Source: an uncultured Clostridia bacterium
GTDB lineage: Bacteria > Bacillota > Clostridia > Oscillospirales > CAG-382
Reading direction: 5' to 3'
NCBI GenBank assembly: GCA_947630765.1
Contig: CANRIX010000005.1
Coordinates: 1-64,000 of the forward strand
Length of the DNA: 64,000 bases
Shown here: positions 1-64,000 of the stretch, piece by piece
How positions within the stretch are numbered: the first letter of the stretch is position 1
Layout: the number at the start of each line of letters is the position of its first letter
Notes under the pieces: model-generated
The model's input: the letters and a program-made list of their open reading frames with translations, nothing else
Database searches by the model: none
Told to the model about the DNA's origin: nothing
Program-made: the position numbers and the translations under genes

Positions 1-109
1 ACTTAACCTTACCACAGGTTTCTCCTATTCGCCACTCTTTTTTTGCTTTTTGTCACACATCATTGTAACACAGACAAGAAGAAATCGGGAAAAACCTTGC
101 CGAAAGGGG

Positions 110-138
110 TTGACAACCCGTTTTCGACGTGGTATAAT
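110..138 (+). promoter_or_regulatory. sigma-A promoter of the rplU operon
   Basis: TTGACA at 110-115 and TATAAT at 133-138 are separated by 17 bp, a full consensus housekeeping promoter, with the -10 preceded by TGG. It lies about 90 bp upstream of rplU. Bases 1-109 upstream show no gene. Confidence 0.9.
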
Positions 139-144
139 AGAGAG

Positions 145-228
145 CCGCTTGTGAGGAGGCTTTTCAAACTACGCGAAAAAGCGTATGCCCCCGGCAGCGA
201 GATTTCCGGAAAGTGAGGGAAAGTTGAA
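145..228 (+). promoter_or_regulatory. 5' leader of rplU, possible L21-type autoregulatory leader
   Basis: The transcript would have a leader of about 80 nt with short hairpins (for example ACGC/GCGT around 173-185). Firmicute rplU operons often carry a structured leader, but I could not match the consensus by eye, so this is only a suggestion. Confidence 0.3.
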
Positions 229-540
229 ATGTATGCAGTCATTCAGACCGGCGGAAAACAGTATAAGGTTTCCGAAGGCGATGTGATTTTCGTCGAGAAG
301 CTCGGCGTGGAGGAAGGCAGCACCTACACCTTCGATCAGGTGCTTGCGGTTTCCGGCGCCGACGGCTTCAAGGTCGGTGCGCCGACTGTCGCGGGCGCGA
401 CGGTGACGGCGAACGTCGTCAAGAACGGCAAGGGCAAGAAGATCCATGTGCTGAAGTACAAGCCCAAGAAGAACGAAAAGAAGCACATCGGTCACCGCCA
501 GCCCTACACCAAGCTCCAGATCCTTGCGATCAACGGCTGA
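229..540 (+). CDS. rplU: 50S ribosomal protein L21
   Basis: This 103-residue protein begins [14 protein letters not shown], the family signature, and ends with the conserved basic part ([15 protein letters not shown]) that contacts 23S rRNA. Length is typical. It is first in the classic Firmicute operon rplU-prp-rpmA, with prp only 12 bp downstream. The ATG at 229 follows a GAGGGAAAG ribosome-binding site. Confidence 0.98.
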
Positions 541-552
541 GCGGGGCGCACC

Positions 553-855
553 ATGATCCGTGCGGAGTTCGCGAAGGATATGACCGGCTTTAGCCTTGCA
601 GGGCACGCCGGTTTCGCCGACGCGGGGGCGGACATCGTCTGCGCCGCAGTCAGCGCGATGGCGAATCTCGTCTGCAACGCTGCGGAAGCCTTCGGCGCGA
701 AGGCGGAAGTCCTTGCGGACGAAGCGGGCGCGGCGCTTTCCTACCGATTGACCGATCGGTGTGCGGAAGCGGAAACGCTGCTTCGCGCGTTCTGCGCGGA
801 GCTGCGGTCATTGGAAGAGCAATACCCGGAGAACGTCCGGGTGCGCTGCCGGTGA
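553..855 (+). CDS. prp: ribosomal-processing cysteine protease Prp (YsxB family)
   Basis: A 100-residue protein between rplU and rpmA, the invariant position of Prp in Firmicutes. It has the family pattern: an N-terminal strand, GHAGFADAGADIVCAAVS with the catalytic His (about residue 18) and Cys (about 30), and a C-terminal EQYPENVRVR end. Prp removes the N-terminal extension of L27 before ribosome assembly. The matching cleavage site is present in the next gene, so function and context agree. Confidence 0.95.
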   Translation: MIRAEFAKDMTGFSLAGHAGFADAGADIVCAAVSAMANLVCNAAEAFGAKAEVLADEAGAALSYRLTDRCAEAETLLRAFCAELRSLEEQYPENVRVRCR

Positions 856-906
856 GGCGGCGGGAAACGGTTTACAGGTCCATCAAATGAAAAGGAGTTG
901 ATTCTC

Positions 907-1194
907 ATGCTTCGCTTATCGTTGCAGTTCTTTGCGCATAAGAAGGGCGTCGGTTCGACCAAGAACGGTCGTGACAGCGAGTCCAAGCGGCTCGGCGTGA
1001 AGAAGCAGGACGGTCAGAAGGTCGTCGCGGGCAACATCATCGTGCGCCAGCGCGGGACTTCGATCCATCCGGGCGAAGGCGTCGGACGCGGTTCGGACGA
1101 CACGCTGTTCGCGCTCGTCGACGGCGTCGTCAAATTCAAGCCGATCGCCGGAGGACGGAAGAGCGTCTGCGTGCTTTCCGCCGACGCGAACTGA
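907..1194 (+). CDS. rpmA: 50S ribosomal protein L27, with cleavable N-terminal extension
   Basis: The 95-residue product starts [21 protein letters not shown]. The segment LQFF-AHKKG is the Firmicute site where Prp cuts, exposing the residues that reach the peptidyl-transferase centre. I chose ATG 907 over the in-frame TTG at 898 because AAAGGAG at 891-897 gives a 9-nt spacing to 907. A terminator follows 20 bp after the stop. Confidence 0.97.
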
Positions 1195-1214
1195 AAGCAA
1201 CCGAAAACAGACGG

Positions 1215-1252
1215 AAAAATCGCCCTTTTCGCTAAGGCAAGGGCGATTTTTT
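1215..1252 (+). terminator. intrinsic terminator after rpmA
   Basis: AAAAATCGCCCTT pairs with AAGGGCGATTTTTT around an 11-nt loop, ending in a T run. It separates rpmA from obgE, so obgE expression depends on read-through or a weak internal promoter. Confidence 0.85.
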
Positions 1253-1257
1253 GATGA

Positions 1258-3494
<2,237 letters not shown>

Positions 3495-3587
3495 GTTCGG
3501 TCGTTCCTTTCGGGCGTGTCCGGCGGGCGGACGGCGCCGTAGGCTTGTTTCGTTTGTATTGCATTGTATGAAAACGGGGGACGACGT

Positions 3588-4652
3588 ATGATAGAAAAGC
3601 TCCGGGAAATCCAAAAAAGGTACGACGAGGTCGCGTCACAGCTTGCGGATGCGGGGGTCGTGTCGGACATGGAGCGCTACAAAGCGCTCGCGAAGGAATA
3701 CAAGGAACTCTCCCCGCTCGTGGAGAAGTACACGGACTACCGCAAGGCGGAGGACGACCTGCGGGAAGCGGAGGAGCTGCTCGGCGAAAGCGACGCGGAG
3801 CTGCGGACGCTCGCGGAGGAGCAGGCGGCGGACGCGCGGACGCGTATGGCGGACCTGCAGGACGAGCTGAAGCTGCTTCTGCTCCCGAAGGACCCGGACG
3901 ACGACAAGGACGTCGTCGTGGAGATCCGCGCGGGCGCCGGCGGGGAGGAGGCGGCGCTGTTCGCCGCCGTGCTGTACCGCATGTACAGTATGTACGCGGA
4001 CGCGCATCGGTTCGGGTTCGAGCTGGCGTACTGCAGCGAAACCGAGCTCGGCGGCATGAAGGAAGTGTCCTTCCTGATGAAGGGCGAGGGCGTTTATGCC
4101 CGCATGAAGTACGAAAGTGGGGTGCATCGCGTCCAGCGGGTGCCGGAAACGGAATCGCAGGGGCGGATCCAGACCTCGACGGCGACGGTGGCGGTGCTGC
4201 CGGAATCCGAGGAAAGTTCCTACGAGCTGAACATGGAGGACCTCGAGATCACGACGCACAAGAGCTCCGGCGCGGGCGGACAGCACGTCAACAAGACAGA
4301 ATCCGCCATCCGCGTCCTGCACAAGCCGACGGGGATCGTCGTGGACTGCCAGAACGAGCGAAGCCAGGTGCAGAACAAGGCGAAGGCGATCGAGATCCTC
4401 AAGGCGAGGCTTTCGGCGATGGAGAAGCAGAAGGCGGAGGAGGCGCAGTCGACGGCTCGCCGCAGTCAGATCGGCACCGGCGACCGTTCCGAGCGGATCC
4501 GGACGTACAATTACCCGCAGGGGCGCGTGACCGACCACCGCATCGGGCTTTCGCTGTACGACCTGCCGTCCTTCCTCAACGGCAACCTCGACGCCATGAT
4601 CGACGCCCTCGCGACCGCCGACCGCGCCGCGAAGCTGGGCAAGAGCGAATAG
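3588..4652 (+). CDS. prfA: peptide chain release factor 1
   Basis: This 354-residue factor reads UAA and UAG. The stop-codon recognition tripeptide is P-E-T (about 186-188, the Firmicute form of PxT) and the catalytic GGQ lies at about 230-232 in [14 protein letters not shown]. The coiled N-terminal domain is rich in E/K/A. The ATG at 3588 has GGGGG eight bases upstream. A strong terminator follows the stop. Confidence 0.97.
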
Positions 4653-4670
4653 AAGAACGAATAAAAGAAG

Positions 4671-4697
4671 GGACGCCTGTGCGGGCGTCCTTTTTTT
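4671..4697 (+). terminator. intrinsic terminator of prfA
   Basis: GGACGCC pairs with GGCGTCC over a short loop and is followed by seven T residues. Confidence 0.93.
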
Positions 4698-4795
4698 GGG
4701 GGAGTGAGGAGGAAGCCGGTGTTTTTACAGAAATGCGGAAAAAAGAAGCGGCAAGCCAAAAGGGCTTGTCGCGACGTAGTGAAGAGTGAAGAGTT

Positions 4796-4833
4796 AAAAA
4801 TCGGCAAGGTTCGGAAGAACCTTGCCGATTTTT
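4796..4833. terminator. bidirectional hairpin terminator in the prfA-tRNA gap
   Basis: AAAAATCGGCAAGGTTC and its complement flank a GGAA loop, with A and T runs on both sides so it could act in either direction. The run GTGAAGAGTGAAGAG just before it (about 4779-4793) is a short direct repeat. The rest of 4698-4983 has no gene. Confidence 0.6.
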
Positions 4834-4904
4834 GGAAGGACAGACCAAAATGGACGCCTAATTGCATAAGAGTGAACCCGCGCTGTGGACGATAAATATG
4901 GGGC

Positions 4905-4932
4905 CCCCGCAAAGTCGCAAGACTTTGTGGGG
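4905..4932. repeat. perfect 12-bp hairpin with GCAA loop
   Basis: CCCCGCAAAGTC and GACTTTGTGGGG form a 12-bp stem closed by the tetraloop GCAA. There is no T run, so it is not an ordinary terminator. It is non-coding and could be a dispersed palindrome, but I saw no second copy in this window. Confidence 0.5.
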
Positions 4933-4983
4933 AAAAGGAGGAGCAAGGAAGCGGGCGGATGATGCTTTTTTTGCCGTAGGCAT

Positions 4984-5020
4984 AAAAAAGCGTCGGAGCA
5001 AAGCGAACTTCGCTCCGACG
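4984..5020 (-). terminator. terminator of tRNA-Arg
   Basis: On the minus strand CGTCGGAGC and GCTCCGACG form a stem ending in CTTTTTT, directly after the tRNA CCA end. Confidence 0.92.
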
Positions 5021-5097
5021 TGGCCCGCCCTGGGGGACTCGAACCCTCGGCCTTCAGAATCGGAATCTGACGCTCTATCCAACTGGGCTAAGGGCGG
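5021..5097 (-). tRNA. tRNA-Arg (anticodon CCG)
   Basis: The minus strand folds into a full cloverleaf: acceptor CCGCCCT/AGGGCGG, D-arm with AGTTGGATA, an anticodon stem around TTCCGAT with anticodon CCG, and T-arm GGTTCGAGTCC. The discriminator G and CCA are encoded. It reads CGG codons. It lies on the same strand as the cyclophilin operon upstream and may end that transcript. Confidence 0.95.
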
Positions 5098-5151
5098 ATC
5101 TGAAAGAGTTTTTCCCTGACCGAACGGTGGTCGGGTTGGTTTTTTGAAACG

Positions 5152-5592
5152 TTATTTCTTGCCGAACCGGGCGGCGAAGAAGTACATCGCCCAGAACAGG
5201 CAGGAGATCAACAGCAGGCTCCCGCCGAGCAGCAGGGTATACAACCCGTTCAGCGAGGAAGCGCTCACGTCCCGCACAGCCTGCACGGTTTCATACGTCA
5301 AAACCGACGCGAACGGCGGCAGCAGGCAGCTCAGCGCGTCCAGCGCGACAAAGCGGCGGATCTTCAGGCGGGTCTTGCTCGCCCGCAGGCACACCAGCGT
5401 GCACCAGAACGGAAGCGTATACAGGCAGCCGACGAGCAGCGTCGTGCCGTACAGCCATACGAGCGGGTCCCCGTCCGTATCACGCGAAAGCATCAGCAGC
5501 ACCAGCACCGGCAGCAGCAATTCCCCGCACGCCTTGCAAAGCAACGCACGGCGGCCGTACAACCGGGCGAGGCGCCCGTCCGACTGCGACAC
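5152..5592 (-). CDS. small four-helix membrane protein, function unknown
   Basis: A 146-residue protein with four predicted membrane helices (about 25-35, 45-68, 84-100 and 118-142) joined by short Arg/Lys-containing loops. No family was recognised. Translation starts at a GTG four bases after the ppiB stop, so it is probably translationally coupled to ppiB. It has no visible catalytic motif. Confidence 0.7.
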   Translation of the reverse strand: MSQSDGRLARLYGRRALLCKACGELLLPVLVLLMLSRDTDGDPLVWLYGTTLLVGCLYTLPFWCTLVCLRASKTRLKIRRFVALDALSCLLPPFASVLTYETVQAVRDVSASSLNGLYTLLLGGSLLLISCLFWAMYFFAARFGKK

Positions 5593-5596
5593 GGCT

Positions 5597-6082
5597 TTAC
5601 GGGCGGGACAGGATCCGCAGGGTGCGGATGCGCTGCTCCTCCAGCGGGCGGTCGGAACGGTCGGTACGCGTTTCCGCGATGCGGTCGATCACGTCCATGC
5701 CTTCCGTCACGCGACCGAACGCCGCATATTGACCGTCGAGGTGCGGGGCGTCCGCGTGCATGATGAAGAACTGGCTCCCGGCGGAGTTCGGATCCATCGT
5801 CCGCGCCATGGAGAGCACGCCGCGCGTATGCCGAAGCGGGTTGTTCACGCCGTTTGCGGCAAATTCGCCCTTGATCGTATGCCCCGGACCGCCGGTCCCG
5901 GTCCCGGTCGGGTCGCCGCCCTGGATCATGAACCCGCGAATAACGCGGTGGAAGATCAGCCCGTCGTAGAAATGCTTCTCGCAGAGCGAAACGAAGTTCG
6001 CGACCGTCAGCGGGGCTACCGTTTCGTCCAGCTCCAGCAGGACCTTGCCGCCGTTTTTCATGGTCAGTTCGGCTGTGTACAT
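5597..6082 (-). CDS. ppiB: cyclophilin-type peptidyl-prolyl isomerase, cytoplasmic
   Basis: A 161-residue single-domain cyclophilin. It shows FHRVIRGFMIQGGDPTGTG (active-site Arg and the QGG signature), GVLSMAR, SAGSQFFI and the FGRVTEGMDVID end. There is no signal or membrane helix, so it acts in the cytoplasm. The ATG at 6082 has GGAGG seven bases upstream; the earlier in-frame codon at 6106 lacks one. It lies 20 bp behind a membrane-anchored paralogue in the same operon. Confidence 0.95.
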   Translation of the reverse strand: MYTAELTMKNGGKVLLELDETVAPLTVANFVSLCEKHFYDGLIFHRVIRGFMIQGGDPTGTGTGGPGHTIKGEFAANGVNNPLRHTRGVLSMARTMDPNSAGSQFFIMHADAPHLDGQYAAFGRVTEGMDVIDRIAETRTDRSDRPLEEQRIRTLRILSRP

Positions 6083-6102
6083 CGCTTTTCCTCCGTTTTT
6101 CG

Positions 6103-6804
6103 TCAATCCGGCCTGCCCGGCAGGACCTTCGCTTCCGTGATGGTGATGGTTTGGTTCGGGCGCTCGGTCTGGGCGTTCGTTTCGACCGCCGCGATCGCGT
6201 CGACCACGTCCATGCCGCTGTAGACCCAGCCGAACGACGCGTATTGCCCGTCGAGCTGGGACGCCGTCGCGTCGCTCAGGCAGATGAAGAATTGGCTCGA
6301 GCCGGAATTATTGTCGCCGCTCCGGCGCGCCATGGAGATCACGCCGCGCTTATGCGGGATGGGGTTATCGTATCCATTGGACAGGAATTCGCCCTTGATC
6401 GGGTCGCTTCCGCCCGTGCCGTCGCCCTTCGGGTCGCCGCCTTGGATGACGAAATTCTTCGAGATGCGGTGGATAGTCAGCCCGTTGTAGAAGCCGTCCT
6501 CCGTCAGGTCGACGAAATTCTGCACGGTGACCGGCGCTGCCTCCGGCGCAAGCTCCAGCACGATATCCCCGAACCCGTCGAACGACATCTGCACATAAAC
6601 GTGCGACGCGTCGCCGGTCGGCTCCTCCATTGGCGAGACCGCACCGCTTGCGGCGGAACTGCTTTCGCCTTCGCCGCCACGCGTCAGAAGCACCGCCGCG
6701 ATGACGCCGCCGATCAGCACGACCGCCACGGCGAGAATGACGAGGATCACGCCGATCGACGCGCCGTCGTTTCCGCTCTGCTTCTTTTGCGGTTTGCCGG
6801 ACAT
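6103..6804 (-). CDS. membrane-anchored cyclophilin-type peptidyl-prolyl isomerase
   Basis: A 233-residue protein with one N-terminal membrane helix (about 17-39), a Ser/Glu linker, and a cyclophilin domain (about 75-225) with HRISKNFVIQGGDPKGDG, GVISMARR and SGSSQFFI. It probably folds secreted proteins outside the cell. The in-frame ATG at 6840 lies inside the promoter -10 box and cannot be in the transcript, so 6804 (MSGKPQ) is the start, with AAAGGG upstream. Confidence 0.92.
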   Translation of the reverse strand: MSGKPQKKQSGNDGASIGVILVILAVAVVLIGGVIAAVLLTRGGEGESSSAASGAVSPMEEPTGDASHVYVQMSFDGFGDIVLELAPEAAPVTVQNFVDLTEDGFYNGLTIHRISKNFVIQGGDPKGDGTGGSDPIKGEFLSNGYDNPIPHKRGVISMARRSGDNNSGSSQFFICLSDATASQLDGQYASFGWVYSGMDVVDAIAAVETNAQTERPNQTITITEAKVLPGRPD

Positions 6805-6838
6805 TCCACCGTCACCCTTTCCTTCGCTTGCTTCCGTC

Positions 6839-6867
6839 ATTATAGCACGTCCGCGTCCGATTGTCAA
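6839..6867 (-). promoter_or_regulatory. sigma-A promoter of the cyclophilin operon
   Basis: On the minus strand TTGACA (6862-6867) and TATAAT (6839-6844) are spaced by 17 bp. The -10 box overlaps a spurious ATG, which decides the start of the gene below. Confidence 0.92.
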
Positions 6868-6919
6868 GGGGTTTTTGCGAAAACACCCGAAAATCCCGAC
6901 GCGGAAGCTCCGTTTGCTC

Positions 6920-6948
6920 TTGCATTTGCGGGCGAGATATGGTATACT
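6920..6948 (+). promoter_or_regulatory. promoter of the lipoprotein gene at 6988
   Basis: TTGCAT at 6920 and TATACT at 6943-6948 are spaced 17 bp, with TGG before the -10 box. It is divergent from the cyclophilin promoter. Confidence 0.75.
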
Positions 6949-6987
6949 GTACCGTGATCGGAAGAACTGCGAAAGGCGTGTAACGGT

Positions 6988-7947
6988 ATGGAAAGAAAAC
7001 GGATACGGACGGGGCTGCTCGCGCTGACGCTGCTGCTGTGCGGGTGCGCCGGCGCGGAGCGGACGGAATCGTCGTCCGGCGGGGAATCGGCGGAAAGTTC
7101 GTCGTCGGACGCGTCGAGCGCGGAGACGGTCAGCTTCTCCTACGACGGAACAGAGGCGTTCGACAGCACGACGTTCTCCAACGGCGACGGGAAGATGGGG
7201 GACGCGGACGGACCGGCGTACTGCGTGTATTCCGTGCAGGGGACGCAGGGCGCGGAAATGGAAATCGAGCTTTCGCAGGCGGAGGTCAGCATCTACCGCG
7301 AGGACGGCAGGCATATCAACGCGTACGTGTTCCTCGGCGCGGACGTGTACGACCCGGACGGCGGCTACTGGATCAACTGCGCCGACGCGGGGCTGGTGTA
7401 TTCGGACAAGGCCGGCTGGCACGTGTTTTACAACCTTTACAGCGTCGCGGACCCGGAAAACACGCCGACGTGGTACGAATCCGCCCGGCACCTGCGCCCC
7501 GACCGCGACTACCGGCTGACGCTGCGCAGCGACGAGAAGGACGGGGTCGCCGTGTTGACCGTGACGGACCTGACGACCGGAAAGGCGGCGGACCGGGCGA
7601 CGTTCGAGCTGCGCGGGGCGAAGGCGGACGGGTCGAACACCGCCTACCTCACCGATTTCGCGCTGGACTACCCGGACGACGTCAAGCAGGGGCCGGACGG
7701 TGCGCCGTCCGACGACTGGGTACAGATCACGCTCGGCAACACCGATCGCGGGCTGTATCTGCGCAACCTGCGGGTAAAAAACTGCGGACTGCTCCGGGAC
7801 GGGCAGACGGTCGGCTGGTCGGAAGCGCTCACGGCGAACCGTGGGATCTGGCCGGACGCGTCGATACCGATCGGGTATCCCTGCGCCGCCGTCCGCTGCG
7901 CCGACGAAAATTTTTCGTACATCGTCGATCTGGACATGAACCGCTGA
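6988..7947 (+). CDS. lipoprotein of unknown function
   Basis: A 319-residue protein. The signal LLALTLLLCGC ends in a lipobox with Cys20, so it should be a surface lipoprotein. A Ser/Glu-rich linker (about 25-46) leads into one beta-rich globular domain rich in Tyr, Trp and Asp (about 50-319), with no catalytic motif that I recognise. The composition (YWINCAD, GWHVFYNLYS) suggests a jelly-roll or concanavalin-like fold, but this is inference. Confidence 0.8.
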   Translation: MERKRIRTGLLALTLLLCGCAGAERTESSSGGESAESSSSDASSAETVSFSYDGTEAFDSTTFSNGDGKMGDADGPAYCVYSVQGTQGAEMEIELSQAEVSIYREDGRHINAYVFLGADVYDPDGGYWINCADAGLVYSDKAGWHVFYNLYSVADPENTPTWYESARHLRPDRDYRLTLRSDEKDGVAVLTVTDLTTGKAADRATFELRGAKADGSNTAYLTDFALDYPDDVKQGPDGAPSDDWVQITLGNTDRGLYLRNLRVKNCGLLRDGQTVGWSEALTANRGIWPDASIPIGYPCAAVRCADENFSYIVDLDMNR

Positions 7948-7952
7948 CGGCG

Positions 7953-7991
7953 AAAAAGAGCGCCCGGCGGCCGAAGCCGCCGAAACGCCCC
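7953..7991 (-). terminator. terminator of the 8011-8418 gene
   Basis: On the minus strand CGGCGGC-TTCG-GCCGCCG forms a UUCG-capped hairpin followed by GGCGCTC and TTTTT. Confidence 0.75.
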
Positions 7992-8010
7992 GTTCGGCGT
8001 GTCTGTATCC

Positions 8011-8418
8011 TTACAGGAACTGCTTGAGGACCTCGACGTTGCGCTCCTGCGCGGCGAGGAAATCGCCCGCGAGGGATTTGGTTTCGGGCGGGGTGTCGGG
8101 GTGCTGCTTGAGGGCACGCGTGACGTCGACGATGCCCATGGTGCTGCCAAGCAGGAGCATCTGGGCGAGCTTCGACGTGTCGTCGCCGCTCATGCGGATC
8201 ATCGCGGAGGCGCGGATCTTGGCGAAAGCGCCGATTTGTGCGGCGGGTCCGCCGTTCTGCTCCTCGGCGGCGGTGTAGAGGTTGCGGTAGTCGGTCTCCT
8301 GGATCGAAAGCTCCTGCCGGAAGCGGCGGTCGGTGGACATCCCGCGCACCTTCGGGAGCGTATACAGCCCGGTGCGGGCGTTTTTGTGCAGCTTTTCAAG
8401 CACGGGGTCTTTCAGCAT
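8011..8418 (-). CDS. small helical protein of unknown function
   Basis: A 135-residue soluble protein, mostly helical by composition (KLAQMLLLGST, DFLAAQERNVEVLKQFL), with no signal peptide, membrane helix or metal-binding motif. GGAGG lies 11 bases before the ATG and a terminator follows, so it looks like a genuine single-gene unit. I recognise no family. Confidence 0.75.
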   Translation of the reverse strand: MLKDPVLEKLHKNARTGLYTLPKVRGMSTDRRFRQELSIQETDYRNLYTAAEEQNGGPAAQIGAFAKIRASAMIRMSGDDTSKLAQMLLLGSTMGIVDVTRALKQHPDTPPETKSLAGDFLAAQERNVEVLKQFL

Positions 8419-8500
8419 ACGGTGGGAACACCTCCTTTTTTGCTTTTAGTATGCGCGAAAAGTCCGAAAAAAATGCAGAAAAATTTTACAGAGCAACCGC

Positions 8501-8529
8501 TTGCGCTTGACGCGGTTTTCTGCTATACT
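8501..8529 (+). promoter_or_regulatory. promoter of the 8577 gene
   Basis: TTGCGC at 8501 and TATACT at 8524-8529 are spaced 17 bp, with TGC before the -10. An alternative TTGACG (8507) / TATATA (8529) pair overlaps it at 16-bp spacing. Confidence 0.65.
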
Positions 8530-8576
8530 ATATAAGGAATGGAAGGAACAGACCGAAAGGACGTGAAAGAGCGGAC

Positions 8577-9911
8577 ATGAGAGATTATAAGCAGATGCAG
8601 GAGATCCAGCGCCTGCGCGAGCAGGCGGAAAAGGAGGAAGCGGAACGCGCAAAAACGGACGAAAGCGGCGAGGAAGCCGCGCCGGAACGGGAAAAGGACC
8701 GCTACAGCCACCGCAAACCGGGGTTCAAGGGTTGGGTTTCCTATTTGTTTGAATACTATCGCTGGCCGATCGTCATTTGTCTTGTGATCCTCGTCGGGAT
8801 CGGGGTCGGCGTTTCGCAGATCCGCGACGCGGCGAACCCGGACTACGCGCTTTTATACGTCGGTCCGCCGTACCTCGCGCCGAATTACGAGAAGCAGCTC
8901 GAAAGCACGCTCGCGGATTTGAGCGGGATCGAGGACCTGCCGGGCGACTGCAACGGCGACGGGGAATACAAGGTCCGTTTTCGGGACGTCACCGTCTCGA
9001 TCGTGACCGACGCGGAGGGCGAAAGGCTTACCGTCGACGAGGGGAATACCGCCCTCGGCAGCTATCATACCGAGCTGACCGCCGGGGAAGCGATGCTCTA
9101 CTTCCTCGAACCGACCTTTTACTGGGACGCGAAGTCCGCTGGCGTTCTGCAGCGCATCGCGGACATCAGCGAGGAATATGCCGCGAAGAGCTTTGACGGA
9201 TATGGCGTATATTTGGGCGACCTGGACGCGTATGCGCTCGACGGGCTTTCGCGTATGCCGGCGGAGACGGTGGTCTGCCTGCGGCGGTCGCCGGCGGACG
9301 AGGATCTGAACTACGGTCGGGAAGAGGACGAATGGACGTATCACCGGGACCTGTTCCTGCGGCTGCTCGGGTATGACGACGGCGCGGCGGACGTGGTGAA
9401 CGCGGGAAGCGATGCGGACGTGACGCTGTTGGTCGTGTGCGAGTCCCCGGTCTGCCGGAGCGTGCGCCGCCCGGTCGACGAGGCGCTCTCGAAGCTTGTG
9501 CGCGACGGGAACGGCGACGGGAAGCGGGTCGGGCGAATGGAAACCATTCTGCGGAGCGGTTCGGCGGCGGCGCGGGAGCTGCAGGCGAAGGAGGTCCGCA
9601 CCGAGCTCGTGACCGGGGACAGTATGCTCTGGCTGCTCGACGAGGAAGCGTATACGTACGCCAAGGAGCGCGGACTGCTCGCGGAGCTGCCGACGGAGCT
9701 CGCCGAACGCGAGACCGCCGTCGACGGGCTGGCGGTCAAGCTCTACACGCTGGATTGCTTCGGGAAGGAGGGCTTCTGCGGGCTGCACGGGAGCGCCTAC
9801 CTCTGCCTGCGGCGGGACCCGGCGGCGGAAGCCGAGCCGTACGGACGCACTTCGGAGGCGTACGAACGGGCGAAAGCCGTCTTTTTGGAGCTGGCGAAAG
9901 AGAAAAAATAG
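8577..9911 (+). CDS. membrane-anchored protein with an internally duplicated extracellular domain
   Basis: A 444-residue protein. A charged, probably coiled cytoplasmic head (1-60) precedes one membrane helix (about 63-81). The outside part has two related halves of about 160 residues. Each has a hydrophobic strand (YALLYVGPP or VTLLVVCESP), a D-x-NGDG stretch, a TEL-x(2-3)-MLYFL or MLWLL motif, and a VCLRRSPA or LCLRRDPA strand followed by a Tyr-Gly segment and an LF/VFLxL helix. The family was not recognised. NGDG resembles a calcium-binding loop, but it occurs singly in each half. Confidence 0.8.
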   Translation: MRDYKQMQEIQRLREQAEKEEAERAKTDESGEEAAPEREKDRYSHRKPGFKGWVSYLFEYYRWPIVICLVILVGIGVGVSQIRDAANPDYALLYVGPPYLAPNYEKQLESTLADLSGIEDLPGDCNGDGEYKVRFRDVTVSIVTDAEGERLTVDEGNTALGSYHTELTAGEAMLYFLEPTFYWDAKSAGVLQRIADISEEYAAKSFDGYGVYLGDLDAYALDGLSRMPAETVVCLRRSPADEDLNYGREEDEWTYHRDLFLRLLGYDDGAADVVNAGSDADVTLLVVCESPVCRSVRRPVDEALSKLVRDGNGDGKRVGRMETILRSGSAAARELQAKEVRTELVTGDSMLWLLDEEAYTYAKERGLLAELPTELAERETAVDGLAVKLYTLDCFGKEGFCGLHGSAYLCLRRDPAAEAEPYGRTSEAYERAKAVFLELAKEKK

Positions 9912-9940
9912 GTTTTTTCGGGCGGATATGAAAAAAAGGG

Positions 9941-9969
9941 TTGCAATTTGAAACGGAATCTGTTATAAT
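9941..9969 (+). promoter_or_regulatory. promoter of the LRR protein gene
   Basis: TTGCAA (9941-9946) and TATAAT (9964-9969) are spaced 17 bp. The resulting leader of about 140 nt before the ATG at 10115 contains short GC hairpins; no riboswitch was recognised. Confidence 0.85.
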
Positions 9970-10114
9970 GGAATCCGTTGAGTTCCGCCGCACGGCTTTG
10001 TCCCCGCGTCGCCGGACGGCGGGAACGCGACCGTTTTTCCATCGCAAAGCCCTTTCGGGGAGCATTTTTTGACCCAAGCGGAACGAATCGGAAAAATCCG
10101 GAGGATAAAAGGAT

Positions 10115-12265
10115 ATGGCATCGAATTACAAGCAAAAGCAAAGAAAAAAGCTGATCGTCGCGATCGTCTGCTGCGTGCTGGTGCTCGCGCTGCTGGCGGC
10201 GACGTTGATTGTCGGGCTGCTGCACCGCTCGTCCACCGCGTCGCAGTTCGCGGACCAGGATTTCGCGACCGCGATCGCGCAGGCGATGGACCTGTCGTCC
10301 CGGTACGACCTGAAGCAGGAGGACCTGGATAAGGTCGAGGGCCTGGTCTATTTCTGGGACGTCGGCATCAGCGACGATTATGCTTCGTCCTATGCGTACC
10401 CGGTCGTCATGCTTTGCGACGGGGAATACACTGACGTGCTCATCGAGCAGAGCGACCCGGATTACGAGGCGCCGGAGGACCAGACCGAAACGCCGGATTA
10501 CAGCGAACATATCACGGCGGTCCCGTACGTTCTTTCCGACCCGAGCGACCTGAACCTGTTCCCGAACCTGCGCCTGCTGCGGATGTTCGACATCACGGAG
10601 CTGAACCAGATGTCCCAAAGCTGCCAGACGACGCAGATCTATGCGATGTACAGCTCGGGCATTCAAGGCTACAGCATGGATACGCTGATTTCGGCGAGCC
10701 GGCTGAGCAAGCTGACCAGCCTGAACCAGCTTTCTGCGCTGACCAAGTTGGAGCAGGTCTCGCTTTGCTACACCGGCATCCGCTCGCTGGAGGGGATCGA
10801 CCAATTCCCGAATCTGACCAAGCTCGATGCGACCTATACCTCCCTGACCGACCTGACCGGGCTTGAAACCGCGACGGGTCTGCGGACGCTGGGGCTGAGC
10901 AGCCTGAACGTCCAGCCCGCGAAGGCGGAAACCGACGATACGTCGTCGGATACTTCTTCGGAAGCGTCTTCCGACGCGTCGTCGAGCGATACCTCGTCGG
11001 ACACTTCCTCGGACGACGACGAGGAAGCGGAGGAGGAAGAGGAGGAGCCGACCTTCAACGAAACCGGGCTGACGGCGGAAAGCCTTGCGATCGTCGCAAA
11101 GCTGCCGAACCTCGTCTACCTCGACGTGGCGTACAACAACATCGACGACCTGTCGCCGCTTTCGGCGATGAACAGCATCAAGTACCTGTCCGTCGCGAGC
11201 AACCCGATCACCTCCCTCAACGGGGCGGAGAATATGAAGGACCTGAAGGTGCTGTACGCCTCCGGGTGCCTGCTGAACGACGTTTCGGCGGTCGACGGCT
11301 TTGAGAAGATCGAGAACGTTTATCTCGCCAGCAATAAGCTGACCGATCTGTCCGCGTTCAAGGCGGCGACGGCGGTCACGTCGCTGGACGCGTCCGACAA
11401 CGAGCTGACCGACGCGAGCGGGGTGTCCGGCATGAAGGACCTCGAAACGCTCAACCTGTCGGACAACAAGCTGACGGCGGTCCCGGACCTGTCGGCGCTG
11501 ACGAAGGTCACGTCGGTCAACCTGTCCGAGAACCAATTGACCGACGCGAGCGGTCTGGAAAAGTTTGACCCGACCGATTATGAGGTAGAGGAGCACGAGG
11601 ACGAGGACGGCGAAACGCATACCGACGCGCCGACCGTCACGCTCAACCTTTCCGCGAACAAGCTGACGTCGCTCAAGCTGACGGCGAGTATGCTGACGAC
11701 GCTGAACGTTTCGGACAACGCCCTCGGCGAGGACGGCGGGACGCTGGTGTTCGACGGGTGCGACGCGCTCGCGAGCGTCAATATCAGCGAGAACGACAAG
11801 CTGACCGAGGTGCCGAGCCTTTCGACGCTGAAAGCGATGACCACCCTCAATGTGTCCGAAACCGGGCTGACCGCTCTGCCGTCGCTGAAGGAGCTGGAGA
11901 GCCTGACGAGCGTCAACCTGTCCAAGACCGCCATCGAGTCCCTCGCCGGGCTGGAGGGCAACGAGTCGATCACGACCCTGACGCTGACGGAATGCGAAAA
12001 GCTGGCCGACATTTCCGTCCTGTCGTCGCTGACGGCTCTGACGACGGTCGATCTCTCGAAGAGCACCGCCCTGACCGACGATTCCATCAAGGAAGCGTTC
12101 GGCACGGCGAAAACCGACGACAAGGACGCCGACCTGAAGTTCGACGCGACCAAAAAGATGACCGTCACGCTGACCGGCTGCACCGGGGTGGAGCATCCCG
12201 ATGACGTGTACAAAGTGTTCGACGAGTACGGCAATATGACCGTCAACAAGGACGAGACGAAATAA
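10115..12265 (+). CDS. membrane-anchored leucine-rich-repeat surface protein
   Basis: A 716-residue protein. A basic start and one membrane helix (about 12-36) anchor an extracellular part. From about residue 150 it has repeats of the 22-residue internalin type (L-x-x-L-x-x-L-x-L-x-x-N-x-L-x-D), for example LETLNLSDNKLTAVPDLSAL. A linker of Ser/Thr/Asp changing into poly-Asp/Glu (about 270-312) splits the LRR into two blocks. LRRs bind proteins or glycans, so an adhesin or scaffold role is likely. No LPXTG tail was seen. Confidence 0.88.
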   Translation: MASNYKQKQRKKLIVAIVCCVLVLALLAATLIVGLLHRSSTASQFADQDFATAIAQAMDLSSRYDLKQEDLDKVEGLVYFWDVGISDDYASSYAYPVVMLCDGEYTDVLIEQSDPDYEAPEDQTETPDYSEHITAVPYVLSDPSDLNLFPNLRLLRMFDITELNQMSQSCQTTQIYAMYSSGIQGYSMDTLISASRLSKLTSLNQLSALTKLEQVSLCYTGIRSLEGIDQFPNLTKLDATYTSLTDLTGLETATGLRTLGLSSLNVQPAKAETDDTSSDTSSEASSDASSSDTSSDTSSDDDEEAEEEEEEPTFNETGLTAESLAIVAKLPNLVYLDVAYNNIDDLSPLSAMNSIKYLSVASNPITSLNGAENMKDLKVLYASGCLLNDVSAVDGFEKIENVYLASNKLTDLSAFKAATAVTSLDASDNELTDASGVSGMKDLETLNLSDNKLTAVPDLSALTKVTSVNLSENQLTDASGLEKFDPTDYEVEEHEDEDGETHTDAPTVTLNLSANKLTSLKLTASMLTTLNVSDNALGEDGGTLVFDGCDALASVNISENDKLTEVPSLSTLKAMTTLNVSETGLTALPSLKELESLTSVNLSKTAIESLAGLEGNESITTLTLTECEKLADISVLSSLTALTTVDLSKSTALTDDSIKEAFGTAKTDDKDADLKFDATKKMTVTLTGCTGVEHPDDVYKVFDEYGNMTVNKDETK

Positions 12266-12283
12266 GGAAAGGACGGTCGGGCC

Positions 12284-12757
12284 ATGCCGGATCTGCTGGT
12301 AAAACTGTACGACCTGCCGGACGGACGCGCGACGTACGAACGGCTGGAGCGGGACGGAGTGCGCCTGTTCCGCCCGATGACGCCGAACCGCGACAAGGTG
12401 CTGCAATGGATCGAAGCGCAGTTCGGGATCGGCTGGGCGAGCGAAACGGCGACGGCGTTTGCGCATACGCCGGTGTCCTGCTTCGTCGCCGTGGAAGCGG
12501 AGACCAAGCGGATCCTGGGCTTTGCCGCCTACGACTGCACGGCGCCGGATTTCTTCGGACCGACCGGCGTGGACGAATCCGCGCGGAAGCGCGGGATCGG
12601 GGGCGCGCTGCTGCTGAAGTGCCTCGAAGCCCTGCGCGAGGAGGGGTACGGATACGCCGTCATCGGGTCCGCCGGGCCGGTGGACTTCTACCGCAAGGTG
12701 TGCGGTGCGGAGGTCATCCCCGAAAGCTCGCCGGGCATCTATAAGGACCTGCTGTAA
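12284..12757 (+). CDS. GNAT-family N-acetyltransferase
   Basis: A 157-residue single-domain acetyltransferase. The acetyl-CoA binding motif is ARKRGIGGALLLKCLE (R-x-x-G-x-G/A type), preceded by the ILGFAAYD strand and followed by GPVDFYRKVCGAE, the Tyr-containing motif B end. The substrate cannot be told. It starts 18 bp after the LRR stop, with AAGGAAAGGA upstream, and is probably co-transcribed with asd. Confidence 0.9.
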   Translation: MPDLLVKLYDLPDGRATYERLERDGVRLFRPMTPNRDKVLQWIEAQFGIGWASETATAFAHTPVSCFVAVEAETKRILGFAAYDCTAPDFFGPTGVDESARKRGIGGALLLKCLEALREEGYGYAVIGSAGPVDFYRKVCGAEVIPESSPGIYKDLL

Positions 12758-12784
12758 GAGATTCTATCAGAAAGAAGCAATTTC

Positions 12785-13882
12785 ATGAACCAGACAAAAC
12801 TGCGCGCCGGCGTCGTCGGCGCGACCGGGATGGTGGGGCAGCGGTTTCTGACCCTGCTCGCCGATCACCCGTATTTCACCGTCACGGCGCTTGCCGCGAG
12901 CGCGTCCTCCGCCGGAAAACCGTACGAGAAGGCGGTCGAGGGGCGCTGGAAGCTCGCCGAGCCGATGCCGGACTGCGTAAAGGGCATGGTCGTGCGCGAC
13001 GCGAGCGACGTCGAGGGGATCAAGCCGTTGGTGGATTTCGTTTTCTGCGCCGTCGATATGCCCAAGGCGCAGGTGCGCGAGCTGGAGGAAGCCTACGCGA
13101 AGGCGGAGATCCCGGTGGTTTCCAACAATTCCGCCTGCCGTGGTCTGCCGGATGTGCCGATGCTGATCCCGGAGATCAATTCCGCCCACACGGCGGTCAT
13201 TGCGACCCAGCGCAAGCGGCTCGGCACGACGCGCGGCTTCATCGCCGTCAAGCCGAACTGCTCGATCCAAAGCTACGTCCCGGCGCTCACGCCGCTGCTG
13301 TCCTACGGGGTCGAAGCGGTCAACGTGACCACCCTGCAGGCGATCTCGGGGGCGGGCAAGACGTTTGACACGTTCCCGGACATCCTCGACAACGTCATCC
13401 CGTACATCGGGGGCGAGGAGGAAAAGAGCGAGCGCGAGCCGCTGAAGATCTGGGGCAGCGTGCGGAACGGTGAGATCGTCCCGGCGGAAAAGCCGGTCAT
13501 CGCGGCGACCTGTACGCGTGTGCCGGTGCAGGACGGGCATTTGGCGGTGGTTTCGGTCAAGTTTACCGACAAGCCGAGCCGGGAGCAGATCCTCGCGGCG
13601 TGGAACGCGTACAGCGGGGAGGCGCAAAGATTGCGTCTGCCGTCCGCTCCGGAGCAGTTTTTGACCTATTTTGACCAGCCGGACCGTCCGCAGAGCCGTT
13701 TGGACCGCGGTCTGGCGCGCGGCATGGGCATCGCGGTCGGTCGCCTGCGGGAGGACCCGCTGCTGGATTGGCGGTTCGTCTGCCTGTCGCACAATACGCT
13801 GCGGGGCGCGGCCGGGGGCGCGGTGCTGTCCGCCGAGCTGCTGTATCGGCAGGGGTATCTGCAGCCGTCTGCAGAAGCGTAA
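12785..13882 (+). CDS. asd: aspartate-semialdehyde dehydrogenase
   Basis: A 365-residue enzyme that makes aspartate semialdehyde from aspartyl phosphate for Lys, Met, Thr and diaminopimelate synthesis. It has an N-terminal [12 protein letters not shown]-binding loop, NNSACR, the active-site Cys in KPNCSIQ (about residue 159), and the catalytic base region GHLAVV. The length and these motifs point to the archaeal/yeast-like branch rather than the E. coli branch. It lies 27 bp after the GNAT gene, before a strong terminator. Confidence 0.95.
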
Positions 13883-13934
13883 AGCCGGTTTGCCGCGTGC
13901 ATGGCGCGGCGTCGGCGCTTTCGATGGTTTCGCG

Positions 13935-13970
13935 GGAAGGGCGCCGGAAACGGACCGCCCTTCCTTTTTT
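13935..13970 (+). terminator. terminator after asd
   Basis: GGAAGGGCG and CGCCCTTCC form a stem followed by six T residues. Confidence 0.9.
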
Positions 13971-14007
13971 CACACAGGAAAACCACATACGGAGAGGGGA
14001 AACACGC

Positions 14008-15672
14008 ATGAAATCGGACATTCAAATCGCGCAGGAAGCCACGATGCTTCCGATCGCGCAGGTCGCGTCGCAGATCGGACTGCAGGAGGAAGAACTCGAA
14101 CCCTACGGGCGTTACAAGGCAAAACTGCTCCCCGAAGCCGTCGAGCGGCTTGCGGACAAGCCCGACGGGAAGCTGATCCTCGTCACCGCGATCTCCCCGA
14201 CCCCTGCGGGCGAGGGAAAGACCACGATGACCATCGGACTGGGCGACGCGCTGCGTCGGCTGGGCAAAAGGACCGCCATCGCCCTGCGCGAACCGTCGCT
14301 GGGGCCGGTGTTCGGGCTGAAGGGCGGCGCGACCGGGGGCGGATACGCGCAGGTCATGCCGATGGAGGACATCAACCTGCATTTCACCGGGGACTTCCAC
14401 GCCATTACGAGCGCGAACAACCTGCTTGCCGCCATGCTGGACAACCATCTCCACCAGGGGAACGCCCTGCGGATCGACCCGAAGCGGGTGGTTCACGCCC
14501 GCTGCCTCGACGTCAACGACCGCGTTCTGCGGGACGTCGCCGTGGGGCTGGGCGAAGCGAAGAACGGCGTGACGCGGCAGGAGAAGTTCATGATCACGGT
14601 CGCGACGGAGATCATGGCGATCCTCTGCCTGTCCTCCTCGCTGGAGGACCTGCGGGAGCGGCTCGGCAATATGCTGGTCGCCTACACCTATGACGGCGAG
14701 CCGGTCTACTGCCGTCAGCTCGGCGCGGCCGGCGCGATGACGGTCCTGCTGAAGGACGCGGTCAAGCCGAACCTCGTCCAGACGCTGGAAAACACGCCCT
14801 GCCTGATCCACGGCGGTCCGTTCGCGAACATCGCGCACGGCTGCAATTCGCTGATCGCGACCAAAACGGCGCGGAAGCTCGCCGATTACACGGTCACGGA
14901 GGCCGGATTCGGCGCCGACCTCGGGGCGGAGAAATTCCTCGACATCAAGTGCCGTGCGGGCGGATTCCACCCGGACGCGGTCGTGCTCGTCGCGACGGCG
15001 CGTGCGCTGAAGTACAACGGCGGCGTGCCGAAGGAGAAAACCGCCGCGGAGAACCTCGATGCGCTCGCAAAGGGCATCGCGAACCTCGGTGCGCACATCG
15101 ACAACCTCAAAGGGTTCGGTCTGCCGCTCGCGGTGGTGATCAACCATTTCTATGCGGATACCGAGGCGGAACTCGATTACATCAAGGCGTATTGCGCCGA
15201 AAAAGGGGTCAAGGCGATCGTTTCGAAGGCGTTCGCGGAGGGTGGAAAGGGCTCGCTCGAATTGGCGGAGGAGGTCTGCCGGTTGTGCGAGCAGCCGTCG
15301 GATTTCCGCTTCACCTATCCGCTCGATGCGCCGCTGACCGAGAAGATCGAGGCGATCGCGACGAAGATCTACCACGCTTCCGGGGTGGATTACACGCCGG
15401 GCGCGAAGAAGTCGCTCGCCGCGCTGGAAGCGCTCGGCTACGGGAATCTGCCGGTCTGCATCGCCAAGACGCAGTATTCGCTCTCGGACGACCCGAAAAA
15501 GCTCGGTGCGCCGAGCGGGTACCGGCTGACCGTGCGGGAAGCGCGCGTCTCGGCGGGCGCCGGGTTCGTCGTCGTGCTGACCGGGGAAGTGCTGACCATG
15601 CCGGGGCTGCCGCTGCACCCCGCCGCCGAGCAGGTGGACGTGGTGGACGGCAAGGTCGTCGGGCTGTTCTGA
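14008..15672 (+). CDS. fhs: formate--tetrahydrofolate ligase
   Basis: A 554-residue ATP-dependent ligase that charges THF with formate, an entry to one-carbon metabolism and, in acetogens, the methyl branch. The P-loop is TPAGEGKTT (about 66-74). Further family blocks follow ([38 protein letters not shown]). Length is typical (about 556). The ATG at 14008 has GGAGAGGGG upstream; an open frame extending further 5' crosses the asd terminator and is not coding. The TGA overlaps the tsaE ATG. Confidence 0.97.
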
Positions 15673-16091
15673 TGGAAGCTTGGGTGACCCGGTCGGTCGG
15701 GGAGACGGAGAACGTCGCCGCCCTGCTCGCGAAACGGCTGGAACACGGCGGGGTGCTCGCCCTGTACGGGGACCTCGGCGCGGGAAAGACCGCGTTCGTG
15801 CGGGGGTTGGTCGCGTCGCTCTGCCCGGAATGCCTGCCGTTGGTGCATTCGCCGACGTTCGCGATCGTCAACGAGTACGCGGGGACGCGCTGCACGGTGC
15901 ATCACTTCGATTTCTACCGCCTCAAGGACGAGGACGACCTCTATTCGACGGGGTTCTTTGAAGCCCTCGACGGGGGCGGGGTGGTCGTGACCGAATGGAG
16001 CGAGCGCTTCCCGGAGGTGTTCCCGGCGGGGACGTTGCACCTGCATTTCGACGTCTTGCCGGACGGGAGCAGGAGGATAAAAGTATGCTGA
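15672..16091 (+). CDS. tsaE: tRNA t6A biosynthesis ATPase TsaE
   Basis: A 139-residue P-loop ATPase of the t6A37 threonylcarbamoylation complex (with TsaB and TsaD). It shows the Walker A GDLGAGKT, SPTFAIVNEY, HFDFYRL and TEWSERFPE, all family blocks. The start is fixed by the TGATG junction with fhs, and its stop lies inside the first codons of tsaB (7-nt overlap), so the three genes are one translationally coupled unit. Confidence 0.96.
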   Translation: MEAWVTRSVGETENVAALLAKRLEHGGVLALYGDLGAGKTAFVRGLVASLCPECLPLVHSPTFAIVNEYAGTRCTVHHFDFYRLKDEDDLYSTGFFEALDGGGVVVTEWSERFPEVFPAGTLHLHFDVLPDGSRRIKVC

Positions 16092-16804
16092 TCCTTGCGT
16101 TGGATTCGACGGCGCTGGTCGCGTCCGCCGCCGTCGCGGAGGTGGAGGACGGCGCGCTCACGCGGCACGCGGTCTTTACGGGCAAATACCGCCTGACCCA
16201 CAGCGAAACCCTTCTGCCGATGGCGGAGCGGGCGCTTTCCCTGTGCGGTGCGGCGCTTTCGGACGTGGACCTGCTCGCGGTCAACGTCGGACCCGGGTCG
16301 TTCACCGGGGTGCGCATCGGCGTTTCGACCGTGAAGGGGCTGGCGTTCCCGCGTGACCTGCCGTGCGTCGGGGTTTCGACGCTCGCGTCGCTTGCCGAGC
16401 CGTTCGTCGGCATGGGTCTGCCGATCCTTTCCGCGATGGACGCCCGGCGCGGGCAGTTCTACGCGGCGCTTTTCGCGTCCGGTTCGGTCGGTTCCGGGCC
16501 GGTTCGGCTTTCGCCGGACGCCTGTCTGTCCGCCGACGAGGTGCGAAGTCTGCTTGCGTCCGCCGCCTGCGGGGAAGTATTGCTTTGCGGTGACGGTGCG
16601 TCCGTCCTCGCGTCCGCCGCGCCGGATCTGCCGGTTCGCGTGGTGCACCCCGCCGTGCGCGAGCAGAACGCGCTCGCCGTCGCGCTCTGCGCCGAGCGGT
16701 CGTTTCGCGCCGGGGGCGCCGTGTCCGGCAAGGAGCTGCGCCCCGTTTACCTGCGCGTCCCGCAGGCGGAACGGGAACGAAGAGCAAAGGAAAAGACGCA
16801 ATAG
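16085..16804 (+). CDS. tsaB: tRNA t6A biosynthesis protein TsaB
   Basis: A 239-residue actin-like (ASKHA) protein that forms the non-catalytic dimer partner of TsaD. Typical features are ILALDSTALVASAAV at the start, HSETLLPMAERAL, VNVGPGSFTGVRIG, and AMDARRGQFYAALF. AGGAGG at 16071-16076 inside tsaE is the ribosome-binding site. It directly follows tsaE, the common arrangement. Confidence 0.96.
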   Translation: MLILALDSTALVASAAVAEVEDGALTRHAVFTGKYRLTHSETLLPMAERALSLCGAALSDVDLLAVNVGPGSFTGVRIGVSTVKGLAFPRDLPCVGVSTLASLAEPFVGMGLPILSAMDARRGQFYAALFASGSVGSGPVRLSPDACLSADEVRSLLASAACGEVLLCGDGASVLASAAPDLPVRVVHPAVREQNALAVALCAERSFRAGGAVSGKELRPVYLRVPQAERERRAKEKTQ

Positions 16805-16841
16805 CGCTCTTACTTATATAATTAGGAAAGGTTTTGATAAA

Positions 16842-17282
16842 ATGGCAACCTATCAAGTGGCGCTCGGCTGTGACCACGGCGGGCTGGAGATCAAGAACGC
16901 GATCCGGCAGGCGCTCGAAGCCGACGGTGTTTCCTTCGTCGATCTCGGGACCTACACGGCGGATTCCGTCGATTACCCGGTGTACGCCCACAAGGTCTGC
17001 GAAGCGGTGCAGAACGGCGAGGCGACCTTCGGGATCCTTTGCTGCGGCACCGGGATCGGCATGTCCATCGCCGCGAATAAGCACAAGGGCATTCGTGCGG
17101 CGGTCCTGTCCGACCCGTTCAGCGCCGAAATGACCCGGCGGCACAACGACGCGAACGTGCTCTGCCTCGGCGGTCGGGTCATCGACAGCGAGCGTGCGGT
17201 TTCCCTCGCGAAGCTGTTCCTTTCTACGCCGTTCGACGGTGGGCGGCATGAAAAACGAATCGCTATGTTGGAAAGAGATTGA
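16842..17282 (+). CDS. rpiB: ribose-5-phosphate isomerase B family protein
   Basis: A 146-residue LacAB/RpiB isomerase interconverting ribose 5-phosphate and ribulose 5-phosphate. It has the GCDHGG start, the active-site block LCCGTGIGMSIAANK (base Cys about 68), and RRHNDANVLCLGGRV. It follows tsaB by 37 bp with its own AGGAAAGG. The last six codons and the stop are built into a 17-bp hairpin (17263-17301) whose loop contains the TGA, so a repeat array has effectively formed the C-terminus. Confidence 0.95.
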   Translation: MATYQVALGCDHGGLEIKNAIRQALEADGVSFVDLGTYTADSVDYPVYAHKVCEAVQNGEATFGILCCGTGIGMSIAANKHKGIRAAVLSDPFSAEMTRRHNDANVLCLGGRVIDSERAVSLAKLFLSTPFDGGRHEKRIAMLERD

Positions 17283-17810
17283 AAATCTCTTTCCAACATA
17301 GCTGTTTTTCACCGACATTTTACGCTTGCGGGACAACCGCGTCCCGCATTTTCGCTGACGCGAAAAACGCGTAAAAGTCGACAGTGTCGGGTCGAGGTAT
17401 GCAAAAGGTCGAACGTCTGGGTTCCCGACACCGACGTTTTACGCTTGCGGAGCAGAAGCGCTCCGCATTTTCGCTGGCGCGAAAAACGCGTAAAAGTCGA
17501 GCGCCTCGGGATATTGGAAAGAGACTGAGCGTCTCTTTCCAACACCGACGTTTTACGCTTGCGGAGCAGAAGCGCTCCGCATTTTCGCTGACGCGAAAAA
17601 CGCGTAAAAGTCGACAGCGTCGGGTCGAGGTATGCGAAAGACGGAATGTTGGCTTCCCCGACACCGACATTTTACGCTTGCGGGACAACCGCGTCCCGCA
17701 TTTTCGCTGGCGCGAAAAACGCGTAAAAGTCGACAGTGTTGGGGCGAGGTATGCGAAAGATTGAATGTTGGCTTCCCCAACACCGACGTTTTACGTTTTC
17801 GCTCCCGTTT
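17263..17810 (+). repeat. tandem array of folded palindromic units behind rpiB
   Basis: Four complete units (17313-17380, 17432-17499, 17546-17613 and 17665-17732) and a decayed fifth (about 17783-17825) alternate with simple hairpins. Each unit has a closing stem TTTTACGC/GCGTAAAA holding two hairpins: an 8-bp stem with a 6-nt loop (AACCGC or AGAAGC) and TTTTCGC-TGRC-GCGAAAA. Variable stem positions change in matched pairs (GGGAC/GTCCC against GGAGC/GCTCC). The first hairpin overlaps the rpiB stop. It is non-coding. A diverged relative lies at 51520-51600 on the other strand. Confidence 0.9.
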
Positions 17811-17869
17811 GGCAGGAGCCGAACGTGGAGAAAAACGGAAAAATTTTTGCAAAAAACGGAAATTTCCTC

Positions 17870-17898
17870 TTGACAAGGCTTGTTTCTTCTGCTATAAT
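17870..17898 (+). promoter_or_regulatory. sigma-A promoter of rpmG-secE-nusG-rplKA
   Basis: TTGACA (17870-17875) and TATAAT (17893-17898) are spaced 17 bp, with TGC before the -10: full consensus. The leader to rpmG is about 145 nt and has no recognised regulatory fold. Confidence 0.93.
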
Positions 17899-18047
17899 AG
17901 AAACACCTCTGAACGTGAGGTCTTTTTGTTGTGGGTTTTCGGGAGAATTTTCGATTTCCGCTCCCGGCGGCCGACGGCAAAAGCGACCGCTCGCGTGGAT
18001 AGAGGGAGGTAAAAATTCCCAACAAGGAACATTGGAGGTGCCGAAAC

Positions 18048-18197
18048 ATGAGGGTGAAGATCACTCTGGTTTGCACGGAGTGCAAGCAAAGAAACTATGA
18101 CACGATGAAAAACAAGAAAAACGACCCTGACCGGTTGGAAATGAAGAAGTATTGCAGATTCTGCCGCAAACACACGGTCCACAAAGAAAGCAAGTGA
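18048..18197 (+). CDS. rpmG: 50S ribosomal protein L33
   Basis: A 49-residue protein, [17 protein letters not shown] at the start, with two Cys pairs (CTEC and CRFC) of the zinc-binding L33 form. TTGGAGGTG precedes the ATG. It occupies the usual Firmicute place before secE and nusG. Confidence 0.97.
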
Positions 18198-18209
18198 GGG
18201 GTGGAAGCC

Positions 18210-18812
18210 ATGTCGAAGAACAGACTCCTGAGGCTTTTGCCGGTTCTGCTTGCGCTTCTGCTGGTTTTCTCCGCTTCGGTCTTTGCGCCGTTCGCTGAGC
18301 CGGACGATACGTCCTCGGAAGCGACCACTTCGGAGGTGACTTCTTCGGAAGCAGCTTCGGAGGAGACTTCGTCCGATACGTCCTCGGAAGCGACCTCGGA
18401 GGAAGCTTCGTCCGACGCGTCCTCGGAAGCGGTTGCGGAAGAATCGTCTACCGACGGGGAATCGGAAGCGTCTACGGACGAGGAAGCGACCTCGGACGCG
18501 GAAAGCGACGCGACGGAAGAGGAAGCAGGGAGCAGCATCCCGTGGAAGCTGATCATTTCGCTGATCGTCATCGTCGCGATCGTTGCGATCCTGTTCATCC
18601 TCGCCAAGACCAACAGCAAGCTCGGGCAGCGGATCGCGAAATTCTTCAAGGATTACAAGAGCGAGATCAGCAAGATCTCGTGGATGCCTCGCAACGAACT
18701 GGTTCGGAGCACGCTGGTCGTGCTGGCGGTCATTGTGGCGTCCGCGATCGTGATCGGGCTGCTGGATCTCCTGTTCTCGTTCTTGGTCGGTTTGCTGTCG
18801 TTCGGCAACTGA
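18210..18812 (+). CDS. secE: SecE translocase subunit with an added signal sequence and acidic stalk
   Basis: The last ~70 residues are a normal SecE core: an amphipathic helix FFKDYKSEISKISWMPRNE and a membrane helix VVLAVIVASAIVIGLLDLL. In front is an unusual addition. A hydrophobic signal-like helix (about 7-27) is followed by a low-complexity Ser/Thr/Glu/Asp segment (about 30-108), then an extra membrane helix (about 112-133). Total length is 200 residues against about 60-80 for most Gram-positive SecE. The stalk would lie outside the cell. Position between rpmG and nusG confirms identity. The start could also be GTG 18201. Confidence 0.92.
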   Translation: MSKNRLLRLLPVLLALLLVFSASVFAPFAEPDDTSSEATTSEVTSSEAASEETSSDTSSEATSEEASSDASSEAVAEESSTDGESEASTDEEATSDAESDATEEEAGSSIPWKLIISLIVIVAIVAILFILAKTNSKLGQRIAKFFKDYKSEISKISWMPRNELVRSTLVVLAVIVASAIVIGLLDLLFSFLVGLLSFGN

Positions 18813-18827
18813 AAGGTTGGTTGACAG

Positions 18828-19370
18828 ATGAGCTTGCCGCAGGAAAGCACCCCGCTTTGGTACGTGGTGCACACCTATACCGGGTATGAAAACAAGGTTC
18901 TGAGCAATCTGGAAAAAATCATCGAGAACCGTGGGATCAGCGATTTGATCCAAGCGGTTCGCATCCCGACGGAGACGGTCACGGAGCTGACCGAAAACGG
19001 GGAAAAGGAAATCGAACGGAAGCTGTTTCCGAGCTACGTCTTCATCAAAATGATCATGAACGATGAGATGTGGCATATCGTCCGCAATACGACCGGCGTG
19101 ACCGGGTTCGTCGGCCCGGGTTCGCGCCCCGTCCCGCTTTCCGAGGAGGAAGTGGAGAAGCTGGGGGTGGATCCGAAGGTCATCGAGGTCCGCTTCGCGG
19201 TCGGGGACAACGTGCGCATCTGCGCCGGACCGCTTTCCGGGTTCATCGGCGTCGTCGATGAAATTTCGGCGGACAAGAAGTCCGTCAAGGTCACGGCGTC
19301 CATGTTCGGGCGGGAGACGAAGGTGGAGCTCGGCTCCATGGAGGTCAGTCCGCTGGACGAGACCGTGTAA
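18828..19370 (+). CDS. nusG: transcription termination/antitermination factor NusG
   Basis: A 180-residue protein with an NGN domain (WYVVHTYTGYENKV to about residue 110, including LFPSYVFIKM) and a C-terminal KOW domain (FAVGDNVRICAGPLSGFIGVVDEI). NusG binds RNA polymerase and couples to ribosomes. It lies 15 bp behind secE, the canonical arrangement. Confidence 0.97.
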   Translation: MSLPQESTPLWYVVHTYTGYENKVLSNLEKIIENRGISDLIQAVRIPTETVTELTENGEKEIERKLFPSYVFIKMIMNDEMWHIVRNTTGVTGFVGPGSRPVPLSEEEVEKLGVDPKVIEVRFAVGDNVRICAGPLSGFIGVVDEISADKKSVKVTASMFGRETKVELGSMEVSPLDETV

Positions 19371-19379
19371 CAATTCGCA

Positions 19380-19421
19380 AAGAAACGTTCCTGCCGCCTT
19401 GCCAAGCGGCGGGGCGAAACG
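19380..19421 (+). promoter_or_regulatory. hairpin in the nusG-rplK gap
   Basis: AACGTTCCTGCCGCC and GCGGCGGGGCGAAACGT form a long imperfect stem in the 108-nt gap. There is no T run directly behind it. It could be a processing or L11 autoregulation site; I only see the fold. Confidence 0.35.
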
Positions 19422-19478
19422 TGGGAGGGACGACGGTCCCGAAAAAAGATTTTTACCACATTCGGAGGTGTAATTCTC

Positions 19479-19904
19479 ATGGCAAAGAAGGTTGTCGGTT
19501 ATATCAAGCTGCAGATCCCGGCGGGGAAAGCGACTCCCCAGCCGCCGATCGGTCCGGCGCTCGGTCAGTACGGCGTCGCGATTCAGGTGTTCACGAAGGA
19601 ATTCAACGAACGCACGAAGAACGACATCGGTCTGATCATCCCGGTCATCATCACGGTCTATGCAGACCGTTCGTTCACGTTCATCACCAAGACGCCGCCT
19701 GCCGCCGTGCTGATCAAGAAGGCGATCGGTATCGAGAGCGGTTCCGGCGTTCCCCAGTCCCAGAAGGTCGGGCAGATCACCAAGGAACAGGTCCGCAAGA
19801 TCGCGGAGACCAAAATGCCCGATTTGAACGCGTCGTCGATCGAAAGCGCGATGCGTATGATCGCCGGGACGGCGCGCAGCATGGGCGTCGTCGTGGTAGA
19901 CTAA
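19479..19904 (+). CDS. rplK: 50S ribosomal protein L11
   Basis: A 141-residue protein with the expected start ([26 protein letters not shown]) in two parts: the N-terminal proline-rich switch domain and a C-terminal rRNA-binding domain ending [11 protein letters not shown]. Length is exactly typical. CGGAGG lies upstream, and rplA follows after 15 bp. Confidence 0.97.
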
Positions 19905-19919
19905 AGGAGGGCCGGAGAG

Positions 19920-20615
19920 ATGAAGAGAGGCAAGAAGTATACCGCCGCGGCGTCCGCGGTGGATAAGTCCAAGCTGTACGAAAGCGCGGAAGCGCTGGGA
20001 CTGGTTTGCGAGATCGCGAAGGCGAAGTTCGACGAAACGGTCGAGCTGCACGTCCGTTTGGGCGTCGATTCGCGGCACGCGGACCAGCAGGTGCGTGGTG
20101 CGGTCGTTCTGCCGAACGGCACCGGCAAGACCATTCGGACGCTGGTGTTCGCGCGTGGCGACCGTGCGGAACAGGCGCAGGCCGCCGGTGCGGATTACGT
20201 CGGCGCGGAGGACCTCGTGCAGAAGATCACGGGCGAGAACTGGTTCGAGTTCGACGTGGTCATCGCGACGCCGGATATGATGGGCGTCATCGGTCGTTTG
20301 GGTAAGGTGCTCGGCCCGAAGGGGTTGATGCCGTCGCCGAAGGCCGGTACGGTCACGATGGACGTCGCGCGTGCGGTGTCCGAGGCGAAAGCCGGTAAGA
20401 TCGAGTACCGTCTGGACAAGACGAATATCATCCACTGCCCGATCGGGAAGGTCAGCTTCGGCAAGGAGAAGCTGAGCGAGAACTTCGACGCGCTCATGGG
20501 CGCGATCGTCAAGGCTCGCCCGGCAGCGCTGAAGGGGCAGTATATCAAGTCCTGCTCCGTCACGTCGACGATGGGCCCCGGTATCCGGGTCAACACCGCT
20601 CGTCTGGCGAACTAA
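19920..20615 (+). CDS. rplA: 50S ribosomal protein L1
   Basis: A 231-residue protein with the L1 signature [21 protein letters not shown] (about residues 121-140). L1 builds the mobile stalk at the E site and often represses its own operon. The stop is followed by a terminator, and rplJL does not follow directly, which is unusual. Confidence 0.97.
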
Positions 20616-20636
20616 GCGGATCGGTAAAAGCGCAAA

Positions 20637-20665
20637 AGAGAGGACGTTGTGAACGTCCTCTTTTT
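20637..20665 (+). terminator. terminator after rplA
   Basis: GAGGACGTT and AACGTCCTC form a stem with a GTG loop and TTTTT behind. It ends the rpmG-rplA operon. Confidence 0.92.
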
Positions 20666-20757
20666 CGTTTTTCGGTCGGAGCTTGCCGCGAACGGGGGAG
20701 TTTGCCTTTCGGTCGGCGAAAATTTGTAAACAAACTGTAAACTCCCGCGCTGAACAC

Positions 20758-20786
20758 TTGACTTTTTCTGAAAATTGTTTTAACAT
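20758..20786 (+). promoter_or_regulatory. promoter of the lipoprotein at 20832
   Basis: TTGACT (20758) and TAACAT (20781-20786) are spaced 17 bp, in an AT-rich stretch. Confidence 0.65.
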
Positions 20787-20831
20787 GTAGATATGAAATT
20801 TAGGAAACATTCAGAAAAGGATGGGATCTTT

Positions 20832-21407
20832 ATGAAACGAATGTGGATCGTATTCTTCCTGTGCGCGGCGCTGTTGGGCGGGTGTTCAGCCGGCAGGACT
20901 GCCGGCGGCGGGAATGTCGCCGGGGACGCTTCCGTGAGCGACGCCGGGGAGGGAAGCGGGACCGTCACGGGGACCGTTTCGCAGGAACCGGCGGAAGAAC
21001 CTTCTAACGTTCCGTCGAATGCGGAGTACCCCGCGCAAAGCCGGGAAGAAGCGGAGACGCGACTGCAGGCGCTTCAGGCAGAAGACCCCTATTCGCTCTA
21101 TCCGTTTCTGCAGGCGGTGGCGAGCGGGGAGCTCGCGCCGGACGCGCACCGATTGGACGCGGAAACGGCAAAGCGGATCCTTGCGGACGCGGCGGAAAAG
21201 CATACCGACGGCGAAACCGTTTCCAAACAACTGGAACAGGAGCAGGTGTTCCCGGACCACCGATGGGGATTTGGCATAGATTATCGGGTCTACTGGCTGG
21301 ACGGCGTGGGAGAAGAACGGCTGGAAGTGTATAACTCGATTACGTTCACCTATATACCGAGCGACGGCGAGCCGGTCGTACTTTACAACACGATCGACGC
21401 GGGCTGA
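20832..21407 (+). CDS. small lipoprotein of unknown function
   Basis: A 191-residue protein. The signal FFLCAALLGGC ends in a lipobox (Cys about 18). A Gly/Ser/Glu/Pro-rich linker (about 20-65) leads to a globular C-terminal domain (about 70-191) with a helical half (ETRLQALQAEDPYSLYPFLQ) and a beta half ending in YNSITFTYIPSDGEPVVLYNT. No family was recognised. It sits in the block that splits rplKA from rplJL. Confidence 0.78.
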   Translation: MKRMWIVFFLCAALLGGCSAGRTAGGGNVAGDASVSDAGEGSGTVTGTVSQEPAEEPSNVPSNAEYPAQSREEAETRLQALQAEDPYSLYPFLQAVASGELAPDAHRLDAETAKRILADAAEKHTDGETVSKQLEQEQVFPDHRWGFGIDYRVYWLDGVGEERLEVYNSITFTYIPSDGEPVVLYNTIDAG

Positions 21408-21473
21408 AAGGCGGGAGGACGCCTCCCGATTTCCGCCTTGTCTCGCGCCGACGCGGAATTTCAGGAGGATATG

Positions 21474-22265
21474 ATGGATCATTTTGTGGACGAAAGGGAC
21501 TACAAGCTGTTAGAGAAGGACAGATACACGTTTTCCGTGCTCGCCCGCGTTATGGGCGGGGAATGCACGCTGCTTCTGACGGACCACGAAAAGCTAATCG
21601 TTTGCTTTTCACGCGAGCCGCATCCCGTATGGATCTGGACGCCGGACGGGGCGGCGGAGGACGTAAAGGAAACTGCCTATGCGCTTGCGAAAGAGAACGG
21701 TCTCCTCACGGGTCGCCATACGTTCAATCTGAAATACGATCTGGCGGCGTACTTCATCGGCAGGTCGTCGGAGGGCGAAGCGGCGCTCGCCGTCAAGACC
21801 AACCTGTTCGCTTACGACTGCCCGAATTTGAAGGAACCGCATAGAGCGGCGGACGGCGAATTCCATCGGTGCACGGCGGCGGATCTGGACGAGCTGGTCG
21901 AATTGATGGAGCTTTTCCATGCGGAAACCGGCGTGGACCAGGACAGCACCGAGGCGTACCGCCGCAAGGCGGAGGATGCGGTCAAAAGCGGCAACCATTT
22001 CTTCTGGCGAAACGCGGCGGGCCGAAACGTCGCCGTCTGCTGCTTCCGACCGAGCGGAAATCTGGCGAGCGTGGGGCTGGTGTATACGCGTGCGGCGTAC
22101 CGGCGAAGGCACTACGCGGAGAATCTCGTGTATCAGGCGTCAAAAATCGCGAAGGACGCGGGCTATCTGCCGATCCTTTACACGGATGCCGATTACGTCG
22201 CGTCGAACGCCTGTTACGAGAAGATCGGCTATGTTCTGCGGGGAAAGCTGTGCACCATCGGCTGA
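21474..22265 (+). CDS. GNAT-family acetyltransferase with an N-terminal extension
   Basis: A 263-residue protein. The first ~125 residues are a partner domain as seen in two-domain GNAT proteins (GECTLLLTDHEKLIVCFSRE). The C-terminal half holds a GNAT core: LASVGLVYTRAAYRRRHYAENLVYQ takes the place of the acetyl-CoA loop, and LYTDADYVASNACYEKIGY is the motif-B end. The Q/RxxGxG/A loop is degenerate (YRRRHYA), though such variants remain active in this branch. AGGAGG is 5 nt before ATG 21474; ATG 21471 is possible. Confidence 0.85.
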   Translation: MDHFVDERDYKLLEKDRYTFSVLARVMGGECTLLLTDHEKLIVCFSREPHPVWIWTPDGAAEDVKETAYALAKENGLLTGRHTFNLKYDLAAYFIGRSSEGEAALAVKTNLFAYDCPNLKEPHRAADGEFHRCTAADLDELVELMELFHAETGVDQDSTEAYRRKAEDAVKSGNHFFWRNAAGRNVAVCCFRPSGNLASVGLVYTRAAYRRRHYAENLVYQASKIAKDAGYLPILYTDADYVASNACYEKIGYVLRGKLCTIG

Positions 22266-22321
22266 GAATGCGAAAAATCCCGCCGAAAATGGCGCTGCAG
22301 CGTATTTTTCATCAAAGAGAA

Positions 22322-22362
22322 AAGCGGCAGGGATCGCTCCCCGCCGCTTTTGCTTTTCTGGA
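22322..22362. terminator. hairpin terminator between convergent genes
   Basis: AAAAGCGGCAGGGA and TCCCCGCCGCTTTT form a stem with A and T runs on either side, between the GNAT gene (+) and the SGNH gene (-). Confidence 0.7.
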
Positions 22363-22366
22363 CCGA

Positions 22367-24244
22367 TCACGTCCGCTTTTTGAGAACCACCGCGATCGCG
22401 ATACCGATCGCGGCGATGACCGCCAGCGGGAGCAGGATCCATAGGAACGTCGGCCAACCGGCGCCCGCATCGGCAGGAGCGGACGGGGTCTTTTCCGCCG
22501 GCGTCGTCTGGTCCGCCGGCGCCGATTCGACGCTTTCGGGTGCGGAAACGTCGTCCTCGCTCCTGTTTCCATACGCGGAGATCTCGCTCACCCAGCAGAA
22601 GTTCCCTTCAATTTGATATACGACCTTGACGTACGCGGCATTCACCGCGCTTTCGGCGGTATGGGTGAACAGCGTCCGCTGCCATACGCCCTCGCCTTTT
22701 CCGTCCTCGGCGGTTGCTTCGCCGAACGGAACGAACGTCTTTCCGTCCTCGGAAACCAGGAAGCGCACCTTCGCTTTCGACGGATCGGCGATCCCCCAGT
22801 CGGCGTTCCCGAACAGGTCGGTTTCCACGCGTTTGAGCGCGACGCGTCCGCCCAAATCGATGGTCACCTCGACCGGACTGCCCTTGTAACAGCCCGCCAG
22901 CGCGTCGCCGCCGTTGTTGACGGCGTAGCCGTCCGTAAACTTTCCAAGCGGGCTGCCGTTCTCTGCCGAGTCCGTCCACGCTCCGCTGTACACGTCGCCG
23001 ACGACGGTGTAGGGTCTCCCGACGGTGACGTTCGGATATTCCGTTCCGTCGCCGTCGACGAAACCGTCCGGCTGCCCCTCTTCGTACTCGAACGGCGTAT
23101 CGCAGCTGCGCAGTGCGATTTCCTGCAGGGTCCGAACGGTATCTTCGTCCAGGTTCGCCGTATACCCGTTGCCGACGGGCGAAATGCCCAGAAAACTGCG
23201 CAGCCAGGTGCAGGCGATCAGATAACTGCCCGCCGCCGAATGGTGCGACCGATCGTCGGCATAAAGATCCACGTCTACGCCGTCCTCCAGGCAGTAGAGG
23301 AACGCTATCGCCGCCGGCGCCACCTTCAAACCGTACTTCTCCCCGATCGTCGTGTAGGTGGCGTAATGGCGGGCCGCGTTCGCGCGTCGCCCATCCACGC
23401 TCGTATCCGTCGAATACCGCATATACAGCACCGGCTCCGCACCGCTGTCGCGGATCAGCGGGACCAGCGTGTCCACCGCCGCCCCCGTCGCGCCCGGAGC
23501 GGCCGTCCCCGCATCCTGCAAAACCACGTAGTCCACCTTGTTTTCCGCCAGCTTCTGGCGCAGCGCTTTCCCGTATTCATGCGTTTCATCCGCAAACTGG
23601 CTCAAATAGGCGCTGCCGAAGGTGCAGTAGAGCACGTCGACGTCGACCCCCGCGTCCCGGCAAAGCCCCCGGAACTTGATCGGCGTGCCGTTGAAATAGG
23701 TCGTGCTGTTGCCGACGAACAGGAAGGTCACCGCATCCGCGGACTTTGGCTCCGGCGCAAGGTAGGAGACCGAGAGCTTGCCCGTCGCCGGGTCATATGT
23801 GCCGTTGACGTCATAGAGGATGGACATCGTGGCGTTGTAGAGCACCGCGCCCTCAAATGCGGTGTCATAGCATTGCCGCAGGTCGGCGCTCGCGCCCGTC
23901 CCGAAGGCGACCAGAAAACCGCCGGTCGGCACGGTGACGGAGGTCTGCGGACTGCCGTTGGTGCCATCCTCGTTGGCGAGCAGGTTTTCGCCCGCCTCGA
24001 TGAGCTTGCCTTCGCGGTTGAAAATCAGCAAATAGGCGTTGCGGAAGTTATACGTCGATGCGGAGATCACACGCGGCGCATCCGTTTCGTTGGGATAAAC
24101 GACCACCGTGCTTGCGGTCACGGTCGTGTCGCACCCATCCACAATCAATGAAAAGGAGATCTCCTCAGCGGCTTTCGCGCCGAAGGGCACCAGAAGAGGC
24201 GTCAACGCGAGAACGGATAGAAAGATAGAAAGGAAATACTTCAT
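22367..24244 (-). CDS. cell-surface SGNH/GDSL-type hydrolase with D1 and discoidin domains
   Basis: A 625-residue secreted protein. A signal peptide (1-25) is followed by D1, a beta-sandwich (about 28-150; TYNFRNAYLLIF, VPTGGFLVAFG, AVLYN) shared with the 56949-59633 protein. A SGNH-like hydrolase domain (about 165-390) has FLFVGNSTTYFNG, VVLQDAG and the DDRSHHSAAGSYL catalytic Asp-x-x-His block. An F5/8-type-C (discoidin) domain (about 425-575) precedes a Pro/Ser/Glu linker and a C-terminal membrane helix with KKRT. It probably deacetylates glycans at the surface. The start at 24244 lies behind its promoter. Confidence 0.85.
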   Translation of the reverse strand: MKYFLSIFLSVLALTPLLVPFGAKAAEEISFSLIVDGCDTTVTASTVVVYPNETDAPRVISASTYNFRNAYLLIFNREGKLIEAGENLLANEDGTNGSPQTSVTVPTGGFLVAFGTGASADLRQCYDTAFEGAVLYNATMSILYDVNGTYDPATGKLSVSYLAPEPKSADAVTFLFVGNSTTYFNGTPIKFRGLCRDAGVDVDVLYCTFGSAYLSQFADETHEYGKALRQKLAENKVDYVVLQDAGTAAPGATGAAVDTLVPLIRDSGAEPVLYMRYSTDTSVDGRRANAARHYATYTTIGEKYGLKVAPAAIAFLYCLEDGVDVDLYADDRSHHSAAGSYLIACTWLRSFLGISPVGNGYTANLDEDTVRTLQEIALRSCDTPFEYEEGQPDGFVDGDGTEYPNVTVGRPYTVVGDVYSGAWTDSAENGSPLGKFTDGYAVNNGGDALAGCYKGSPVEVTIDLGGRVALKRVETDLFGNADWGIADPSKAKVRFLVSEDGKTFVPFGEATAEDGKGEGVWQRTLFTHTAESAVNAAYVKVVYQIEGNFCWVSEISAYGNRSEDDVSAPESVESAPADQTTPAEKTPSAPADAGAGWPTFLWILLPLAVIAAIGIAIAVVLKKRT

Positions 24245-24278
24245 CGTGTGAACCGACCGCCTTCCCTGTTTTTTGAAC

Positions 24279-24307
24279 AGTATACAGAAAATAAGGCGGC
24301 TTGTCAA
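24279..24307 (-). promoter_or_regulatory. promoter of the surface SGNH hydrolase
   Basis: On the minus strand TTGACA (24302-24307) and TATACT (24279-24284) are spaced 17 bp. Confidence 0.88.
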
Positions 24308-24360
24308 GCGCTGTTCCGAAGGAAAGATACAAAAAAACCCGAAAAAATTCCCAAAACCCC

Positions 24361-24389
24361 TTGACAAAGGCGGAAAAATGTGCTATCCT
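24361..24389 (+). promoter_or_regulatory. promoter of rplJL
   Basis: TTGACA (24361-24366) and TATCCT (24384-24389) are spaced 17 bp, with TGC before the -10. It is divergent from the SGNH promoter, about 55 bp apart. Confidence 0.87.
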
Positions 24390-24394
24390 AACAA

Positions 24395-24540
24395 AGAACC
24401 GTCCGTAGACAGCAAGCGGCGTCGATCCCGAATGCGGGAATGGCGCGTAAGTCTCGCCGAGGAAGGCGCGGAAAACAGGAATTGTTCGATGCTCCTTCGC
24501 TGCTGCATGGCGGGGAGCATTTCTATATCATTGGAGGTGA
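24395..24540 (+). ncRNA. ribosomal protein L10 leader
   Basis: The leader holds CGTAGACAGCAAG..., a hairpin CCCGAATGCGGG, and a matching ...CTCGCCGAGGAAGG segment, which is the pattern of the L10 leader bound by the L10-L12 complex. A second GC-rich hairpin (GCTCC...GGAGC, about 24491-24520) precedes the ribosome-binding site and may act in attenuation. Confidence 0.8.
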
Positions 24541-24545
24541 AATTT

Positions 24546-25073
24546 GTGGCAAACGCATCGATTATCGAGCAGAAGCAACAGGTCGTCAACCAGCTTGCGG
24601 AGCAGATGAAGAACGCGTCGAGCGGCGTGCTGGTCGATTACAAGGGCATCACGGTCGAGGACGACACGAAACTGCGTGCGAACCTGCGCAAGTCCGGGGT
24701 CAGCTACGCGGTCGTGAAGAACACGCTGTGCGCACGTGCGTGCGAAGCGGTCGGCTTTGGCGAACTGCGCGGGGTGCTGGAAGGCACGACGGCGCTGGCG
24801 CTGAGCGACGACCAGGTCGCACCTGCGAAAATCCTCAACGACTTTGCCAAGGACCACGACAACTTCGTCATCAAGGCGGGCTTCGTGGACGGGCGGATCC
24901 TTTCCGCCGACGAGGTCAAGTCGCTTGCGGCGATCCCGCCGAAGGAAGTCCTGATCGGACGCATCCTCGGCTCGCTGCAATCCTCGCTGTATGGATTCGC
25001 GTATGCGATCCAGGCGATCATCGACAAGAACGGCGAAGCAACCGCCGAAGAACCGACTCCGGCTGCGGAGTAA
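24546..25073 (+). CDS. rplJ: 50S ribosomal protein L10
   Basis: A 175-residue stalk base protein. It opens VANASIIEQKQQVVNQLAEQ and carries the L10 blocks DYKGITVEDDTKLRANLRKSG and VVKNTL. The C-terminal helix binds L7/L12 dimers. The start is a GTG at 24546, with GGAGGTGA nine bases before. rplL follows after 36 bp. Confidence 0.96.
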   Translation: MANASIIEQKQQVVNQLAEQMKNASSGVLVDYKGITVEDDTKLRANLRKSGVSYAVVKNTLCARACEAVGFGELRGVLEGTTALALSDDQVAPAKILNDFAKDHDNFVIKAGFVDGRILSADEVKSLAAIPPKEVLIGRILGSLQSSLYGFAYAIQAIIDKNGEATAEEPTPAAE

Positions 25074-25109
25074 GAAACAAAAAATACTGTATTGGAGGAA
25101 TTATGTAAA

Positions 25110-25487
25110 ATGGAAAAGATTCAACAGATTCTCGATATCATCGATACCCTGACGATCCTGGAGCTGTCTGACCTGGTCAAAGCGCTCGAGGAGAAGTACG
25201 GCGTGTCTGCCGCGCCGGTCGCTGTCGCCGCCGCGCCGGGCGCCGCTGCCGCTGCCCCCGCCGAGGAGGAAAAGACCGAGTTCGACGTCGAACTGACCGC
25301 TTACGCGGAGGACAAGAAGCTCAAGGTCATCAAGGAAGTCAAGGACATCGCCGGCCTGTCGCTCGGCGAAGCGAAGGACCTCGTCACCAGCTGCCCGAAG
25401 ACCGTCAAGTCCGGCGTCAGCAAGGAAGAGGCCGAGTCCATCAAGAAGCAGCTTGAGGACGTTGGCGCGACCGTCACGATCAAGTAA
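25110..25487 (+). CDS. rplL: 50S ribosomal protein L7/L12
   Basis: A 125-residue protein with an N-terminal dimerisation helix pair, an Ala/Pro hinge (about 36-55), and the C-terminal factor-binding domain with [28 protein letters not shown] lies upstream. Unlike most bacteria, rpoB does not follow; a terminator and a gene remnant do. Confidence 0.97.
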
Positions 25488-25513
25488 GACGGTTTTCCAC
25501 ATAAGAATGAAGG

Positions 25514-25552
25514 GAAACACTTCGCAACGAGGTGTTTCTCTTGCTTTTTCTT
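25514..25552 (+). terminator. terminator after rplL
   Basis: GAAACACTTCG and CGAGGTGTTTC pair over a CAA loop (11 bp), followed by TCTTGCTTTTTC. Confidence 0.82.
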
Positions 25553-25597
25553 GAACCAGAGGGGAAAAGCGGTGCGAGTGCGAAAGGAGGAAGAATC

Positions 25598-25798
25598 GTG
25601 TCACCATACGCGTTTGTCACAAGGCAGCCAATTGATAAGGGCTGGTCAAACGATGAAAAATACCGTGTTACCGACGAGCAGGGGAATACATTTCTGCTTC
25701 GCGTTTCCCCGATGGAACAGTATGACGGAAAGAAAAGCGAATACGACCTTATGCGCCGGGTGGCGGCGCTCGGCGTGCCGACGTGTCCGCAGGAATAG
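25598..25798 (+). pseudogene. N-terminal remnant of an APH-type phosphotransferase
   Basis: From a GTG with AAAGGAGG upstream, 66 residues match the start of aminoglycoside/choline-kinase-like phosphotransferases: FVTRQPIDKGWSNDEKYRV, an NTFLLRVSP strand with the position of the ATP-binding Lys, then EYDLMRRVAALGVPTCPQ. Such kinases are usually about 250-300 residues with an HGD catalytic loop. Here the frame stops before it and no continuation was seen downstream, so it is a truncated gene. Confidence 0.75.
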
Positions 25799-25841
25799 CG
25801 GGCATCGGATCGTGGCACCACAGAAGTCAAATATAAATTCT

Positions 25842-25880
25842 TGCGGCACCTTCTTTACAGAGGGTGCCGCAGAGTTTTTT
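25842..25880 (+). terminator. terminator downstream of the phosphotransferase remnant
   Basis: TGCGGCACC and GGTGCCGCA form a 9-bp stem followed by GAGTTTTTTAG. It is probably the original terminator of the now truncated gene. Confidence 0.85.
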
Positions 25881-25902
25881 AGAGGTTACAACTGCGCGGT
25901 TC

Positions 25903-25931
25903 TTGCGTTCGGCGGGGAACTGTGGTATCCT
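25903..25931 (+). promoter_or_regulatory. promoter of the XRE-family gene
   Basis: TTGCGT (25903) and TATCCT (25926-25931) are spaced 17 bp, with TGG before the -10. Confidence 0.7.
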
Positions 25932-25964
25932 ATAGGCACAGAAAGGAAAGGAGGAAGCAGGTAT

Positions 25965-26642
25965 ATGTTTCATATGCAAGAATTCTGCAATATCGTCTCC
26001 GCTCTACGGCAGGCGAAAGGGTGGTCGCAGACCGCGCTCGCGGAGCGGCTGTGCATCTCCCCGCAGTCGGTTTCCAAGTGGGAGTGCGGGGTCGGCTATC
26101 CCGACGTGACGCTATTCCCGCTGCTGGCGGAGGTGTTGGAGGTACCGATCGGCGTGCTGTTCGGGGAGGAAAGAGAAGCGGACGGGTCGGGACGCACCCT
26201 CTCGTCCGCCGCAACGAAAAAGGAGGATGGTCCGATGGAGACAATGACACAAGCGTGCGTCTGGCAGAGGGAATTCCCGCCGGCGAGGTTTATCCGCATC
26301 CTGCTCGGCAACCCCTGCCGGGTGATCGCGGGCGAGGCAAAAAAGGGGGAGGAAAGGATCCGCATCGAGGCGGTCGGCGACCCGGTGTTCCTGCACTATT
26401 TTGCGGTGGAAACGGAGCAGGACGGGACGCTGACCGTGCGGGTCAAGAATCCGAGCGGATCGGACACCCATTGGCAGGCGTACGACCGCAAAGGGTACGA
26501 AGGCGAGAATCTGGTGCGCATCAACTATCCGTCGTCGGAACCGGAGCCGGACGTTGAAGCCGTCAATTACCTCGACCTCGCCGCCATCGGCGGTCAGAAC
26601 CGGGAGGGCACTTATGAGGTAGTCTGCAAGCCGATGAGGTAG
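25965..26642 (+). CDS. XRE-family transcriptional regulator with a C-terminal sensor-like domain
   Basis: A 225-residue protein. Residues about 8-65 are a Cro/C1-type helix-turn-helix (LRQAKGWSQTALAERLCISPQSVSKWE). A linker follows, and residues about 95-225 form a separate beta-rich domain (FPPARFIRILLGNPCRVI; FLHYFAVETEQDGTLTVRVKN) that I cannot assign. It could bind a ligand or partner. AAAGGAGG precedes the ATG. It is a single-gene unit with its own promoter and terminator. Confidence 0.85.
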   Translation: MFHMQEFCNIVSALRQAKGWSQTALAERLCISPQSVSKWECGVGYPDVTLFPLLAEVLEVPIGVLFGEEREADGSGRTLSSAATKKEDGPMETMTQACVWQREFPPARFIRILLGNPCRVIAGEAKKGEERIRIEAVGDPVFLHYFAVETEQDGTLTVRVKNPSGSDTHWQAYDRKGYEGENLVRINYPSSEPEPDVEAVNYLDLAAIGGQNREGTYEVVCKPMR

Positions 26643-26715
26643 GCGGGTAAAGAAAGGAGAATAACGCCCCGCCCGAAGAAAATGGACAAGGAAATTCGTT
26701 TCGCGTGTCCTATCC

Positions 26716-26750
26716 GCCGCAAGGGGACCCCTTGCGGCATTTGTTGTTTT
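26716..26750 (+). terminator. terminator of the XRE gene
   Basis: GCCGCAAGGGG and CCCTTGCGGC form a stem with ATTTGTTGTTTT behind. Confidence 0.8.
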
Positions 26751-26757
26751 GCGGGGC

Positions 26758-26786
26758 TTGACAGGGGCGGCGGAAATGTGTATACT
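26758..26786 (+). promoter_or_regulatory. promoter of the cardiolipin synthase gene
   Basis: TTGACA (26758-26763) and TATACT (26781-26786) are spaced 17 bp. Confidence 0.9.
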
Positions 26787-26810
26787 GAAGGAAAGAAGGG
26801 AGGTTCTCCT

Positions 26811-28322
26811 ATGAAAATTTTGCGTCGCGTCCTCGCGCTGCTGCCCGCCGTGTGCCTGCAGGCGCTGTGGATCTGTGTTCTGCTTGTGTGGCTTGCGCCG
26901 TGGGCGGCGGTCCTGAACTTCGCCCTTTCGGTTTTGGCGTTCCTGTTCGTGCTTTACCTGATCACGAAACGGCAGGAAAGCACCTACCGAATGCTCTGGC
27001 TGCTGGTCATCCTGACCTTTCCGCTTGCCGGGGCGCTGCTGTACCTGCTGTTCGGCAACCGGCGCACGACCCGTCCGCTGAAGAAGAAGCTGGACGCCGA
27101 GCGGAAACGGGCGGGCGAACCGCAAAACCCGGATACCGCGCCGCTCTACGACGCGCTGCGGGCGGAGGAACCGCGTCTGGCGCAGACCTTCCGCTGGGTG
27201 GAGGACGTGACGGGCTTTCCGCTGTATGAAAACACCGGGGCGGACTACTACCCGCTCGGGGACGAGATGTTCCCGCAGATGCTCGAAGCGGTCCGCGGTG
27301 CGCAGAAGTACATCTTTTTGGAGTATTTCATCGTGGACACCGGGTCGCTGTGGGACGAGCTGACCGAAGCGCTCGCGGAGAAAGCGAAGCAGGGCGTGGA
27401 CGTGCGGGTGCTGTACGACGATTTGGGCAGTATCTCGACGTTCACGAAGAGGGACGCGGAGGACCTGCGGCGGAAGGGCATCTGGTGCGAGGCGTTCAAC
27501 CCGATGGTGTTCGTCAAGGGGACGCTGAACTGCCGGAGCCATCGCAAAATGCTGGTGGTGGACGGTCGGGTCGCGTTCAGCGGCGGGATCAACCTCGCCG
27601 ACGAGTACGTCAATCGGATCGTGAAATACGGGCACTGGAAGGACATCGGGTTCCGGCTGACCGGCGACGCGGTGGGGAACTACGTGCGGATGTTCGCGGA
27701 ATTCTGGAACGCGTTCACCCATGACCGCATTTCGGACGAGCTGCATTTGCCGCCGTCCGCGCCGTCCGGGACGCCGGACGGGTATGTGTTAAGCTACTAC
27801 GATTCGCCGCTGCGGGAGGACGCGGTCAGCAACCGGCTGTACATCGAACTGCTCGGGCAGGCGAAGGAAACGGCTTGGTTCTACACGCCGTACCTCATGC
27901 CGGGGGACGCCCTGCTGGACGCATTCACCTTCGCGGCGAGACGCGGCGTGGACGTCCGCATCCTCCTGCCCGGCATTTCGGACAACAAGCTCGCCCAGCG
28001 CATGGCGCAGAGCTATTACCGGGTCCTGCTGGAGGCGGGCGTCAAGCTGTACGAGTACGAGCCGGGGTTCGTCCACGCGAAGGCGTGTCTGGTCGACGGG
28101 GTCGTCGGGACGGTCGGGACGGTCAATTTGGACTACCGCAGCCTGTTCCTGCACTTCGAGAACAATTCGCTGTTCTACCGTTCGTCGCTGCTCGACCGTC
28201 TGCGGGAGGATTACCTTTCGACGCAGGCGCTTTGCCGGGAACTGACGCTCGACGGCATCGGGCACGGGTTCTGGAAGTGGCTTGCCGACGGGATCTTGCG
28301 GGTGTTCACGCCGCTGTGTTAA
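26811..28322 (+). CDS. cls: cardiolipin synthase (phospholipase D family)
   Basis: A 503-residue enzyme that condenses two phosphatidylglycerols into cardiolipin. Two or three N-terminal membrane helices (about 5-80) precede two HKD motifs: HRKMLVVDGRVAFSGGINLADEY and HAKACLVDGVVGTVGTVNLDYRS. Length and order match ClsA-type bacterial enzymes. The ATG at 26811 follows GGGAGG just behind the promoter. A folded 3' element starts within about 5 nt of the stop. Confidence 0.95.
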   Translation: MKILRRVLALLPAVCLQALWICVLLVWLAPWAAVLNFALSVLAFLFVLYLITKRQESTYRMLWLLVILTFPLAGALLYLLFGNRRTTRPLKKKLDAERKRAGEPQNPDTAPLYDALRAEEPRLAQTFRWVEDVTGFPLYENTGADYYPLGDEMFPQMLEAVRGAQKYIFLEYFIVDTGSLWDELTEALAEKAKQGVDVRVLYDDLGSISTFTKRDAEDLRRKGIWCEAFNPMVFVKGTLNCRSHRKMLVVDGRVAFSGGINLADEYVNRIVKYGHWKDIGFRLTGDAVGNYVRMFAEFWNAFTHDRISDELHLPPSAPSGTPDGYVLSYYDSPLREDAVSNRLYIELLGQAKETAWFYTPYLMPGDALLDAFTFAARRGVDVRILLPGISDNKLAQRMAQSYYRVLLEAGVKLYEYEPGFVHAKACLVDGVVGTVGTVNLDYRSLFLHFENNSLFYRSSLLDRLREDYLSTQALCRELTLDGIGHGFWKWLADGILRVFTPLC

Positions 28323-28323
28323 A

Positions 28324-28510
28324 GGACGGGGGACAAACGCAATCGCGGCGACTCCGCTACGCGTCGCCTTGCTCCGCGTTTTTCCCCCGTTTTCCCCTTT
28401 TTCGTCGAAAACCGGCTCGGCTTGCGCCACTTCTGACGCCGCCATCGCCGGTTTTCTCTTAAGGTGTCAAATCTGCGGCACATGTCCGCAGATTTGACGT
28501 CATTTTGTGC
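28324..28510 (+). repeat. family-A structured 3' element, copy 1 (behind cls)
   Basis: Three stems are present. Stem A is GGGGGACAAACGC (28328-28340) with GCGTTTTTCCCCC (28376-28388). Stem B is GAAAACCGG (28407-28415) with CCGGTTTTC (28448-28456), enclosing a hairpin with a GCGC-rich tip. Stem C is a perfect 13-bp pair 28466-28478/28486-28498 closed by the loop CACATGT. It starts right behind the cls stop. Bases 28511-28718 between copies 1 and 2 hold short palindromes and no gene. Confidence 0.85.
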
Positions 28511-28718
28511 GGGGAAGGTTTTTGCAGAGCTTGGGTGCGCATCAGAAAACGGCGTTTGTGCAAATTGCTTTTTTGCAAACCGCACGTTCTGCAAATTGCT
28601 TACGAAACTATTCTAACTTCGATATTTTTTTGACAGATAGGGCATACCACGGGGGACGCCCTTTTTCCGTGCGTCGTCCGAGCGCATCGGGCGTTTGCCC
28701 TTCAAAACGCGAAGCGTT

Positions 28719-28922
28719 TACAATAAAATATCGCCCCGCAGGCGGACATGCGCCGCCGGAGGGGCACCTCCAGAGAAAACCGGCGATGGCGGCGTCAGAA
28801 TTGGCGCAAGCCGAGCCGTGTTTTCGATGAAAGGGGGGCGTTTGGGGGGAAAACGCAGAGCAAGGCAGCGCTGCGACAAAGTCGCTAGCGATGACGATGC
28901 GATTGCGTTTGCCACCCGAAAG
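28719..28922 (-). repeat. family-A structured 3' element, copy 2 (behind the zinc-ribbon gene)
   Basis: Read on the minus strand, it has the same order of stems as copy 1 and begins about 4 nt after the stop of the 28926 gene. Stem C here is GCCCC/GGGGC plus GGCGG/CCGCC with the loop CGCATGT. Copies 1 and 2 lie tail to tail. Confidence 0.85.
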
Positions 28923-28925
28923 ATA

Positions 28926-29975
28926 TTATTCTCCTCCGAAGATCCCCATAAGGTGGCCGCTCGAGATCAGCTGGTACGCGAACCAGATCAGGAACACCAG
29001 CAGGACCAGCAGGAGCAGCTTGGGAATGATCATGCGGCTGCGGTGCCGGCGGACGCGTTCCTGCGCGGCGAGCCGCTGCAGCGCTTCGTCGCACTGCCGG
29101 ACCTTTTCCGCTTTCTCCCGGTCATTTTCGAGGTGACGGTTCTGCGGGAAGGCGGACGTATCGTGCAGAATGCGCCCGACCGCGGGTCTTTTTTCCTGTT
29201 CGACCTCGCGGAGGTGCTGTTCGGAGAGGTTTTCGAGCTGCCATGCCTTGTCCCGCCCGCAGGATTCGCAAAGTTCGGCGGACGCGGGATTCTTCTGCCC
29301 GCAGCAGCAGAGCCACGCGTTCTCCCCCGCCTGCGGCAGGACGCGGATCGGGTGCTCCTCCTCGGCACGCTCGAAGATGTTGAGCGAGTGGTAGGACGAG
29401 CGCAGGGACAGGTCGATATCGGTGAACCGCTTCGCGGCGCGACGGCGGTCGAACGGGTCGTACAGCAGTCCGAGCGGCTCGTACCCGCCGATGGAATACG
29501 TCACGCCGACCAGCTCGACCTGCATGCGGTGGAAGTAGTTCTCCGGCAGCGGGAGGAACACCCCCTGCCCGAACTCCTCGCCCGGTTCGATCTCCGGCAT
29601 CCGGCGGGAATCCCGCTCCCGGCGGACCTGCCCGTGGATCGACCGCTCGCCGAGCGTCGCCGTTTCCCAGCTGTACCGCAGGGCGAGCTTTTCATACGGC
29701 GTCTGCATCCGCTCGTCGAAGAGCAGCAGCCGCACGTCCAGCGAAAGCAGCGGCTTTTCCGCGACGCAGCGGAACACCAGCATCACGAACAGCTCGCCCG
29801 TGTCGCGGTCGGATACGACGTACCCTTCCTTGACCTCCACCGGGCTTTTCGCGAACACGCCGCCGCTTTCCAGCGCTTCGACCACCCGCAGCGGGCGCAG
29901 CCGGTCCCGCCGGAGCCGCTTTTCCGCCCTCCGCCTGGTTTCGGTTTTCTCTTGCATGCCGTATACGCCGTGCAC
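28926..29975 (-). CDS. zinc-ribbon, tail-anchored membrane protein of unknown function
   Basis: A 349-residue protein. The N-terminal two thirds (about 20-235) is a beta-rich domain of unknown family. A zinc ribbon follows (about 250-270; WLCCCGQKNPASAELCESCG), then a charged helical stretch, and a C-terminal membrane helix (MIIPKLLLLVLLVFLIWFAY). The domain therefore faces the cytoplasm. The start is uncertain: GTG 29975 has AAGGGGGCGG upstream, while ATG 29957 has no good site. It follows the M55 peptidase gene by 17 bp. Confidence 0.72.
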   Translation of the reverse strand: MHGVYGMQEKTETRRRAEKRLRRDRLRPLRVVEALESGGVFAKSPVEVKEGYVVSDRDTGELFVMLVFRCVAEKPLLSLDVRLLLFDERMQTPYEKLALRYSWETATLGERSIHGQVRRERDSRRMPEIEPGEEFGQGVFLPLPENYFHRMQVELVGVTYSIGGYEPLGLLYDPFDRRRAAKRFTDIDLSLRSSYHSLNIFERAEEEHPIRVLPQAGENAWLCCCGQKNPASAELCESCGRDKAWQLENLSEQHLREVEQEKRPAVGRILHDTSAFPQNRHLENDREKAEKVRQCDEALQRLAAQERVRRHRSRMIIPKLLLLVLLVFLIWFAYQLISSGHLMGIFGGE

Positions 29976-29992
29976 CGTTTCCGCCCCCTTGT

Positions 29993-30817
29993 TCAAATGT
30001 AGGTGAAAATATCCTCTGCCTGCCGCAGCTGACCGACGCGGGTGTACGCCCCGTCCCAGCCGAACGGGTTCCCGTCGACGTCGTGCAGTGCGCACCCCTG
30101 CGCGTACTCGATGCGCTTGAACGACACCGCAAGCTCGAACGGCGACGGGAAGGTGAACACGGTCCCGTCCCGGTCGACCGCCCGCGACGCCGCTTCCGCG
30201 AGCGCACCGCACACCGCGCCCGGCGCTTCCGACAGGCAGCTATTCCACGCGAGGGACTGCTTTGTGACCACAAATTCCGCGTCCGGGAAGGTTTCCCGTG
30301 CCTGCGCGACGCAAATATCGTCCGACGCGACCAGCTTCACCGGCACGCCCAGTCGTCCGGCGACCGCCGCGTCGATCTGCAGCTCCCCGACCGGCCTGCC
30401 GTTGACCCGCATCCCGGCGAACGTCGCCGACGAATACACGTGGCAGAGCGTCGCGTCCTTCGCGTCGCAGGCGTGGTAGCCGAGGAAGAACAGCCCGTCG
30501 CAGGACGCGTCCAGCCCCGGCAGCCGCTTGCGGCTCCCCGCGCCGAGCGCGAACCGAAGATGTCCACCGGCGAACGCGCCTTCGAGCGCATGGTAGTCCA
30601 GATTATACCCGCTCCCGTGGCAGTCCCAGACGATCACGTCGTCCGCACCGCACCGCCGGAGCGCGCCGAGGAGGGCGCTTGTCTCGTCCGTCGCCTGCTG
30701 GCACGCGAACGCGTATTCCGGCGTCCCGGCGGCAAGTCCCTGCCCGGAACGCCCAATCGTGCAGGCGACCCCTTCCAGATCGACGCAGACGTAAAATTTC
30801 TTGCCCATCCCGCACAT
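29993..30817 (-). CDS. M55-family (DppA-like) D-aminopeptidase
   Basis: A 274-residue zinc peptidase of the DppA type, which cleaves D-Ala-containing dipeptides. Family metal-ligand blocks are visible: CVDLEGVA (Asp and Glu), VWDCHGSG (His), FFLGYHA (His) and GELQIDAA (Glu). No signal peptide, so it is cytoplasmic and may recycle cell-wall dipeptides. ATG 30808 is an alternative start. It forms a two-gene unit with the zinc-ribbon protein. Confidence 0.88.
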   Translation of the reverse strand: MCGMGKKFYVCVDLEGVACTIGRSGQGLAAGTPEYAFACQQATDETSALLGALRRCGADDVIVWDCHGSGYNLDYHALEGAFAGGHLRFALGAGSRKRLPGLDASCDGLFFLGYHACDAKDATLCHVYSSATFAGMRVNGRPVGELQIDAAVAGRLGVPVKLVASDDICVAQARETFPDAEFVVTKQSLAWNSCLSEAPGAVCGALAEAASRAVDRDGTVFTFPSPFELAVSFKRIEYAQGCALHDVDGNPFGWDGAYTRVGQLRQAEDIFTYI

Positions 30818-30833
30818 GCCCTCGCTTTCCCTC

Positions 30834-30862
30834 TTGAAAATTCCGAAAAAATGTGGTATACT
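30834..30862 (+). promoter_or_regulatory. promoter of the HAD phosphatase gene
   Basis: TTGAAA (30834) and TATACT (30857-30862) are spaced 17 bp, with TGG before the -10. Confidence 0.8.
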
Positions 30863-30889
30863 GTCTTGAATTTACCAAAGGAGCACCCT

Positions 30890-31699
30890 ATGAACGCAAA
30901 CAACCTCCGCGATATCCGCCTGTTCGTCCTCGACATGGACGGCACGATCTACCTCGGCGAGCGCGTCTTCCCCGAAGCGCTTCGGTTCGTCGAGCGCGTC
31001 CGCGCCGGTGGGCGACGTGTGCTTTTCTTCACGAACAATTCCTCCCGCAACCCCGACGTTTACGTCCGCCGGCTGTGCGGAATGGGCTTTCCCGTCACCC
31101 GCGAGGACGTTTTGACCTCCGGCGACGTCACGACCGCGTACCTCAACCTCTACCACCCCGGCGAGCCCGTCTATCTCGTCGGTACGCCCGCCCTTGAGGA
31201 GGCGTTCCGCGCCGACGGCATCCGGCTGGTCAATCGCGCCGACGGCGGATTCCCGACCGAGCCGGTTTCCATCGTCGTCGCGGGATTCGACACCACGCTG
31301 ACCTACGAAAAGCTGCATATCGCCTGCAACCTGATCCGAAACGGGGCGAAATTCTACGCGACGCACCCGGACTTCGTCTGCCCGATCGAGGGCGGCGTAC
31401 AGCCGGATTGCGGGGGGATCTGCGCCCTGCTGACCGCCTGCACGGGCGTCAAGCCGCGCTTCTTCGGCAAGCCGGAGCGCGAAACGGCGGAGATGATCAC
31501 GCATCTCTGCGACGTCCCGCCGGAACAGATCGCCGTCGTCGGCGACCGGCTCTACACGGATATCGCGCTCGGGCGGAACAACGGTCTGCTGTCCGTCCTC
31601 GTCCTCACCGGCGAAACGGCGCGTTCGGACGTCACGCCGGACAACGCGCCCGACGTGATCCTCGAGAACATCGGGGAGATCTTGAATTATCTTTCGTAA
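30890..31699 (+). CDS. HAD-superfamily (NagD-like) phosphatase
   Basis: A 269-residue class-IIA HAD hydrolase. Motif I is LFVLDMDGTIYLG, motif II FFTNNSSRN, and motif III/IV GKPERETAEM and VVGDRLYTDIALGRNNG. NagD-type enzymes dephosphorylate sugar phosphates, nucleotides or p-nitrophenyl phosphate; the substrate cannot be inferred. AAAGGAG lies upstream of the ATG at 30890. Confidence 0.93.
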   Translation: MNANNLRDIRLFVLDMDGTIYLGERVFPEALRFVERVRAGGRRVLFFTNNSSRNPDVYVRRLCGMGFPVTREDVLTSGDVTTAYLNLYHPGEPVYLVGTPALEEAFRADGIRLVNRADGGFPTEPVSIVVAGFDTTLTYEKLHIACNLIRNGAKFYATHPDFVCPIEGGVQPDCGGICALLTACTGVKPRFFGKPERETAEMITHLCDVPPEQIAVVGDRLYTDIALGRNNGLLSVLVLTGETARSDVTPDNAPDVILENIGEILNYLS

Positions 31700-31708
31700 A
31701 GACGCAGA

Positions 31709-31734
31709 GAGGGCGGGCTTTCCGCCCTTTTTTT
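31709..31734 (+). terminator. terminator of the HAD gene
   Basis: GGGCGG and CCGCCC flank GCTTT and are followed by seven T residues. Confidence 0.9.
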
Positions 31735-31759
31735 GTTGGGAAACATTTTTGTGCCTGAC

Positions 31760-31785
31760 TGACCCATATGAACGGGTCATTTTTT
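31760..31785 (+). terminator. second terminator-like hairpin
   Basis: TGACCC and GGGTCA flank an 8-nt loop, followed by TTTTTT. It could back up the HAD terminator. Confidence 0.7.
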
Positions 31786-31816
31786 ATGCCCCAAACCGAA
31801 AAGTTTTTGAGGATTT

Positions 31817-31878
31817 TCAAGGGATTTTTTTCAAAAAGTTCCTTGAATGGGGTGTGGGGTGAAGCCCCACTAAACCCC
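31817..31878 (-). repeat. paired hairpins overlapping the stop of the 31870 gene
   Basis: On the minus strand GGGGT...ACCCC encloses GTGGGG/CCCCAC at 31849-31878 and covers the TAG stop. It is followed by TTCAAGG/CCTTGAA (31817-31848) with an inner T5/A5 pairing. It may serve as terminator of the holA operon; the stop-codon overlap recalls rpiB and hydF. Confidence 0.6.
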
Positions 31879-33006
31879 TTCGTCCTCCGTTTCAAACGGC
31901 TCGTAATGGCCGATACGCGTGCCGGGGCCGGATTCGCCGGCGGGAAGCACGCCGAGCATCGCGAACGACCCCACGGGCGGCGTTCCTTCCGACGCGTAGC
32001 GCAGCTTATCGCCGCCCATGCGTGCGAGCATGGCCGCCGCGTTGGGCTTGAGCGGCAGGACGGCACGGATCTTCTTGGTGCGGACGGCGTCCTGCAGGAA
32101 CAGCCGCAGCTTCCCGTATTCCATCGGCAGCGGCTGCCCGCCCGGTCCCTTCGGCTGGAACACATAGATGCTGTCGCCCGCGTACAGGTGCGGACGCGGC
32201 ACCGCCAGCGCTATCCCGCCGTTCGCGTTGCACCGCATGGACGGCAGCGGGAACCGATACTGCATCATCGCGGCGAACATCCCCAGCCCGCCGGACAGCA
32301 TGCCCGCGAGCCCGTTTTCGCCGGACGCGAGGTTTACATAATACTTCCCCGGGAAGCCGATGCAGCAGTTGTACCCCAAAACGGCGTGGTAGCCGAGCGT
32401 GAACAGCCTGGATTCCTCCGCCCCGACCCGCACCGCCGTCGCGTGGCGGGGCAGCAGGTCCGAAAGGTCGGCGGAATCCCCGCCGGCGGAGACGCGCAGC
32501 CGGTCCGGCACGACGGTCCCGACCTGCAGAAGCGGCGCGACGCCGGATTCCGCGAGCTGCTTGCCATCCCGTTCGCGCAGGAGGAACAGCCGCTCGAAGG
32601 CGACCTGCTCCTCGGTCACGCCGCCGGGCAGCTCGAGATCGGCGCCCCCTGCGGCGGTCAGCAGACCGTAAATACCCGGCACGGACCGCCCCAACAGCGT
32701 GTTGCCCAGCCGCGGATCGCGAACCGCGTCCCGCAGCAGGTAGATCCCGTCGCCGGGCTTGCCGACGACCTCCCGCCCGTAGAATAGTTCCGGCCCGAGC
32801 AAAAGATCCGTGAGCGTGAAGGATTCGCCGATTCGTATCCGTTTCGTGAACAGCTTGAACGCTTCCGCCGGTTCCTGCTCCGCGAACGCTGCGCGCCGGA
32901 TCGGCGTCAAAAGCCGTCCGCACCAGCCGTTTTCGCCGAGCGCCTGTCGCAGGTAGGTCCCCGGTCGAACCGGCTGCTCTGTATCCATTCGTGTGACTTC
33001 GTCCAT
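31870..33006 (-). CDS. conserved-looking protein of unknown function (last gene of the holA operon)
   Basis: A 378-residue soluble protein with no signal peptide or membrane helix. It mixes helical (FKLFTKRIRIGESFTLTDLLLGPELF) and Gly-rich beta segments (ENGLAGMLSGGLGMFAAMMQYRFPLP). I recognise no catalytic motif. Repeated IYLL, IYGL and IYVF strands suggest a multi-stranded alpha/beta core. It begins 16 bp after the mtaB stop with AGGAAAGGA upstream, so it belongs to the operon. Confidence 0.75.
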   Translation of the reverse strand: MDEVTRMDTEQPVRPGTYLRQALGENGWCGRLLTPIRRAAFAEQEPAEAFKLFTKRIRIGESFTLTDLLLGPELFYGREVVGKPGDGIYLLRDAVRDPRLGNTLLGRSVPGIYGLLTAAGGADLELPGGVTEEQVAFERLFLLRERDGKQLAESGVAPLLQVGTVVPDRLRVSAGGDSADLSDLLPRHATAVRVGAEESRLFTLGYHAVLGYNCCIGFPGKYYVNLASGENGLAGMLSGGLGMFAAMMQYRFPLPSMRCNANGGIALAVPRPHLYAGDSIYVFQPKGPGGQPLPMEYGKLRLFLQDAVRTKKIRAVLPLKPNAAAMLARMGGDKLRYASEGTPPVGSFAMLGVLPAGESGPGTRIGHYEPFETEDEGV

Positions 33007-33022
33007 TTTTTGTCGTCCTTTC

Positions 33023-34333
33023 CTACACAGTTTCCTCTGTATTTGTGGCGTTTGTTTGCAAATCCATGCCGAGCAGCGAGCTTCCGTCCTGCCCGGAAAC
33101 GGTGACCGTCCGGGTTTCCCCGACCGCCGGCGGGCACGCCCCGACCGGGAAGCGGCAGGCGAAAAATTCCTCCGTGTGTCCGTCCGCGCAGCCATCCCGG
33201 ACGCGTTCGACCAGCACCCGCACGGTCCTTCCGCGAAACGACGCGAAGATCCCGTCCCGCACCTCGTCGACGGCGGCGAGCAATGCGGCGCAGCGGCGCT
33301 TGCGCTCGGACGGCGGGACCTGCCCGTCCATGTTCGCCGCGTCCGTCCCTTCGCGCACCGAATACGGGAACGCGTGGACGTGGAACAGGCCCAATTTCCG
33401 GGCGAACGCGACGGTTTCGGCGGCCTCCGCGTCGGTTTCGGTCGGGAATCCCGTGATGAAGTCCGCGCTCAGCTGCACCCGGGGGAGGACCTCCCGCAGG
33501 GCGGCGACCCGCGTGGCGACCTCGTCCGCCGTATACGGGCGGCGCATCGCGCGAAGCACCCGGTCCGAGCCGGATTGCAGGGACAGGTGGATGTGCGGCA
33601 TGAAATTCGCCGAACCGGCGACCGCACGGAAGAACGGTTCACGCAAAGACCAGGGCGAAAGCGACCCCACGCGGACCCGCTCCAGCCCTTCGCCGGACAG
33701 CTCGCCCAGCCGTTCCAGCAGGGACGGCAGCCCGGGGAACGCCGAAACCTCGACCCCGGTCAGCACGACCTCCCGCACGCCGGCGCGAACCAGCCGCCGC
33801 GCTTCCGCGACGACCTCGTCCGCTCCGCGCGACCGCGACGGGCCCCGCAGCGCCGGGATCAGGCAGTAGGCGCAGTTCCCGCCGCACCCGTCCTGAATTT
33901 TCAGGTATGCCCGGCAGGTCGAGAACCAGTGGCTCCGCCCGTCGAGCGACATCGGCTCGTAGCCCGCTTTCCGCACGTCCGTCACCGCGTCCGTCCGCCC
34001 GTTCAGCGACACGAACCGCTCCACGACGTCCATTTTCCCGGCGCAGCCGCCGACGTAGAACACGCCCGGCAGGGCGAGGAACGCTTCCTTGCAGTTCTGC
34101 GACGCGCAGCCGAGCACCGCCGTCGGACCCTTCGCCGCCAGCCGTCGGGCGAGCTGCAGGCTCTGCCGCTGGCTTTCCGCCGTGACCGCGCAGGTGTTGA
34201 GCAGGAAGCAGTCCGCCCCGTCGGGGTCCCGCTGGACCTCAAATCCGCGCTTCTCCAGCGCTTCCGCGATGGCGACCGATTCGTACTGATTGACCCGGCA
34301 CCCCAGCGTTTGGATGCACACCCGTTTGCCCAT
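33023..34333 (-). CDS. mtaB: tRNA t6A37 methylthiotransferase MtaB
   Basis: A 436-residue radical-SAM enzyme that converts t6A37 to ms2t6A37 in tRNA. The N-terminal UPF0004 domain supplies Cys12, Cys48 and Cys76 for the auxiliary cluster. The radical-SAM motif is CGGNCAYC (Cys150, 154, 157). A TRAM-type domain ends the protein. The order of blocks (TLGCRVNQYES; LSLQSGSDRVLRAMRR) fits MtaB rather than MiaB or RimO. Its substrate t6A is made with TsaE and TsaB, encoded at 15.7-16.8 kb. AAAGGAG precedes the ATG. Confidence 0.93.
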   Translation of the reverse strand: MGKRVCIQTLGCRVNQYESVAIAEALEKRGFEVQRDPDGADCFLLNTCAVTAESQRQSLQLARRLAAKGPTAVLGCASQNCKEAFLALPGVFYVGGCAGKMDVVERFVSLNGRTDAVTDVRKAGYEPMSLDGRSHWFSTCRAYLKIQDGCGGNCAYCLIPALRGPSRSRGADEVVAEARRLVRAGVREVVLTGVEVSAFPGLPSLLERLGELSGEGLERVRVGSLSPWSLREPFFRAVAGSANFMPHIHLSLQSGSDRVLRAMRRPYTADEVATRVAALREVLPRVQLSADFITGFPTETDAEAAETVAFARKLGLFHVHAFPYSVREGTDAANMDGQVPPSERKRRCAALLAAVDEVRDGIFASFRGRTVRVLVERVRDGCADGHTEEFFACRFPVGACPPAVGETRTVTVSGQDGSSLLGMDLQTNATNTEETV

Positions 34334-34348
34334 GTGTCGCTCCTTTTT

Positions 34349-34939
34349 CTATCCGATGCGGCGCTTCGCGTCCTCGTAGGCGTCGCGCCCGCAGAGCCAG
34401 TTGACCGCTTCGAGCAGTCCGCCGGACGTCAGCGTCGCGGGCAGTCCGAGCGCTTCCGCCAGCCGTTTCCGCTTCTCTGCGCTGTTTTGCCCGCCGGAAA
34501 ACCCGTCCGCGTACCATTCCTCGCGGCTGACGTCGCCGACGACCGCGTCCGTCGCCTCGAACGGCGCGAGCAAAGCCCGCAAAATCCCGTCGTCGATGCC
34601 CTCGACCCCGAGCAGTCCGTCCGCGGAGCGCTTCCGTTTGCGCGGCTCCTTCCCGGCGACCGCCGGAATGTATACGTTTCGGATCTTCGCGTCCGGCGGC
34701 AGCAGTCCTTTCAGCCTGCCGCGCAGGAACTGCCCCGCACGGTCGCTGTCCGTCAGCAGCAGCAGTCCGCGGTCGCAGGAAGCGCGACGCAGCAGGGACA
34801 GCTTTTCCTTGTCCTTGAATACCGCGAACCCGTTGAGCGCGATGATCGGCGTTTCCACCAGATTCGCCAGCCGGATCTTGTCGTATTTGCCCTCGACCAC
34901 GATCGGACAGCGCAGTCGGAGCCGCCCGTTGGCGCTCAT
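34349..34939 (-). CDS. rnmV: ribonuclease M5-like TOPRIM protein
   Basis: A 196-residue protein with an N-terminal TOPRIM fold (IVVEGKYDKIRL with the catalytic Glu, and LLLTDSDRAG for the Asp-x-Asp) and the C-terminal domain of RNase M5 relatives. RNase M5 matures 5S rRNA in Firmicutes. Its ATG overlaps the holA stop (ATGA), so the two are coupled. DnaG-type or other TOPRIM roles are unlikely at this size. Confidence 0.87.
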   Translation of the reverse strand: MSANGRLRLRCPIVVEGKYDKIRLANLVETPIIALNGFAVFKDKEKLSLLRRASCDRGLLLLTDSDRAGQFLRGRLKGLLPPDAKIRNVYIPAVAGKEPRKRKRSADGLLGVEGIDDGILRALLAPFEATDAVVGDVSREEWYADGFSGGQNSAEKRKRLAEALGLPATLTSGGLLEAVNWLCGRDAYEDAKRRIG

Positions 34940-36021
34940 TCGGCGGTCCCCGCGAACGACGCCAGCTTGGAAAGCAGCAGTTCCAGCGCCGGGACCGGGT
35001 CGGCGCGACCGGTTTTGATCGCGATATCCGTTTCCGCAATCTCCGCGAGGGACTTCCAGATCCCGCTCCGGCGCAGCTTCGAGAGGTTCGCGAACGCACG
35101 GCTTACCTGCCAGCTTTGCAGGTTCTGCTCCTTCGCGACGCGCCCCTGCGAAATGCCCTGCGTCCGCGCGGCGTCCGCCAGCAGCAGCAGACGGTAGCTC
35201 GACGCGAGGTAGCCGATGGCGGGCTGCACGCCGTTTCGGTCCATCTGCAGGACGGACAGCGTGTGCACGGCGCCCGCGAGGTCGCCCGCCAGGATGCGGT
35301 CGGCGACTTCAAAGAACACGCCGCTTTCGTTCGGACAGCAGTAGGTCCGCACGTCCGCCGCCCCGAGCGTTCGACCGCCGGCGACGGCGCACAGCTTCAC
35401 GATCTCCCCCTGCAGGGTGTACAGGTCCGTCCCGCAGTAGCCGACCAGCGTCTGCGGCAGGTCGCTTGCGATGTCCGTCCGCTCCGCCGCGAAGTGCTTC
35501 GCGATCCACGCGTAAAGCTGCGACGTGCGGGGCTGCTCAAACTCGACGGAAAGCCCGCGCTTCGCGAACCCGTCGACCAGCGTCCGCAGACCCTCCATGC
35601 CCTTGTCGCGGGACTTCTCCTTTTCGCCCGCACGCAGGACCAGCAGGACGGTCGTGTAGTCCGGCAGGTCCTCCAGCGCGAGGACGTATTTCTCCGCGTC
35701 CGACGGCTTCAGCTTGCCCTTGCGGGTCTGCGACACGCCGCGCAGCTCGACGACCCGCTTTTCCCAAAGGTACGGCGGGGCGAGCACCTCCTCGGCAAAG
35801 CCGTCCGCGTCCCGCGTCTCCGCGTCGAACACTGCGTAGTTGAAATCCGGCACCGGGGCGTCCTTCCCGACTTTGCGCAGTTTTTCCGCGTAGTGGTCCT
35901 TCGTGTACTCCTCCGCGCCCCAAAGCAGGAACGCGCCGCCGGTCCGCCCGTCCTTCAGCCGTTTTTTCAGCTCGTCCAGACCGCCGTCCGCCGTCCGCCC
36001 GTACGCCATGCGCCCCGTCAC
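34936..36021 (-). CDS. holA: DNA polymerase III delta subunit
   Basis: A 361-residue clamp-loader subunit. It has FLLWGAEEYTKDHYAEKL at the start (the remnant ATPase-fold opening), a middle domain, and the C-terminal collar helices (LASSYRLLLLADAARTQGIS; SWQVSRAFANLSKLR). Length is typical. The start is GTG 36021 or ATG 36009; both have weak sites. It heads the operon holA-rnmV-mtaB-unknown. Confidence 0.92.
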   Translation of the reverse strand: MTGRMAYGRTADGGLDELKKRLKDGRTGGAFLLWGAEEYTKDHYAEKLRKVGKDAPVPDFNYAVFDAETRDADGFAEEVLAPPYLWEKRVVELRGVSQTRKGKLKPSDAEKYVLALEDLPDYTTVLLVLRAGEKEKSRDKGMEGLRTLVDGFAKRGLSVEFEQPRTSQLYAWIAKHFAAERTDIASDLPQTLVGYCGTDLYTLQGEIVKLCAVAGGRTLGAADVRTYCCPNESGVFFEVADRILAGDLAGAVHTLSVLQMDRNGVQPAIGYLASSYRLLLLADAARTQGISQGRVAKEQNLQSWQVSRAFANLSKLRRSGIWKSLAEIAETDIAIKTGRADPVPALELLLSKLASFAGTAE

Positions 36022-36048
36022 CGCCTTCCCGATTCTTTTCCATCCTCT

Positions 36049-36077
36049 ATTGTATCATAAAATCCGCTTCTTGCCAA
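36049..36077 (-). promoter_or_regulatory. promoter of the holA operon
   Basis: On the minus strand TTGGCA (36072-36077) and TACAAT (36049-36054) are spaced 17 bp. Confidence 0.78.
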
Positions 36078-36149
36078 TGCTTTTCGAGGAAAATTTACGA
36101 AAAAATCATCGGAAGCACGAAAAAATGCGTCGAAAGGGCTGCAAAACGG

Positions 36150-36181
36150 CAAAGCAAAAGTCCCGGCGGTCGCCGGGACTT
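36150..36181 (-). terminator. terminator of the 36292 SGNH gene
   Basis: AAGTCCCGGCG and CGCCGGGACTT form an 11-bp stem with a 2-nt loop, followed on the minus strand by TTGCTTTGC. Between it and the stop at 36292 lie about 110 GC-rich bases with no gene. Confidence 0.7.
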
Positions 36182-36291
36182 CTATTTTGCGGGTCGGAAA
36201 GGGGGACGCGAACGGGGGAACGCCGGTCGGAAGGGGAAGCAAATGCCCTCCCCGCCCCGACGCGCTCTCCGCGCGAACCGTGCGAACCGCG

Positions 36292-38295
36292 TTAGGACTT
36301 CTTTCGCTTCTTGACCACGACGCCGATGACGCAGGCGGCGGCGAACAGCAGCACCGAGACGCCGCCGACGATCAGCGCGATGTCCGTGCCGGTCAGCAGG
36401 TGCGGCCCGTCGGAGCTTTCGTCCGCGGACGCGTTTGCGTCGTCGTCAGAGGGTTCGTCGGAAGGTTCTTCGGACGCCGGTTCGGACGCCTCGGACGACG
36501 CATCCGACACGTCGGAGGTTTCGCCGGGCTGTTCGGGCGCAGGCTCGGCCTCCCGCACCATCTTCGAGAAGGCGAGAGCGGTCCAATGCAGGGAATTCCC
36601 GGGCGCACCGTAGACCGAGAGCGAGACGTGCGTGACGGTGAGCTTCCCGGTCGTGCCGAGCTTGTTTTCCAGCGGGAAGTACAGCTTCTGCCCGGACGTG
36701 AAGTCATTGACCGTGCCGGTGAGCAGGGTGGAGAGCTGCATGGACTGCTCCGCACCGCCGTCGACCGTATAGTAGAGGAACCCGTTCGCGGAACCGCCGT
36801 CGCAGGTGAAAACGACGTGCAGGAAGGGCGTTTCGGCGAGGTCGACCTCCTTGTTGACCTGGATGTCGATCGACGGCCAGGAGAGCGTGTCCTCCTGCGC
36901 ACGGGAGAGGTGCAGGCTGCCGTCCGTATCGACGGAATAGTCGGCGACGCCGCCCGCGACGCGGGAGATCAGGCTTTCGTCGGTCGGAAGCAGGCTGACG
37001 ACGTCCTCGTAGACCGCTTCCTTCGGGAGCGTCGCCGGGTCGGGGTTGGTGACGCTGAATTCGTGGAAGGTGATCTTGCGTCCCGCCGCACCGACGACGT
37101 ACAGCTTCAGCCCGGAGAGCAGCACCGTGCCGTCCTCGCGGACCATGTTGTCCGGGATGATGTCGGACAGCTTGAGCTTGCAGTTGACCTTCTGGTTCGC
37201 GGAGAGGTCGCCGACTTCCTCGGTCTTGAGCGTCGGGTCCTGCTCGACGAAGTGCGGGATCAGCCCGACGAAGTTCTGGTCGTAGGCGACCGTCGGGGTG
37301 GAGCCGTTGAGGTAGAGCACCATGTTCGTGATCGCGGCCGTTTCAAAGTTGACGGTCAGGTAGCTGTTTTCGACCGGCACGGCGATGGTGTTTTGGATCT
37401 CGGGGGAGTAGTGCGCCTCCGGCCAGAGCCCGTTCGTGTTGGCGAAGGAGATCGAGCCGTCCGATTCCTCGGTGGCGACGACGGTGCCGGGCTTGAGGAT
37501 GCGCCAGCCGTCCGCGTCGAACGGGATGACGGATTTGGTCCAGTACCCTTCCTCGACGTCCGGCGGTTGGGGCAGTTCGATGCGGGGCGCGTCCGGGTCG
37601 ACGCGGTAGTGCGCCTTCAGGTATTCCTCGATCGAATCGACGTAGACGCGGTTGCCGAGGTCGGCGAGGTGCACGCCGTCCGCGATGAGGAACTCCTCCA
37701 GCTTATACTGGTCGCAGATCTTGTGGATGTCGATCAGCCCCGTGTCCGTTTCCTTCGCGACCTCGCGGACGATCTCCACATACACGTCCAGCGCGGCGTT
37801 CAGCCCGCCGGCGCTCGCGTAGTTTTCCGCGGGACCGTAGGCGTTCTCGCGCACATAGGGCGGGGTCAGCAGGATCGGGTCGGCGTCCAGCGCACGGACC
37901 TGCGAAATGAGGGTTTTGAGGTTTTCCCGGTACTTTTCCGGGGAGACGCGGGGCACGGAGCTGCCCGCGTTCGGGCGGACGTCGTCGTTCGTGCCGAAGC
38001 CGATGATGACGATGTCGGGGTCCTTCTTGGTCACGTCCCAGTCGAACCGGGCGAGCCCGTCCTCGGTCGTGTCGCCGCCGACGCCGGAATTGATGGCGTA
38101 GAGGTTCATCTCCTCTCCGAGCGTCTTGGTCCAGGTGCCCATGGCGGTCAGGCTGTCGCCGAGGGTCACAAGGCGGCACCCGTCCAGCAGCAGGGCGTCC
38201 GCCGCAGGCGCCGCCGAAACGACCCCCGCCGCGAACGGCAGGGACGCGCAGGACAGCGCCGCGCAGAGAAACAGGGAAAAGATGCGTTTTTTCAT
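36292..38295 (-). CDS. cell-surface SGNH/GDSL hydrolase with D2 domain
   Basis: A 667-residue secreted esterase. A signal peptide (1-28) precedes an SGNH domain (about 35-235) with block I LVTLGDSLTAMG, block III IIGFGTNDDV, and block V IADGVHLADLG. A middle beta domain (about 250-400) follows. D2 (about 405-575; SLLPTDES, WPSIDI, ETPFLHVVF, LSVYG, HWTALAF) is shared with the proteins at 56949 and 61002. A Ser/Glu/Asp stalk and a final membrane helix with KKRKKS end it. It probably removes acetyl groups from glycans. It lies 19 bp behind a GH26-like gene in one operon. Confidence 0.9.
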   Translation of the reverse strand: MKKRIFSLFLCAALSCASLPFAAGVVSAAPAADALLLDGCRLVTLGDSLTAMGTWTKTLGEEMNLYAINSGVGGDTTEDGLARFDWDVTKKDPDIVIIGFGTNDDVRPNAGSSVPRVSPEKYRENLKTLISQVRALDADPILLTPPYVRENAYGPAENYASAGGLNAALDVYVEIVREVAKETDTGLIDIHKICDQYKLEEFLIADGVHLADLGNRVYVDSIEEYLKAHYRVDPDAPRIELPQPPDVEEGYWTKSVIPFDADGWRILKPGTVVATEESDGSISFANTNGLWPEAHYSPEIQNTIAVPVENSYLTVNFETAAITNMVLYLNGSTPTVAYDQNFVGLIPHFVEQDPTLKTEEVGDLSANQKVNCKLKLSDIIPDNMVREDGTVLLSGLKLYVVGAAGRKITFHEFSVTNPDPATLPKEAVYEDVVSLLPTDESLISRVAGGVADYSVDTDGSLHLSRAQEDTLSWPSIDIQVNKEVDLAETPFLHVVFTCDGGSANGFLYYTVDGGAEQSMQLSTLLTGTVNDFTSGQKLYFPLENKLGTTGKLTVTHVSLSVYGAPGNSLHWTALAFSKMVREAEPAPEQPGETSDVSDASSEASEPASEEPSDEPSDDDANASADESSDGPHLLTGTDIALIVGGVSVLLFAAACVIGVVVKKRKKS

Positions 38296-38314
38296 AACGT
38301 TTGCCTTTCTTCGC

Positions 38315-40228
38315 TCAGGAATCCGACCGATTCAGGTAGTCGCGCAGCTTCTCGATCGTCGGCATACACGCCTCGTCGAGCTTGAGGTAGTTGATGATAT
38401 CCGTGTACTGCCCGTCGCCGTCGACGTCCGCGTAGTCGTTGCAGGAGAACCAGACGGCGAGCTTGATGCGGCTGCAGAATTCGTAACCGGGGTCCTGGCT
38501 ATGCTCGAAGCAGTCGATCATGCCCTCGACCCACTGGGTCTGGTAGCCGATATTCCTGCCGAGCGTGGTCGTGCGGTAGCCGTTGAGGCCGTAGTCATAG
38601 ACGGCGTTTCCGCCCGCGCCGCAGGCGAATTCCCCGAGGATCCACGGGTAGTTCTCGTAGTAGGGGAGCATCTTATTCGCCGTTTCGGTGTACATGGTCT
38701 GGAAGCTCGCCGGAGCGCCTTCGTTGTTCATCTGGTAATGGGTCAGACCGAGCATCTGCACGTAGTCCGCACCGGGCATGTAGCAGAGCGCTTCGCCCCA
38801 GTTGCAGTACGGGCAGGTCGTCGAGATCGGGTTGATGACCCAGATCAGGTTATTCACGCCCTCCTCTTCAAACAGGTCGTAGACGTGCCGCCAGGTCATC
38901 TGGAAGATATCCGGGTCGAGCAGGGTCATCATGCCGCAGTAGTCGGTCCAGTCGGTGTTCATCTCGTTGTTGACGCGGAAGATGATCGGCTTGGCGTAGT
39001 CCTTCATGAACCCGGCGAGGCTGCGGAAGTAATCGTCGTGCCTGCCGCGCAGGATGTCGAACATCGGGGTATAGACCCCGCCGGTGGCGTTATTGGTTTC
39101 GGTGAACTGGTAGGTCAGGTTGAAAACCGGCTTGCCGTCGAACCCGTTGCCGCCCGCGAAGGCGTCGGCGCGGTCAAAGGTCTCCTTCGGGTCGGCGTAG
39201 GTGCCGTACCAGCCCATGTGCAGGTAGGTCATGTAGACGTCCGGCGTCGCGTTCAGCGCCTCCTCGCCCCAGAGCCATTCGGTGTATTCGTCGCTGTTGC
39301 CCTCGTGGAACGCGCCAAAGCCGACGTCCGTGCGGTTCTGCAGGAATTCGTAGTAGGCCTTCGTCTCCTCCGACCAGTTCGGGTTTTCCTTGCATTCGTA
39401 GGACGTAAAGCCGTTCGCCGGCGTACCGACCATCGGAATCTCGCGGAAGGACGCGACGACGTCGTCCAGCGCGTCGTTCATGCGCTTTTTGGACTTCATG
39501 ACGATCAGGTAGAAGTAGTTATAGGTGTTCGTCGGGCGAATGATGGCGATCTGGTAGAACGGCATTTCGATCTTGCTTGCGAGGTTGATCTGCATACAGT
39601 AGGACTTGACCGTGTAGTCCCCGACCTCGACCTCCTGCACGGCGCGGGTGCGCATGATCTGGTTGTTCGACAGGAACTGCGTGTCGTCGATCTGCTCGAC
39701 CAGCCATTCCCGCATGTACAGGTCGTAGCCGTCCTTGCTCGTGCTGCCGTCGCCCTGCTTGCCGTAGGGGTTCTGGTTCTCATAGGTTAGGGTCAGGCAG
39801 TAGTCCTCGGTGCGGTACTGCGAGCGGAATTTGCCGAGGCTGAAGTCCGCTTCCGGCGCACCCGGGAGCGTGACGCAGTAGCCCTCTGCCGGGACGACCG
39901 CACGCGTGGACGCTTCGCCGGTGAACAGCAGACGCACGTCGTTGTCGCTCGCCGGAGCGGGATCCTCGTCGGTGGCGTTGCCGTTTTCATAGACGGTCGC
40001 CTTGAAAATGCTTTCCGGGCCGGTCAGCCCGTTCGCTTCGTCGGCGTAATCGGACGACCAGACGGCTTCCGCGCGGGGATCCGGGGTTTTCGGCTCCTCG
40101 CTGGGCGTATCGGACGGGTCGGCAGGCTCGGTGTTTTCCGACGACGTGTTGTTCCCGCCCGCACAGCCGGCGAGCAGCAGAAGCGGCGTCAGGAACAGGC
40201 AGAGCATGGTTCGTAGCAGTTTTTTCAT
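38315..40228 (-). CDS. GH26-like lipoprotein (first of a tandem pair)
   Basis: A 637-residue lipoprotein with a lipobox LLAGC (Cys22) and a Ser/Glu/Pro linker. A specific N-terminal domain (about 60-270) precedes a TIM-barrel-like catalytic region (about 300-620). The barrel shows the GH26 pattern: KPIIFRVNNEMNTDW (acid/base Glu) and YPWILGEFACG (nucleophile Glu), with aromatic subsite residues. GH26 enzymes act on beta-mannans and related glucans. It is about 75% alike by eye to the gene at 40331. The promoter is at 40272; co-transcription with the SGNH gene is likely. Confidence 0.85.
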   Translation of the reverse strand: MKKLLRTMLCLFLTPLLLLAGCAGGNNTSSENTEPADPSDTPSEEPKTPDPRAEAVWSSDYADEANGLTGPESIFKATVYENGNATDEDPAPASDNDVRLLFTGEASTRAVVPAEGYCVTLPGAPEADFSLGKFRSQYRTEDYCLTLTYENQNPYGKQGDGSTSKDGYDLYMREWLVEQIDDTQFLSNNQIMRTRAVQEVEVGDYTVKSYCMQINLASKIEMPFYQIAIIRPTNTYNYFYLIVMKSKKRMNDALDDVVASFREIPMVGTPANGFTSYECKENPNWSEETKAYYEFLQNRTDVGFGAFHEGNSDEYTEWLWGEEALNATPDVYMTYLHMGWYGTYADPKETFDRADAFAGGNGFDGKPVFNLTYQFTETNNATGGVYTPMFDILRGRHDDYFRSLAGFMKDYAKPIIFRVNNEMNTDWTDYCGMMTLLDPDIFQMTWRHVYDLFEEEGVNNLIWVINPISTTCPYCNWGEALCYMPGADYVQMLGLTHYQMNNEGAPASFQTMYTETANKMLPYYENYPWILGEFACGAGGNAVYDYGLNGYRTTTLGRNIGYQTQWVEGMIDCFEHSQDPGYEFCSRIKLAVWFSCNDYADVDGDGQYTDIINYLKLDEACMPTIEKLRDYLNRSDS

Positions 40229-40271
40229 CGCAAATCAATTCCCTTTCGTTGCAGTTTCTTTTTCATGGAAC

Positions 40272-40300
40272 AGTATACAGGAAAATCCGCAAAAAAGCAA
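40272..40300 (-). promoter_or_regulatory. promoter of the 38315 GH26-like gene
   Basis: On the minus strand TTGCTT (40295-40300) and TATACT (40272-40277) are spaced 17 bp. The box CCTGTATACT also occurs at the paralogue's promoter. Confidence 0.75.
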
Positions 40301-40330
40301 GACTCTTTTGCAAAAAAGGCAAAAAACAGG

Positions 40331-42214
40331 TCAGGAAGTCTCGTTCAGGTACTCCCGCAGCTCGCGGAGCACGCCCATCGCGTTCTCGTCGAGCATGTAG
40401 GAGGTGATGATCTCGTTGTATTTCCCGTCGCCGTCGACGTCCGCGTAGTCGTTGCTGGAGAACCAGACGGCGAGCTTGATGCGGCGGCAGAACTCGTTCT
40501 CCGGCAGTTGGTTGTTGCGGAAGCAGTCGAGCATATCCGCGACCCACTGGGTCTGCCGGTCGACGTTGCGCCCGAATTCGGTCGCCACATAGCCGTTGAC
40601 GCCGTAATCGTAGTAGGCGACGCCGCCCCCGCCGCAGGCGAATTCCCCGATCATCCACGGGTAGTCCGCGAAGTAGGGGAGCGCGTTGGTCTCCGCCAGC
40701 GTGTACCGCTCGCGGAAGGTCTTATACTCGATGTCGACGTTGTTCGCCTCGTAGTTGGTCAGCCCGAAGATCTGCACGTAGTCCGCCCCGGGCATATAGC
40801 AGACCGTCTCCCCCCAGTTGCAGTACGGGCAGGTGATGGCGATGGGATTGAACACCCAGATCAGGTTGTCCACCCCTTCCTCCTCGAACAGGTCGTACAG
40901 GTGCCGCCACGCCATCTGGAACAGGTCCGGGTCGAGCAGGGTCATCATGCCGCAGTAGTCGGTCCAGTCGGTGTTCATCTCGTTGTTGAGCCGGAAAATG
41001 ATGGGTTTCCCGTAGTCCTTCATGTACCCCGCAAGCTCGCGGAACTGGTTATCCAGCCGACCGCGCAGGATGTCGAACGTCGGGGTGTACGCGCCGGTGG
41101 CGTTGTTGGTCTCGGTGAACTGGTAGGTCAGGTTAAAGACCGGCTTGCCGTCGAACCCGTTGCCGCCCGCGTAGGTGTCGGCACGGTCGAACGTCTCCTC
41201 CGGGCTTTGCGGGTCGCCGTACCAGCCCATTGCCAAGTAGGTCATGTAGACGTCCGGCGTTGCGTCCAGCGCTTCCGGGCCCCAGAGCCATTCGGTATAT
41301 TCGTCGCTGTTGCGCTCGTGGAACGCGCCGAAGCCGACGTCCGTGCGGTTCTGCAGGTATTCATAGTAGGCCTTGGTTTCCTCCGACCAGTTGGGGTTTT
41401 CCTTGCATTCGTAGGACGAAATGCCGTCCGCCGGCGTACCGACCATCGGGATCTCGCGGAAGGACGCGACGATGTCGTCCAGTTCGTCGTTCATGCGTTT
41501 TTGGGACTTCATGACGATCAGGTAGAAGTAGGTGTAGCTCTCCGTCGGGCGGATGATGGCGATCTGGTAGAAGGGCATGTCGATATTGCTCGCGAGGTTG
41601 ATCTGCATGCAGTAGGTCTTGACCGTGTAGGGACCGACCTCGACCTCCTGCAGCGGGCGCGTCCGCATGAGTTGGTTGTCGGCGAGGTATTTGGTGCTGT
41701 CGATGTGCTCGGTCAGCCAGCCCGTGATGTACATATTGTACCCGGCTTCGTCCTTGGAATAGGGGTTCTGGTTCTCGTAGGTCAGCGTCAGGCAGTAGTC
41801 GTCGGTGCGGTACTGCGAGCGGCGGCTGCCGAGGCTGAAGTCCGCTTCCGGCGCACCCGGGAGCGTGACGCAGTAGCCCTCCGCCGGGACGACCGCACGG
41901 GTCGCGTCTGCGCCGGTGAACAGAAGGCGCACGTCGTTATCCGCCGCCGGGGCGGGATTTTTGTCGGTCGCGTTGCCGTTTTGGTAGACGGTCGCTTGGA
42001 AAATGGTCTCCGGGGCGGTCAGTCCGTGCGCTTCGTCGGCGTAGTCGGACGACCAGACGGCATCGGCGCGGGGGTCGGGGGTTTTCGGTTCCTCGCTCGC
42101 CGTCGTTTCGGCGCTCGACGTGTCGTCCGCCGGTTCGGACGCGTCGTTCGTACTTCCGCCGCAGGCGGTCAGGAGCAGAAGAAGGGTCAGCAGCAGCGCG
42201 GTGGCTTTTTTCAT
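40331..42214 (-). CDS. GH26-like lipoprotein (second of a tandem pair)
   Basis: A 627-residue lipoprotein (lipobox LLTAC) with the same layout as its neighbour: linker, specific domain (about 50-265) and GH26-like barrel with IFRLNNEMNTDW and YPWMIGEFACGGGG. The two candidate Glu residues are present in both copies, so both should be active. Differences cluster in the loop after FGLTNYEANN, which may alter specificity. The ATG at 42214 follows AAAGGGG. Confidence 0.85.
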   Translation of the reverse strand: MKKATALLLTLLLLLTACGGSTNDASEPADDTSSAETTASEEPKTPDPRADAVWSSDYADEAHGLTAPETIFQATVYQNGNATDKNPAPAADNDVRLLFTGADATRAVVPAEGYCVTLPGAPEADFSLGSRRSQYRTDDYCLTLTYENQNPYSKDEAGYNMYITGWLTEHIDSTKYLADNQLMRTRPLQEVEVGPYTVKTYCMQINLASNIDMPFYQIAIIRPTESYTYFYLIVMKSQKRMNDELDDIVASFREIPMVGTPADGISSYECKENPNWSEETKAYYEYLQNRTDVGFGAFHERNSDEYTEWLWGPEALDATPDVYMTYLAMGWYGDPQSPEETFDRADTYAGGNGFDGKPVFNLTYQFTETNNATGAYTPTFDILRGRLDNQFRELAGYMKDYGKPIIFRLNNEMNTDWTDYCGMMTLLDPDLFQMAWRHLYDLFEEEGVDNLIWVFNPIAITCPYCNWGETVCYMPGADYVQIFGLTNYEANNVDIEYKTFRERYTLAETNALPYFADYPWMIGEFACGGGGVAYYDYGVNGYVATEFGRNVDRQTQWVADMLDCFRNNQLPENEFCRRIKLAVWFSSNDYADVDGDGKYNEIITSYMLDENAMGVLRELREYLNETS

Positions 42215-42247
42215 GGGTCGTTTTCCCCTTTCTGTTTCTTTTCTCCC

Positions 42248-42276
42248 AGTATACAGGAAATCCGTCGAAATTGCAA
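42248..42276 (-). promoter_or_regulatory. promoter of the 40331 GH26-like gene
   Basis: On the minus strand TTGCAA (42271-42276) and TATACT (42248-42253) are spaced 17 bp. Confidence 0.82.
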
Positions 42277-42333
42277 GAGGTGGCAGAAAAATATTCCGCC
42301 GATTTGTAGAAAACGGCAGGGGAAAGCGAAAAT

Positions 42334-42547
42334 ACAATAAAATAATGCCCCGCAGGCGGACATGCGCCGCCGGAGGGGCTCCTTAAGAGAAAACCGGCGA
42401 AGGCGGCGTCAGAATTGGCGCAAGCCGAGCCGGGTTTTCAAACGTGCCGACAAAGTCGGCACGTTCCGAGGGAGGGAGCCTCCGAGGGGGGAACGCAGAG
42501 TTAGACGGTGCATAGCACCGGCGACACGATTGCGGTCCCCCTTCGGA
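42334..42547 (-). repeat. family-A structured 3' element, copy 3 (with an extra hairpin)
   Basis: Read on the minus strand it begins about 8 nt after the stop of the 42555 gene. Stem A pairs TCCGAAGGGGG at one end with CCCCCCTCGGA at the other, covering the outer positions with sequence unlike the other copies. An additional 11-bp hairpin (42440-42450/42454-42464) is inserted between stems A and B. Stem C again has the CGCATGT loop. Confidence 0.83.
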
Positions 42548-42554
42548 AAAGCTT

Positions 42555-43556
42555 TTATCTTGTTCTGATGCGAAGCGTTACGGCCGCGCCGACCGCGCCG
42601 AGGATCGCAAGCACCGCGAACACGAGCAGCCCCGTGTCACCCGCCTGCACTCCGCCGGACGACGTCGAGCCGGTGGAACCAGTGGAGCTGGCGGAACCAG
42701 TGGAGCCGGTCGAACCCGTGGAGCTAGTGGAACCTGTCGAGCCGGTGGAATCGGTGGACCCGGTCGAACCAGTAGACCCGGTGGAATCGGTGGACGAGGA
42801 GTCGGTCGAGCCCGTAGAGCCGGTTGAATCAGTCGACGAAGAATCCGTCGACGAGGAGTCGGTCGACGAGGAATCGGTCGACGAAGAATCCGTGGACGAA
42901 GAATCCGTCGAACCGGCGGACGAGGAATCGCTGGACGTGGAACCCGTCGACGGCTTCACGAGCGGCGTGCCGACGACCATGGCGTTCTCGTCGCTGACCA
43001 GCGCGAGCGTGTTGAGCGTGACGACGTCGCCGGTTTTCGCCGCCGTGATGTCAAGGTCCTTGAATTCGTGGACGTTGTTTTCGAACCGCTTGTCCCCCGT
43101 GACGTAGGCGGGCAGGTCCCAGACGATGGACGTGTCCGTCGAACGCTTGGTATAGGAAGCGTTTTTCTTCATGCCGGTGAAGAACAGGTCCGCGTTCCCG
43201 CCGTCCTTGTCCTTGCGGGTGTAGTGGATTCGGAAGTCGACGTCCTTGTTTTCGCTGACGAAATCGGCGGCGACGAAGGTTGGCTTGGACAGGTCGACCT
43301 GTGCGCCCGTGTAGTCCGCGAGGTGGATCGGCGTGTCCTCGGACGCGTCCTTCTTGAACGTGAGCGTGACCGAGCCGTTTTCGTTGCGTTTGACCGTCAC
43401 GGATTCGTTGTCGGTATCCTGCAGCGAAGCGAGGAAGTCGACGATCACGACCGAGGACGGCTCCCCGCTGACCGGCTTGCTGTCCGCCGCCATCGCGCAG
43501 ACCGCGCCGAGCGACAGCAGTACCGCCGCCAGCAGAACGGAAATGAACTTTTTCAT
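42555..43556 (-). CDS. tail-anchored surface protein with D3 domain
   Basis: A 333-residue secreted protein. A signal peptide (1-23) precedes D3 (about 30-190; VDFRIHYTRKDKD, SIVWDLPAYVTG, LNTLALVSD), shared with the proteins at 43726 and 56949. A stalk of Ser/Thr/Asp/Gly repeats (about 195-300) ends in VQAGDTGLLVFAVLAIL and the tail RIRTR. No catalytic residues were recognised. D3 may be a binding module. It lies next to the GH26-like genes. Confidence 0.82.
   Translation of the reverse strand: MKKFISVLLAAVLLSLGAVCAMAADSKPVSGEPSSVVIVDFLASLQDTDNESVTVKRNENGSVTLTFKKDASEDTPIHLADYTGAQVDLSKPTFVAADFVSENKDVDFRIHYTRKDKDGGNADLFFTGMKKNASYTKRSTDTSIVWDLPAYVTGDKRFENNVHEFKDLDITAAKTGDVVTLNTLALVSDENAMVVGTPLVKPSTGSTSSDSSSAGSTDSSSTDSSSTDSSSTDSSSTDSSSTDSTGSTGSTDSSSTDSTGSTGSTGSTDSTGSTGSTSSTGSTGSTGSASSTGSTGSTSSGGVQAGDTGLLVFAVLAILGAVGAAVTLRIRTR
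42655..42950 (-). repeat. coding tandem repeats in the D3-protein stalk
   Basis: Units of 15 bp coding D-S-S-S-T and 9-bp units coding S-T-G or T-G-S alternate. The repeats are near-identical at the DNA level, so unit number may vary between strains. Confidence 0.8.
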
Positions 43557-43648
43557 GGAATTTGTTTTCCCCTTTCAGCAGATCATAGTTTTGGGTTTGA
43601 TTGCGTTCTATTTGTTTGCGTTCCATGAGCAAGTATTCCCGATTTTAC

Positions 43649-43684
43649 AAAAAAAATGCGGGCGCCCCGCGAAGGAGCGCCCGA
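43649..43684 (-). terminator. terminator of the 43726 gene
   Basis: On the minus strand GGGCGC and GCGCCC form the core of a stem followed by GCATTTTTTTT. Confidence 0.88.
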
Positions 43685-43725
43685 TTTGAACGGTTAGCGT
43701 TCAGATTTTATGGAGTTTGCGATGC

Positions 43726-44577
43726 TTAGTGTCTTACACGGACAACCGCAACACCGCCGACAACCGCGAGAACCGCGAGAACTGCGAACACGATCATACC
43801 CGTGTCGCCGGTTCCCGGAGCGGTCGAGCTGCTGGAAGCAGGAGCTTCGCTGGAGCTGGAAGCAGGAGCTTCGCTGGAGCTTTCAGCCGTCGTGGTGGTC
43901 TCGGTCGAAGAAGCCTCGCTGGAGGTAGCTTCGGTCGTGGTAGTTTCGGTCGTGGTGGATTCGGTCGGATCCTCGGTCGCGGCAGGCTTCACAAGCGGTT
44001 CGCCCGGCTTCAGCGCGGACGCGTCGGAAATCAGCGCGAGGGTGTTGAAGGTGATCGGTTTGTCTTTCTTGCCGACCGTGATCACCAGATCGGTGTACTG
44101 GTGCATATTGTCAGCGTTGAGCTTGTCGTTATCGGTCAGATACTTGGTGACGTTCCAGACAACGGAGGTTTCGGTCTTGGCAGCGGCGTAAGCGGCGTTT
44201 CCATCGGTACGCATACCGGTCCAGAACTGGTCGGCAAGCTTATCCTTGCGGGTGTAGTGAAGACGGAAATCGATGTCCGTGATTTCGCAGGCGATGTCCA
44301 CAGCGAGATAGGTCTGCTTGGTCGCGTCGAACTTGCCGCCTTCAAAGGCAGTGACGATGGTGGCGGGGGTATTCGCATCGATGTCACGCTTCGGCGTGAC
44401 GGTGACGGTGCCGTTGTCGTTGACGACGACCGTGACGTCAGCCGTGTCGGCCGCCTTGATTTCGCTGAGCAAGTTGTAGATGACGGGGCTGGTCTCTTCC
44501 GCGGAAACTGCGAGCGCGCAGGTGACGGAAGCGATCAGCATCGTCGCGATGAGGAGCGCTGAGAGTAACTTTTTCAT
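43726..44577 (-). CDS. tail-anchored surface protein with D3 domain
   Basis: A 283-residue secreted protein. A signal peptide (about 1-26) precedes D3 (about 30-185; IDFRLHYTRKDK, SVVWNVTKYLTD, TFNTLALISD). A Thr/Glu/Ser-rich stalk follows, then APGTGDTGMIVFAVLAVL and the end VRVRH. It differs from its neighbour in stalk composition, not in layout. The ATG at 44577 has AAAGGGG upstream; an open frame extending further 5' crosses the promoter. Confidence 0.82.
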   Translation of the reverse strand: MKKLLSALLIATMLIASVTCALAVSAEETSPVIYNLLSEIKAADTADVTVVVNDNGTVTVTPKRDIDANTPATIVTAFEGGKFDATKQTYLAVDIACEITDIDFRLHYTRKDKLADQFWTGMRTDGNAAYAAAKTETSVVWNVTKYLTDNDKLNADNMHQYTDLVITVGKKDKPITFNTLALISDASALKPGEPLVKPAATEDPTESTTTETTTTEATSSEASSTETTTTAESSSEAPASSSSEAPASSSSTAPGTGDTGMIVFAVLAVLAVVGGVAVVRVRH

Positions 44578-44661
44578 TGCTGTTTTTCCCCTTTCGGTTT
44601 TTCTTTTTTGTTTGGCGGTTTGCATCGGCTTTTGCAAAGGAACCGATTCAAAACCACTTTC

Positions 44662-44690
44662 AGTATAGCAAATGCGGGCGGGCTTGTCAA
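44662..44690 (-). promoter_or_regulatory. promoter of the 43726 gene
   Basis: On the minus strand TTGACA (44685-44690) and TATACT (44662-44667) are spaced 17 bp, with TGC before the -10. Confidence 0.9.
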
Positions 44691-44771
44691 GAGGTTTTGG
44701 AAATTTTTTCAGGAAATTTTGTTTTTCGTCGCTTTCGACCTTTTTCGGGGCATTTTTTCGCGAAAATGGAT

Positions 44772-44802
44772 AAAAAAGAGCGCCCCCGCGAAAGGGCGCT
44801 CG
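44772..44802 (-). terminator. terminator of the stalk-only gene
   Basis: On the minus strand GAGCGCCC and GGGCGCTC form a stem followed by TTTTTT. Confidence 0.92.
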
Positions 44803-44814
44803 TGCAAAACGGGT

Positions 44815-45147
44815 TTAGTGTCTTGCGCGTGCCACGACCACGCCGCCGACGGCGGAGAGGACCGCGAGGACCGCAAGGACGATCAAGCCGGTGTCGCCGG
44901 TCGTCGGAGCAGTCGAGCTGGCAGCCGACGAAGCGGCACTGCTTTCGGTCGAGGCGGCGCTGCTTTCGGTCGAGGCGGCGCTGCTTTCGGTCGAGGCGGC
45001 ACTGCTTTCGGTCGAGGCGGCACTGCTTTCAGTCGAAGCGGCACTGCTGTCGTCGGCAGCGGGCTCGTCCGCAGAAACTGCGAGCACGCAGGTCGCGGAA
45101 AGGACCAGCAGCGCGACGACGAGGATCGCGGAAAGTACCTTCTTCAT
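44815..45147 (-). CDS. stalk-only tail-anchored surface peptide
   Basis: A 110-residue protein made only of a signal peptide (about 1-25), a repetitive Ser/Ala/Thr/Glu stalk (about 28-80) and the tail APTTGDTGLIVLAVLAVL...RARH. It has no globular domain. Its own consensus promoter, ribosome-binding site and terminator show it is a real gene. It could be a spacer or decoy in the envelope, or a remnant that lost its domain. Confidence 0.8.
   Translation of the reverse strand: MKKVLSAILVVALLVLSATCVLAVSADEPAADDSSAASTESSAASTESSAASTESSAASTESSAASTESSAASSAASSTAPTTGDTGLIVLAVLAVLSAVGGVVVARARH
44936..45048 (-). repeat. 21-bp coding tandem repeat (five copies)
   Basis: Five near-identical 21-bp units encode S-S-A-A-S-T-E repeats. 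Only third-position and single-base differences separate them, so this is a likely variable-number repeat. Confidence 0.9.
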
Positions 45148-45229
45148 GATGGTTTCCCCCTTTCATTTGCTTTGTTTTCCGTCCTCCGAGCAGGAAATTT
45201 CCCCCTACCCGCTCGAAAAACCGTCTCCT

Positions 45230-45258
45230 ATTATAGTCCAACAGGCAGCAAATGTCAA
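45230..45258 (-). promoter_or_regulatory. promoter of the stalk-only gene
   Basis: On the minus strand TTGACA (45253-45258) and TATAAT (45230-45235) are spaced 17 bp: full consensus. Confidence 0.93.
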
Positions 45259-45275
45259 GGGCTTTTTAGATTTTT

Positions 45276-46046
45276 TTAATGATCACCTTTTTTGAGGCAG
45301 TCCAGCTCGCCTTCCGGGGCGAAGTCGCTGCGGATATACGGCGCGTTGCCGGCGGTCAGCCAGTTGTAGCCGGTTTCCCGCTTCGCGCAGTAGTGGGCGG
45401 CATTCTGGAGGATGCGGCGGACGACCGGGTTATGGTAGGTCGGGACGGTCTCGTGACCCGGCTGGAAGTAGAACACCTTGCCAGCGCCGCGCTTCCAGAC
45501 GCAGCCGGAGCGGAACACATAGCCGGTCTCGTACCAGGACAGGAAGACCAGCTCGTCCGGGTCCGGGATCTGGAACGGCTCTGCGTAGACCTCTTCCTTT
45601 TCGATGTGGAAATGCGAGGGGACGCCTGCGGCGATCGGGTGGGTCGGATTGATGTTCCAGACGACCTCGTGGAGGTTATCCCCCCAAAGCAGGTTGCCGG
45701 TCGTGCCGACGACGGAGCGGAAGACCTTGGAATAGTGCCCGGAATGCAGGACGACCAGCCCCATGCCGTTGTAGACGCGCTGGCGGACGCGCTCGACGAG
45801 GTCGTCCGGCACTTCGTCGTGCGCCATATGACCCCACCAGAACAGGACGTCGGTGTTGTTCAGCACCTCGTCCGGCAGACCGTTCTGCGGGTCGTCGAGG
45901 GCGGCGAGGGTGATCTCAAGGTCGCCGCATTCCGAAAGCGCCTTGCCGATCTCGGCGTGCAGGCCGTTCGGGTAGAGCGCGCGGACGGCGTCGTTGGATT
46001 TTTCGTGACGGTATTCGTTCCAGATGGTGACGCGGATTTTGCTCAT
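45276..46046 (-). CDS. ThuA-like (trehalose utilisation family) protein
   Basis: A 256-residue protein of the ThuA/DUF1037 group, a class-I glutamine-amidotransferase-like fold. Blocks include VTIWNEYRHEK at the start, DVLFWWGHMAHDEV, GMGLVVLHSGHYSKVF and GKVFYFQPGHETVPTYHN. ThuA-type proteins occur in sugar-uptake and oxidation loci, but their reaction is not settled. No signal peptide. AAGGGAG precedes the ATG at 46046. Confidence 0.88.
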   Translation of the reverse strand: MSKIRVTIWNEYRHEKSNDAVRALYPNGLHAEIGKALSECGDLEITLAALDDPQNGLPDEVLNNTDVLFWWGHMAHDEVPDDLVERVRQRVYNGMGLVVLHSGHYSKVFRSVVGTTGNLLWGDNLHEVVWNINPTHPIAAGVPSHFHIEKEEVYAEPFQIPDPDELVFLSWYETGYVFRSGCVWKRGAGKVFYFQPGHETVPTYHNPVVRRILQNAAHYCAKRETGYNWLTAGNAPYIRSDFAPEGELDCLKKGDH

Positions 46047-46086
46047 GAAAGATTGCTCCCTTCCAAATGGTATTGGTTTCAATCGA

Positions 46087-46115
46087 ATTATAGCATGACG
46101 GGGAAGGAATGTCAA
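46087..46115 (-). promoter_or_regulatory. promoter of the ThuA-like gene
   Basis: On the minus strand TTGACA (46110-46115) and TATAAT (46087-46092) are spaced 17 bp, with TGC before the -10. Confidence 0.92.
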
Positions 46116-46140
46116 CGTTTTTTGGAAAAAAATTCCCGTC

Positions 46141-46169
46141 TTGACAAGGGAACGGAAGTGTGCTACAAT
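46141..46169 (+). promoter_or_regulatory. promoter of deoD
   Basis: TTGACA (46141-46146) and TACAAT (46164-46169) are spaced 17 bp, with TGC before the -10. It is divergent from the ThuA promoter. Confidence 0.9.
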
Positions 46170-46201
46170 AAGGCGAGAAAACAGGAAAGAAGGGGTTTTC
46201 C

Positions 46202-46930
46202 ATGCCTACGCCGCACATCGCCGCGACGCCGGAGCAGTTCGCGCGGACCGTCCTGATGCCCGGCGACCCGCTACGGAGCCGTTTCCTCGCCGAGCACTTC
46301 CTCGACCGTCCCGTGCTGGTCAACGACATCCGGGGCGTGCAGGGGTATACCGGGTTCTATCATGACGAGCCTGTCTCGGTCATGGCGAGCGGCATGGGGA
46401 TGCCGTCGATGGGCATTTACGCGTTCGAGCTGTTCCGGCATTTCGGGGTGGAGAACCTGCTTCGGGTCGGTTCGGCGGGCGCCTTGCAGGCGCAGGTGTC
46501 GCTGCGGGACGTGGTGCTGGCGATGGGGGCGTGTACGGATTCGGCGTTCGCGTCGCAGTACCGGCTGGACGGGTGTTTCGCGCCGATCGCGGATTACGGA
46601 CTGCTTTCGACCTGCGTTGCGACGGCGGAGACGCTCGGTCTGCCCTGTCGGGTCGGGAACGTGCTTTCCACCGACGCGTTCTACGCAGACGAGGAGGCGC
46701 CGACGCCCGCGCAGACGCAGGCGGCGATGTGGGGGAAGATGGGCGTGCTGGCGGTCGAGATGGAAACGGCGGCGCTCTACATGACGGCGGCTCGCGCGGG
46801 CAAGCGCGCGCTTGCGCTGTTCACGGTGTCCGATCACCTGCTGACCGGCGAGCGTCTGGGCGCGGACGAGCGGCGGACGTCGTTCACCGATATGCTGCGG
46901 CTGGGGCTGGAGACCGCCGTGCGGATTTAG
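46202..46930 (+). CDS. deoD: purine-nucleoside phosphorylase (DeoD type)
   Basis: A 242-residue hexameric-type enzyme that cleaves purine (deoxy)nucleosides with phosphate. It shows MPGDPLRSRFLAEHFL, the ASGMGMPSMGIYAFEL block, RVGSAGAL, VLAVEMETAALY and TVSDHLLTGE with the catalytic Asp. Length is typical (about 235-240). AAAGAAGGGG lies upstream of the ATG. Confidence 0.96.
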   Translation: MPTPHIAATPEQFARTVLMPGDPLRSRFLAEHFLDRPVLVNDIRGVQGYTGFYHDEPVSVMASGMGMPSMGIYAFELFRHFGVENLLRVGSAGALQAQVSLRDVVLAMGACTDSAFASQYRLDGCFAPIADYGLLSTCVATAETLGLPCRVGNVLSTDAFYADEEAPTPAQTQAAMWGKMGVLAVEMETAALYMTAARAGKRALALFTVSDHLLTGERLGADERRTSFTDMLRLGLETAVRI

Positions 46931-46957
46931 AAATTTGCGGAAAATACGCGAAACCCC

Positions 46958-46986
46958 TTTACTTTTCGGGGAAACGCGTGTATACT
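46958..46986 (+). promoter_or_regulatory. promoter of the hydrogenase maturation operon
   Basis: TTTACT (46958) and TATACT (46981-46986) are spaced 17 bp. It lies 28 bp after the deoD stop, with no terminator between. Confidence 0.72.
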
Positions 46987-47044
46987 ATAGGTGTTCCTGA
47001 CGCAAAGAGCGTTCTGAAGCGGAAGGTGCGGTGTATCTTTGGAA

Positions 47045-47100
47045 AAAAGCGGGTTTTTCCCGTGTTTTTTGCCGCGCCGGAAACGGACGCGGCTTTTTTC
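47045..47100 (+). promoter_or_regulatory. terminator-like hairpins in the leader of the hyd operon
   Basis: The leader of about 145 nt contains GCGGG-TTTTT-CCCGT followed by GTTTTTT, then GCCGCG...CGCGGC (47071-47093) followed by six T residues. Both lie between the promoter and the first gene, so they would stop transcription unless something relieves them. They could also simply end deoD read-through. Confidence 0.6.
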
Positions 47101-47137
47101 GCGGAAAAAAATCGGGGACGGAAGGGAAGGGTGAACG

Positions 47138-47395
47138 GTGCAGACGAGGGTCGGCGTGATGAGCATCATCGTCGAGGACCGCGATTCGGTCGGGCGGCTC
47201 AACGAGCTGCTGCACGAGTACGGGGAGTATATCCTCGGGCGCATGGGCATTCCCTGCCGCGACAAGGGGATTCACATCATCAGTATCGCCTTTGACGCGC
47301 CGCAGGACCGCATTTCGGCGCTGGCGGGGCAGATCGGCAAGCTGCCCGGCGTGAGCGTAAAGACCGCCCTGTCGGGGGTGACCGGGAATGGGTGA
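47138..47395 (+). CDS. TM1266-type iron-only hydrogenase system regulator
   Basis: An 85-residue ACT-like protein: RVGVMSIIVEDRDSV, RLNELLHEYGEYILGRMGIP, HIISIAFDAPQDRISAL and LPGVSVKTALS match the small putative regulator found beside hyd genes. It starts at a GTG (47138) with AAGG upstream and overlaps hydE by 8 nt. Confidence 0.9.
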   Translation: MQTRVGVMSIIVEDRDSVGRLNELLHEYGEYILGRMGIPCRDKGIHIISIAFDAPQDRISALAGQIGKLPGVSVKTALSGVTGNG

Positions 47396-48443
47396 CCTGT
47401 CGGCATTGATTGAGAAGCTGACGGCGGGGGAGCGGCTGACCGAGGCGGAATTCCGCGAACTGCTCGTCGGGCGCGACGACGCGACGGCGAAGGCGCTCGC
47501 GGAAAAAGCGGTCGAAGTGCGGAAGTCCATCTACGGCGACGCGGTCTTCACGCGGGGGCTGATCGAGATCGGCAACATCTGCCGCAACGACTGCTACTAC
47601 TGCGGCATTCGCCGGAGCAACGCGAACTGCGAGCGCTACCGCTTGACGGACGAGGAGATCCTGTCCTGCGCCGACGAGGGGTACGAGCTGGGCTTTCGGA
47701 CGTTCGTCCTGCAGGGCGGGGAGGACGGGTATGACACCGACGAGCGGATGTGCGGTCTGCTGCGGGAATTGAAGCGGCGGCACCCGGACTGCGCTTTGAC
47801 GCTTTCGCTCGGCGAACGTTCGCGGGAGAGCTATCAGGCGCTGTTCGACGCGGGGGCGGACCGCTACCTGCTGCGGCACGAAACGGCGGACCGAACGCAC
47901 TACGGCCGCCTGCATCCGCCGGAGCTGTCGTTCGACAACCGCATGCAATGCCTGCGGGATTTGCGGGAGATCGGGTATCAGGTCGGGTGCGGATTCATGG
48001 TCGGGTCGCCGTTCCAGACGGAGGCGGAACTGGCGAAGGACCTGCTGTTCGTGCAGGAATTCCGTCCGGATATGTGCGGTATCGGACCGTTCATCCCGCA
48101 CCGCGACACCCCGTTCCGGGGGGAGAGCGCCGGGTCGGTGGAACTGACCTGCTTCCTGCTTTCGGTGATCCGGCTGGTCTACCCGCCGGTGCTGCTGCCC
48201 GCGACGACGGCGCTCGGGACGCTGCATCCGCGTGGGCGGGAGCTGGGCATCCTCGCCGGGGCGAACGTGGTCATGCCCAATCTGTCCCCGGTCTCGGTGC
48301 GGAAAAAATACGAACTTTACGATAATAAGATCTGCACGGGCGAGGAAGCGGCGGAATGCCGCGGCTGCCTTGCGCGTCGCATGGAATCCATCGGCTACCG
48401 CCTGACGGTAGACCGGGGCGACATCAGAAAAGGAGAAAGGTGA
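47388..48443 (+). CDS. hydE: [FeFe]-hydrogenase maturase HydE
   Basis: A 351-residue radical-SAM enzyme that helps build the H-cluster diiron centre. The SAM motif is CRNDCYYC within GLIEIGNICRNDCYYCGIR. Further blocks FVLQGGEDGYD and ADRYLLRHETAD fit HydE. The ATG at 47388 lies inside the regulator gene, so the two are coupled. hydG follows after 6 bp. Confidence 0.95.
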   Translation: MGDLSALIEKLTAGERLTEAEFRELLVGRDDATAKALAEKAVEVRKSIYGDAVFTRGLIEIGNICRNDCYYCGIRRSNANCERYRLTDEEILSCADEGYELGFRTFVLQGGEDGYDTDERMCGLLRELKRRHPDCALTLSLGERSRESYQALFDAGADRYLLRHETADRTHYGRLHPPELSFDNRMQCLRDLREIGYQVGCGFMVGSPFQTEAELAKDLLFVQEFRPDMCGIGPFIPHRDTPFRGESAGSVELTCFLLSVIRLVYPPVLLPATTALGTLHPRGRELGILAGANVVMPNLSPVSVRKKYELYDNKICTGEEAAECRGCLARRMESIGYRLTVDRGDIRKGER

Positions 48444-48449
48444 ATCGTT

Positions 48450-49898
48450 ATGGCAATCTACGACCCGACCTCCCGGAAGGCGGAGGAATTCATCAACGAC
48501 GCGGAGATTCGCGAAACCCTCGCCTACGCGGAGGAAAACAAGCACAACCTCCCGCTGATCGACGCGATCCTGGAGAAGGCGCGTCCGAAGAAGGGAGAAA
48601 CCGGGTACACCTGCGCCGGACTGACCCACCGGGAAGCGTCCGTGCTGCTGGCGTGCGACCTGCCGGAGAAGATCGAGGAGATCTACCGCATCGCCGAGGA
48701 GACCAAGCTGGCGTTCTACGGCAACCGCATCGTCATCTTTGCGCCGCTCTACCTGTCGAACTACTGCGTCAACGGGTGCGTGTACTGCCCGTACCACATG
48801 AAAAACAAGCACATTCCCCGCCGCAAGCTGACGCAGGAGGAGGTCCGCAGGGAAGTCATCGCCCTGCAGGACATGGGGCATAAGCGGCTCGCCATCGAAG
48901 CGGGGGAGGACCCGGTCAACAATCCGATCGAGTACATCCTCGACTGCATCCACACGATCTACGGCGTCCACCACAAGAACGGCGACATCCGCAGGGTCAA
49001 CGTCAATATCGCGGCGACGACCGTCGAGAACTACCGCCGGCTCAAGGAGGCGGGGATCGGGACCTATATCCTCTTCCAGGAGACCTACCACAAGGAGAGC
49101 TACCTCGCCCTGCACCCGACCGGGCCGAAGCACGATTACGACTACCACACCGAGGCGATGGACCGTGCGATGGACGGCGGGATCGACGACGTGGGGCTGG
49201 GCGTGCTGTTCGGGTTGGAGCGGTACGCGTATGAGTTCGCCGGTCTGCTGATGCACGCCGAACACCTCGAGGCCGTCCACGGCGTCGGGCCGCATACCAT
49301 CAGCGTGCCCCGCGTCAAGCGTGCCGACGACATCGACCCGGACGCGTTCGACAACGGCATCGACGACGAGACGTTCGCCAAGATCACCGCCTGCATTCGC
49401 CTCGCCGTCCCGTACACCGGCATGATCATCTCCACCCGCGAGACGCAGGCGGTCCGGGAGAAGCTGCTGCGGCTGGGCATTTCGCAGGTCAGCGGCGGTT
49501 CGCGGACGTCCGTGGGCGGGTACGCCGAGGAGGAGCGCCCGCACGATACGGAGCAGTTCGACGTGTCCGACCAGCGCACGCTCGACGAGGTCGTCCGCTG
49601 GCTGATGGAGAACGGGCATATCCCGTCCTTCTGCACGGCGTGCTACCGCGAGGGGCGCACCGGCGACCGATTCATGAGCCTGTGCAAGAGCGGGCAGATC
49701 CTCAATTGCTGCCACCCGAACGCGTTGATGACCCTCGCCGAGTATCTGGAGGACTACGCGTCGCCGGAAACCAAGGCGGTCGGGGACAAGCTCATCGAGC
49801 GGGAGCTGGAGCGCATCCCGAAGGAGAAGGTCCGCGAGATCGCGCGGCGGAACATCGCGGAGATTCGGAACAATGGGAAAAGAGATTTTCGCTTCTGA
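48450..49898 (+). CDS. hydG: [FeFe]-hydrogenase maturase HydG
   Basis: A 482-residue tyrosine lyase that makes the CO and CN ligands of the H-cluster. It carries the radical-SAM motif in NYCVNGCVYCPYHMKN and the C-terminal auxiliary-cluster Cys residues in FCTACYREGRTGDRFM and the following CCHPNAL segment. The length and both clusters separate it from the related ThiH, which lacks the C-terminal one. Confidence 0.95.
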   Translation: MAIYDPTSRKAEEFINDAEIRETLAYAEENKHNLPLIDAILEKARPKKGETGYTCAGLTHREASVLLACDLPEKIEEIYRIAEETKLAFYGNRIVIFAPLYLSNYCVNGCVYCPYHMKNKHIPRRKLTQEEVRREVIALQDMGHKRLAIEAGEDPVNNPIEYILDCIHTIYGVHHKNGDIRRVNVNIAATTVENYRRLKEAGIGTYILFQETYHKESYLALHPTGPKHDYDYHTEAMDRAMDGGIDDVGLGVLFGLERYAYEFAGLLMHAEHLEAVHGVGPHTISVPRVKRADDIDPDAFDNGIDDETFAKITACIRLAVPYTGMIISTRETQAVREKLLRLGISQVSGGSRTSVGGYAEEERPHDTEQFDVSDQRTLDEVVRWLMENGHIPSFCTACYREGRTGDRFMSLCKSGQILNCCHPNALMTLAEYLEDYASPETKAVGDKLIERELERIPKEKVREIARRNIAEIRNNGKRDFRF

Positions 49899-49954
49899 AA
49901 GTCCCTTTTGGGACTTGTAAAGCGTAGGAACGACGTCGGAAAGGGGAAGGAATT

Positions 49955-51145
49955 ATGAGTTTGCAGGAAACGGTTTCGGCGGAACGGGTGCATATCGGGT
50001 TTTTCGGGAAGCGCAACGCCGGGAAGTCCAGCCTGGTCAACGCCGTGACGGGGCAGGCGCTCTCGGTGGTCTCGCCGGTGCGCGGGACGACGACCGACCC
50101 GGTCAAGAAGGCGATGGAGCTGCTGCCGCTCGGGCCGGTGCTGATCATCGACACGCCCGGGCTGGACGACGAGGGGGAGCTGGGCGAGCTGCGGGTCCGC
50201 AAGGCGAAGCAGATGCTGGCGCAGACCGACCTCGCCGTGCTCGCCGTGGACGCGTGCGCGGGGCTTTCGCCGGAGGACGCGGAGCTGCTTTCCCTCTTTC
50301 GGGAGCGGGGGTTGCCGTATGTGGTCGCCTATAACAAGGCGGACCTGCTCGCCGAACGACCGCCGCTGCCGCCGGACGGGCTGTACGTCAGCGCGGTGAC
50401 GGGAGAGGGCGTGCATGAACTGAAGGAGAAGCTCGGCAGCTTCGCCAAAACGCTGGAAAACCCGAGGAAGCTGGTCGCCGACCTGCTTGCTCCGGGGGAC
50501 GTGACGGTGCTGGTCATTCCCATCGACGCCGCCGCGCCGAAGGGACGGCTGATTTTGCCGCAGCAGCAGGTCATGCGCGAACTGCTGGACGCGCACCTGC
50601 CGTTCGCCGCCTGCCAGGACACGGAGCTGCGGGAGACGCTTTGTGCGCTTTCGCGCCCGCCGAAGCTGGTCGTGACGGATTCGCAGGCGTTCGGGAAGGT
50701 CGCGTCCGTCCTGCCGCCGGAGCAGCTTTTGACGTCGTTTTCCATCCTGTTCGCCCGCTATAAGGGCGAGCTCGGACAGCTCGTCCGGGGTGCCGAGGCG
50801 CTCGCGGACCTGCGCGACGGCGACCGGGTGCTGATCGCCGAGGGGTGTACGCACCACCGCCAGTGCGGGGACATCGGGACGGTCAAACTGCCCGCGTGGC
50901 TGGAAGGGTATACCGGCGCAAAACCGGTCTATACGTTCACGTCCGGCGGGGAGTTCCCGGAGGACCTTTCGCCGTTTTCGCTGGTGATTCATTGCGGGGC
51001 GTGTATGCTCAACGCCGCCGAGGTCGCGAGCCGGTTGCGCCGTGCGGCGGACGCCGGCGTGCCGGTCGTCAATTACGGCGTCGCCATCGCGAAGATGCAC
51101 GGGATTCTGGAGCGGAGCTTGAAGGTATTTGGTTTCGGGGGGTAA
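49955..51145 (+). CDS. hydF: [FeFe]-hydrogenase maturation GTPase HydF
   Basis: A 396-residue scaffold GTPase. The G domain has GKRNAGKSSLVNAV, DTPGLDDEGEL and NKAD; the C-terminal part has the FeS ligand motif with CTHHRQCGD and the final HCGAC. The last codons (KVFGFGG, stop) lie inside stem A of a family-A 3' element (TTCGGGGGG at 51134-51142), so the extreme C-terminus seems shaped by that element. With hydE and hydG it completes the maturation set; no hydrogenase structural gene lies in the window. Confidence 0.94.
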   Translation: MSLQETVSAERVHIGFFGKRNAGKSSLVNAVTGQALSVVSPVRGTTTDPVKKAMELLPLGPVLIIDTPGLDDEGELGELRVRKAKQMLAQTDLAVLAVDACAGLSPEDAELLSLFRERGLPYVVAYNKADLLAERPPLPPDGLYVSAVTGEGVHELKEKLGSFAKTLENPRKLVADLLAPGDVTVLVIPIDAAAPKGRLILPQQQVMRELLDAHLPFAACQDTELRETLCALSRPPKLVVTDSQAFGKVASVLPPEQLLTSFSILFARYKGELGQLVRGAEALADLRDGDRVLIAEGCTHHRQCGDIGTVKLPAWLEGYTGAKPVYTFTSGGEFPEDLSPFSLVIHCGACMLNAAEVASRLRRAADAGVPVVNYGVAIAKMHGILERSLKVFGFGG

Positions 51146-51345
51146 ACACAATCGCGGCGGCGTCGCTAGCGACCTTGTCGCAGCTCCTCCTTGCTCTGTT
51201 TTTTCCCCCCGAATGCTCCCCTTTTATCGAAAAATGACTCGGCTTGCGCCAATACTGACGCCGCCATCGCCATTTTTCTCTTGATGTGTTCCTCCGGCGG
51301 TACATGCCCGCCTACGGAACGATATTTGATTGTATTTTTTGCGTC
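51134..51345 (+). repeat. family-A structured 3' element, copy 4 (overlapping the hydF stop)
   Basis: Stem A pairs TTCGGGGGG (51134-51142) with CCCCCCGAA (51205-51213), continuing through AAACA/TGTTT. Stem B is GAAAAATG (51229-51236) with CATTTTTC (51271-51278), against GAAAACCGG/CCGGTTTTC in copy 1. Stem C is GTTCC (51288-51292) with GGAAC (51316-51320) around GGCGG/CCGCC and loop TACATGC. The tail is ATATTTGATTGTATTTTTT. Confidence 0.86.
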
Positions 51346-51422
51346 TCTCGTTTTTCTTGCCGGCATATGGGACGGGGGCTGGCTCCGAGAGGAGCCGCGC
51401 GAGATGCGAGCGGTTTTTTGCG

Positions 51423-51460
51423 TAAACGCGTGGGTTTTAGCCGACGCGTTTATGTTTTTT
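51423..51460 (+). terminator. terminator-like hairpin behind the hydF 3' element
   Basis: TAAACGCG and CGCGTTTA form a stem followed by TGTTTTTT. It may be the real end of the hyd transcript, placing the family-A element inside its 3' untranslated region. Confidence 0.65.
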
Positions 51461-51474
51461 GCCCGAAGTCAATC

Positions 51475-51640
51475 AAAATCGACGACAGTCGATTTTGCGG
51501 AATGGGGGCGTGGGGGTGCGAACTTTTACACGGTATTCCTCTCTGTGCGTTGCACAGAGAGGAATATGCGGCTCGCGGTTGAGCCGCAAGTGTAAAATTC
51601 GGCGTTCGCAAGAAATCGTAATGATTTCTTGCGAATTGCG
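51475..51640 (-). repeat. diverged relative of the rpiB-array unit
   Basis: On the minus strand TTTTACAC (51524-51531 complement) and GTGTAAAA (51590-51597) close a junction with two hairpins: TGCGGCTC-AACCGC-GAGCCGCA and a 14-bp stem with a 3-nt loop (51535-51565). The AACCGC loop is identical to two units behind rpiB. Flanking hairpins lie at 51475-51496 (9 bp) and about 51604-51635 (13 bp). Read on the minus strand, it follows the stop of the 51684 gene. Confidence 0.82.
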
Positions 51641-51683
51641 GTTCCCCCAACGTACCCTTATCGCGAATCCCTTTCGCGCACCT

Positions 51684-52154
51684 CTACCGCATCCGCCTTT
51701 GCAGTTTCTTCAGGCGGCGGTTCCGATTGGGGCGGCGGGCGGAAGCGGTCAGACCAGCGAGGGCGGCGGACGCCGGGAACAGGAGCAAGGGGGAAACGCG
51801 ATGCAGCAGACTTGCGCCGGTCGCCGGTACGGCGAGGGAGAGCAGGAGCACGAACAGCGTCAGCGCGCCCCCGGCGACCAGCGCGCCGAGGAACGGGTTT
51901 ACCCCCCGCGACGACGCGACCCCGGCGGCGAGGAGCGACCCGCCGTATCCCGCCGCGGCAGCGCAGAACAGGGAGGCGGGGAACACCGCGGACGACGGGT
52001 CGGACATCTGCAACGCGACGAACGCGAGCGCGAACGCGAGGGCGAACAGGATCACAAGCCCGAGCAGGAACCCGCCGACCCCGGCGCGAAGCAATGGGTT
52101 CCCGCCCCCGGCACGGCGGTCGGCACGCGGGGAACGGGCGGGGGAATGTTTCAT
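51684..52154 (-). CDS. small four-helix membrane protein (TIGR04086-like)
   Basis: A 156-residue protein with four hydrophobic helices (about 25-50, 58-80, 84-108 and 112-135) and basic ends (HSPARSPRADRR; RRPNRNRRLKKLQRRMR). Gly/Ala-rich small-residue packing resembles the TIGR04086 group, but this is by general appearance only. AAGGAAGGA precedes the ATG at 52154. Confidence 0.7.
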   Translation of the reverse strand: MKHSPARSPRADRRAGGGNPLLRAGVGGFLLGLVILFALAFALAFVALQMSDPSSAVFPASLFCAAAAGYGGSLLAAGVASSRGVNPFLGALVAGGALTLFVLLLSLAVPATGASLLHRVSPLLLFPASAALAGLTASARRPNRNRRLKKLQRRMR

Positions 52155-52222
52155 AGGGAAGTCCTTCCTTTCGTTTGGTGTTCTATGCGTATGCGGAAAA
52201 GGCGGGGAATATGCGGATTCCC

Positions 52223-52251
52223 TTGACAGACGGGCGGAAACGTGGTATGAT
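52223..52251 (+). promoter_or_regulatory. promoter of kdgK-birA
   Basis: TTGACA (52223-52228) and TATGAT (52246-52251) are spaced 17 bp, with TGG before the -10. Confidence 0.88.
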
Positions 52252-52287
52252 GAAGGGGAAAAGGAAGGCAAAAAGGAGAGGTTTTCT

Positions 52288-53307
52288 ATGGCAATCGTCA
52301 CATTCGGGGAGATCATGATGCGCCTGCAGCCGCCGGGCTACCAGCGGTTCACGCAGACGGGGAGCTACGAGGCGACCTTCGGCGGCGGGGAGGCGAACGT
52401 CGCCGTCTCGCTCTGCAATTTCGGGCGGGAAACGCGGTTCGTGACGGGTCTGCCGGAGAACGAGTTGGGGACGGCCTGCGTCGGGCAGCTGCGCCGGTGG
52501 GGCGTGGATACCCGGTTCGTGCTGCGCCGTCCGGGCCGGATGGGGCTGTATTTTTGCGAAAAAGGCGCGTCGCAGCGCCCGTCGAAGGTGCTGTACGACC
52601 GCGCCGGGTCGGTCGCGGCGGGACTAACGCCGGGGGACTTCGATTGGGACAAGATCTTCGACGGTGCGGAGTGGTTCCACTTCACCGGGATCACCCCGGC
52701 GCTCGGCGACAGCGTCGCGGCAGTCACGAAGGAAGCGTGCGAAGCGGCGAAACGGGCGGGTGCGACGGTCTCGTGCGACCTGAACTACCGAAAGAAGCTC
52801 TGGACCCGCGAGAAGGCGGGGAAGGTCATGGCGGGGCTGATGCCGTTCGTCGACCTGCTGATCGCCAACGAGGAGGACGCGTCCGACGTGTTCGGCATCC
52901 GCGCCGCGAACAGCGACGTGACGAAGGGCGAGATCGACCTCGACGGCTACCGTAGCGTCGCGGAGCAACTTGTCGCGCGGTTCGGCGTGAAACAAGTGGC
53001 GATCACGCTCCGGGAGTCGATTTCCGCGTCGCGGAACCGCTTTTCGGGTCTGCTGTATGACGGCGGGGAGCTGTTCGTTTCCAAAAAGTACGATATGCAG
53101 ATCGTCGACCGCGTCGGCGGCGGGGACAGCTTCGCCGCCGGGCTGATCTACGCGCTGGACGCCGGGATGAACGACGCGGACGCGGTGGAATTCGCGGTCG
53201 CCGCGTCCTGCCTCAAGCACAGCGTCGAGGGGGACTTCAACGCCGTGACGGTCGGGGAAGTGCTCGCCCTTTGCGGCGGGGACGGCTCGGGTCGGGTACA
53301 GCGATGA
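52288..53307 (+). CDS. PfkB-family sugar kinase, probably 2-keto-3-deoxygluconate kinase
   Basis: A 339-residue ribokinase-type enzyme. The N-terminal GEIMMRLQPPGYQRF and FGGGEANVAVSLCNFG resemble KDG kinases; the C-terminal VDRVGGGDSFAAGLIYAL holds the catalytic base and anion hole (GGGDS). KDG is a breakdown product of uronic acids. The exact substrate is inferred. The TGA overlaps the birA ATG. Confidence 0.87.
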   Translation: MAIVTFGEIMMRLQPPGYQRFTQTGSYEATFGGGEANVAVSLCNFGRETRFVTGLPENELGTACVGQLRRWGVDTRFVLRRPGRMGLYFCEKGASQRPSKVLYDRAGSVAAGLTPGDFDWDKIFDGAEWFHFTGITPALGDSVAAVTKEACEAAKRAGATVSCDLNYRKKLWTREKAGKVMAGLMPFVDLLIANEEDASDVFGIRAANSDVTKGEIDLDGYRSVAEQLVARFGVKQVAITLRESISASRNRFSGLLYDGGELFVSKKYDMQIVDRVGGGDSFAAGLIYALDAGMNDADAVEFAVAASCLKHSVEGDFNAVTVGEVLALCGGDGSGRVQR

Positions 53308-54254
53308 GCTTGCAGGAGCAGGTGCTGGACGCGCTGCGCGGCGGGGAGACGCTTTCGGGCGAAGCGCTCGCGGAGCGGTTCGGCGTGTCGCGCAGCGCGG
53401 TGTGGAAAGCGGTGGACAGGCTGCGGCGGGACGGGTTTGAAGTGGAAGCGGCGACCAACCGGGGGTACCGCCTGTGCGCCTGCGAAGGGCTGTCCGCGGC
53501 GGTCATCGACCGCGCCGGGAACGGCGGGTTTTCGCTGGAGGTGCACGACTGCGTCGGTTCGACCAACGACCGCGCCAAGCAGTTGGCGGCGGAGGGGGCG
53601 GAGCGGGTCTGCGTCCTCGCCGACCGGCAGGAGCGCGGCAAGGGGCGCATGGGACGGCGCTTCCTTTCGCCGCCCGGGGCGGGGCTGTACCTGTCTTGCG
53701 TGCTGCGCCCGTCGCTGCGCGGGGAGGACGCGGCGCTGCTGACGACCTACGCCGCCGTCGCCGTCGCCGAGACCATCGAAGCGACGACCGGCGCATGGGC
53801 GGAGATCAAGTGGGTCAACGACGTGTACGTCGGCGGGAAAAAGGTCTGCGGGATCCTGACGGAAGGGTCGGTCGACTTCGAGAGCGGCGGATTTTCCTAC
53901 GCGGTCGTCGGGATCGGGGTCAACCTGCGCAGGCGGGAATGGCCGCCGGAGCTCGCGTCCGTCGCGACGGATCTGGAAACGGAAACCGGCGTGCAGGCGG
54001 ATCGGAACCTGTTTGCGTCGGCGCTGCTGCGGCGGTTCGCGGACGTGGAAGAAGCGCTGCGGGAGCGGTCGTTTCTGGACGCGTACCGTGCGCGGTGCTT
54101 CGTGTTGGGGAAGGACGTGACGGTTTTTCGCGGGAACGAGCAATTTTGCGCCCGCGCCGTGGACGTCGGTCCGCGCGGGGAGCTGCTGGTCGACCCCGGC
54201 GACGGGACGCTTCGCGCACTGCAAAGCGGCGAGGTGTCCGTGCGGGTGCAATGA
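53304..54254 (+). CDS. birA: bifunctional biotin ligase/repressor BirA
   Basis: A 316-residue protein. The N-terminal winged helix (about 5-60; LAERFGVSRSAVWKAVDRLRRDGFEV) is the repressor part. The ligase domain has STNDRAK, the biotinyl-AMP loop RQERGKGRMGR, and IKWVNDVYVGGKKVCGIL; a C-terminal SH3-like domain ends it. It attaches biotin to carboxylases or decarboxylases and represses biotin genes. ATGA overlap with kdgK. Confidence 0.95.
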   Translation: MSLQEQVLDALRGGETLSGEALAERFGVSRSAVWKAVDRLRRDGFEVEAATNRGYRLCACEGLSAAVIDRAGNGGFSLEVHDCVGSTNDRAKQLAAEGAERVCVLADRQERGKGRMGRRFLSPPGAGLYLSCVLRPSLRGEDAALLTTYAAVAVAETIEATTGAWAEIKWVNDVYVGGKKVCGILTEGSVDFESGGFSYAVVGIGVNLRRREWPPELASVATDLETETGVQADRNLFASALLRRFADVEEALRERSFLDAYRARCFVLGKDVTVFRGNEQFCARAVDVGPRGELLVDPGDGTLRALQSGEVSVRVQ

Positions 54255-54292
54255 AAAAAGCGGGATTGATTCTTGTCAATCCTGCTTTTTTG
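54254..54292. terminator. bidirectional terminator behind birA
   Basis: AAAAAAGCGGGATTGA and TCAATCCTGCTTTTTT form a stem around TTCTTG, with A and T runs on either side. Confidence 0.88.
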
Positions 54293-54336
54293 TAGGGGGT
54301 ATTTTGATAGAATGCAAATAAATCCTGCCAAAAAAT

Positions 54337-54924
54337 CTATCTGAGTCCATTTGCAAAAACCCATGAGTAAAACAGCTCTTTCGGGGGTTTTGTGTACGCG
54401 TAATCCAAATGGGATGGCGTGGTTTCAATTATTTTTATGGCCTGTTCAAGGACTTCGCCGATCGATTTTCCGGCAATATCGATTTCTATTTCATTGATAA
54501 GCGGGCTTCGATTGATATTTTTTTCGTTCATCTTTTTCTGCAGTTCAAAATCTATCAATCCATGATTTGGGCGATTCCGCATTTGCTCTTGAATTTGGTT
54601 CAAATCACTGCATACCAGTTTTATGGTGATAAAATCGGTTCCTTTGAAAACAATCGGGATGTCCGCCGTTCGGAGATCGTCAATGTCGGAAGCAAGGACA
54701 TTCTTATATCCCAGCCGATGAAAACACATCAGCATGGCAACCTGATTTTCCCAGCAGGTGAGTTCTTCCAGCTCGCCCGTCATCGGCTCGCTGCCGTCCC
54801 GTGAAATAAATTCGGGTACCATATGCTGTTCTATACAGGTGGTTTTATAGTGATCGAGAAGTCCGTTTGCCAAAGTACTTTTCCCGATACCGCTTGCGCC
54901 TGTTATAAAAATAAAATCTTTCAT
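54337..54924 (-). CDS. AT-rich P-loop kinase-like ATPase, probably acquired
   Basis: A 195-residue protein with a Walker A FITGASGIGKSTLANGLL, shaped like small nucleotide or antibiotic kinases. An HMVPEF segment and NRPNHGLIDFE follow, and the last 50 residues are rich in Ile, Lys and Tyr. Its codons are AT-rich, unlike every neighbour, and the bases around it share that bias (about 54290-55015). This suggests recent transfer. The substrate is unknown. Confidence 0.78.
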   Translation of the reverse strand: MKDFIFITGASGIGKSTLANGLLDHYKTTCIEQHMVPEFISRDGSEPMTGELEELTCWENQVAMLMCFHRLGYKNVLASDIDDLRTADIPIVFKGTDFITIKLVCSDLNQIQEQMRNRPNHGLIDFELQKKMNEKNINRSPLINEIEIDIAGKSIGEVLEQAIKIIETTPSHLDYAYTKPPKELFYSWVFANGLR

Positions 54925-55015
54925 GCGAATGATTCCTCAATATTGCGGCAAATTCTGCAAGAGTATATCTAATTTAGGAAAAACAGATACCTGCAATTTA
55001 CGGTTGTAATTTCCC

Positions 55016-55705
55016 TCAATTGTGAGGGGTGCCTTCCGACGGGGCTTCCGCGGTTTTCTCTGCCGTTTCTGCCGCCGCTTCCTCCGCCGGTTGTTCCGTT
55101 TGCGGCGCGGGGGCTTCGGACGGGGCACGCAGATGCCGCCAAATGACCGTCACGGAAATCCCGGCGCAGCCGAGCGCGTAGGACAGCTTGCCCGCGTACA
55201 GCAGCAACGGCACCATGATGCCCGCGAACAGCGCGTACACGAGGATGCTCCGCCGGCGGTGCGGGCGGACGCGGATGATCGTCGAAAAAACGATATACAG
55301 GACCGCGAGCGCGACGACCGCGAGGCATTGCGGCAAGAGCCCGAGCAGCACGCCGAAGGACGTCGCGATGCACTTCCCGCCGTGGAACCGATTGAACGGC
55401 GCGACCGCGTGACCGAGCACCGGCGCGATTACGATCAACGCGAAAAGCGGCTCGGCGGGGTCGAGGAACCGGCGGGCGAGCAGCACGGGCAGCAGCCCCT
55501 TGCCGACGTCCAGCAGCAGGCAGAGCGCCCCGATTGCCGGTCCGCAGGTCATGAACGCGTTCGCGGCGCCGGGGTTGCGGTCGTCGCTTTCGGCGCTGAC
55601 GTCCTTGCCGGTCAGCAGCAGCGGCAGGATGCGGCTGTAGAGGATACTTCCGCTGAGGAAGCCGCCCGCAAAGAGCAGCAGCCAGAGGGTCAGACGGTCG
55701 GGCAT
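55016..55705 (-). CDS. plsY: PlsY-family glycerol-3-phosphate acyltransferase
   Basis: A 229-residue membrane protein with about five helices. It has the family blocks SGSILYSRILP, DDRNPGAANAF (variant of the usual N-x-G-x-T-N) and LGHAVAPFNRFHGGKCIATSFG. PlsY transfers acyl groups from acyl phosphate to glycerol 3-phosphate. A Glu/Ala/Pro-rich C-terminal tail (about 195-229) is an addition. It overlaps the glycosyltransferase gene by 16 nt, with GGAAAGGAAGG upstream. Confidence 0.88.
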   Translation of the reverse strand: MPDRLTLWLLLFAGGFLSGSILYSRILPLLLTGKDVSAESDDRNPGAANAFMTCGPAIGALCLLLDVGKGLLPVLLARRFLDPAEPLFALIVIAPVLGHAVAPFNRFHGGKCIATSFGVLLGLLPQCLAVVALAVLYIVFSTIIRVRPHRRRSILVYALFAGIMVPLLLYAGKLSYALGCAGISVTVIWRHLRAPSEAPAPQTEQPAEEAAAETAEKTAEAPSEGTPHN

Positions 55706-56826
55706 GGCGCACCTTCCTTTCCGAGTTGTTCGCGGATACGCGTCACGACGGTTTCCGCCGCGACGGGGGAGAGCGTTTCGCGCTGTTTTTGCCGGATCTG
55801 TTCGGCGCGGACGGGGTCGTGGGCGAGTTCGACGGCGCAGGACACCGCGTCCGGCACGTTTTTCGCCCAGAGGGACATGCCGTGGTCGGCGAAAAAGGCC
55901 GCGTTGCGTGTCTCGCACCCCGGGATCGCCCCGAAATGCACGAGCGGGACGTTGGAAACCGCCGCTTCCGTCGCGGAAAGACCGCCGGGCTTGGAAATGA
56001 CCGCGTCGGCGGCACGCAGGAACAGCGGGACGTCGCCGGTAAACGGGACGGCGCGGAACGGGAACGAGCCGAAACGCTCGGACAGCTGCTCGCGCAGGGC
56101 GTCGTTGCGCCCGGTCAGCACGCAGAGGAACCCGTCCTCGCCGATCCGCTGCAGCAGTTCCTCGCACAGCACGCAGACGTGCCCGCAGCCGACGCCGCCG
56201 GTCAGCAATAGGTAGATCCTGCGGTCAAGCGGCAAACCGAGCGTCATCCGCGCCGCTTCCGGCTCGACCGGGACGCGGAATCGGCGGGAAACCGGGATCC
56301 CGCTCGCGACGATGCGGTCGGACGGGATGCCTTTGCGGGCCAGCTCCGCGGCGACCTGCTCGTGCGGGACGAAGTAGAGGTCCGCGTCGACCTCTGCGAA
56401 GAACGGGATACAGGTGTAGTCGGTCAGGACGCCGAAGCTCGGAATGTGCGCGCCGGTCCGCCGGCGGATCGCCGTGACCGCTTCCAGCCCGAACAGGTGG
56501 GTCGAAAGCACGCCGTCGAACCGCTCCGCCTGTAAATAGTCGTGCAGGGTGGACGCGTAGTGGGCGTTTGCGTAGTAGACCGGCGAGCGCAGCCCGGTCG
56601 ATTCGTAGACCGCGCCGGCGCGATAGACCATGCCGAACACCGTCGGCGCCCGGCGGATCAGCCCGTTGTACGCTGCCGCGACCAGCTCGCGCGCACGCTT
56701 GCTTTGGAACCCGACCGGGTCCGCCAGCACGTATTCGACGCCCTGCCGTTTCAGTTCCTCCGCGAGCGCCCGGCGAGCGCTGTTGTGCCCCTCGCCGGTC
56801 GGACAGCTCAAAAGCAGTAGTTTCAT
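55690..56826 (-). CDS. MGDG-synthase-type glycosyltransferase (GT28)
   Basis: A 378-residue glycolipid glycosyltransferase. LLSCPTGEGHNSARRAL at the start and the C-terminal donor-binding region DAVISKPGGLSATEAAVSNVPLV match the diacylglycerol glucosyl/galactosyl transferase group (relatives of MurG and UgtP). It would glycosylate diacylglycerol, giving lipids for membrane or lipoteichoic acid. Overlap with plsY supports a joint role in membrane lipid synthesis. ATG 56826 chosen. Confidence 0.9.
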   Translation of the reverse strand: MKLLLLSCPTGEGHNSARRALAEELKRQGVEYVLADPVGFQSKRARELVAAAYNGLIRRAPTVFGMVYRAGAVYESTGLRSPVYYANAHYASTLHDYLQAERFDGVLSTHLFGLEAVTAIRRRTGAHIPSFGVLTDYTCIPFFAEVDADLYFVPHEQVAAELARKGIPSDRIVASGIPVSRRFRVPVEPEAARMTLGLPLDRRIYLLLTGGVGCGHVCVLCEELLQRIGEDGFLCVLTGRNDALREQLSERFGSFPFRAVPFTGDVPLFLRAADAVISKPGGLSATEAAVSNVPLVHFGAIPGCETRNAAFFADHGMSLWAKNVPDAVSCAVELAHDPVRAEQIRQKQRETLSPVAAETVVTRIREQLGKEGAPCPTV

Positions 56827-56871
56827 CGGTTTTGCCTTCCTCCCCGTAGGGGGCGGTTTCAAACAGCGAAA

Positions 56872-56905
56872 CGAAAGGGCTGCAATTTTCGGTTGCAGCC
56901 CTTCA
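56872..56905 (-). terminator. hairpin terminator of the 56949 gene
   Basis: On the minus strand AAGGGCTGCAA and TTGCAGCCCTT form an 11-bp stem followed by TCGTTTCG. Confidence 0.68.
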
Positions 56906-56948
56906 CGTGACCCGTGTTATCGACGGGCGCAGATCCGTTTATTCGGGT

Positions 56949-59633
56949 TTAGCGTCTCACTTTCACTGCGACGATGGCGCCGACAGTGGAGAGGACACCG
57001 AGAATAGCGAACACCAGCATGCTGCTGTCGCCGGTCTGGGGAGACGTGGACGTGCTCGCCGCAGAGGACGTGCCTGTCCCGGAAGCCGTAGACTGGCTGG
57101 AGGAGGTAGTGCTGGAGGTTTCGCTGGACGCGTCGCTGGAGGTGTCACTGGACGTGTCACTGGAGGTTTCGCTGGACGTGTCACTGGACGTGTCACTGGA
57201 GGTGTCGCTGGACGTATCGCTGGACGTATCGCTGGACGTGTCGCTGGACGTGTCACTGGACGTGTCACTGGATGTGTCGCTGGACGTGTCACTGGAGGTG
57301 TCGCTGGACGTATCGCTGGACGTGTCGCTGGACGTGTCGCTGGAGGTATCGCTGGACGTGTCGCTGGACGTGTCGCTGGACGTGTCGCTGGACGTGTCAC
57401 CGCTGGGCTCAACATAATCGCCACGGGTGATGAGCGGGGTGCCGACTGTCATCGCATCTTTCACGTTGACAAACGCATACGTGTTGAACGTGATGGTGTC
57501 GCCAGCGTTCGCATTGGTGAACGTGAGGTCGCCGAGGGCACTGCCGCCCGCGACTGCACGGTTACTACCGACATACTTGCTGAAGTCCCAAACGAACCAA
57601 TCTTCGCCCTTCTCTTCGGCGGCACCTTTCCCGCTGTCATAATACGCTTCTGCATAGGGGTTCTTGTCAGACCGCGCATAGTGCAGGAAGAAGTTGATAT
57701 TCGCGTCGCTTCTCACAACGTCCGCAACGAAATACAGGTTCAGTCTGGTCAGGTCGAGCTTTGCGCCGATAGTATCCACGATCGTAAGACGGTTGTCATT
57801 CGTCACATTCCTATGGAACGTGATGGTGACAGAGCTGTCCTTGTTGACCTTGATGGTGTATTCGTCGGTTTCGGTGTTCGTCAGCGCGGACAGAACATCG
57901 AATTCGATCACATCAAGCGTATCAAGTTTCATCTCGTCTGCGTTGAACGTGACGTATGGAGCGGTATTGGTTTCACCGGAATAGTTGGTGATATAGCCGT
58001 TATCGCCCATTTCGGCGTTTTCGCTCGCGATATGCAGCGCCTGATACGTGGCCGTGCGATCCTCGGTCGGCTCGAGATTGGTGCTGTATGTGACATACAT
58101 ACGGTAATCGCCGGTCACGAGGAACATCGCTTTCTTGAAGGAAACTTCCGCGGTCAGCTTGTTATCCGCATAGTTGATCGCATAGTTATCGCTGGTGAAG
58201 TCGGACAGTTTTGCAGAAACTTCCGCGTCGCTGTAAATCAGACGGACGACCGTCCAACCCTTTTCCTCGCCAAGGTACTGAATGTCGATCGCGTAGCGCA
58301 GATTGTCCTTGACGCGGATCCAGACGCGGAGCATGGAAGTCGCGGTTTGGTTGTACCCAACGATCTGCGTACCGGCGTCATTCGGCGTCATATCGGGGGC
58401 ATAGCCCTCATTGATGGACGGAGCCGGGATGTTGTCGATCTCGACACCGACATAGACGTTTTCGTCATCCGTACGGGTCTCAAACTTCGCGGTAACGTTT
58501 TTGGGCTCGGGAGCATTGTTTTGCTGCCAGTATGTTTTGGAAACCTGCGGTGTCTTGGTCCAGCCGGTATCGTCCAGCTTGCCGTCGATCGCGATCGCTT
58601 CCTTGACGGTGGGTTCCTTCTCAAACGAGAGGGCGTTCCAAGTGACCTTCCACACGTAGATGCTCAGGGTGACCTTCGTGATCGTGATCTTGCCGGTGGT
58701 TCCGGCATATCTGGCAAAATCATAGTAGGTATCCGATGTATTTCTGAAATCGTTCGCTGTGCCCGTCGCAACATTAGAGAGCTGCGCGGTCTTTTCTTCG
58801 GTGCCACCCTCTTCGGTGTAGTAAATCATGCCGTTGACGCCCACTTCGCCCGTCGTTTCCGGGACGGTGAAATCCAGATGCAGGTAGGGCGTTTCGGAAA
58901 GGTCAATGACGATGCCCTGGGCATTATCCAAGCTGATGGACGGCCATGCAAGGTCACTATCTGCCGCTCTGGCCATCGTCAACTTGCCGTTGTCGATGGA
59001 GAAATCGACTTTGGAGGTTGCTCCCGAGTTGGGAACTTGCGACACTTGATCCTCGCTCGTCGGGAGCAGGGAAACGACATCCGCGTTTTCCGGCTCGTCT
59101 CCGCCCTGCGCGGGAGCGGGACCGCGATACAGCGTCGCGCCGGACGCGTCGTCGTTGACAACGATCTGCCAATCCGTCGTGACATCACGGACGCCATTGT
59201 ACAGGGCGCCTTCGAGGGCTTCGAGCTCCCCGTAGTATGCTTTGAGCTCGGGATTTGCGTTCCCGTCCCCGGTGTGGAACGCGATGGCGAAACCGCCCGC
59301 CGGAACGTCGACAGAACGGGTCCACGGGTTGGTCTCGGGGTCGGTCGGATGCGTAGCATGGGTGACGAGCTGTGCTGCGATGCGAACGATCGTGCCGTCC
59401 GCGTCGCAAACGAGAATGTACGCCCAGCGGAAGTTCCAATCATCCGACTGAAGAGTACGTACGGAGTCCGCGTTTCCAGGGTAGTAGTTGACCGATGCAT
59501 TGCCAATCACTGCATCCGTCCCTGTAAACGTGACAGTTAGTGGTTCTGCTTCCGCCGTTTGCGCAGCGAATACGCAGACGACAGAAATCACGGACAGCAC
59601 CACTGCAAGAATTAGTGCGACTGTTTTTTTCAT
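56949..59633 (-). CDS. large modular tail-anchored surface protein (D1-D2-CBM9-like-D3)
   Basis: An 894-residue secreted protein that contains all three shared modules. Signal peptide (1-24); D1 (about 30-165; DWNFRWAYILV, VPAGGFAIAFH, ALYN); D2 (about 180-345; SLLPTSED, WPSISLD, ETPYLHLDF, LSIYVW, WNALSF); a CBM9-like domain (about 350-590; AIDGKLDDTGWTKTP, YVGVEI); D3 (about 600-745; INFFLHYARSDK, VWDFSKYVG). An Asp/Thr/Ser stalk and the tail SPQTGDSSMLVFAILGVL...VKVRR end it. It probably binds glycans at the surface. No catalytic site seen. Confidence 0.85.
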   Translation of the reverse strand: MKKTVALILAVVLSVISVVCVFAAQTAEAEPLTVTFTGTDAVIGNASVNYYPGNADSVRTLQSDDWNFRWAYILVCDADGTIVRIAAQLVTHATHPTDPETNPWTRSVDVPAGGFAIAFHTGDGNANPELKAYYGELEALEGALYNGVRDVTTDWQIVVNDDASGATLYRGPAPAQGGDEPENADVVSLLPTSEDQVSQVPNSGATSKVDFSIDNGKLTMARAADSDLAWPSISLDNAQGIVIDLSETPYLHLDFTVPETTGEVGVNGMIYYTEEGGTEEKTAQLSNVATGTANDFRNTSDTYYDFARYAGTTGKITITKVTLSIYVWKVTWNALSFEKEPTVKEAIAIDGKLDDTGWTKTPQVSKTYWQQNNAPEPKNVTAKFETRTDDENVYVGVEIDNIPAPSINEGYAPDMTPNDAGTQIVGYNQTATSMLRVWIRVKDNLRYAIDIQYLGEEKGWTVVRLIYSDAEVSAKLSDFTSDNYAINYADNKLTAEVSFKKAMFLVTGDYRMYVTYSTNLEPTEDRTATYQALHIASENAEMGDNGYITNYSGETNTAPYVTFNADEMKLDTLDVIEFDVLSALTNTETDEYTIKVNKDSSVTITFHRNVTNDNRLTIVDTIGAKLDLTRLNLYFVADVVRSDANINFFLHYARSDKNPYAEAYYDSGKGAAEEKGEDWFVWDFSKYVGSNRAVAGGSALGDLTFTNANAGDTITFNTYAFVNVKDAMTVGTPLITRGDYVEPSGDTSSDTSSDTSSDTSSDTSSDTSSDTSSDTSSDTSSDTSSDTSSDTSSDTSSDTSSDTSSDTSSDTSSDTSSDTSSETSSDTSSDTSSDASSETSSTTSSSQSTASGTGTSSAASTSTSPQTGDSSMLVFAILGVLSTVGAIVAVKVRR
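57114..57399 (-). repeat. 12-bp coding tandem repeat (about two dozen copies)
   Basis: The unit encodes D-T-S-S, with a few E or A exchanges. Third-position differences (GTC/GTA, TCG/TCA) mark individual copies, so slippage variation is likely. Its complementary strand also stays open, which gives a false repeat protein. Confidence 0.92.
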
Positions 59634-59682
59634 TGCGTTTTGGATCCTTTCTTATGATTTTTTATTCGGATAGCCGTCCGCC

Positions 59683-59709
59683 CCCGAAAGCGGGGGACGG
59701 ACGACTAAA
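59683..59709. repeat. hairpin between the 59728 and 56949 genes
   Basis: CCGTCCGCCCCCG and CGGGGGACGG form a GC-rich stem with an AAAG loop in the 94-nt gap. No T run follows, so it may be a processing or attenuating hairpin. No promoter for the 56949 gene was found here. Confidence 0.45.
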
Positions 59710-59727
59710 ACCGTGCAATGGGGAGGC

Positions 59728-60840
59728 TTAGTGTCTCGCCTTCACAGCGACGGCGACGCCGGCGACGGAGAGAACGCCGAGGACGGCGAACACCAGCATT
59801 CCGCTGTCACCGGCCGCAGGCGCGGACGAAGAAGCCGGCGCAGAGGACGCGGGTTCGGACGAAGCCGGTTCGGACGAAGCCGGTTCGGAGGACGTCGGTT
59901 CAGACGAAGCCGGCGTATCCGCCTTGGCGAATTCGTGGGAAGCCGGGAGGATCTGGTAGGTCTTGGCGCTTTCGTCCAGGACGATCCAGTCGCCTTCCTT
60001 CACACCGCGCATGAGCCATTTTGCGGCGGCGTAGGTCGTATCGTCTTCGTTGTCCTTGTTGATGTTGCCCTGCGTCTGGATGGCGAGGAGGATCTCGTTC
60101 TCCGCAAGGGTGACCTTCCCGGTGTGTCCGTCCGGCCACGGGTTGACAAGGTTGAAGCGAACTTTGTATGCTTTGACGGTATCGTCCCAGGTCGCGACGG
60201 TGATCTGCGAGGACTTGAGATACTTCGTTTCTTCGGTCAGCGTGAGATCATAGTCTCCCGGGGTCTTGAACAGACCGGTACCGGGGGTTCCGGGCGCGGA
60301 ATCAGGCGTGTAGCCGAACGCGTGGTTCGGGTCGAAGTTCTTCGTGTCGGCCGCGGCAGGCGTCACGCCGATTTCGGAGATGGAGAGGGTCTTGCCGGTG
60401 AAGGTGACCTTCGCTTTGACGTAGCGGGCGTTGACCGCGATGCGCGCCGCGAAGTTGGTGGTCACGGCGGTCGCGTCGGCGGCAACCTTGCAGGAGCCTT
60501 CCTCCGCCGTTACGACATAGTAGTCCTTGCCGTCGAGGGAGACGGAAACGTCCAGAGCGGACGGTTTCGCGTCGTCCGCGCAGGTGAAGTCCACCGCGCT
60601 GAGGGTCTTGGCTTCGCCGAGGTCGAAGGTGATTTCAACCGTCGCGGCGTCGTCTGTCTTGTTGGTGAAAACGACTGCTTCATCGGTCTTGCCGTCGGTC
60701 AGCTTCGCGACGTCGTCATTGTTGAATTCGACGTTGTCCGAGGCGGTCGCCGTGGTCGCCGTTTTGTCGTCCGCGGACGCCACGACCGCAAAGCTGAGCG
60801 CAAGCGCCGCAACCAGCAGGCATGCCAGTACTCTTTTCAT
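59728..60840 (-). CDS. tail-anchored surface protein with a discoidin-like domain
   Basis: A 370-residue secreted protein. Signal peptide (1-23); a beta-sandwich (about 28-150) with F5/8-type-C character (VEITFDLGEAKTLSAVDFTC, SVSLDGKDYYVV, NARYVKAKVTFTG, LSISEIGV); and a second domain (about 160-320; SSQITVATWDDTVKAYKVRFN) of unknown family. A Ser/Glu/Pro/Ala stalk leads to APAAGDSGMLVFAVLGVL and VKARH. AAAGGAG is 10 nt before the ATG. Confidence 0.83.
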   Translation of the reverse strand: MKRVLACLLVAALALSFAVVASADDKTATTATASDNVEFNNDDVAKLTDGKTDEAVVFTNKTDDAATVEITFDLGEAKTLSAVDFTCADDAKPSALDVSVSLDGKDYYVVTAEEGSCKVAADATAVTTNFAARIAVNARYVKAKVTFTGKTLSISEIGVTPAAADTKNFDPNHAFGYTPDSAPGTPGTGLFKTPGDYDLTLTEETKYLKSSQITVATWDDTVKAYKVRFNLVNPWPDGHTGKVTLAENEILLAIQTQGNINKDNEDDTTYAAAKWLMRGVKEGDWIVLDESAKTYQILPASHEFAKADTPASSEPTSSEPASSEPASSEPASSAPASSSAPAAGDSGMLVFAVLGVLSVAGVAVAVKARH

Positions 60841-60908
60841 GGGTCTTGTTTCTCCTTTTGTGATGGCTTCTATGTTTTTTCTTTTCTTTTGCAGGGGAAC
60901 GGTCTTCC

Positions 60909-60958
60909 GAAAAAAGGGCGGCTCCCGCCCGCCCTTTCCACAAGGACAGGCGGGAGCC
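60909..60958 (-). terminator. terminator of the 61002 gene
   Basis: On the minus strand GGCTCCCGCC and GGCGGGAGCC form a long stem that ends in GCCCTTTTTT. Confidence 0.88.
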
Positions 60959-61001
60959 TTCATTAACCCGTTTGAAATTGGTTTGACCGTTTTAGGTTCG
61001 C

Positions 61002-61829
61002 TTAGTGTCTGGTCTTGACCGCGATCGCCACACCGGCGACAGCGACGACGCCCAGCACCGCGAACACCAGAACGCCGGAATCCCCGGTCGTCGGGCCGTT
61101 GGAGGAAGCCGCAGGCGCGGAGGACGCGGGAGCGGATTCGGACGGCGTGGAAGTAGCGGGGGCGGAGGACGCCGGTTCGGACGAGGTCGTTTCGGACGCG
61201 GCGGGTTCGCCAGCGCCTTCCGACGCAAACGCGAGGGCGTTCCAGGTGCCGTTGCCGACATAGACGCTCAGCGTGAGCTTCGTGATCTTGATCTTGCCCG
61301 GATTCTTGATGTCCGTGCGGGCCTTGAGCCAATCGACGACGTTGAGATAGACGTCGGTCGACGTGCGGAAGTCATCGGAAGCGGGGTTGACATTGTTGTT
61401 GTCCGGGAAATCCGTGCCGGGAGCATGGTTGTCTGTTTCGGGATACCGCAGCGCGGAGAGCTGAATCTCTGCCGCCGTACCGTCGGCTGCTTCGCAGGCA
61501 ATGATGCCGTTGATACCGATTTCGCCCTGTCCTTCCGGGATCGTAACGTTGATGTGGAGGTACGGGGTGGCGGTCAGGTCGATTTCCTTGCCCGCGGCTT
61601 CGGTGACTTCGATGGACGGCCACGCAGGGTTGGAGCCGGCAGCCATAGCGATGGTCAGTTTGCCGTTTTCAACTTTGTAGTCGGTCGTGCCGTCTACCTG
61701 CGAGATCTTGCTTTGATCCGTCGGCAACAAGCTGACCTTGTCCGTGTACTTGGGATCCGCCGCAGATGCGACGACTGCGAAGCAGGCCGTGAGAGCCACG
61801 ACCAAGAGAAGCGCGAGGAATCTTTTCAT
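61002..61829 (-). CDS. tail-anchored surface protein with D2 domain
   Basis: A 275-residue secreted protein. A signal peptide (about 1-24) precedes D2 (about 27-205; SLLPTDQSK, WPSIEV, ATPYLHINV, LSVYVG, WNALAF), the simplest carrier of this module in the window. A Ser/Glu/Pro/Ala stalk and GPTTGDSGVLVFAVLGVV...VKTRH end it. It probably binds a glycan. The ATG at 61829 lies behind a consensus promoter. Confidence 0.84.
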   Translation of the reverse strand: MKRFLALLLVVALTACFAVVASAADPKYTDKVSLLPTDQSKISQVDGTTDYKVENGKLTIAMAAGSNPAWPSIEVTEAAGKEIDLTATPYLHINVTIPEGQGEIGINGIIACEAADGTAAEIQLSALRYPETDNHAPGTDFPDNNNVNPASDDFRTSTDVYLNVVDWLKARTDIKNPGKIKITKLTLSVYVGNGTWNALAFASEGAGEPAASETTSSEPASSAPATSTPSESAPASSAPAASSNGPTTGDSGVLVFAVLGVVAVAGVAIAVKTRH

Positions 61830-61870
61830 GATAGCATGTCTCCTTTTTATCTTTTTTGTGTTCTGGCTAT

Positions 61871-61899
61871 AGTATAGCACGCGTCCGACCATTTGTCAA
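61871..61899 (-). promoter_or_regulatory. promoter of the 61002 gene
   Basis: On the minus strand TTGACA (61894-61899) and TATACT (61871-61876) are spaced 17 bp, with TGC before the -10. Confidence 0.92.
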
Positions 61900-61926
61900 T
61901 GGGTTTTGGAGAAAATGTAAAATTTT

Positions 61927-63201
61927 TTACGGATTTTTCCGGCGTCGCTCGGACGATTTTCCCCGATTGGAGATGGGGTAGCCGAGCGCGTTCAGTACGG
62001 CGCGGACCGTGTCGTGCACGTTGCGGGTGTTGCTGACGCGCAGGTCGCTGACGGAACGGTAGAGCGGGAGGCGGTTTTTGTACAGCTCCCGCACGGCGTC
62101 CTCGGACGAGGACAGCGGTCGACCGTGGCGGGCAAGCAGGCGGAGCGGTCGTTCGAGGAACACCACGCGCCCGTTCTGCCGCAGCAGCGGGAGGTTCTCC
62201 GGGCGGGTCACGGCGCCGCCGCCGGTCGCGACGACCTGGCCGCCTTTCGCCGTAATCTCCCGCAGGACTTCGGTTTCCAGCCGCCGGAACGCGTCCTCGC
62301 CGTCCTGCGCGAAGATCTCCGGGATGGATTTTCCGGCGCGAAGCTCGATTTCCGCGTCGGTATCGACGAAGGGCTTGCCGGTGCGGCGGGCGATGACGCC
62401 GCCGACGACGGATTTGCCGCTGCCGGGCATACCGACGAGCAGGATGCTCTCGCACTGCCGCCGGATCTCTTCCGTGACCGACGGGATGGATGCGTCCGGC
62501 AGGGAACCCCCCTGGAACAGCTCGGACGCCTGCTTTGCCTGCGCGACGAGCATGGTCAGTCCGCCGGCGCAGGGGACGCCACGTTCCTCCGCCTGCAGGA
62601 GCAGTGCGGTCCTGAGCGGGTTGAAAATCAGGTCCGCGACCCCGCGCAGGGCGGGAAATACGGACAGGTCGACCGGGCGTTCGCCGTTTTTCGGGTACAT
62701 GCCGACGGGGGACGTGTTGACGAGCAGCCCCGCGTCGGACAGGGTGGAAAGGTATTCCGGGGTGTTCTCCCGGTGCGACACCACCGTGATGCGCCCCGCG
62801 CCGAGGTCCTCGAGCACCGCGCAGACGGTCGCCGACGCGCCGCCCGCGCCGATGACGACGCAGTGCAGACCCGAAACCGGGAGGTCGGCTTCCTCGAGCA
62901 TGCGGCGGAAGCCGAAGTAGTCGGTGTTGTAGCCGTGCAGTCCGCCGCTTGCGTCGACCGTGACCGTGTTGACGCTGCCGATGCGCGACGCGAGCGGGGA
63001 AAGCTCGCCGCAGAAGGGCAGGACCGCCTTCTTGTACGGGATGGTGACGTTCAGACCGGCGAAGCCGCGCTCCTGCAGGAACGCGTTCAGCCCGTCCTTC
63101 GGCACCTCGAAAAGCTCGTAGGGGTAGGACCCGAACCGGGAGTGGATTTGCGGGGAAAAGCTGTGCCCGAGCTTCTCTCCGAGCAGACCGTATGGCTTCA
63201 A
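61927..63201 (-). CDS. aroEK: shikimate dehydrogenase-shikimate kinase fusion
   Basis: A 424-residue bifunctional protein for two consecutive aromatic-pathway steps. AroE occupies about 1-255: LGHSFSPQIHSRF, NVTIPYKKAV with the catalytic Lys, NTDYFGF and GAGGASATV for NADP. AroK occupies about 260-410: LLVGMPGSGKSVVGGVIA (Walker A), DTDAEIE, and GGGAVTRPEN. The start is TTG (63201) with AAGGAAGG nine bases upstream. It follows pheA by 29 bp, giving an aromatic amino-acid operon. Confidence 0.93.
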   Translation of the reverse strand: MKPYGLLGEKLGHSFSPQIHSRFGSYPYELFEVPKDGLNAFLQERGFAGLNVTIPYKKAVLPFCGELSPLASRIGSVNTVTVDASGGLHGYNTDYFGFRRMLEEADLPVSGLHCVVIGAGGASATVCAVLEDLGAGRITVVSHRENTPEYLSTLSDAGLLVNTSPVGMYPKNGERPVDLSVFPALRGVADLIFNPLRTALLLQAEERGVPCAGGLTMLVAQAKQASELFQGGSLPDASIPSVTEEIRRQCESILLVGMPGSGKSVVGGVIARRTGKPFVDTDAEIELRAGKSIPEIFAQDGEDAFRRLETEVLREITAKGGQVVATGGGAVTRPENLPLLRQNGRVVFLERPLRLLARHGRPLSSSEDAVRELYKNRLPLYRSVSDLRVSNTRNVHDTVRAVLNALGYPISNRGKSSERRRKNP

Positions 63202-63230
63202 AACGGTAGTTTCCTTCCTTAGTATATATG

Positions 63231-64000
63231 TCAGACGATTTCGCTGTAGCTGCCGAGGTATTTCAGCTCCTCCGCTTCCGCTTCCAGCGCCGGGATGAGC
63301 CGGGTGAGCGTCGGGGAGGCGGCAGCGATGTCGAGGTCGAAGCAGAACTGCACCTCGAAGTCGCGTTCGGGGATCGGGCGGCTCTCCAGCTTGACCAGGT
63401 TGACCCCCAGCTCATTGCAGCGCTCCAGCGCCGCGAACAGCGAGCCGGGGCGGTGCTTGAGCACGAGCAGGAGCGTCGTGCGGTTGGCGCCGGGGTAGAT
63501 CTCCGGCTGTTTGGAGATGCAGAGGAAGCGCGTCCGATTCGCGCCGGCGTCCTGCACGTTTTCGGCGAGCACGCACAGCCCGTACAGCTCCGCACAATGG
63601 CGGGAGGAGAGCGCCGCCGCGCCGGGTTCGCCGCTTTCGGCGACCTGCTTTGCCGCCAGCGCCGTGTTCGCGCAGGGGCGGACTTCGACGTTCGGCAGGG
63701 ACGCGAGGTACTTCGCGCACTGCTCGAGCGCCTGTTCGTGGGAGTACACGACCCGCACGTCCGCGATCTCCGTGCCGGGCTTGGCGAGCAGGCTGTGCCC
63801 GACCAGCAGGCGCGTGGAGCGGACGATGTAGCATTGGTACTTGACGAGCAGGTCGTAGTTCGCCCGGACGGAACCGGCGGTGCTGTTTTCGATCGGCAGG
63901 ACGCCGTACCGGCAGTCGCCGCGCTCGACGGACGCGAAAACGTCCTCAAACGTCGGGCAGAAGCGGATCTCCGGCTCGGCGAACAGCTTTTCGCAGGCGA
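63231..64000 (-). CDS. pheA: prephenate dehydratase (partial, 5' end outside the window)
   Basis: About 256 C-terminal residues are present; the gene runs off the right edge. The catalytic domain shows YGVLPIENSTAGSV and the TRF motif in NRTRFLCI. A C-terminal ACT domain (HRPGSLFAALERCNELGVNL, then ESRP) binds phenylalanine for feedback inhibition. The enzyme makes phenylpyruvate from prephenate. Whether an N-terminal chorismate mutase domain is fused cannot be seen. Confidence 0.95.
   Translation of the reverse strand, partial: ACEKLFAEPEIRFCPTFEDVFASVERGDCRYGVLPIENSTAGSVRANYDLLVKYQCYIVRSTRLLVGHSLLAKPGTEIADVRVVYSHEQALEQCAKYLASLPNVEVRPCANTALAAKQVAESGEPGAAALSSRHCAELYGLCVLAENVQDAGANRTRFLCISKQPEIYPGANRTTLLLVLKHRPGSLFAALERCNELGVNLVKLESRPIPERDFEVQFCFDLDIAAASPTLTRLIPALEAEAEELKYLGSYSEIV

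Follow-up and report, generated by a model that had tools for sequence, protein, structure and literature searches.

A SecE protein with a signal-peptide-like segment, an acidic stalk and an added membrane helix in Oscillospirales

The SecE protein of an uncultured Clostridia bacterium (order Oscillospirales) and of its relatives carries, ahead of its core, a signal-peptide-like segment, an acidic stalk and an additional membrane helix. Gene, reading frame, architecture and conservation, together with acidic tails on SecG in the same family, were established by computation around a window of 64,000 nucleotides (GenBank assembly GCA_947630765.1, contig CANRIX010000005.1, positions 1 to 64,000), which is the whole stretch of DNA analysed. 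The arrangement would be explained if the N-terminus of an ordinary Firmicute-type, tail-anchored SecE had given way to a Sec signal peptide, followed by a stalk that is acidic and disordered and then by a transmembrane helix. We consider it rather probable that a type-I membrane segment was fused in this way to a tail-anchored SecE, supplying a second helix and, where proteins leave the translocon, a disordered brush of acidic residues.

SecE, the subunit that binds and stabilises SecY, is normally a tiny, membrane-hidden and essential part of the export channel, and is among the most conserved bacterial proteins. To our knowledge its exoplasmic side is usually taken as bare, and a literature search, which covered little of the subscription literature, found no description of a SecE with a signal peptide or an exoplasmic stalk. 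The outer face of this universal translocon seems to have been decorated repeatedly with acidic tails, on SecE and on SecG.

The secE locus and its product

The secE gene is single-copy and lies in an rpmG-secE-nusG operon (Table 1), with the genes for L11 and L1 next after nusG in the window annotation; its product is the sole SecE match detected in the genome, which is 97% complete. The match to PF00584 (57.3 bits against a cut-off of 22.7) is confined to residues 144-196 of 200, and TIGR00964 is matched with 53 bits (cut-off 27.55). This bears out an earlier note on this DNA, which had described a real SecE with its core limited to the C-terminal part. The SE..K..W core motif is present, and S151, E152, K155 and W158 are invariant in the ortholog alignment. 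Within the core motif KKI.WP (window 18660-18710 and alignment A1), most long SecE proteins have W-S/M/C/L/A where W-P is usual; the window protein reads KISWMPRN, and most short SecE proteins of the same family keep WP.

Table 1. Features of the secE locus in the window
Feature	Position	Strand	Evidence
secE, 200 aa, stop included	18210..18812	+	Pfam SecE 1.5e-15; TIGR00964
rpmG (ribosomal protein L33), adjoins secE upstream	18048..18197	+	Pfam 2.4e-25
nusG, adjoins secE downstream	18828..19370	+	TIGR00922 171 bits
Shine-Dalgarno-like GAGGGG, overlaps L33 stop codon, 5' of ATG 18210	18196..18201	+	sequence
Signal-peptide-like segment, residues 1-29 (MSKNRLLRLLPVLLALLLVFSASVFAPFA)	18210..18296	+	hydropathy, motif, Ala29 conservation
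Candidate cleavage point	after Ala29	+	Ala29 invariant; weakened in window copy by Pro at -3
Acidic S/E/T/A/D-rich stalk, residues 30-110	18297..18539	+	composition, pLDDT < 50, repeats
Added membrane helix TM2, residues 111-134	18540..18611	+	hydropathy, AlphaFold, alignment with E. coli SecE TM2
Cytosolic amphipathic helix, SecE core, residues 137-155	18618..18674	+	AlphaFold helix, Pfam/TIGRFAM match
SecE core, PF00584, residues 144-196, including C-terminal TM (helix 161-198)	18639..18797	+	

Hydropathy marks three hydrophobic segments, at residues 9-25, 114-130 (strong) and 169-185. An AlphaFold model built from 26 orthologs places helices at residues 4-24, 112-133, 137-155 and 161-198; its confidence is low (mean pLDDT 60.3, pTM 0.27), and therefore only the helix boundaries were used. 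A fold search with this low-confidence model against the PDB gave no match at E values up to 10. The signal-like segment, the acidic stalk and the extra membrane helix, all of which the earlier note had read from the window copy, are indeed found there and are kept in relatives. Judging from the signal peptide and the hydrophobicity, the signal would be oriented N-in, the stalk would be extracellular, TM2 would cross the membrane out-to-in, the amphipathic helix would be cytosolic, and the core TM would run in-to-out.

Besides secE, two other aspects of the locus were observed. An antisense open frame of 972 codons (window 17892-20810, - strand) extends across L33, SecE, NusG, L11 and L1, and is almost certainly a composition artefact. 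Upstream of L33, at window 17400-17830, successive copies of a repeat of about 110 bases with palindromic parts (TTTTACGCTTGCGGAGCAG...CGCGAAAAACGCGTAAAA) possibly represent a mobile or REP-like element.

Translation of the extension

In-frame ATG, GTG or TTG codons are present at residues -2, 1, 10 and 43, and none is found between residue 43 and the core at 141. A start just before the core, which the earlier note had named as the case against its reading, is thus ruled out for these codons. GGAGG or GGGGG occurs at the homologous place 5' of the signal-peptide start in nearly all orthologs. According to dN/dS, signal, stalk and TM2 are under purifying selection between close orthologs. For the stalk, the window species and its sister differ by 15 synonymous and 12 nonsynonymous changes, and the resulting dN/dS of 0.23 is optimistic, given that the repeats were aligned for amino-acid identity, which lowers dN. 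Taken together, the positions of the start codons, the Shine-Dalgarno sites and the constraint between close species indicate that the extension is translated. That the start is mis-annotated and the core alone is made deserves almost no credence, in view of the missing start codons, of the Shine-Dalgarno sequences that precede the signal's start codon in the window copy and in orthologs, and of the conservation of the extension at the protein level.

The signal peptide and its cleavage site

Ala29, at position -1 of the candidate site, is invariant in 26 of 26 aligned orthologs although its surroundings vary. The -3/-1 rule is satisfied in 24 of them, with a small or aliphatic residue at -3, Ala at -1, and then D, E or A. 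The recurrence of this architecture in 26 orthologs with an invariant Ala29 is not chance. The two exceptions to the rule are the window species (VFAPFA|EPDD) and its sister (VFAPLA|EP), both with Pro at -3 of the conserved site; in both, the alternative site after VFA has Pro at +1. The signal that had been called cleavable-looking therefore deserves this description in the relatives, and far less so in the window copy, where cleavage is least certain because of these departures from the rule. In most relatives, signal peptidase I would cut after the conserved Ala, and the mature SecE would keep two helices and expose a free acidic N-terminus outside the cell; for the window species, where cleavage is doubtful, a form with three helices like that of E. 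coli may result.

In E. coli SecE the periplasmic loop between TM1 and TM2 has a few residues, and TM1 is not a cleavable signal. The signal of the long SecE might likewise stay uncleaved throughout, as in an E. coli-like protein with three TMs whose TM1-TM2 loop, once a few residues long, now measures about 80. The segments come in the order known from E. coli SecE, the profile alignment takes in TM2 of the E. coli protein, and the window species and its sister have the Pro at -3 and the VFA followed by Pro. Set against this are the excellent A/VxA|D/E site kept by the relatives, with Ala at -1 in 26 of 26, and a first helix whose hydrophobicity is usually below that of TM2 and TM3; relative to TM2 this holds for 26 of the 27 members having all three segments (the exception being L035). 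The species of genus g143 with TM2 and core only, described below, also speak against a permanent TM1, and we regard a generally uncleaved signal as possible, if rather unlikely.

The acidic stalk

The segment between signal and TM2 of the window protein has 85 aa, 89% of them S/T/E/D/A, with a net charge of -27. The stalk, predicted to be disordered and exoplasmic, is made of short tandem repeats with a 39-bp unit, and residues 29-108 mostly have a pLDDT below 50. Among relatives the stalk ranges from 17 to 118 residues and is nearly absent (17-26 residues) in the congeners G004 and G013; it is net-negative in every member examined. Patches of His and Asp (HDHDHDHDH, HDGHDHG) occur in the stalks of L003, L005, L008, L009, L011 and L013 and look metal-binding from their sequence; a DEHDHDHAD patch is also present in one SecG tail of family f19 (L340). 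In the congeners L014 and L018 the DNA of signal and stalk is near-identical, and the SecE cores show a 14% amino-acid difference, which suggests recombination within secE.

The window also encodes stalked surface proteins, at 42558-43556, 43729-44637 and 56952-59633 (all on the - strand), with a signal, an S/T-rich stalk and a membrane helix. Their stalks consist of long S/T/D- or T/E-repeats followed by a (T/A)GD sorting-type motif before the C-terminal helix. No LPxTG or xxxTGD motif was found before TM2 of the window SecE, where the sequence is DATEEEAGSSIPWKL and the SecE core follows. Of the proposal that the composition of the stalk equals that of the surface proteins, the shared plan of signal, low-complexity S/T-rich stalk and helix holds, whereas the repeat types differ and SecE has no (T/A)GD. 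Since both kinds of stalk are of low complexity, their likeness does not demonstrate a common cassette of the sort suggested in the earlier note.

Distribution and history

In the genus of the window species, SecE was recovered from 18 of 24 genomes; the 17 with an intact 5' end all carry the extension, complete with signal, linker or stalk, TM2 and core, and the eighteenth is cut by a contig end inside the stalk. In the same family a long SecE is found in 6 of 7 genomes of genus g5 and in 3 of 3 of genus g7, and wherever another genus gave a SecE match, the protein was short. The comparison of SecE N-termini that the earlier note had proposed thus places the extension in three genera of the family and beyond it.

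A profile run against 394 genomes of the order, with subsequent reading of the genes, revealed this architecture in a second family, f19; counting one identified afterwards, eight of its genomes have signal, stalk, TM2 and core, and two further genomes have a signal, a very short linker and TM2. Within its genus g143, two species have TM2 and core only, with a short N-terminus, and a congener has a signal, a stalk of TTA repeats, TM2 and core; the short form corresponds to the cleaved product minus the stalk. A profile of the N-terminal half, run against 243 genomes of the class (about 230 of them from other orders), gave no match outside the order. An unrelated kind of extension occurs in two or more families of the order, among them f22 (L146, L147, L148, L149 and L150) and f16 (L217); there the core follows a multi-helix membrane domain of about 150 residues, apparently with four helices.

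In a tree of NusG and L11, the long forms occupy one part of the family and short forms are nested among them (g13, g2 with g10, and G038; node support 75). A further lineage, L078, has the same architecture as the long forms, and its sister L071 lacks it. Inside the family, the whole extension seems to have disappeared on several occasions. Since the TM2 segments of g1, g5 and g7 are more alike than shuffles that preserve hydropathy (z 3.8-5.7), a single gain followed by several losses is the simplest history; by plain step counting, three gains cost no more. A comparison aimed at homology of the extension between the window's family and f19 gave z-scores of TM2 against shuffles from -0.6 to 3.2.

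Two congeners keep as few as 17-26 residues of stalk, and the extension seems to have disappeared more than once, which speaks against a sequence-specific role and makes a neutral origin of the stalk a serious rival. Stalk and signal-anchor would have become attached and been tolerated without any function, the core alone being essential. The variable length, the slippage-like tandem repeats, the losses and the independent appearance of tails on SecG would all follow. However, signal, TM2 and the Ala at -1 are kept in all intact members of the genus despite deep protein divergence, the acidic charge is always kept, and dN/dS is low in the measurable close pairs, though alignment of the repeats lowers dN. 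Signal and TM2 look constrained at the sequence level, and we hold purely neutral accretion to be a tentative explanation, with clearly less than an even chance.

Acidic tails on SecG

In E. coli the termini of SecG are exoplasmic. A survey of the SecG genes of the family (L236-L294) revealed, in 56 of 58 genomes, net-negative C-terminal tails of 25-115 residues, rich in S/E/D/A/T and in repeats, which would likewise be exoplasmic and which occur with long and with short SecE alike. SecG of the window genome (G000:C16:18204-18419) has a short tail, with 27 residues and a net charge of -3. Acidic tails are also found in f16 (8 of 8 read) and in part of f19; in the genomes read from f2, f6, f12, f13, f22 and most of f24, the tails have 1-9 residues.

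Strict complementarity between SecE stalk and SecG tail was not supported, with tail-length medians of 59.5 versus 62.5 (p=0.48) and a within-genus rho of -0.16 (p=0.55). Where SecE is stalked, the SecG tails carry less negative charge (median -11 versus -19), with p=0.003 in a comparison that ignores kinship. In f19, some genomes have a SecE stalk and no SecG tail (G354, G250, G334, G299), others have both (G256, G197) or a tail only (G142, G116, G080, G188, G099). In this family, 2 genomes with a stalk have a tail and 4 do not, the respective numbers without a stalk are 5 and 7, and no significant association was detected. An acidic exoplasmic appendage can therefore sit on SecE or on SecG, without significant association. 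The idea that the stalk replaces SecDF or SecG was rejected, as nearly every stalked genome has SecD/SecF and SecG; in the window genome, SecD and SecF look ordinary.

Possible roles at the translocon exit

In the favoured model of a fused type-I segment, TM2 would sit beside SecY where E. coli SecE has its own TM2, and the SecE stalk and the acidic SecG C-terminal tail would jointly make up a disordered brush of negative charge where the translocon opens to the outside. Such a brush might prevent wall polymer and premature contacts from obstructing the exit. This role of the stalk is inferred, and the evidence against it comprises the range in stalk length, its near-absence in two congeners, the repeated losses and the lack of anticorrelation with SecG tails. 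A further-reaching version, in which several families have a functional acidic brush at the translocon mouth (on the SecE N-terminus, the SecG C-terminus or both) that is active in export as an exit-side trap, an ion buffer or a chaperone-like surface, and in which SecE has become a signal-peptidase substrate to this end, appears improbable to us.

We know of no feedback role for the insertion of E. coli SecE. With an added signal, SecE would have to pass the Sec channel and signal peptidase, which could couple the supply of translocons to export capacity. This follows from the added signal, the canonical short SecE being signal-less and tail-anchored (PMC3087755), but E. coli SecE is already inserted in a Sec-dependent manner or via YidC (PMC3087755), and an assembly feedback of this kind is quite improbable. 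Still less probable is the proposal of the earlier note that the stalk assists the transfer of secreted proteins rich in stalks. The window and the genome sample do contain surface proteins with S/T-rich stalks, but the stalk of SecE has no sequence specificity, its length runs from 17 to 118 residues with little left in G004 and G013, losses are repeated, and sister genera with a short SecE carry acidic counterparts on SecG.

A signal-less, tail-anchored protein would here have turned into one that is apparently dependent on Sec and on signal peptidase, which raises the question of how the translocon's own subunit is inserted. Moreover, with acidic tails recurring on SecE and on SecG, a function of the outer mouth of the translocon becomes testable by simple deletion, and a TM2 alignable with that of E. 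coli SecE is now seen in Gram-positives.

Comparison with known systems

The stalked, TGD-anchored surface proteins resemble SecE in their signal peptide, low-complexity S/T-rich stalk and membrane helix, whereas SecE has no TG motif before the helix and continues into its core. The SecG (PF03840) tails lie on the same side of the membrane as the SecE stalk and are likewise acidic and rich in S/E/D/A, but they belong to another subunit, are C-terminal and need no signal peptide.

Gram-positive SecE has a single C-terminal TM and no signal, as in the 59-aa protein of B. subtilis and in Streptomyces SCO4646 (PMC3087755, PMC12445088). The window protein shares with this form the C-terminal core of amphipathic helix and TM and the operon with L33 and NusG, and departs from it in having a signal peptide, an exoplasmic stalk and a second helix, so that it does not fall within the tail-anchored type defined by a missing N-terminal signal and a single C-terminal TM. 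Sister genera of the same family have a SecE of exactly the tail-anchored form. Against single-helix-type SecE, the profile of TM2 and core (A1) aligns in the core only; against E. coli SecE it aligns with residues 47-124, including TM2. Full-length models of the proteobacterial PRK05740 type match the window protein from about residue 117, the best with 48.4 bits, far short of the cut-off of 150. The three-TM SecE of E. coli has the same order of segments (N-terminal hydrophobic segment, exoplasmic part, TM2, amphipathic helix and core TM), probably in the same orientation, and differs in its short TM1-TM2 loop, which corresponds to about 80 residues in the window protein and to 17-118 in its relatives.

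Follow-up and report, generated by a model that had tools for sequence, protein, structure and literature searches.

Two questions are raised by a repeat that lies directly behind stop codons: does it belong to the mRNA of the gene that it follows, and which of its strands is the folded one? Such a repeat, with covarying stems, had been described in four copies in an initial annotation of the window, the whole 64,000-nt stretch of DNA from an uncultured Clostridia bacterium that was analysed here.

Anatomy of the element and its copies in the window

All four repeat copies were confirmed, and their bounds are given in gene-sense orientation in Table 1. As annotated initially, they share one orientation relative to the preceding gene and lie within about 10 nt of its stop codon or overlap it. 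The element is 180-260 nt long and contains at least three hairpins. Read in the sense of the gene, it runs from stem A through stem B, the linker AAGGTG and stem C (apex GGCRCATGTCC) to a T-rich tail. Stem A, with the arms TCGGGGGGCAAACGCA ... TGCGTTTTCCCCCCGA, forms a long imperfect hairpin whose apical loop comes in several exchangeable versions. In stem B, GAAAACCGG pairs with CCGGTTTTC on either side of a nearly invariant core, and the paired change to GAAAAATGA/CCATTTTTC that had been pointed out was found as well. Stem C is preceded by the linker TTAAGGTG and has at least three unrelated arm versions around a constant apex, CGG..CATG.CCG; the reported variants GCCCC/GGGGC, GTTCC/GGAAC and a distinct 13-bp arm in copy 1 are all present. 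The tail after stem C is GATATTTTATTGTATTTTT, with a different tail in the copies that have the 13-bp arm.

Some copies carry extra hairpins at fixed sites within stem A, between stems A and B, or within stem C. Paired changes were seen in the optional hairpins between stems A and B and in stem C, and the pair table of the optional stem-A hairpin (E1) was left out because its register was off by one. Some copies, both here and in distant families, have another hairpin, GCGTGTCGA..TCGACACGC, ahead of stem A. In genome G021 a full element is followed by two stem-C units that lack stems A and B (L248:2450-3000, minus strand), which suggests that stem C can be a separate module.

Table 1. Element copies in the window and their parts (window positions; copy bounds in gene-sense orientation).
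Feature	Position	Strand	Remarks
Copy 1	28326-28508	+ (gene-sense); folded strand -	3 nt past the stop of the PLD-domain gene 26811-28322
Copy 1, stem A	28326..28390	+	Long imperfect hairpin with variable apical loop; from sequence and fold
Copy 1, stem B	28407..28456	+	GAAAACCGG/CCGGTTTTC flanking the conserved core CTCGGCTTGCGCCANTNCTGACGCCGCCNTCG
Copy 1, linker from stem B to C	28459..28466	+	Conserved TTAAGGTG
Copy 1, stem C	28466..28498	+	Alternative 13-bp arm, apex CGGCACATGTCCG; followed by the alternative tail without ATTGTA
Copy 2	28919-28719	- (gene-sense); folded strand +	6 nt past the stop of gene 28926-29996(-)
Copy 2, hexamer TACAAT	28719..28724	+ (folded strand)	About 9 nt ahead of stem C
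Copy 3	42546-42329	- (gene-sense)	8 nt past the stop of gene 42555-43556(-)
Copy 3, optional hairpin between stems A and B	42441..42465	-	AACGTGCCGAC..GTCGGCACGTT; hairpin in only some copies; arms covary
Copy 3, hexamer TACAAT	42333..42338	+ (folded strand)	
Copy 4	51135-51338	+ (gene-sense); folded strand -	Contains the stop codon (51143-51145) of the HydF gene (49955-51145)
Copy 4, hexamer TACAAT	51329..51334	- (folded strand)	ATTGTA on +

Other repeats were noticed in the window. A second dispersed palindrome family, CCCCAAACCGAAAAGTTTTTGAGG..CCTTGAATGGGG, is found at about 31750-31860 and at loci L111, L070 and L108, and in a sister species it lies inside or adjoining the present element. 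Three related repeats of about 190 nt, 71-86% alike, share one intergenic gap at 17310-17852, and tandem paralogous genes, with one weak match to glycosyl hydrolase 26, occupy 36292-42214. Long coding repeats of 12 nt and of 9/15 nt, at 57028-57471 and 42646-42965, encode low-complexity stretches.

Covariation and distribution

The structure was assessed in three alignments. Among 39 clade copies, two-sided changes were found at 14 pairs (128 cells against 49.9 after shuffling). In 23 stem-C units from several genera, aligned with MAFFT, 10 of 13 pairs showed such changes, with a score of 0.692 against 0.174. The largest set, 100 distinct stem-C units from 32 genomes fitted to the covariance model, had double changes at 12 of 13 pairs and a covariation score of 0.655, compared with 0.171 when shuffled. 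In each alignment, shifting the pairing partner by one column removed most of the signal. These data support genuine stems and a structure conserved under selection for base pairing. Of the functional RNA that the paired changes had suggested to the first annotator, the conserved structure is supported, with covariation far above chance, but not the gene's own mRNA as the folded molecule.

The four copies are all real, but the set to which they belong is far larger. A DNA search of the window's own genome gave 47 matches, mostly further copies, and profile searches of fetched genome regions gave 45 near-complete copies. The covariance-model search proposed in the initial annotation was run with a model built from the 39 copies; it detected about 73 copies in the 2.1-Mb genome, as well as 45 in one sister species and 35 in another, both represented by rabbit-gut Clostridia MAGs. 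Exact core and DNA similarity searches had indicated a restriction to three species, and this was overturned by the covariance models. The full model had matches in 12 of 24 genomes of the genus. A model of stem C, which recognises diverged homologues of the last hairpin, had matches in 23 of the 63 family genomes and in 55 of the 394 genomes from the order, in many cases at least 13 per carrier genome. These homologues span 26 of 168 genera and ten families of a single order of gut Clostridia, and their spread is patchy. Their layout is a stop codon, stem A, often GGGGACCCC, stem B with CGCTCGCGCC, AAGGTG or GAGAAGTG, stem C and a T-rich tail. All genomes were incomplete MAGs.

No Rfam covariance model matched; the best E-values, 1.2 for the window element and 0.16 for the homologue loci, were far under the family cut-offs. 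The plasmid sequences searched gave no element match, and matches among phage records were confined to three short unannotated gut contigs, with one further contig in IMG/VR. No description of the element family was found in the literature searched, where the motifs of one survey (PMC8040213) were compared by description only. From its sequences, the family is real and order-wide, and apparently so far undescribed.

At orthologous sites in the sister species the element is mostly present as well, but loops, arms or optional hairpins differ, which suggests that pieces are exchanged or replaced as whole hairpins. Local tandem copies also exist; since two of the three tandem arrays duplicate the gene end too, they give no element ends.

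Folded strand, stop codon and tail

Selection on the sense RNA would allow single stem changes that leave G·U pairs, while selection on the complement would be seen as A·C on the sense strand. Across the order, the 100 distinct stem-C units had A·C and G·T at a ratio of 39:1, with 32 of the 39 A·C cells on a single pair position; counted once per genome and pair position, the ratio was 23:1. Stem A of the clade gave 64:22, and in stem B the two were even once the outermost, misregistered pair was set aside. The inner helix of the stem-B core contains an invariant C·A, which is G·U on the complement. By MFE, the complement was the more stable strand in all 90 clade copies, by a median of 15 kcal/mol, and in 83 of 100 diverged copies (p about 2e-12), and control windows from the same loci had no strand bias in folding energy (p = 0.67). 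Stem C alone showed no clear energy bias between the strands. DNA energy parameters gave a bias in the same direction as RNA parameters, so that the strand is well supported and the choice between RNA and single-stranded DNA is not. As judged from these comparisons, it is well supported that the folded strand is the complement of the adjoining gene. Mismatch asymmetry, folding energy and the stem-B C·A hence speak against the suggested role in 3'-end processing, termination or stability of the gene's mRNA. The initial annotation saw the structure and the stop-codon rule correctly but in all likelihood took the wrong strand for the folded one.

Positions relative to genes were determined with a home-made gene caller whose codon model was anchored on Pfam-confirmed genes. 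Of the 90 distinct copies in the three species of the clade, 70 are preceded by a gene in the same orientation. Where both neighbours are known, the stem-A end lies at most 9 nt from the stop codon in 49 of 67 copies, compared with 5.1 expected if insertion into these gaps were uniform. Between convergent genes (36 pairs), the median distance is 7 nt from the stem-A end to its stop and 142 nt from the tail to the other one, and the anchoring therefore belongs to one end. In this clade, the stem-A end is anchored to the stop codon. The copies had been said to lie always directly behind a stop, which holds for most of them but not for the 20 of 90 without an upstream gene in the same orientation. 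Copies in upstream regions, named beforehand as evidence against a 3' element, do occur, but only as a minority; one (L038:2997) lies beside a gene of opposite direction, next to its ribosome-binding site and start codon. The stop codons ahead of copies are 36 TAA, 13 TGA and 8 TAG, compared with 25, 25 and 9 among the genes of the window. In the genus and neighbouring genera, many copies start 0-3 nt past a stop as judged by eye (TAATCGCTTCGCTCTCG, TAGCCCCAAAAATC, TAACCCCC). Stop anchoring is claimed firmly for the window's clade only, as the ORF test mixes sense and antisense genes in f14-type genomes.

The tail contains a promoter-like motif on the folded strand. A TANNNT hexamer (TACAAT, TATAAT, TAAAAT, TAAGAT and others) is located on the complement 6-10 nt ahead of stem C in 84 of 100 units, a count that is inflated because the search model R2 contains the tail and partly selects for the hexamer. 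With genera g2 and g9 left aside, conservation of its two A positions (sense strand, T-rich tail) reaches 100% and 96%. In copy 2, TACAAT was paired by an independent promoter scan with a weak -35 box, TTGCCC at 28695 (9 of 12 consensus bases, 0.3 sites expected). No consistent -35 box was seen among the element copies, nor an intrinsic terminator after stem A' on the complementary strand.

Alternative readings and known classes of repeats

The reading that we prefer, to which we give an even chance, is that of a family of structured, modular non-coding elements dispersed through the genome, the working single strand of which would be the complement of the adjoining gene. As far as the sequences can tell, the copies look less like a piece of the gene's mRNA than like a spreading family of non-coding RNAs or of hairpins in single-stranded DNA. 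RNA polymerase would use the -10-like TANNNT hexamer in the tail, and the RNA would start at the foot of stem C and run through C', B' and A' toward the convergent gene, with its 3' region ending at or overlapping the stop codon of that gene. Copies would multiply by some route, together with gene conversion and tandem duplication, and would settle behind stops either because they do least harm there or by directed insertion. The neighbour would be affected, if at all, at its 3' end, through antisense pairing or collision of convergent polymerases. The bolder version, which we regard as rather unlikely, is an order-wide mobile or proliferating RNA gene with its own promoter, an RNA 3' end placed precisely behind the convergent stop and hairpins swapped among tens of copies. 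By analogy, such a gene would be a bacterial counterpart of a SINE-like RNA repeat.

Somewhat more credible, but still doubtful, is a mobile DNA palindrome without an RNA function of its own, the complement of which would fold as single-stranded DNA, like REP or attC, and be moved by some recombinase or transposase. This explanation is in line with the many copies, some of them in tandem, their patchy spread and the shuffling of modules, and also with the strand bias under DNA parameters and the stop-abutting sites, which are typical of REPs. In some genomes contig ends lie only a few bases from a copy (G022, contigs C28, C105, C6, C34 and C108; G332, contigs C8 and C221), suggesting near-identical recent copies that break the assembly. 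On the other hand, no candidate enzyme emerged from the genus genomes, which are incomplete MAGs. A Y1 transposase (Y1_Tnp) was detected in only 5 of 24 and in none of the element-rich G013, G012, G002, G006, G022 and G001; reverse transcriptase was found in 6 and TnpB in 1, and both are missing from many element-rich genomes. RAYT, reverse transcriptase and TnpB are thus not supported as mobilisers. At five orthologous sites the element is missing in one species, with an apparent stem-A piece kept at some, but the intergenic DNA is too rearranged to define ends and no clean junction was found. Separately, G000 has only two IS200-type Y1 transposase fragments, with ends that differ from the element; both are at contig ends (L114, start of G000:C24; L115, end of G000:C15). 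An IS200-type fragment hairpin, ACCACCGGT..ACCGGTGG, resembles a hairpin directly behind the element copy L049:3150.

The known kinds nearest to the element are REP by behaviour and BOX by modular build, and on the features compared it can be assigned to neither. REPs are single hairpins of 20-40 nt with an unpaired GTAG or CGTC tag, and the GTAG class is tied to RAYT transposases. By contrast, the present element has 180-260 nt, at least three hairpins and a conserved CATG apex; AAGGTG or GAGAAGTG precedes stem C in place of a tag, and most element-rich genomes of the genus, as incomplete MAGs, show no Y1 (TnpA-REP) transposase that the repeat could flank. It resembles REPs and BIMEs as a high-copy extragenic palindrome with patchy spread and a single-strand hairpin logic, located mostly downstream of genes, in many cases within about 15 nt of the stop or supplying it. 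REPs, too, typically abut stop codons downstream of genes, often within 15 nt (PMC12306157, PMC3733652), and the clade copies show the same preference.

BOX of Streptococcus pneumoniae consists of dispersed composite hairpin modules, the ends of which are reported as IS-like (PMC3049150). Compared by modular plan only, the two share dispersed hairpin modules with optional or repeated parts and a predicted RNA fold. No IS-like ends were seen in the present element, and its stop-codon anchoring and complementary-strand bias are not described for BOX in the literature consulted. A simple MITE, which the initial annotation had named as the finding that would count against it, was not what we found: the ends TTTCGGGGG... 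/ ...ATTGTATTTTT were unrelated by inspection in about 90 copies, without terminal inverted repeats. No clean target duplication was seen in the empty sites compared, where the intergenic DNA is too rearranged to define junctions. The integron attC boxes RYYYAAC/GTTRRRY were likewise absent, by inspection, from the conserved columns, and the element has three hairpins, not one. Covariation for one structure, as expected of a structured RNA gene, was observed. A survey of the human microbiome lists, as described there, 3161 candidate structured-RNA motifs, some palindromic and REP-like (PMC8040213), and these resemble the element as structured candidates from metagenomic gut bacteria, by description and not motif by motif.

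The reading of the initial annotation, with the element in the 3' UTR of the upstream mRNA, where it would for instance block exonucleases or stall terminating ribosomes, we consider unlikely. The tight spacing of 0-9 nt from the stop is as expected, and a precedent exists in E. coli, where REPs within 15 nt of the stop stall terminating ribosomes, as summarised in PMC12306157. The sense strand, moreover, folds strongly itself (mean -83 kcal/mol in the clade). Against this stand the preference of both mismatches and folding energies for the other strand, the copies without a sense gene upstream, and the lack of a terminator-type U-tract directly after stem C. In many species stem C has a U-rich left arm and an A-rich right arm; no T-run directly follows it, and a terminator signature was seen on neither strand. 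Intrinsic terminators that became alike by convergence are very improbable: a GC-rich hairpin followed in the sense direction by a T-rich tail, and a few terminator-like matches, would fit, but the apex, linkers and three-stem layout common across families point to common descent, the stem is set off from the tail by two or three bases (GGA, GAT), the tail (GGATTTT/GATATTTT) has invariant A positions, and copies are found beside separate host terminators.

Dispersed structured repeats are already known as a kind. The present family, which we prefer to read as modular non-coding elements working from the complementary strand, is deep enough (26 genera, ten families) for real covariation to show, together with a preferred strand and a sharp stop-codon tie, and this depth makes the question of RNA or DNA, and of which strand, directly testable for dispersed repeats. 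Transcription of the elements against the adjoining genes, if it occurs, would mean that in common gut bacteria each genome has dozens of genes faced at the 3' end by a convergent RNA that has gone unrecognised.

Follow-up and report, generated by a model that had tools for sequence, protein, structure and literature searches.

The six minus-strand proteins of a gut Clostridia bacterium described here end in a C-terminal tail that belongs to a genus-wide family, in which the threonine at the scissile position, just before a Gly-Asp pair, is often lost while the rest of the tail is kept. By its anatomy and sequence, the tail is best described as a variant of a known cell-wall sorting signal. 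The favored reading, to which we assign a probability of roughly 0.55, is that tails with threonine would be sorted to the wall, and that tails with alanine or proline at this position would mostly act as membrane anchors derived from the same signal.

The tail in the window and in the genome

Tails were found at all six positions given by a previous sequence-only reading (42555, 43726, 44815, 56949, 59728 and 61002) in the 64-kb stretch of DNA analyzed here (the window), although the span under which that reading had filed them, 42555-45147, covers just three of the six genes. The C-terminal ends are GGVQAGDTGLLVFAVLAILGAVGAAVTLRIRTR (protein 1, at 42555), TAPGTGDTGMIVFAVLAVLAVVGGVAVVRVRH (protein 2, at 43726), TAPTTGDTGLIVLAVLAVLSAVGGVVVARARH (protein 3, at 44815), TSPQTGDSSMLVFAILGVLSTVGAIVAVKVRR (protein 4, at 56949), SAPAAGDSGMLVFAVLGVLSVAGVAVAVKARH (protein 5, at 59728) and NGPTTGDSGVLVFAVLGVVAVAGVAIAVKTRH (protein 6, at 61002). 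The proteins, their tails and the domain copies located in protein 4 are as follows.

42555..43556, minus strand: tail protein 1, 333 aa; signal peptide, CBM-like domain A, Ser/Thr/Gly-rich linker, tail type A (VQAGD)
42558..42659, minus strand: tail of protein 1, SGGVQAGDTGLLVFAVLAILGAVGAAVTLRIRTR, Ala before Gly-Asp
43726..44577, minus strand: tail protein 2, 283 aa from the Met codon; signal peptide, domain A, Ser/Thr-rich linker, tail type T (PGTGD)
43729..43827, minus strand: tail of protein 2
44815..45147, minus strand: tail protein 3, 110 aa; signal peptide, ASTESSA repeats, tail type T (PTTGD)
44818..44916, minus strand: tail of protein 3
56949..59633, minus strand: tail protein 4, 894 aa; signal peptide, domain B, a further domain, domain A, DTSS repeats, tail type T (PQTGD)
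56952..57050, minus strand: tail of protein 4
57399..57914, minus strand: domain A copy in protein 4, CBM-like jelly roll
58599..59102, minus strand: domain B copy in protein 4, CBM-like jelly roll
59728..60840, minus strand: tail protein 5, 370 aa; signal peptide, F5/8 type C domain (PF00754, E 2.8e-10), tail type A (PAAGD)
59731..59829, minus strand: tail of protein 5
61002..61829, minus strand: tail protein 6, 275 aa from the Met codon; signal peptide, domain B, Ser/Pro-rich linker, tail type T (PTTGD)
61005..61103, minus strand: tail of protein 6

Three of the ORFs begin downstream of the longest-ORF start, with the Met codons of their signal peptides at 44577, 60840 and 61829. A six-frame pattern scan of the whole 64-kb window yielded no seventh tail. 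A genome search with an HMM of the tail, a check that the sequence-only reading had proposed, was carried out with a model built from the six tails and returned ten tails in the whole genome, all with E <= 2.1e-10, the next match lying at E 0.39; this sharp gap upholds the claim that the six proteins share a C-terminal tail. The hydrophobic cores of the tails have a mean pairwise identity of 0.52, compared to 0.18 (maximum 0.23) after shuffling residues within each core, and the likeness of the tails therefore exceeds what a common composition would produce. After the hydrophobic stretch, the charged end consists only of K/R-x-R-[HR] in 6/6 tails. The motif had been described as a [TA]-G-D core without LPXTG, which understates it: four of the six window tails (proteins 2, 3, 4 and 6) present P-x-T-G-D, and the remaining two present the alanine forms V-Q-A-G-D (protein 1) and P-A-A-G-D (protein 5), with no Thr at P1. 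The four further tails, outside the window, are located on C32 (SPQTGD), on C12 (PTTGD, in a subtilase of 2,139 residues that weakly matches dockerin) and on C21 and C3, where two proteins end in K-P-G-D tails that lack threonine.

The resemblance to a cell-wall sorting signal proposed by the sequence-only reading is borne out by this anatomy and by protein 4, the only window protein to score above the cut-offs of both anchor models (22.0 bits for PF00746, cut-off 20 bits; 19.1 bits for TIGR01167, cut-off 15.9 bits). Proteins 3 (19.5 and 14.4 bits), 2 (18.1 and 12.1 bits) and 6 (13.5 and 14.0 bits) fall below both cut-offs, proteins 3 and 2 lying within 2 bits of the PF00746 cut-off and protein 6 within 2 bits of the TIGR01167 cut-off. 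Protein 5 reaches 12.5 bits with PF00746, below its cut-off, and protein 1 matches neither model. TIGR01167 was discarded for whole-genome counts, which are not based on it, because it is unspecific, with matches in 14/14 control genomes. The tails thus share the overall layout of the LPXTG anchor domain, but they have no Leu at P4, their Pro and Thr positions are not constant, and five of the six window proteins remain below the Pfam cut-off. C. difficile uses class B signals of the S/P-P-x-T-G style. The likeness to these SrtB substrates comprises the signal peptide, P-x-T-G, the hydrophobic helix and the positive end, and extends to the presence of a class-B-like sortase in the genome. The tails analyzed here differ from the C. 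difficile signals in having S, A or G at P4, a near-invariant D after the G, A or P at P1 in many members, a very short charged end and a helix sequence that is more conserved than expected.

Variation and selection across the genus

The tail was found in 22 of the 24 genus genomes, own genome included. The resulting 87 tails were aligned on [G/S]-D, so that D is 100% by construction, and the pair is preceded by threonine in 41 tails, proline in 30, alanine in 14 and serine in 2, with P-x-T-G-D intact in 36/87; in these counts related tails enter separately, tails far from the model may be missed, and the genomes are contig-level assemblies, many of them incomplete. The KPGD tails, missed by the sequence-only reading, and about half of the genus tails have no threonine at the cut site, so that sortase processing cannot be presumed for every tail. 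In other genera of the family, represented by single tails, T is the rule when the tails are read by eye (the automatic motif call misplaces two).

The exchange of this residue can be followed between reciprocal best orthologs. GPTTGD in G001 corresponds to APSAGD in G014, in proteins with 90% identical bodies, and three further pairs link APATGD in G004 to EDGAGD in G010 (78% identical), TPPTGD in G004 to VGNPGD in G010 (75%) and APATGD in G003 to EDGPGD in G010 (76%). The helix is kept in spite of these exchanges to A or P. Within the nearest species the type mostly stays with the protein: VQAGD stays A, as in the orthologs of protein 1 from three related genomes, and KPGD stays P. Such conservation in the nearest species would also fit a function for A and P, and so tells against the favored reading. 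Across orthologs, the conservation of positions -3 and -1 (0.77 and 0.73) is higher than that of the linker (0.53), and these positions are therefore not free; they nonetheless appear clearly less fixed than expected of a sortase motif.

The pN/pS ratio is 0.46 for own-type tails, with pS around 0.6 and hence near saturation, and 0.26 for PGD-group tails, whose helices have an identity of 0.77 against 0.17 after shuffling. With synonymous sites near saturation, these ratios imply that the helix is constrained and does not reflect a recent copy of the DNA, and they indicate that the rest of the tail is under purifying selection. Copying of own-type tails by recent gene conversion was rejected on the same grounds. 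The pattern is reversed in LPETGG tails within or close to the genus, whose motif is 100% identical and whose helix is 40% identical, but this control is rough, comprising four sequences chosen with an LPXTG model, and therefore partly circular.

Cut-site substitutions among orthologs, together with a constraint acting strongly on the helix and not on the pentapeptide, the reverse of the four LPETGG tails, would be expected if none of the tails were processed and the sequence were a plain C-terminal membrane anchor, sortase-like by descent, with the sortases of the genome serving other proteins. The charged ends, as short as those of unprocessed C. difficile proteins, and the existence of plain membrane anchors elsewhere in the genus agree with this interpretation. 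It nevertheless seems unlikely, given that T remains more frequent than any other residue and that the 36 tails counted above retain P-x-T-G-D, that positions -3 and -1 exceed the linker in conservation, that the tails of the family's other genera mostly keep T, and that a class-B-like sortase is kept wherever its locus is assembled.

Candidate enzymes and the proposed fate of the tails

The sequence-only reading had also proposed a dedicated sortase or exosortase-like enzyme encoded outside the window and had suggested looking for co-occurring sortase families. Three sortases exceed the PF04203 cut-off in the genome, all of them outside the window, and two are class B-like (TIGR03064 E 7e-37 and 7e-35, both short of the cut-off of that model). 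This supports the sortase part of the proposal. The exosortase part is not supported: the exosortase family PF09721 is absent from 60/60 genomes, and an exosortase as reader was rejected. PEP-CTERM/exosortase signals do resemble the tails in combining a short motif, a helix and a positive end on many proteins of one genome, but here there is neither a PEP motif nor an exosortase. A "dedicated" enzyme is not supported either: no sortase gene was seen beside the tail genes of the window, and the leading candidate, encoded next to the trigger-factor gene, is a class-B-like sortase of general, genus-wide occurrence.

This best candidate reader, as judged from sequence comparison, is the sortase on C15, which adjoins trigger factor and clpX. 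Its orthologs are present in 16 of the 24 genus genomes, own genome included, and the gene is placed beside trigger factor in 13 genomes of the genus. In an alignment of 14 sequences, the catalytic residues His216, Cys311 (in T-C) and Arg320 are invariant; the G001 copy of the enzyme has 95% identity to it. The enzyme matches TIGR03064 with E 7.4e-37 and 126.9 bits, below the curated cut-off of 153.75 bits, and is hence labeled "class B-like"; this shortfall counts against the favored reading. In seven of the eight genus genomes without a C15-type sortase trigger factor is missing as well, and in the eighth the contig ends inside the trigger-factor gene, so that an assembly gap is the simplest explanation for its absence. 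For the same reason, an apparent joint loss of sortase and threonine in G010, where all tails lack T and no class-B-like sortase was found, was withdrawn as an argument: the usual neighbors trigger factor and clpX are missing from that assembly too, probably through a gap. The other class-B-like sortase, on C7, adjoins its own likely substrate, which ends in SPETGD. The third, on C37, was assigned to no class; over 6.9 kb, the contig that encodes it matches G001 with 93% identity in a stretch leading to three grouped tail genes, with housekeeping-like genes in between.

According to the favored reading, the tail would serve as C-terminal anchor for a family of secreted surface proteins that spans the genus, and would descend from a class-B-sortase-type signal (P-x-T-G-D, helix, K-x-R end). 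The N-terminal signal peptide would export the protein, and the hydrophobic helix and positive end would halt it in the membrane. Where Thr precedes Gly-Asp (4/6 tails here), a class-B-like sortase, most likely the C15 enzyme, would cut between Thr and Gly and join the protein to the cell wall. Where Ala or Pro takes its place (2/6 here and about half in the genus), the tail would be a poor substrate or none, and the protein would probably stay anchored in the membrane. We infer this division, with T-type tails being at least in part sortase substrates and A- and P-type tails mostly anchors, because sortase classes are described as differing at P4, P3 and P1' but not in the P1 threonine (PMC8361268), and because deletion of SPKTG in a C. 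difficile protein traps it in the membrane by its helix and charged end (PMC5569036). The catalytic Arg of C. difficile SrtB has been modeled in contact with the hydroxyl of this threonine (PMC5118464). Sortase does not anchor two C. difficile proteins in which SPSTG or SPQTG is combined with a short charged end (PMC5569036), and the charged ends of the tails described here are similarly short.

A single sortase with relaxed cut-site specificity could alternatively process T, A, S and P tails alike, reading mainly Gly-Asp and the helix. The near constancy of G-D (its D fixed by the alignment) next to variable preceding residues, and the retention by each protein of its own residue before G-D across close species, would be accommodated by such an enzyme, but the best argument for it comes from G009, a fragmented MAG in which a class-B-like sortase is present and the models used found two PGD tails and no P-x-T-G-D. 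Under the favored reading, the G009 sortase would need other substrates. A proline at the acyl-donor position would, however, be unusual for a cysteine peptidase, and the loss of T in orthologs is often accompanied by loss of the P at -3 (PPTGD to GNPGD). Since, in addition, P1 threonine is the position described as not varying among sortase classes (PMC8361268), relaxed specificity is judged improbable.

The unusually conserved helix of the PGD group and the conservation of PGD across several species would also suit a new dedicated enzyme, whether exosortase-like, rhombosortase-like or another intramembrane peptidase, that reads P/T/A-G-D and the helix. With PF09721 in none of the 60 genomes and no candidate gene found, such an enzyme appears highly improbable. 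The rhomboid and CPBP peptidase families are near-ubiquitous. The broader proposition that tails with a Pro or Ala donor are processed at all, by the class-B-like sortase or by an unrecognized enzyme for which Gly-Asp and the helix, and not P-x-T-G, form the signal, is rated as quite unlikely; if true, it would mean a sorting chemistry that departs from the known threonine rule. In sortase signals, the threonine preceding the cut is regarded as the fixed part, and here a whole genus keeps the tail but differs at this very residue from one protein and one species to the next. Either one residue decides between wall and membrane fate, or a sortase exists that does not need threonine, and both alternatives would alter the prediction of surface proteins in gut Clostridia, including the cohesin proteins that hold cellulosome-like complexes.

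Architecture and transcription of the tail proteins

All six window proteins begin with a signal peptide, read directly from the sequence as MKK or MKR followed by a hydrophobic run, with small residues before the mature part; a folded part, where there is one, then precedes the Ser/Thr/Pro/Gly-rich linker and the tail. No folded domain was seen in protein 3. Domain A, of about 170 residues, is common to three of the six proteins and domain B to two, and the further domain of protein 4 is common to the KPGD proteins. Predicted structures have a mean pLDDT of 91 for domain A and 82 for domain B. Structural matches (Foldseek, VIA-align) include, for domain A (best Z 8.2), CBM30 from a cellulosomal cellulase and a gut-xylanase CBM, and, for domain B (best Z 10.9), a xanthanase module and CBM16/29/11. 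Overall, the jelly-roll types matched are CBM30, CBM4, CBM16 and CBM29. Both domains are thus likely to adopt a carbohydrate-binding jelly-roll fold, and assignment to a known CBM family was rejected, as the middling scores suffice for the fold type only. Cohesin is absent among the structural matches shown for the two domains, an absence that excludes nothing.

The tail proteins look like carbohydrate-binding surface proteins of a genus that carries many dockerins and cohesins. Their own genome encodes 21 dockerins, and the one cohesin protein found in it has a plain membrane anchor ending in RKKKML; plain anchors of this kind occur elsewhere in the genus. Cohesin proteins of several related species carry the PGD tail, but no cohesin was found in the six window proteins, and the tail therefore displays several kinds of surface protein, most with likely sugar-binding domains. 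The setting recalls Limousia, another gut Clostridia member with dockerins and cohesins, in which cSca5 is an anchoring scaffoldin with LPxTG plus a cohesin (PMC12997984). The tail-bearing cohesin proteins of the relatives occupy the position of cSca5, but they mostly end in PGD and not in LPxTG.

Promoters and terminator-like hairpins were located at three of the six genes.

45230..45258, minus strand: consensus promoter TTGACA-17-TATAAT, 12/12, upstream of protein 3
44662..44690, minus strand: promoter TTGACA-17-TATACT, 11/12, upstream of protein 2
61871..61899, minus strand: promoter TTGACA-17-TATACT, 11/12, upstream of protein 6
44778..44801, minus strand: terminator-like hairpin and T run after protein 3
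43659..43683, minus strand: terminator-like hairpin and T run after protein 2
60920..60958, minus strand: terminator-like hairpin and T run after protein 6

Given these near-perfect sigma-70 promoters and strong hairpins, the genes of proteins 2, 3 and 6 look like separate transcription units which, to judge from the consensus match, are perhaps strongly expressed.

A likely sortase substrate and the threonine of the tail

A class-B-like sortase and its neighbour lie on a separate contig of the same genome:

L003:776-2358 (contig C7): class-B-like sortase and adjoining likely substrate, C-terminus SPETGD

The SPETGD protein is likely the dedicated substrate of the sortase that it adjoins, and substrate-like proteins resembling it, in which an FAIV-type domain is followed by PQTGD, are also present in other species of the genus. 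In one genus member (G010), the threonine preceding Gly-Asp, at which a sortase would cut, is missing from all eight tails, and is present in the sister-species orthologues. The class-B-like sortase locus is absent from the G010 assembly.

Tailed subtilase and cohesin protein

Two further proteins of the genome are:

L268:2029-8448 (contig C12), plus strand: subtilase of 2,139 residues with PA and Big_2 domains and the tail
L267:1966-3231 (contig C1), plus strand: cohesin protein ending in a plain helix and RKKKML

The subtilase carries the same C-terminal tail as the window proteins together with a weak dockerin match, and could combine docking and anchoring in a single protein at the same time. 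The C1 protein is the sole cohesin protein found in the genome, and its C-terminus contains no sortase-like motif.

Repeats and neighbouring genes

Near-identical tails were identified at the extreme ends of separate contigs in three compared genomes (at the contig starts of G002, C8 and C14; G027, C1; G028, C1 and C6), as if the assemblies had broken at repeated tail DNA. The linkers in 44815-45147, 42555-43556 and 56949-59633 are lengthy runs of short repeats (ASTESSA, SSTD, DTSS), the length of which likely differs between strains.

Other genes in the window include:

47388-51145, plus strand: two radical-SAM proteins and HydF (dimer and tetramer domains)
38315-40228, minus strand: lipoprotein-like protein, glycosyl hydrolase family 26 match
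40331-42337, minus strand: lipoprotein-like protein, glycosyl hydrolase family 26 match

The first entry, a gene cluster, probably represents the HydE-HydG-HydF maturation genes of an [FeFe]-hydrogenase. The products of the other two are adjacent and alike, the pair lying immediately downstream of the first tail cluster (42555, 43726 and 44815).
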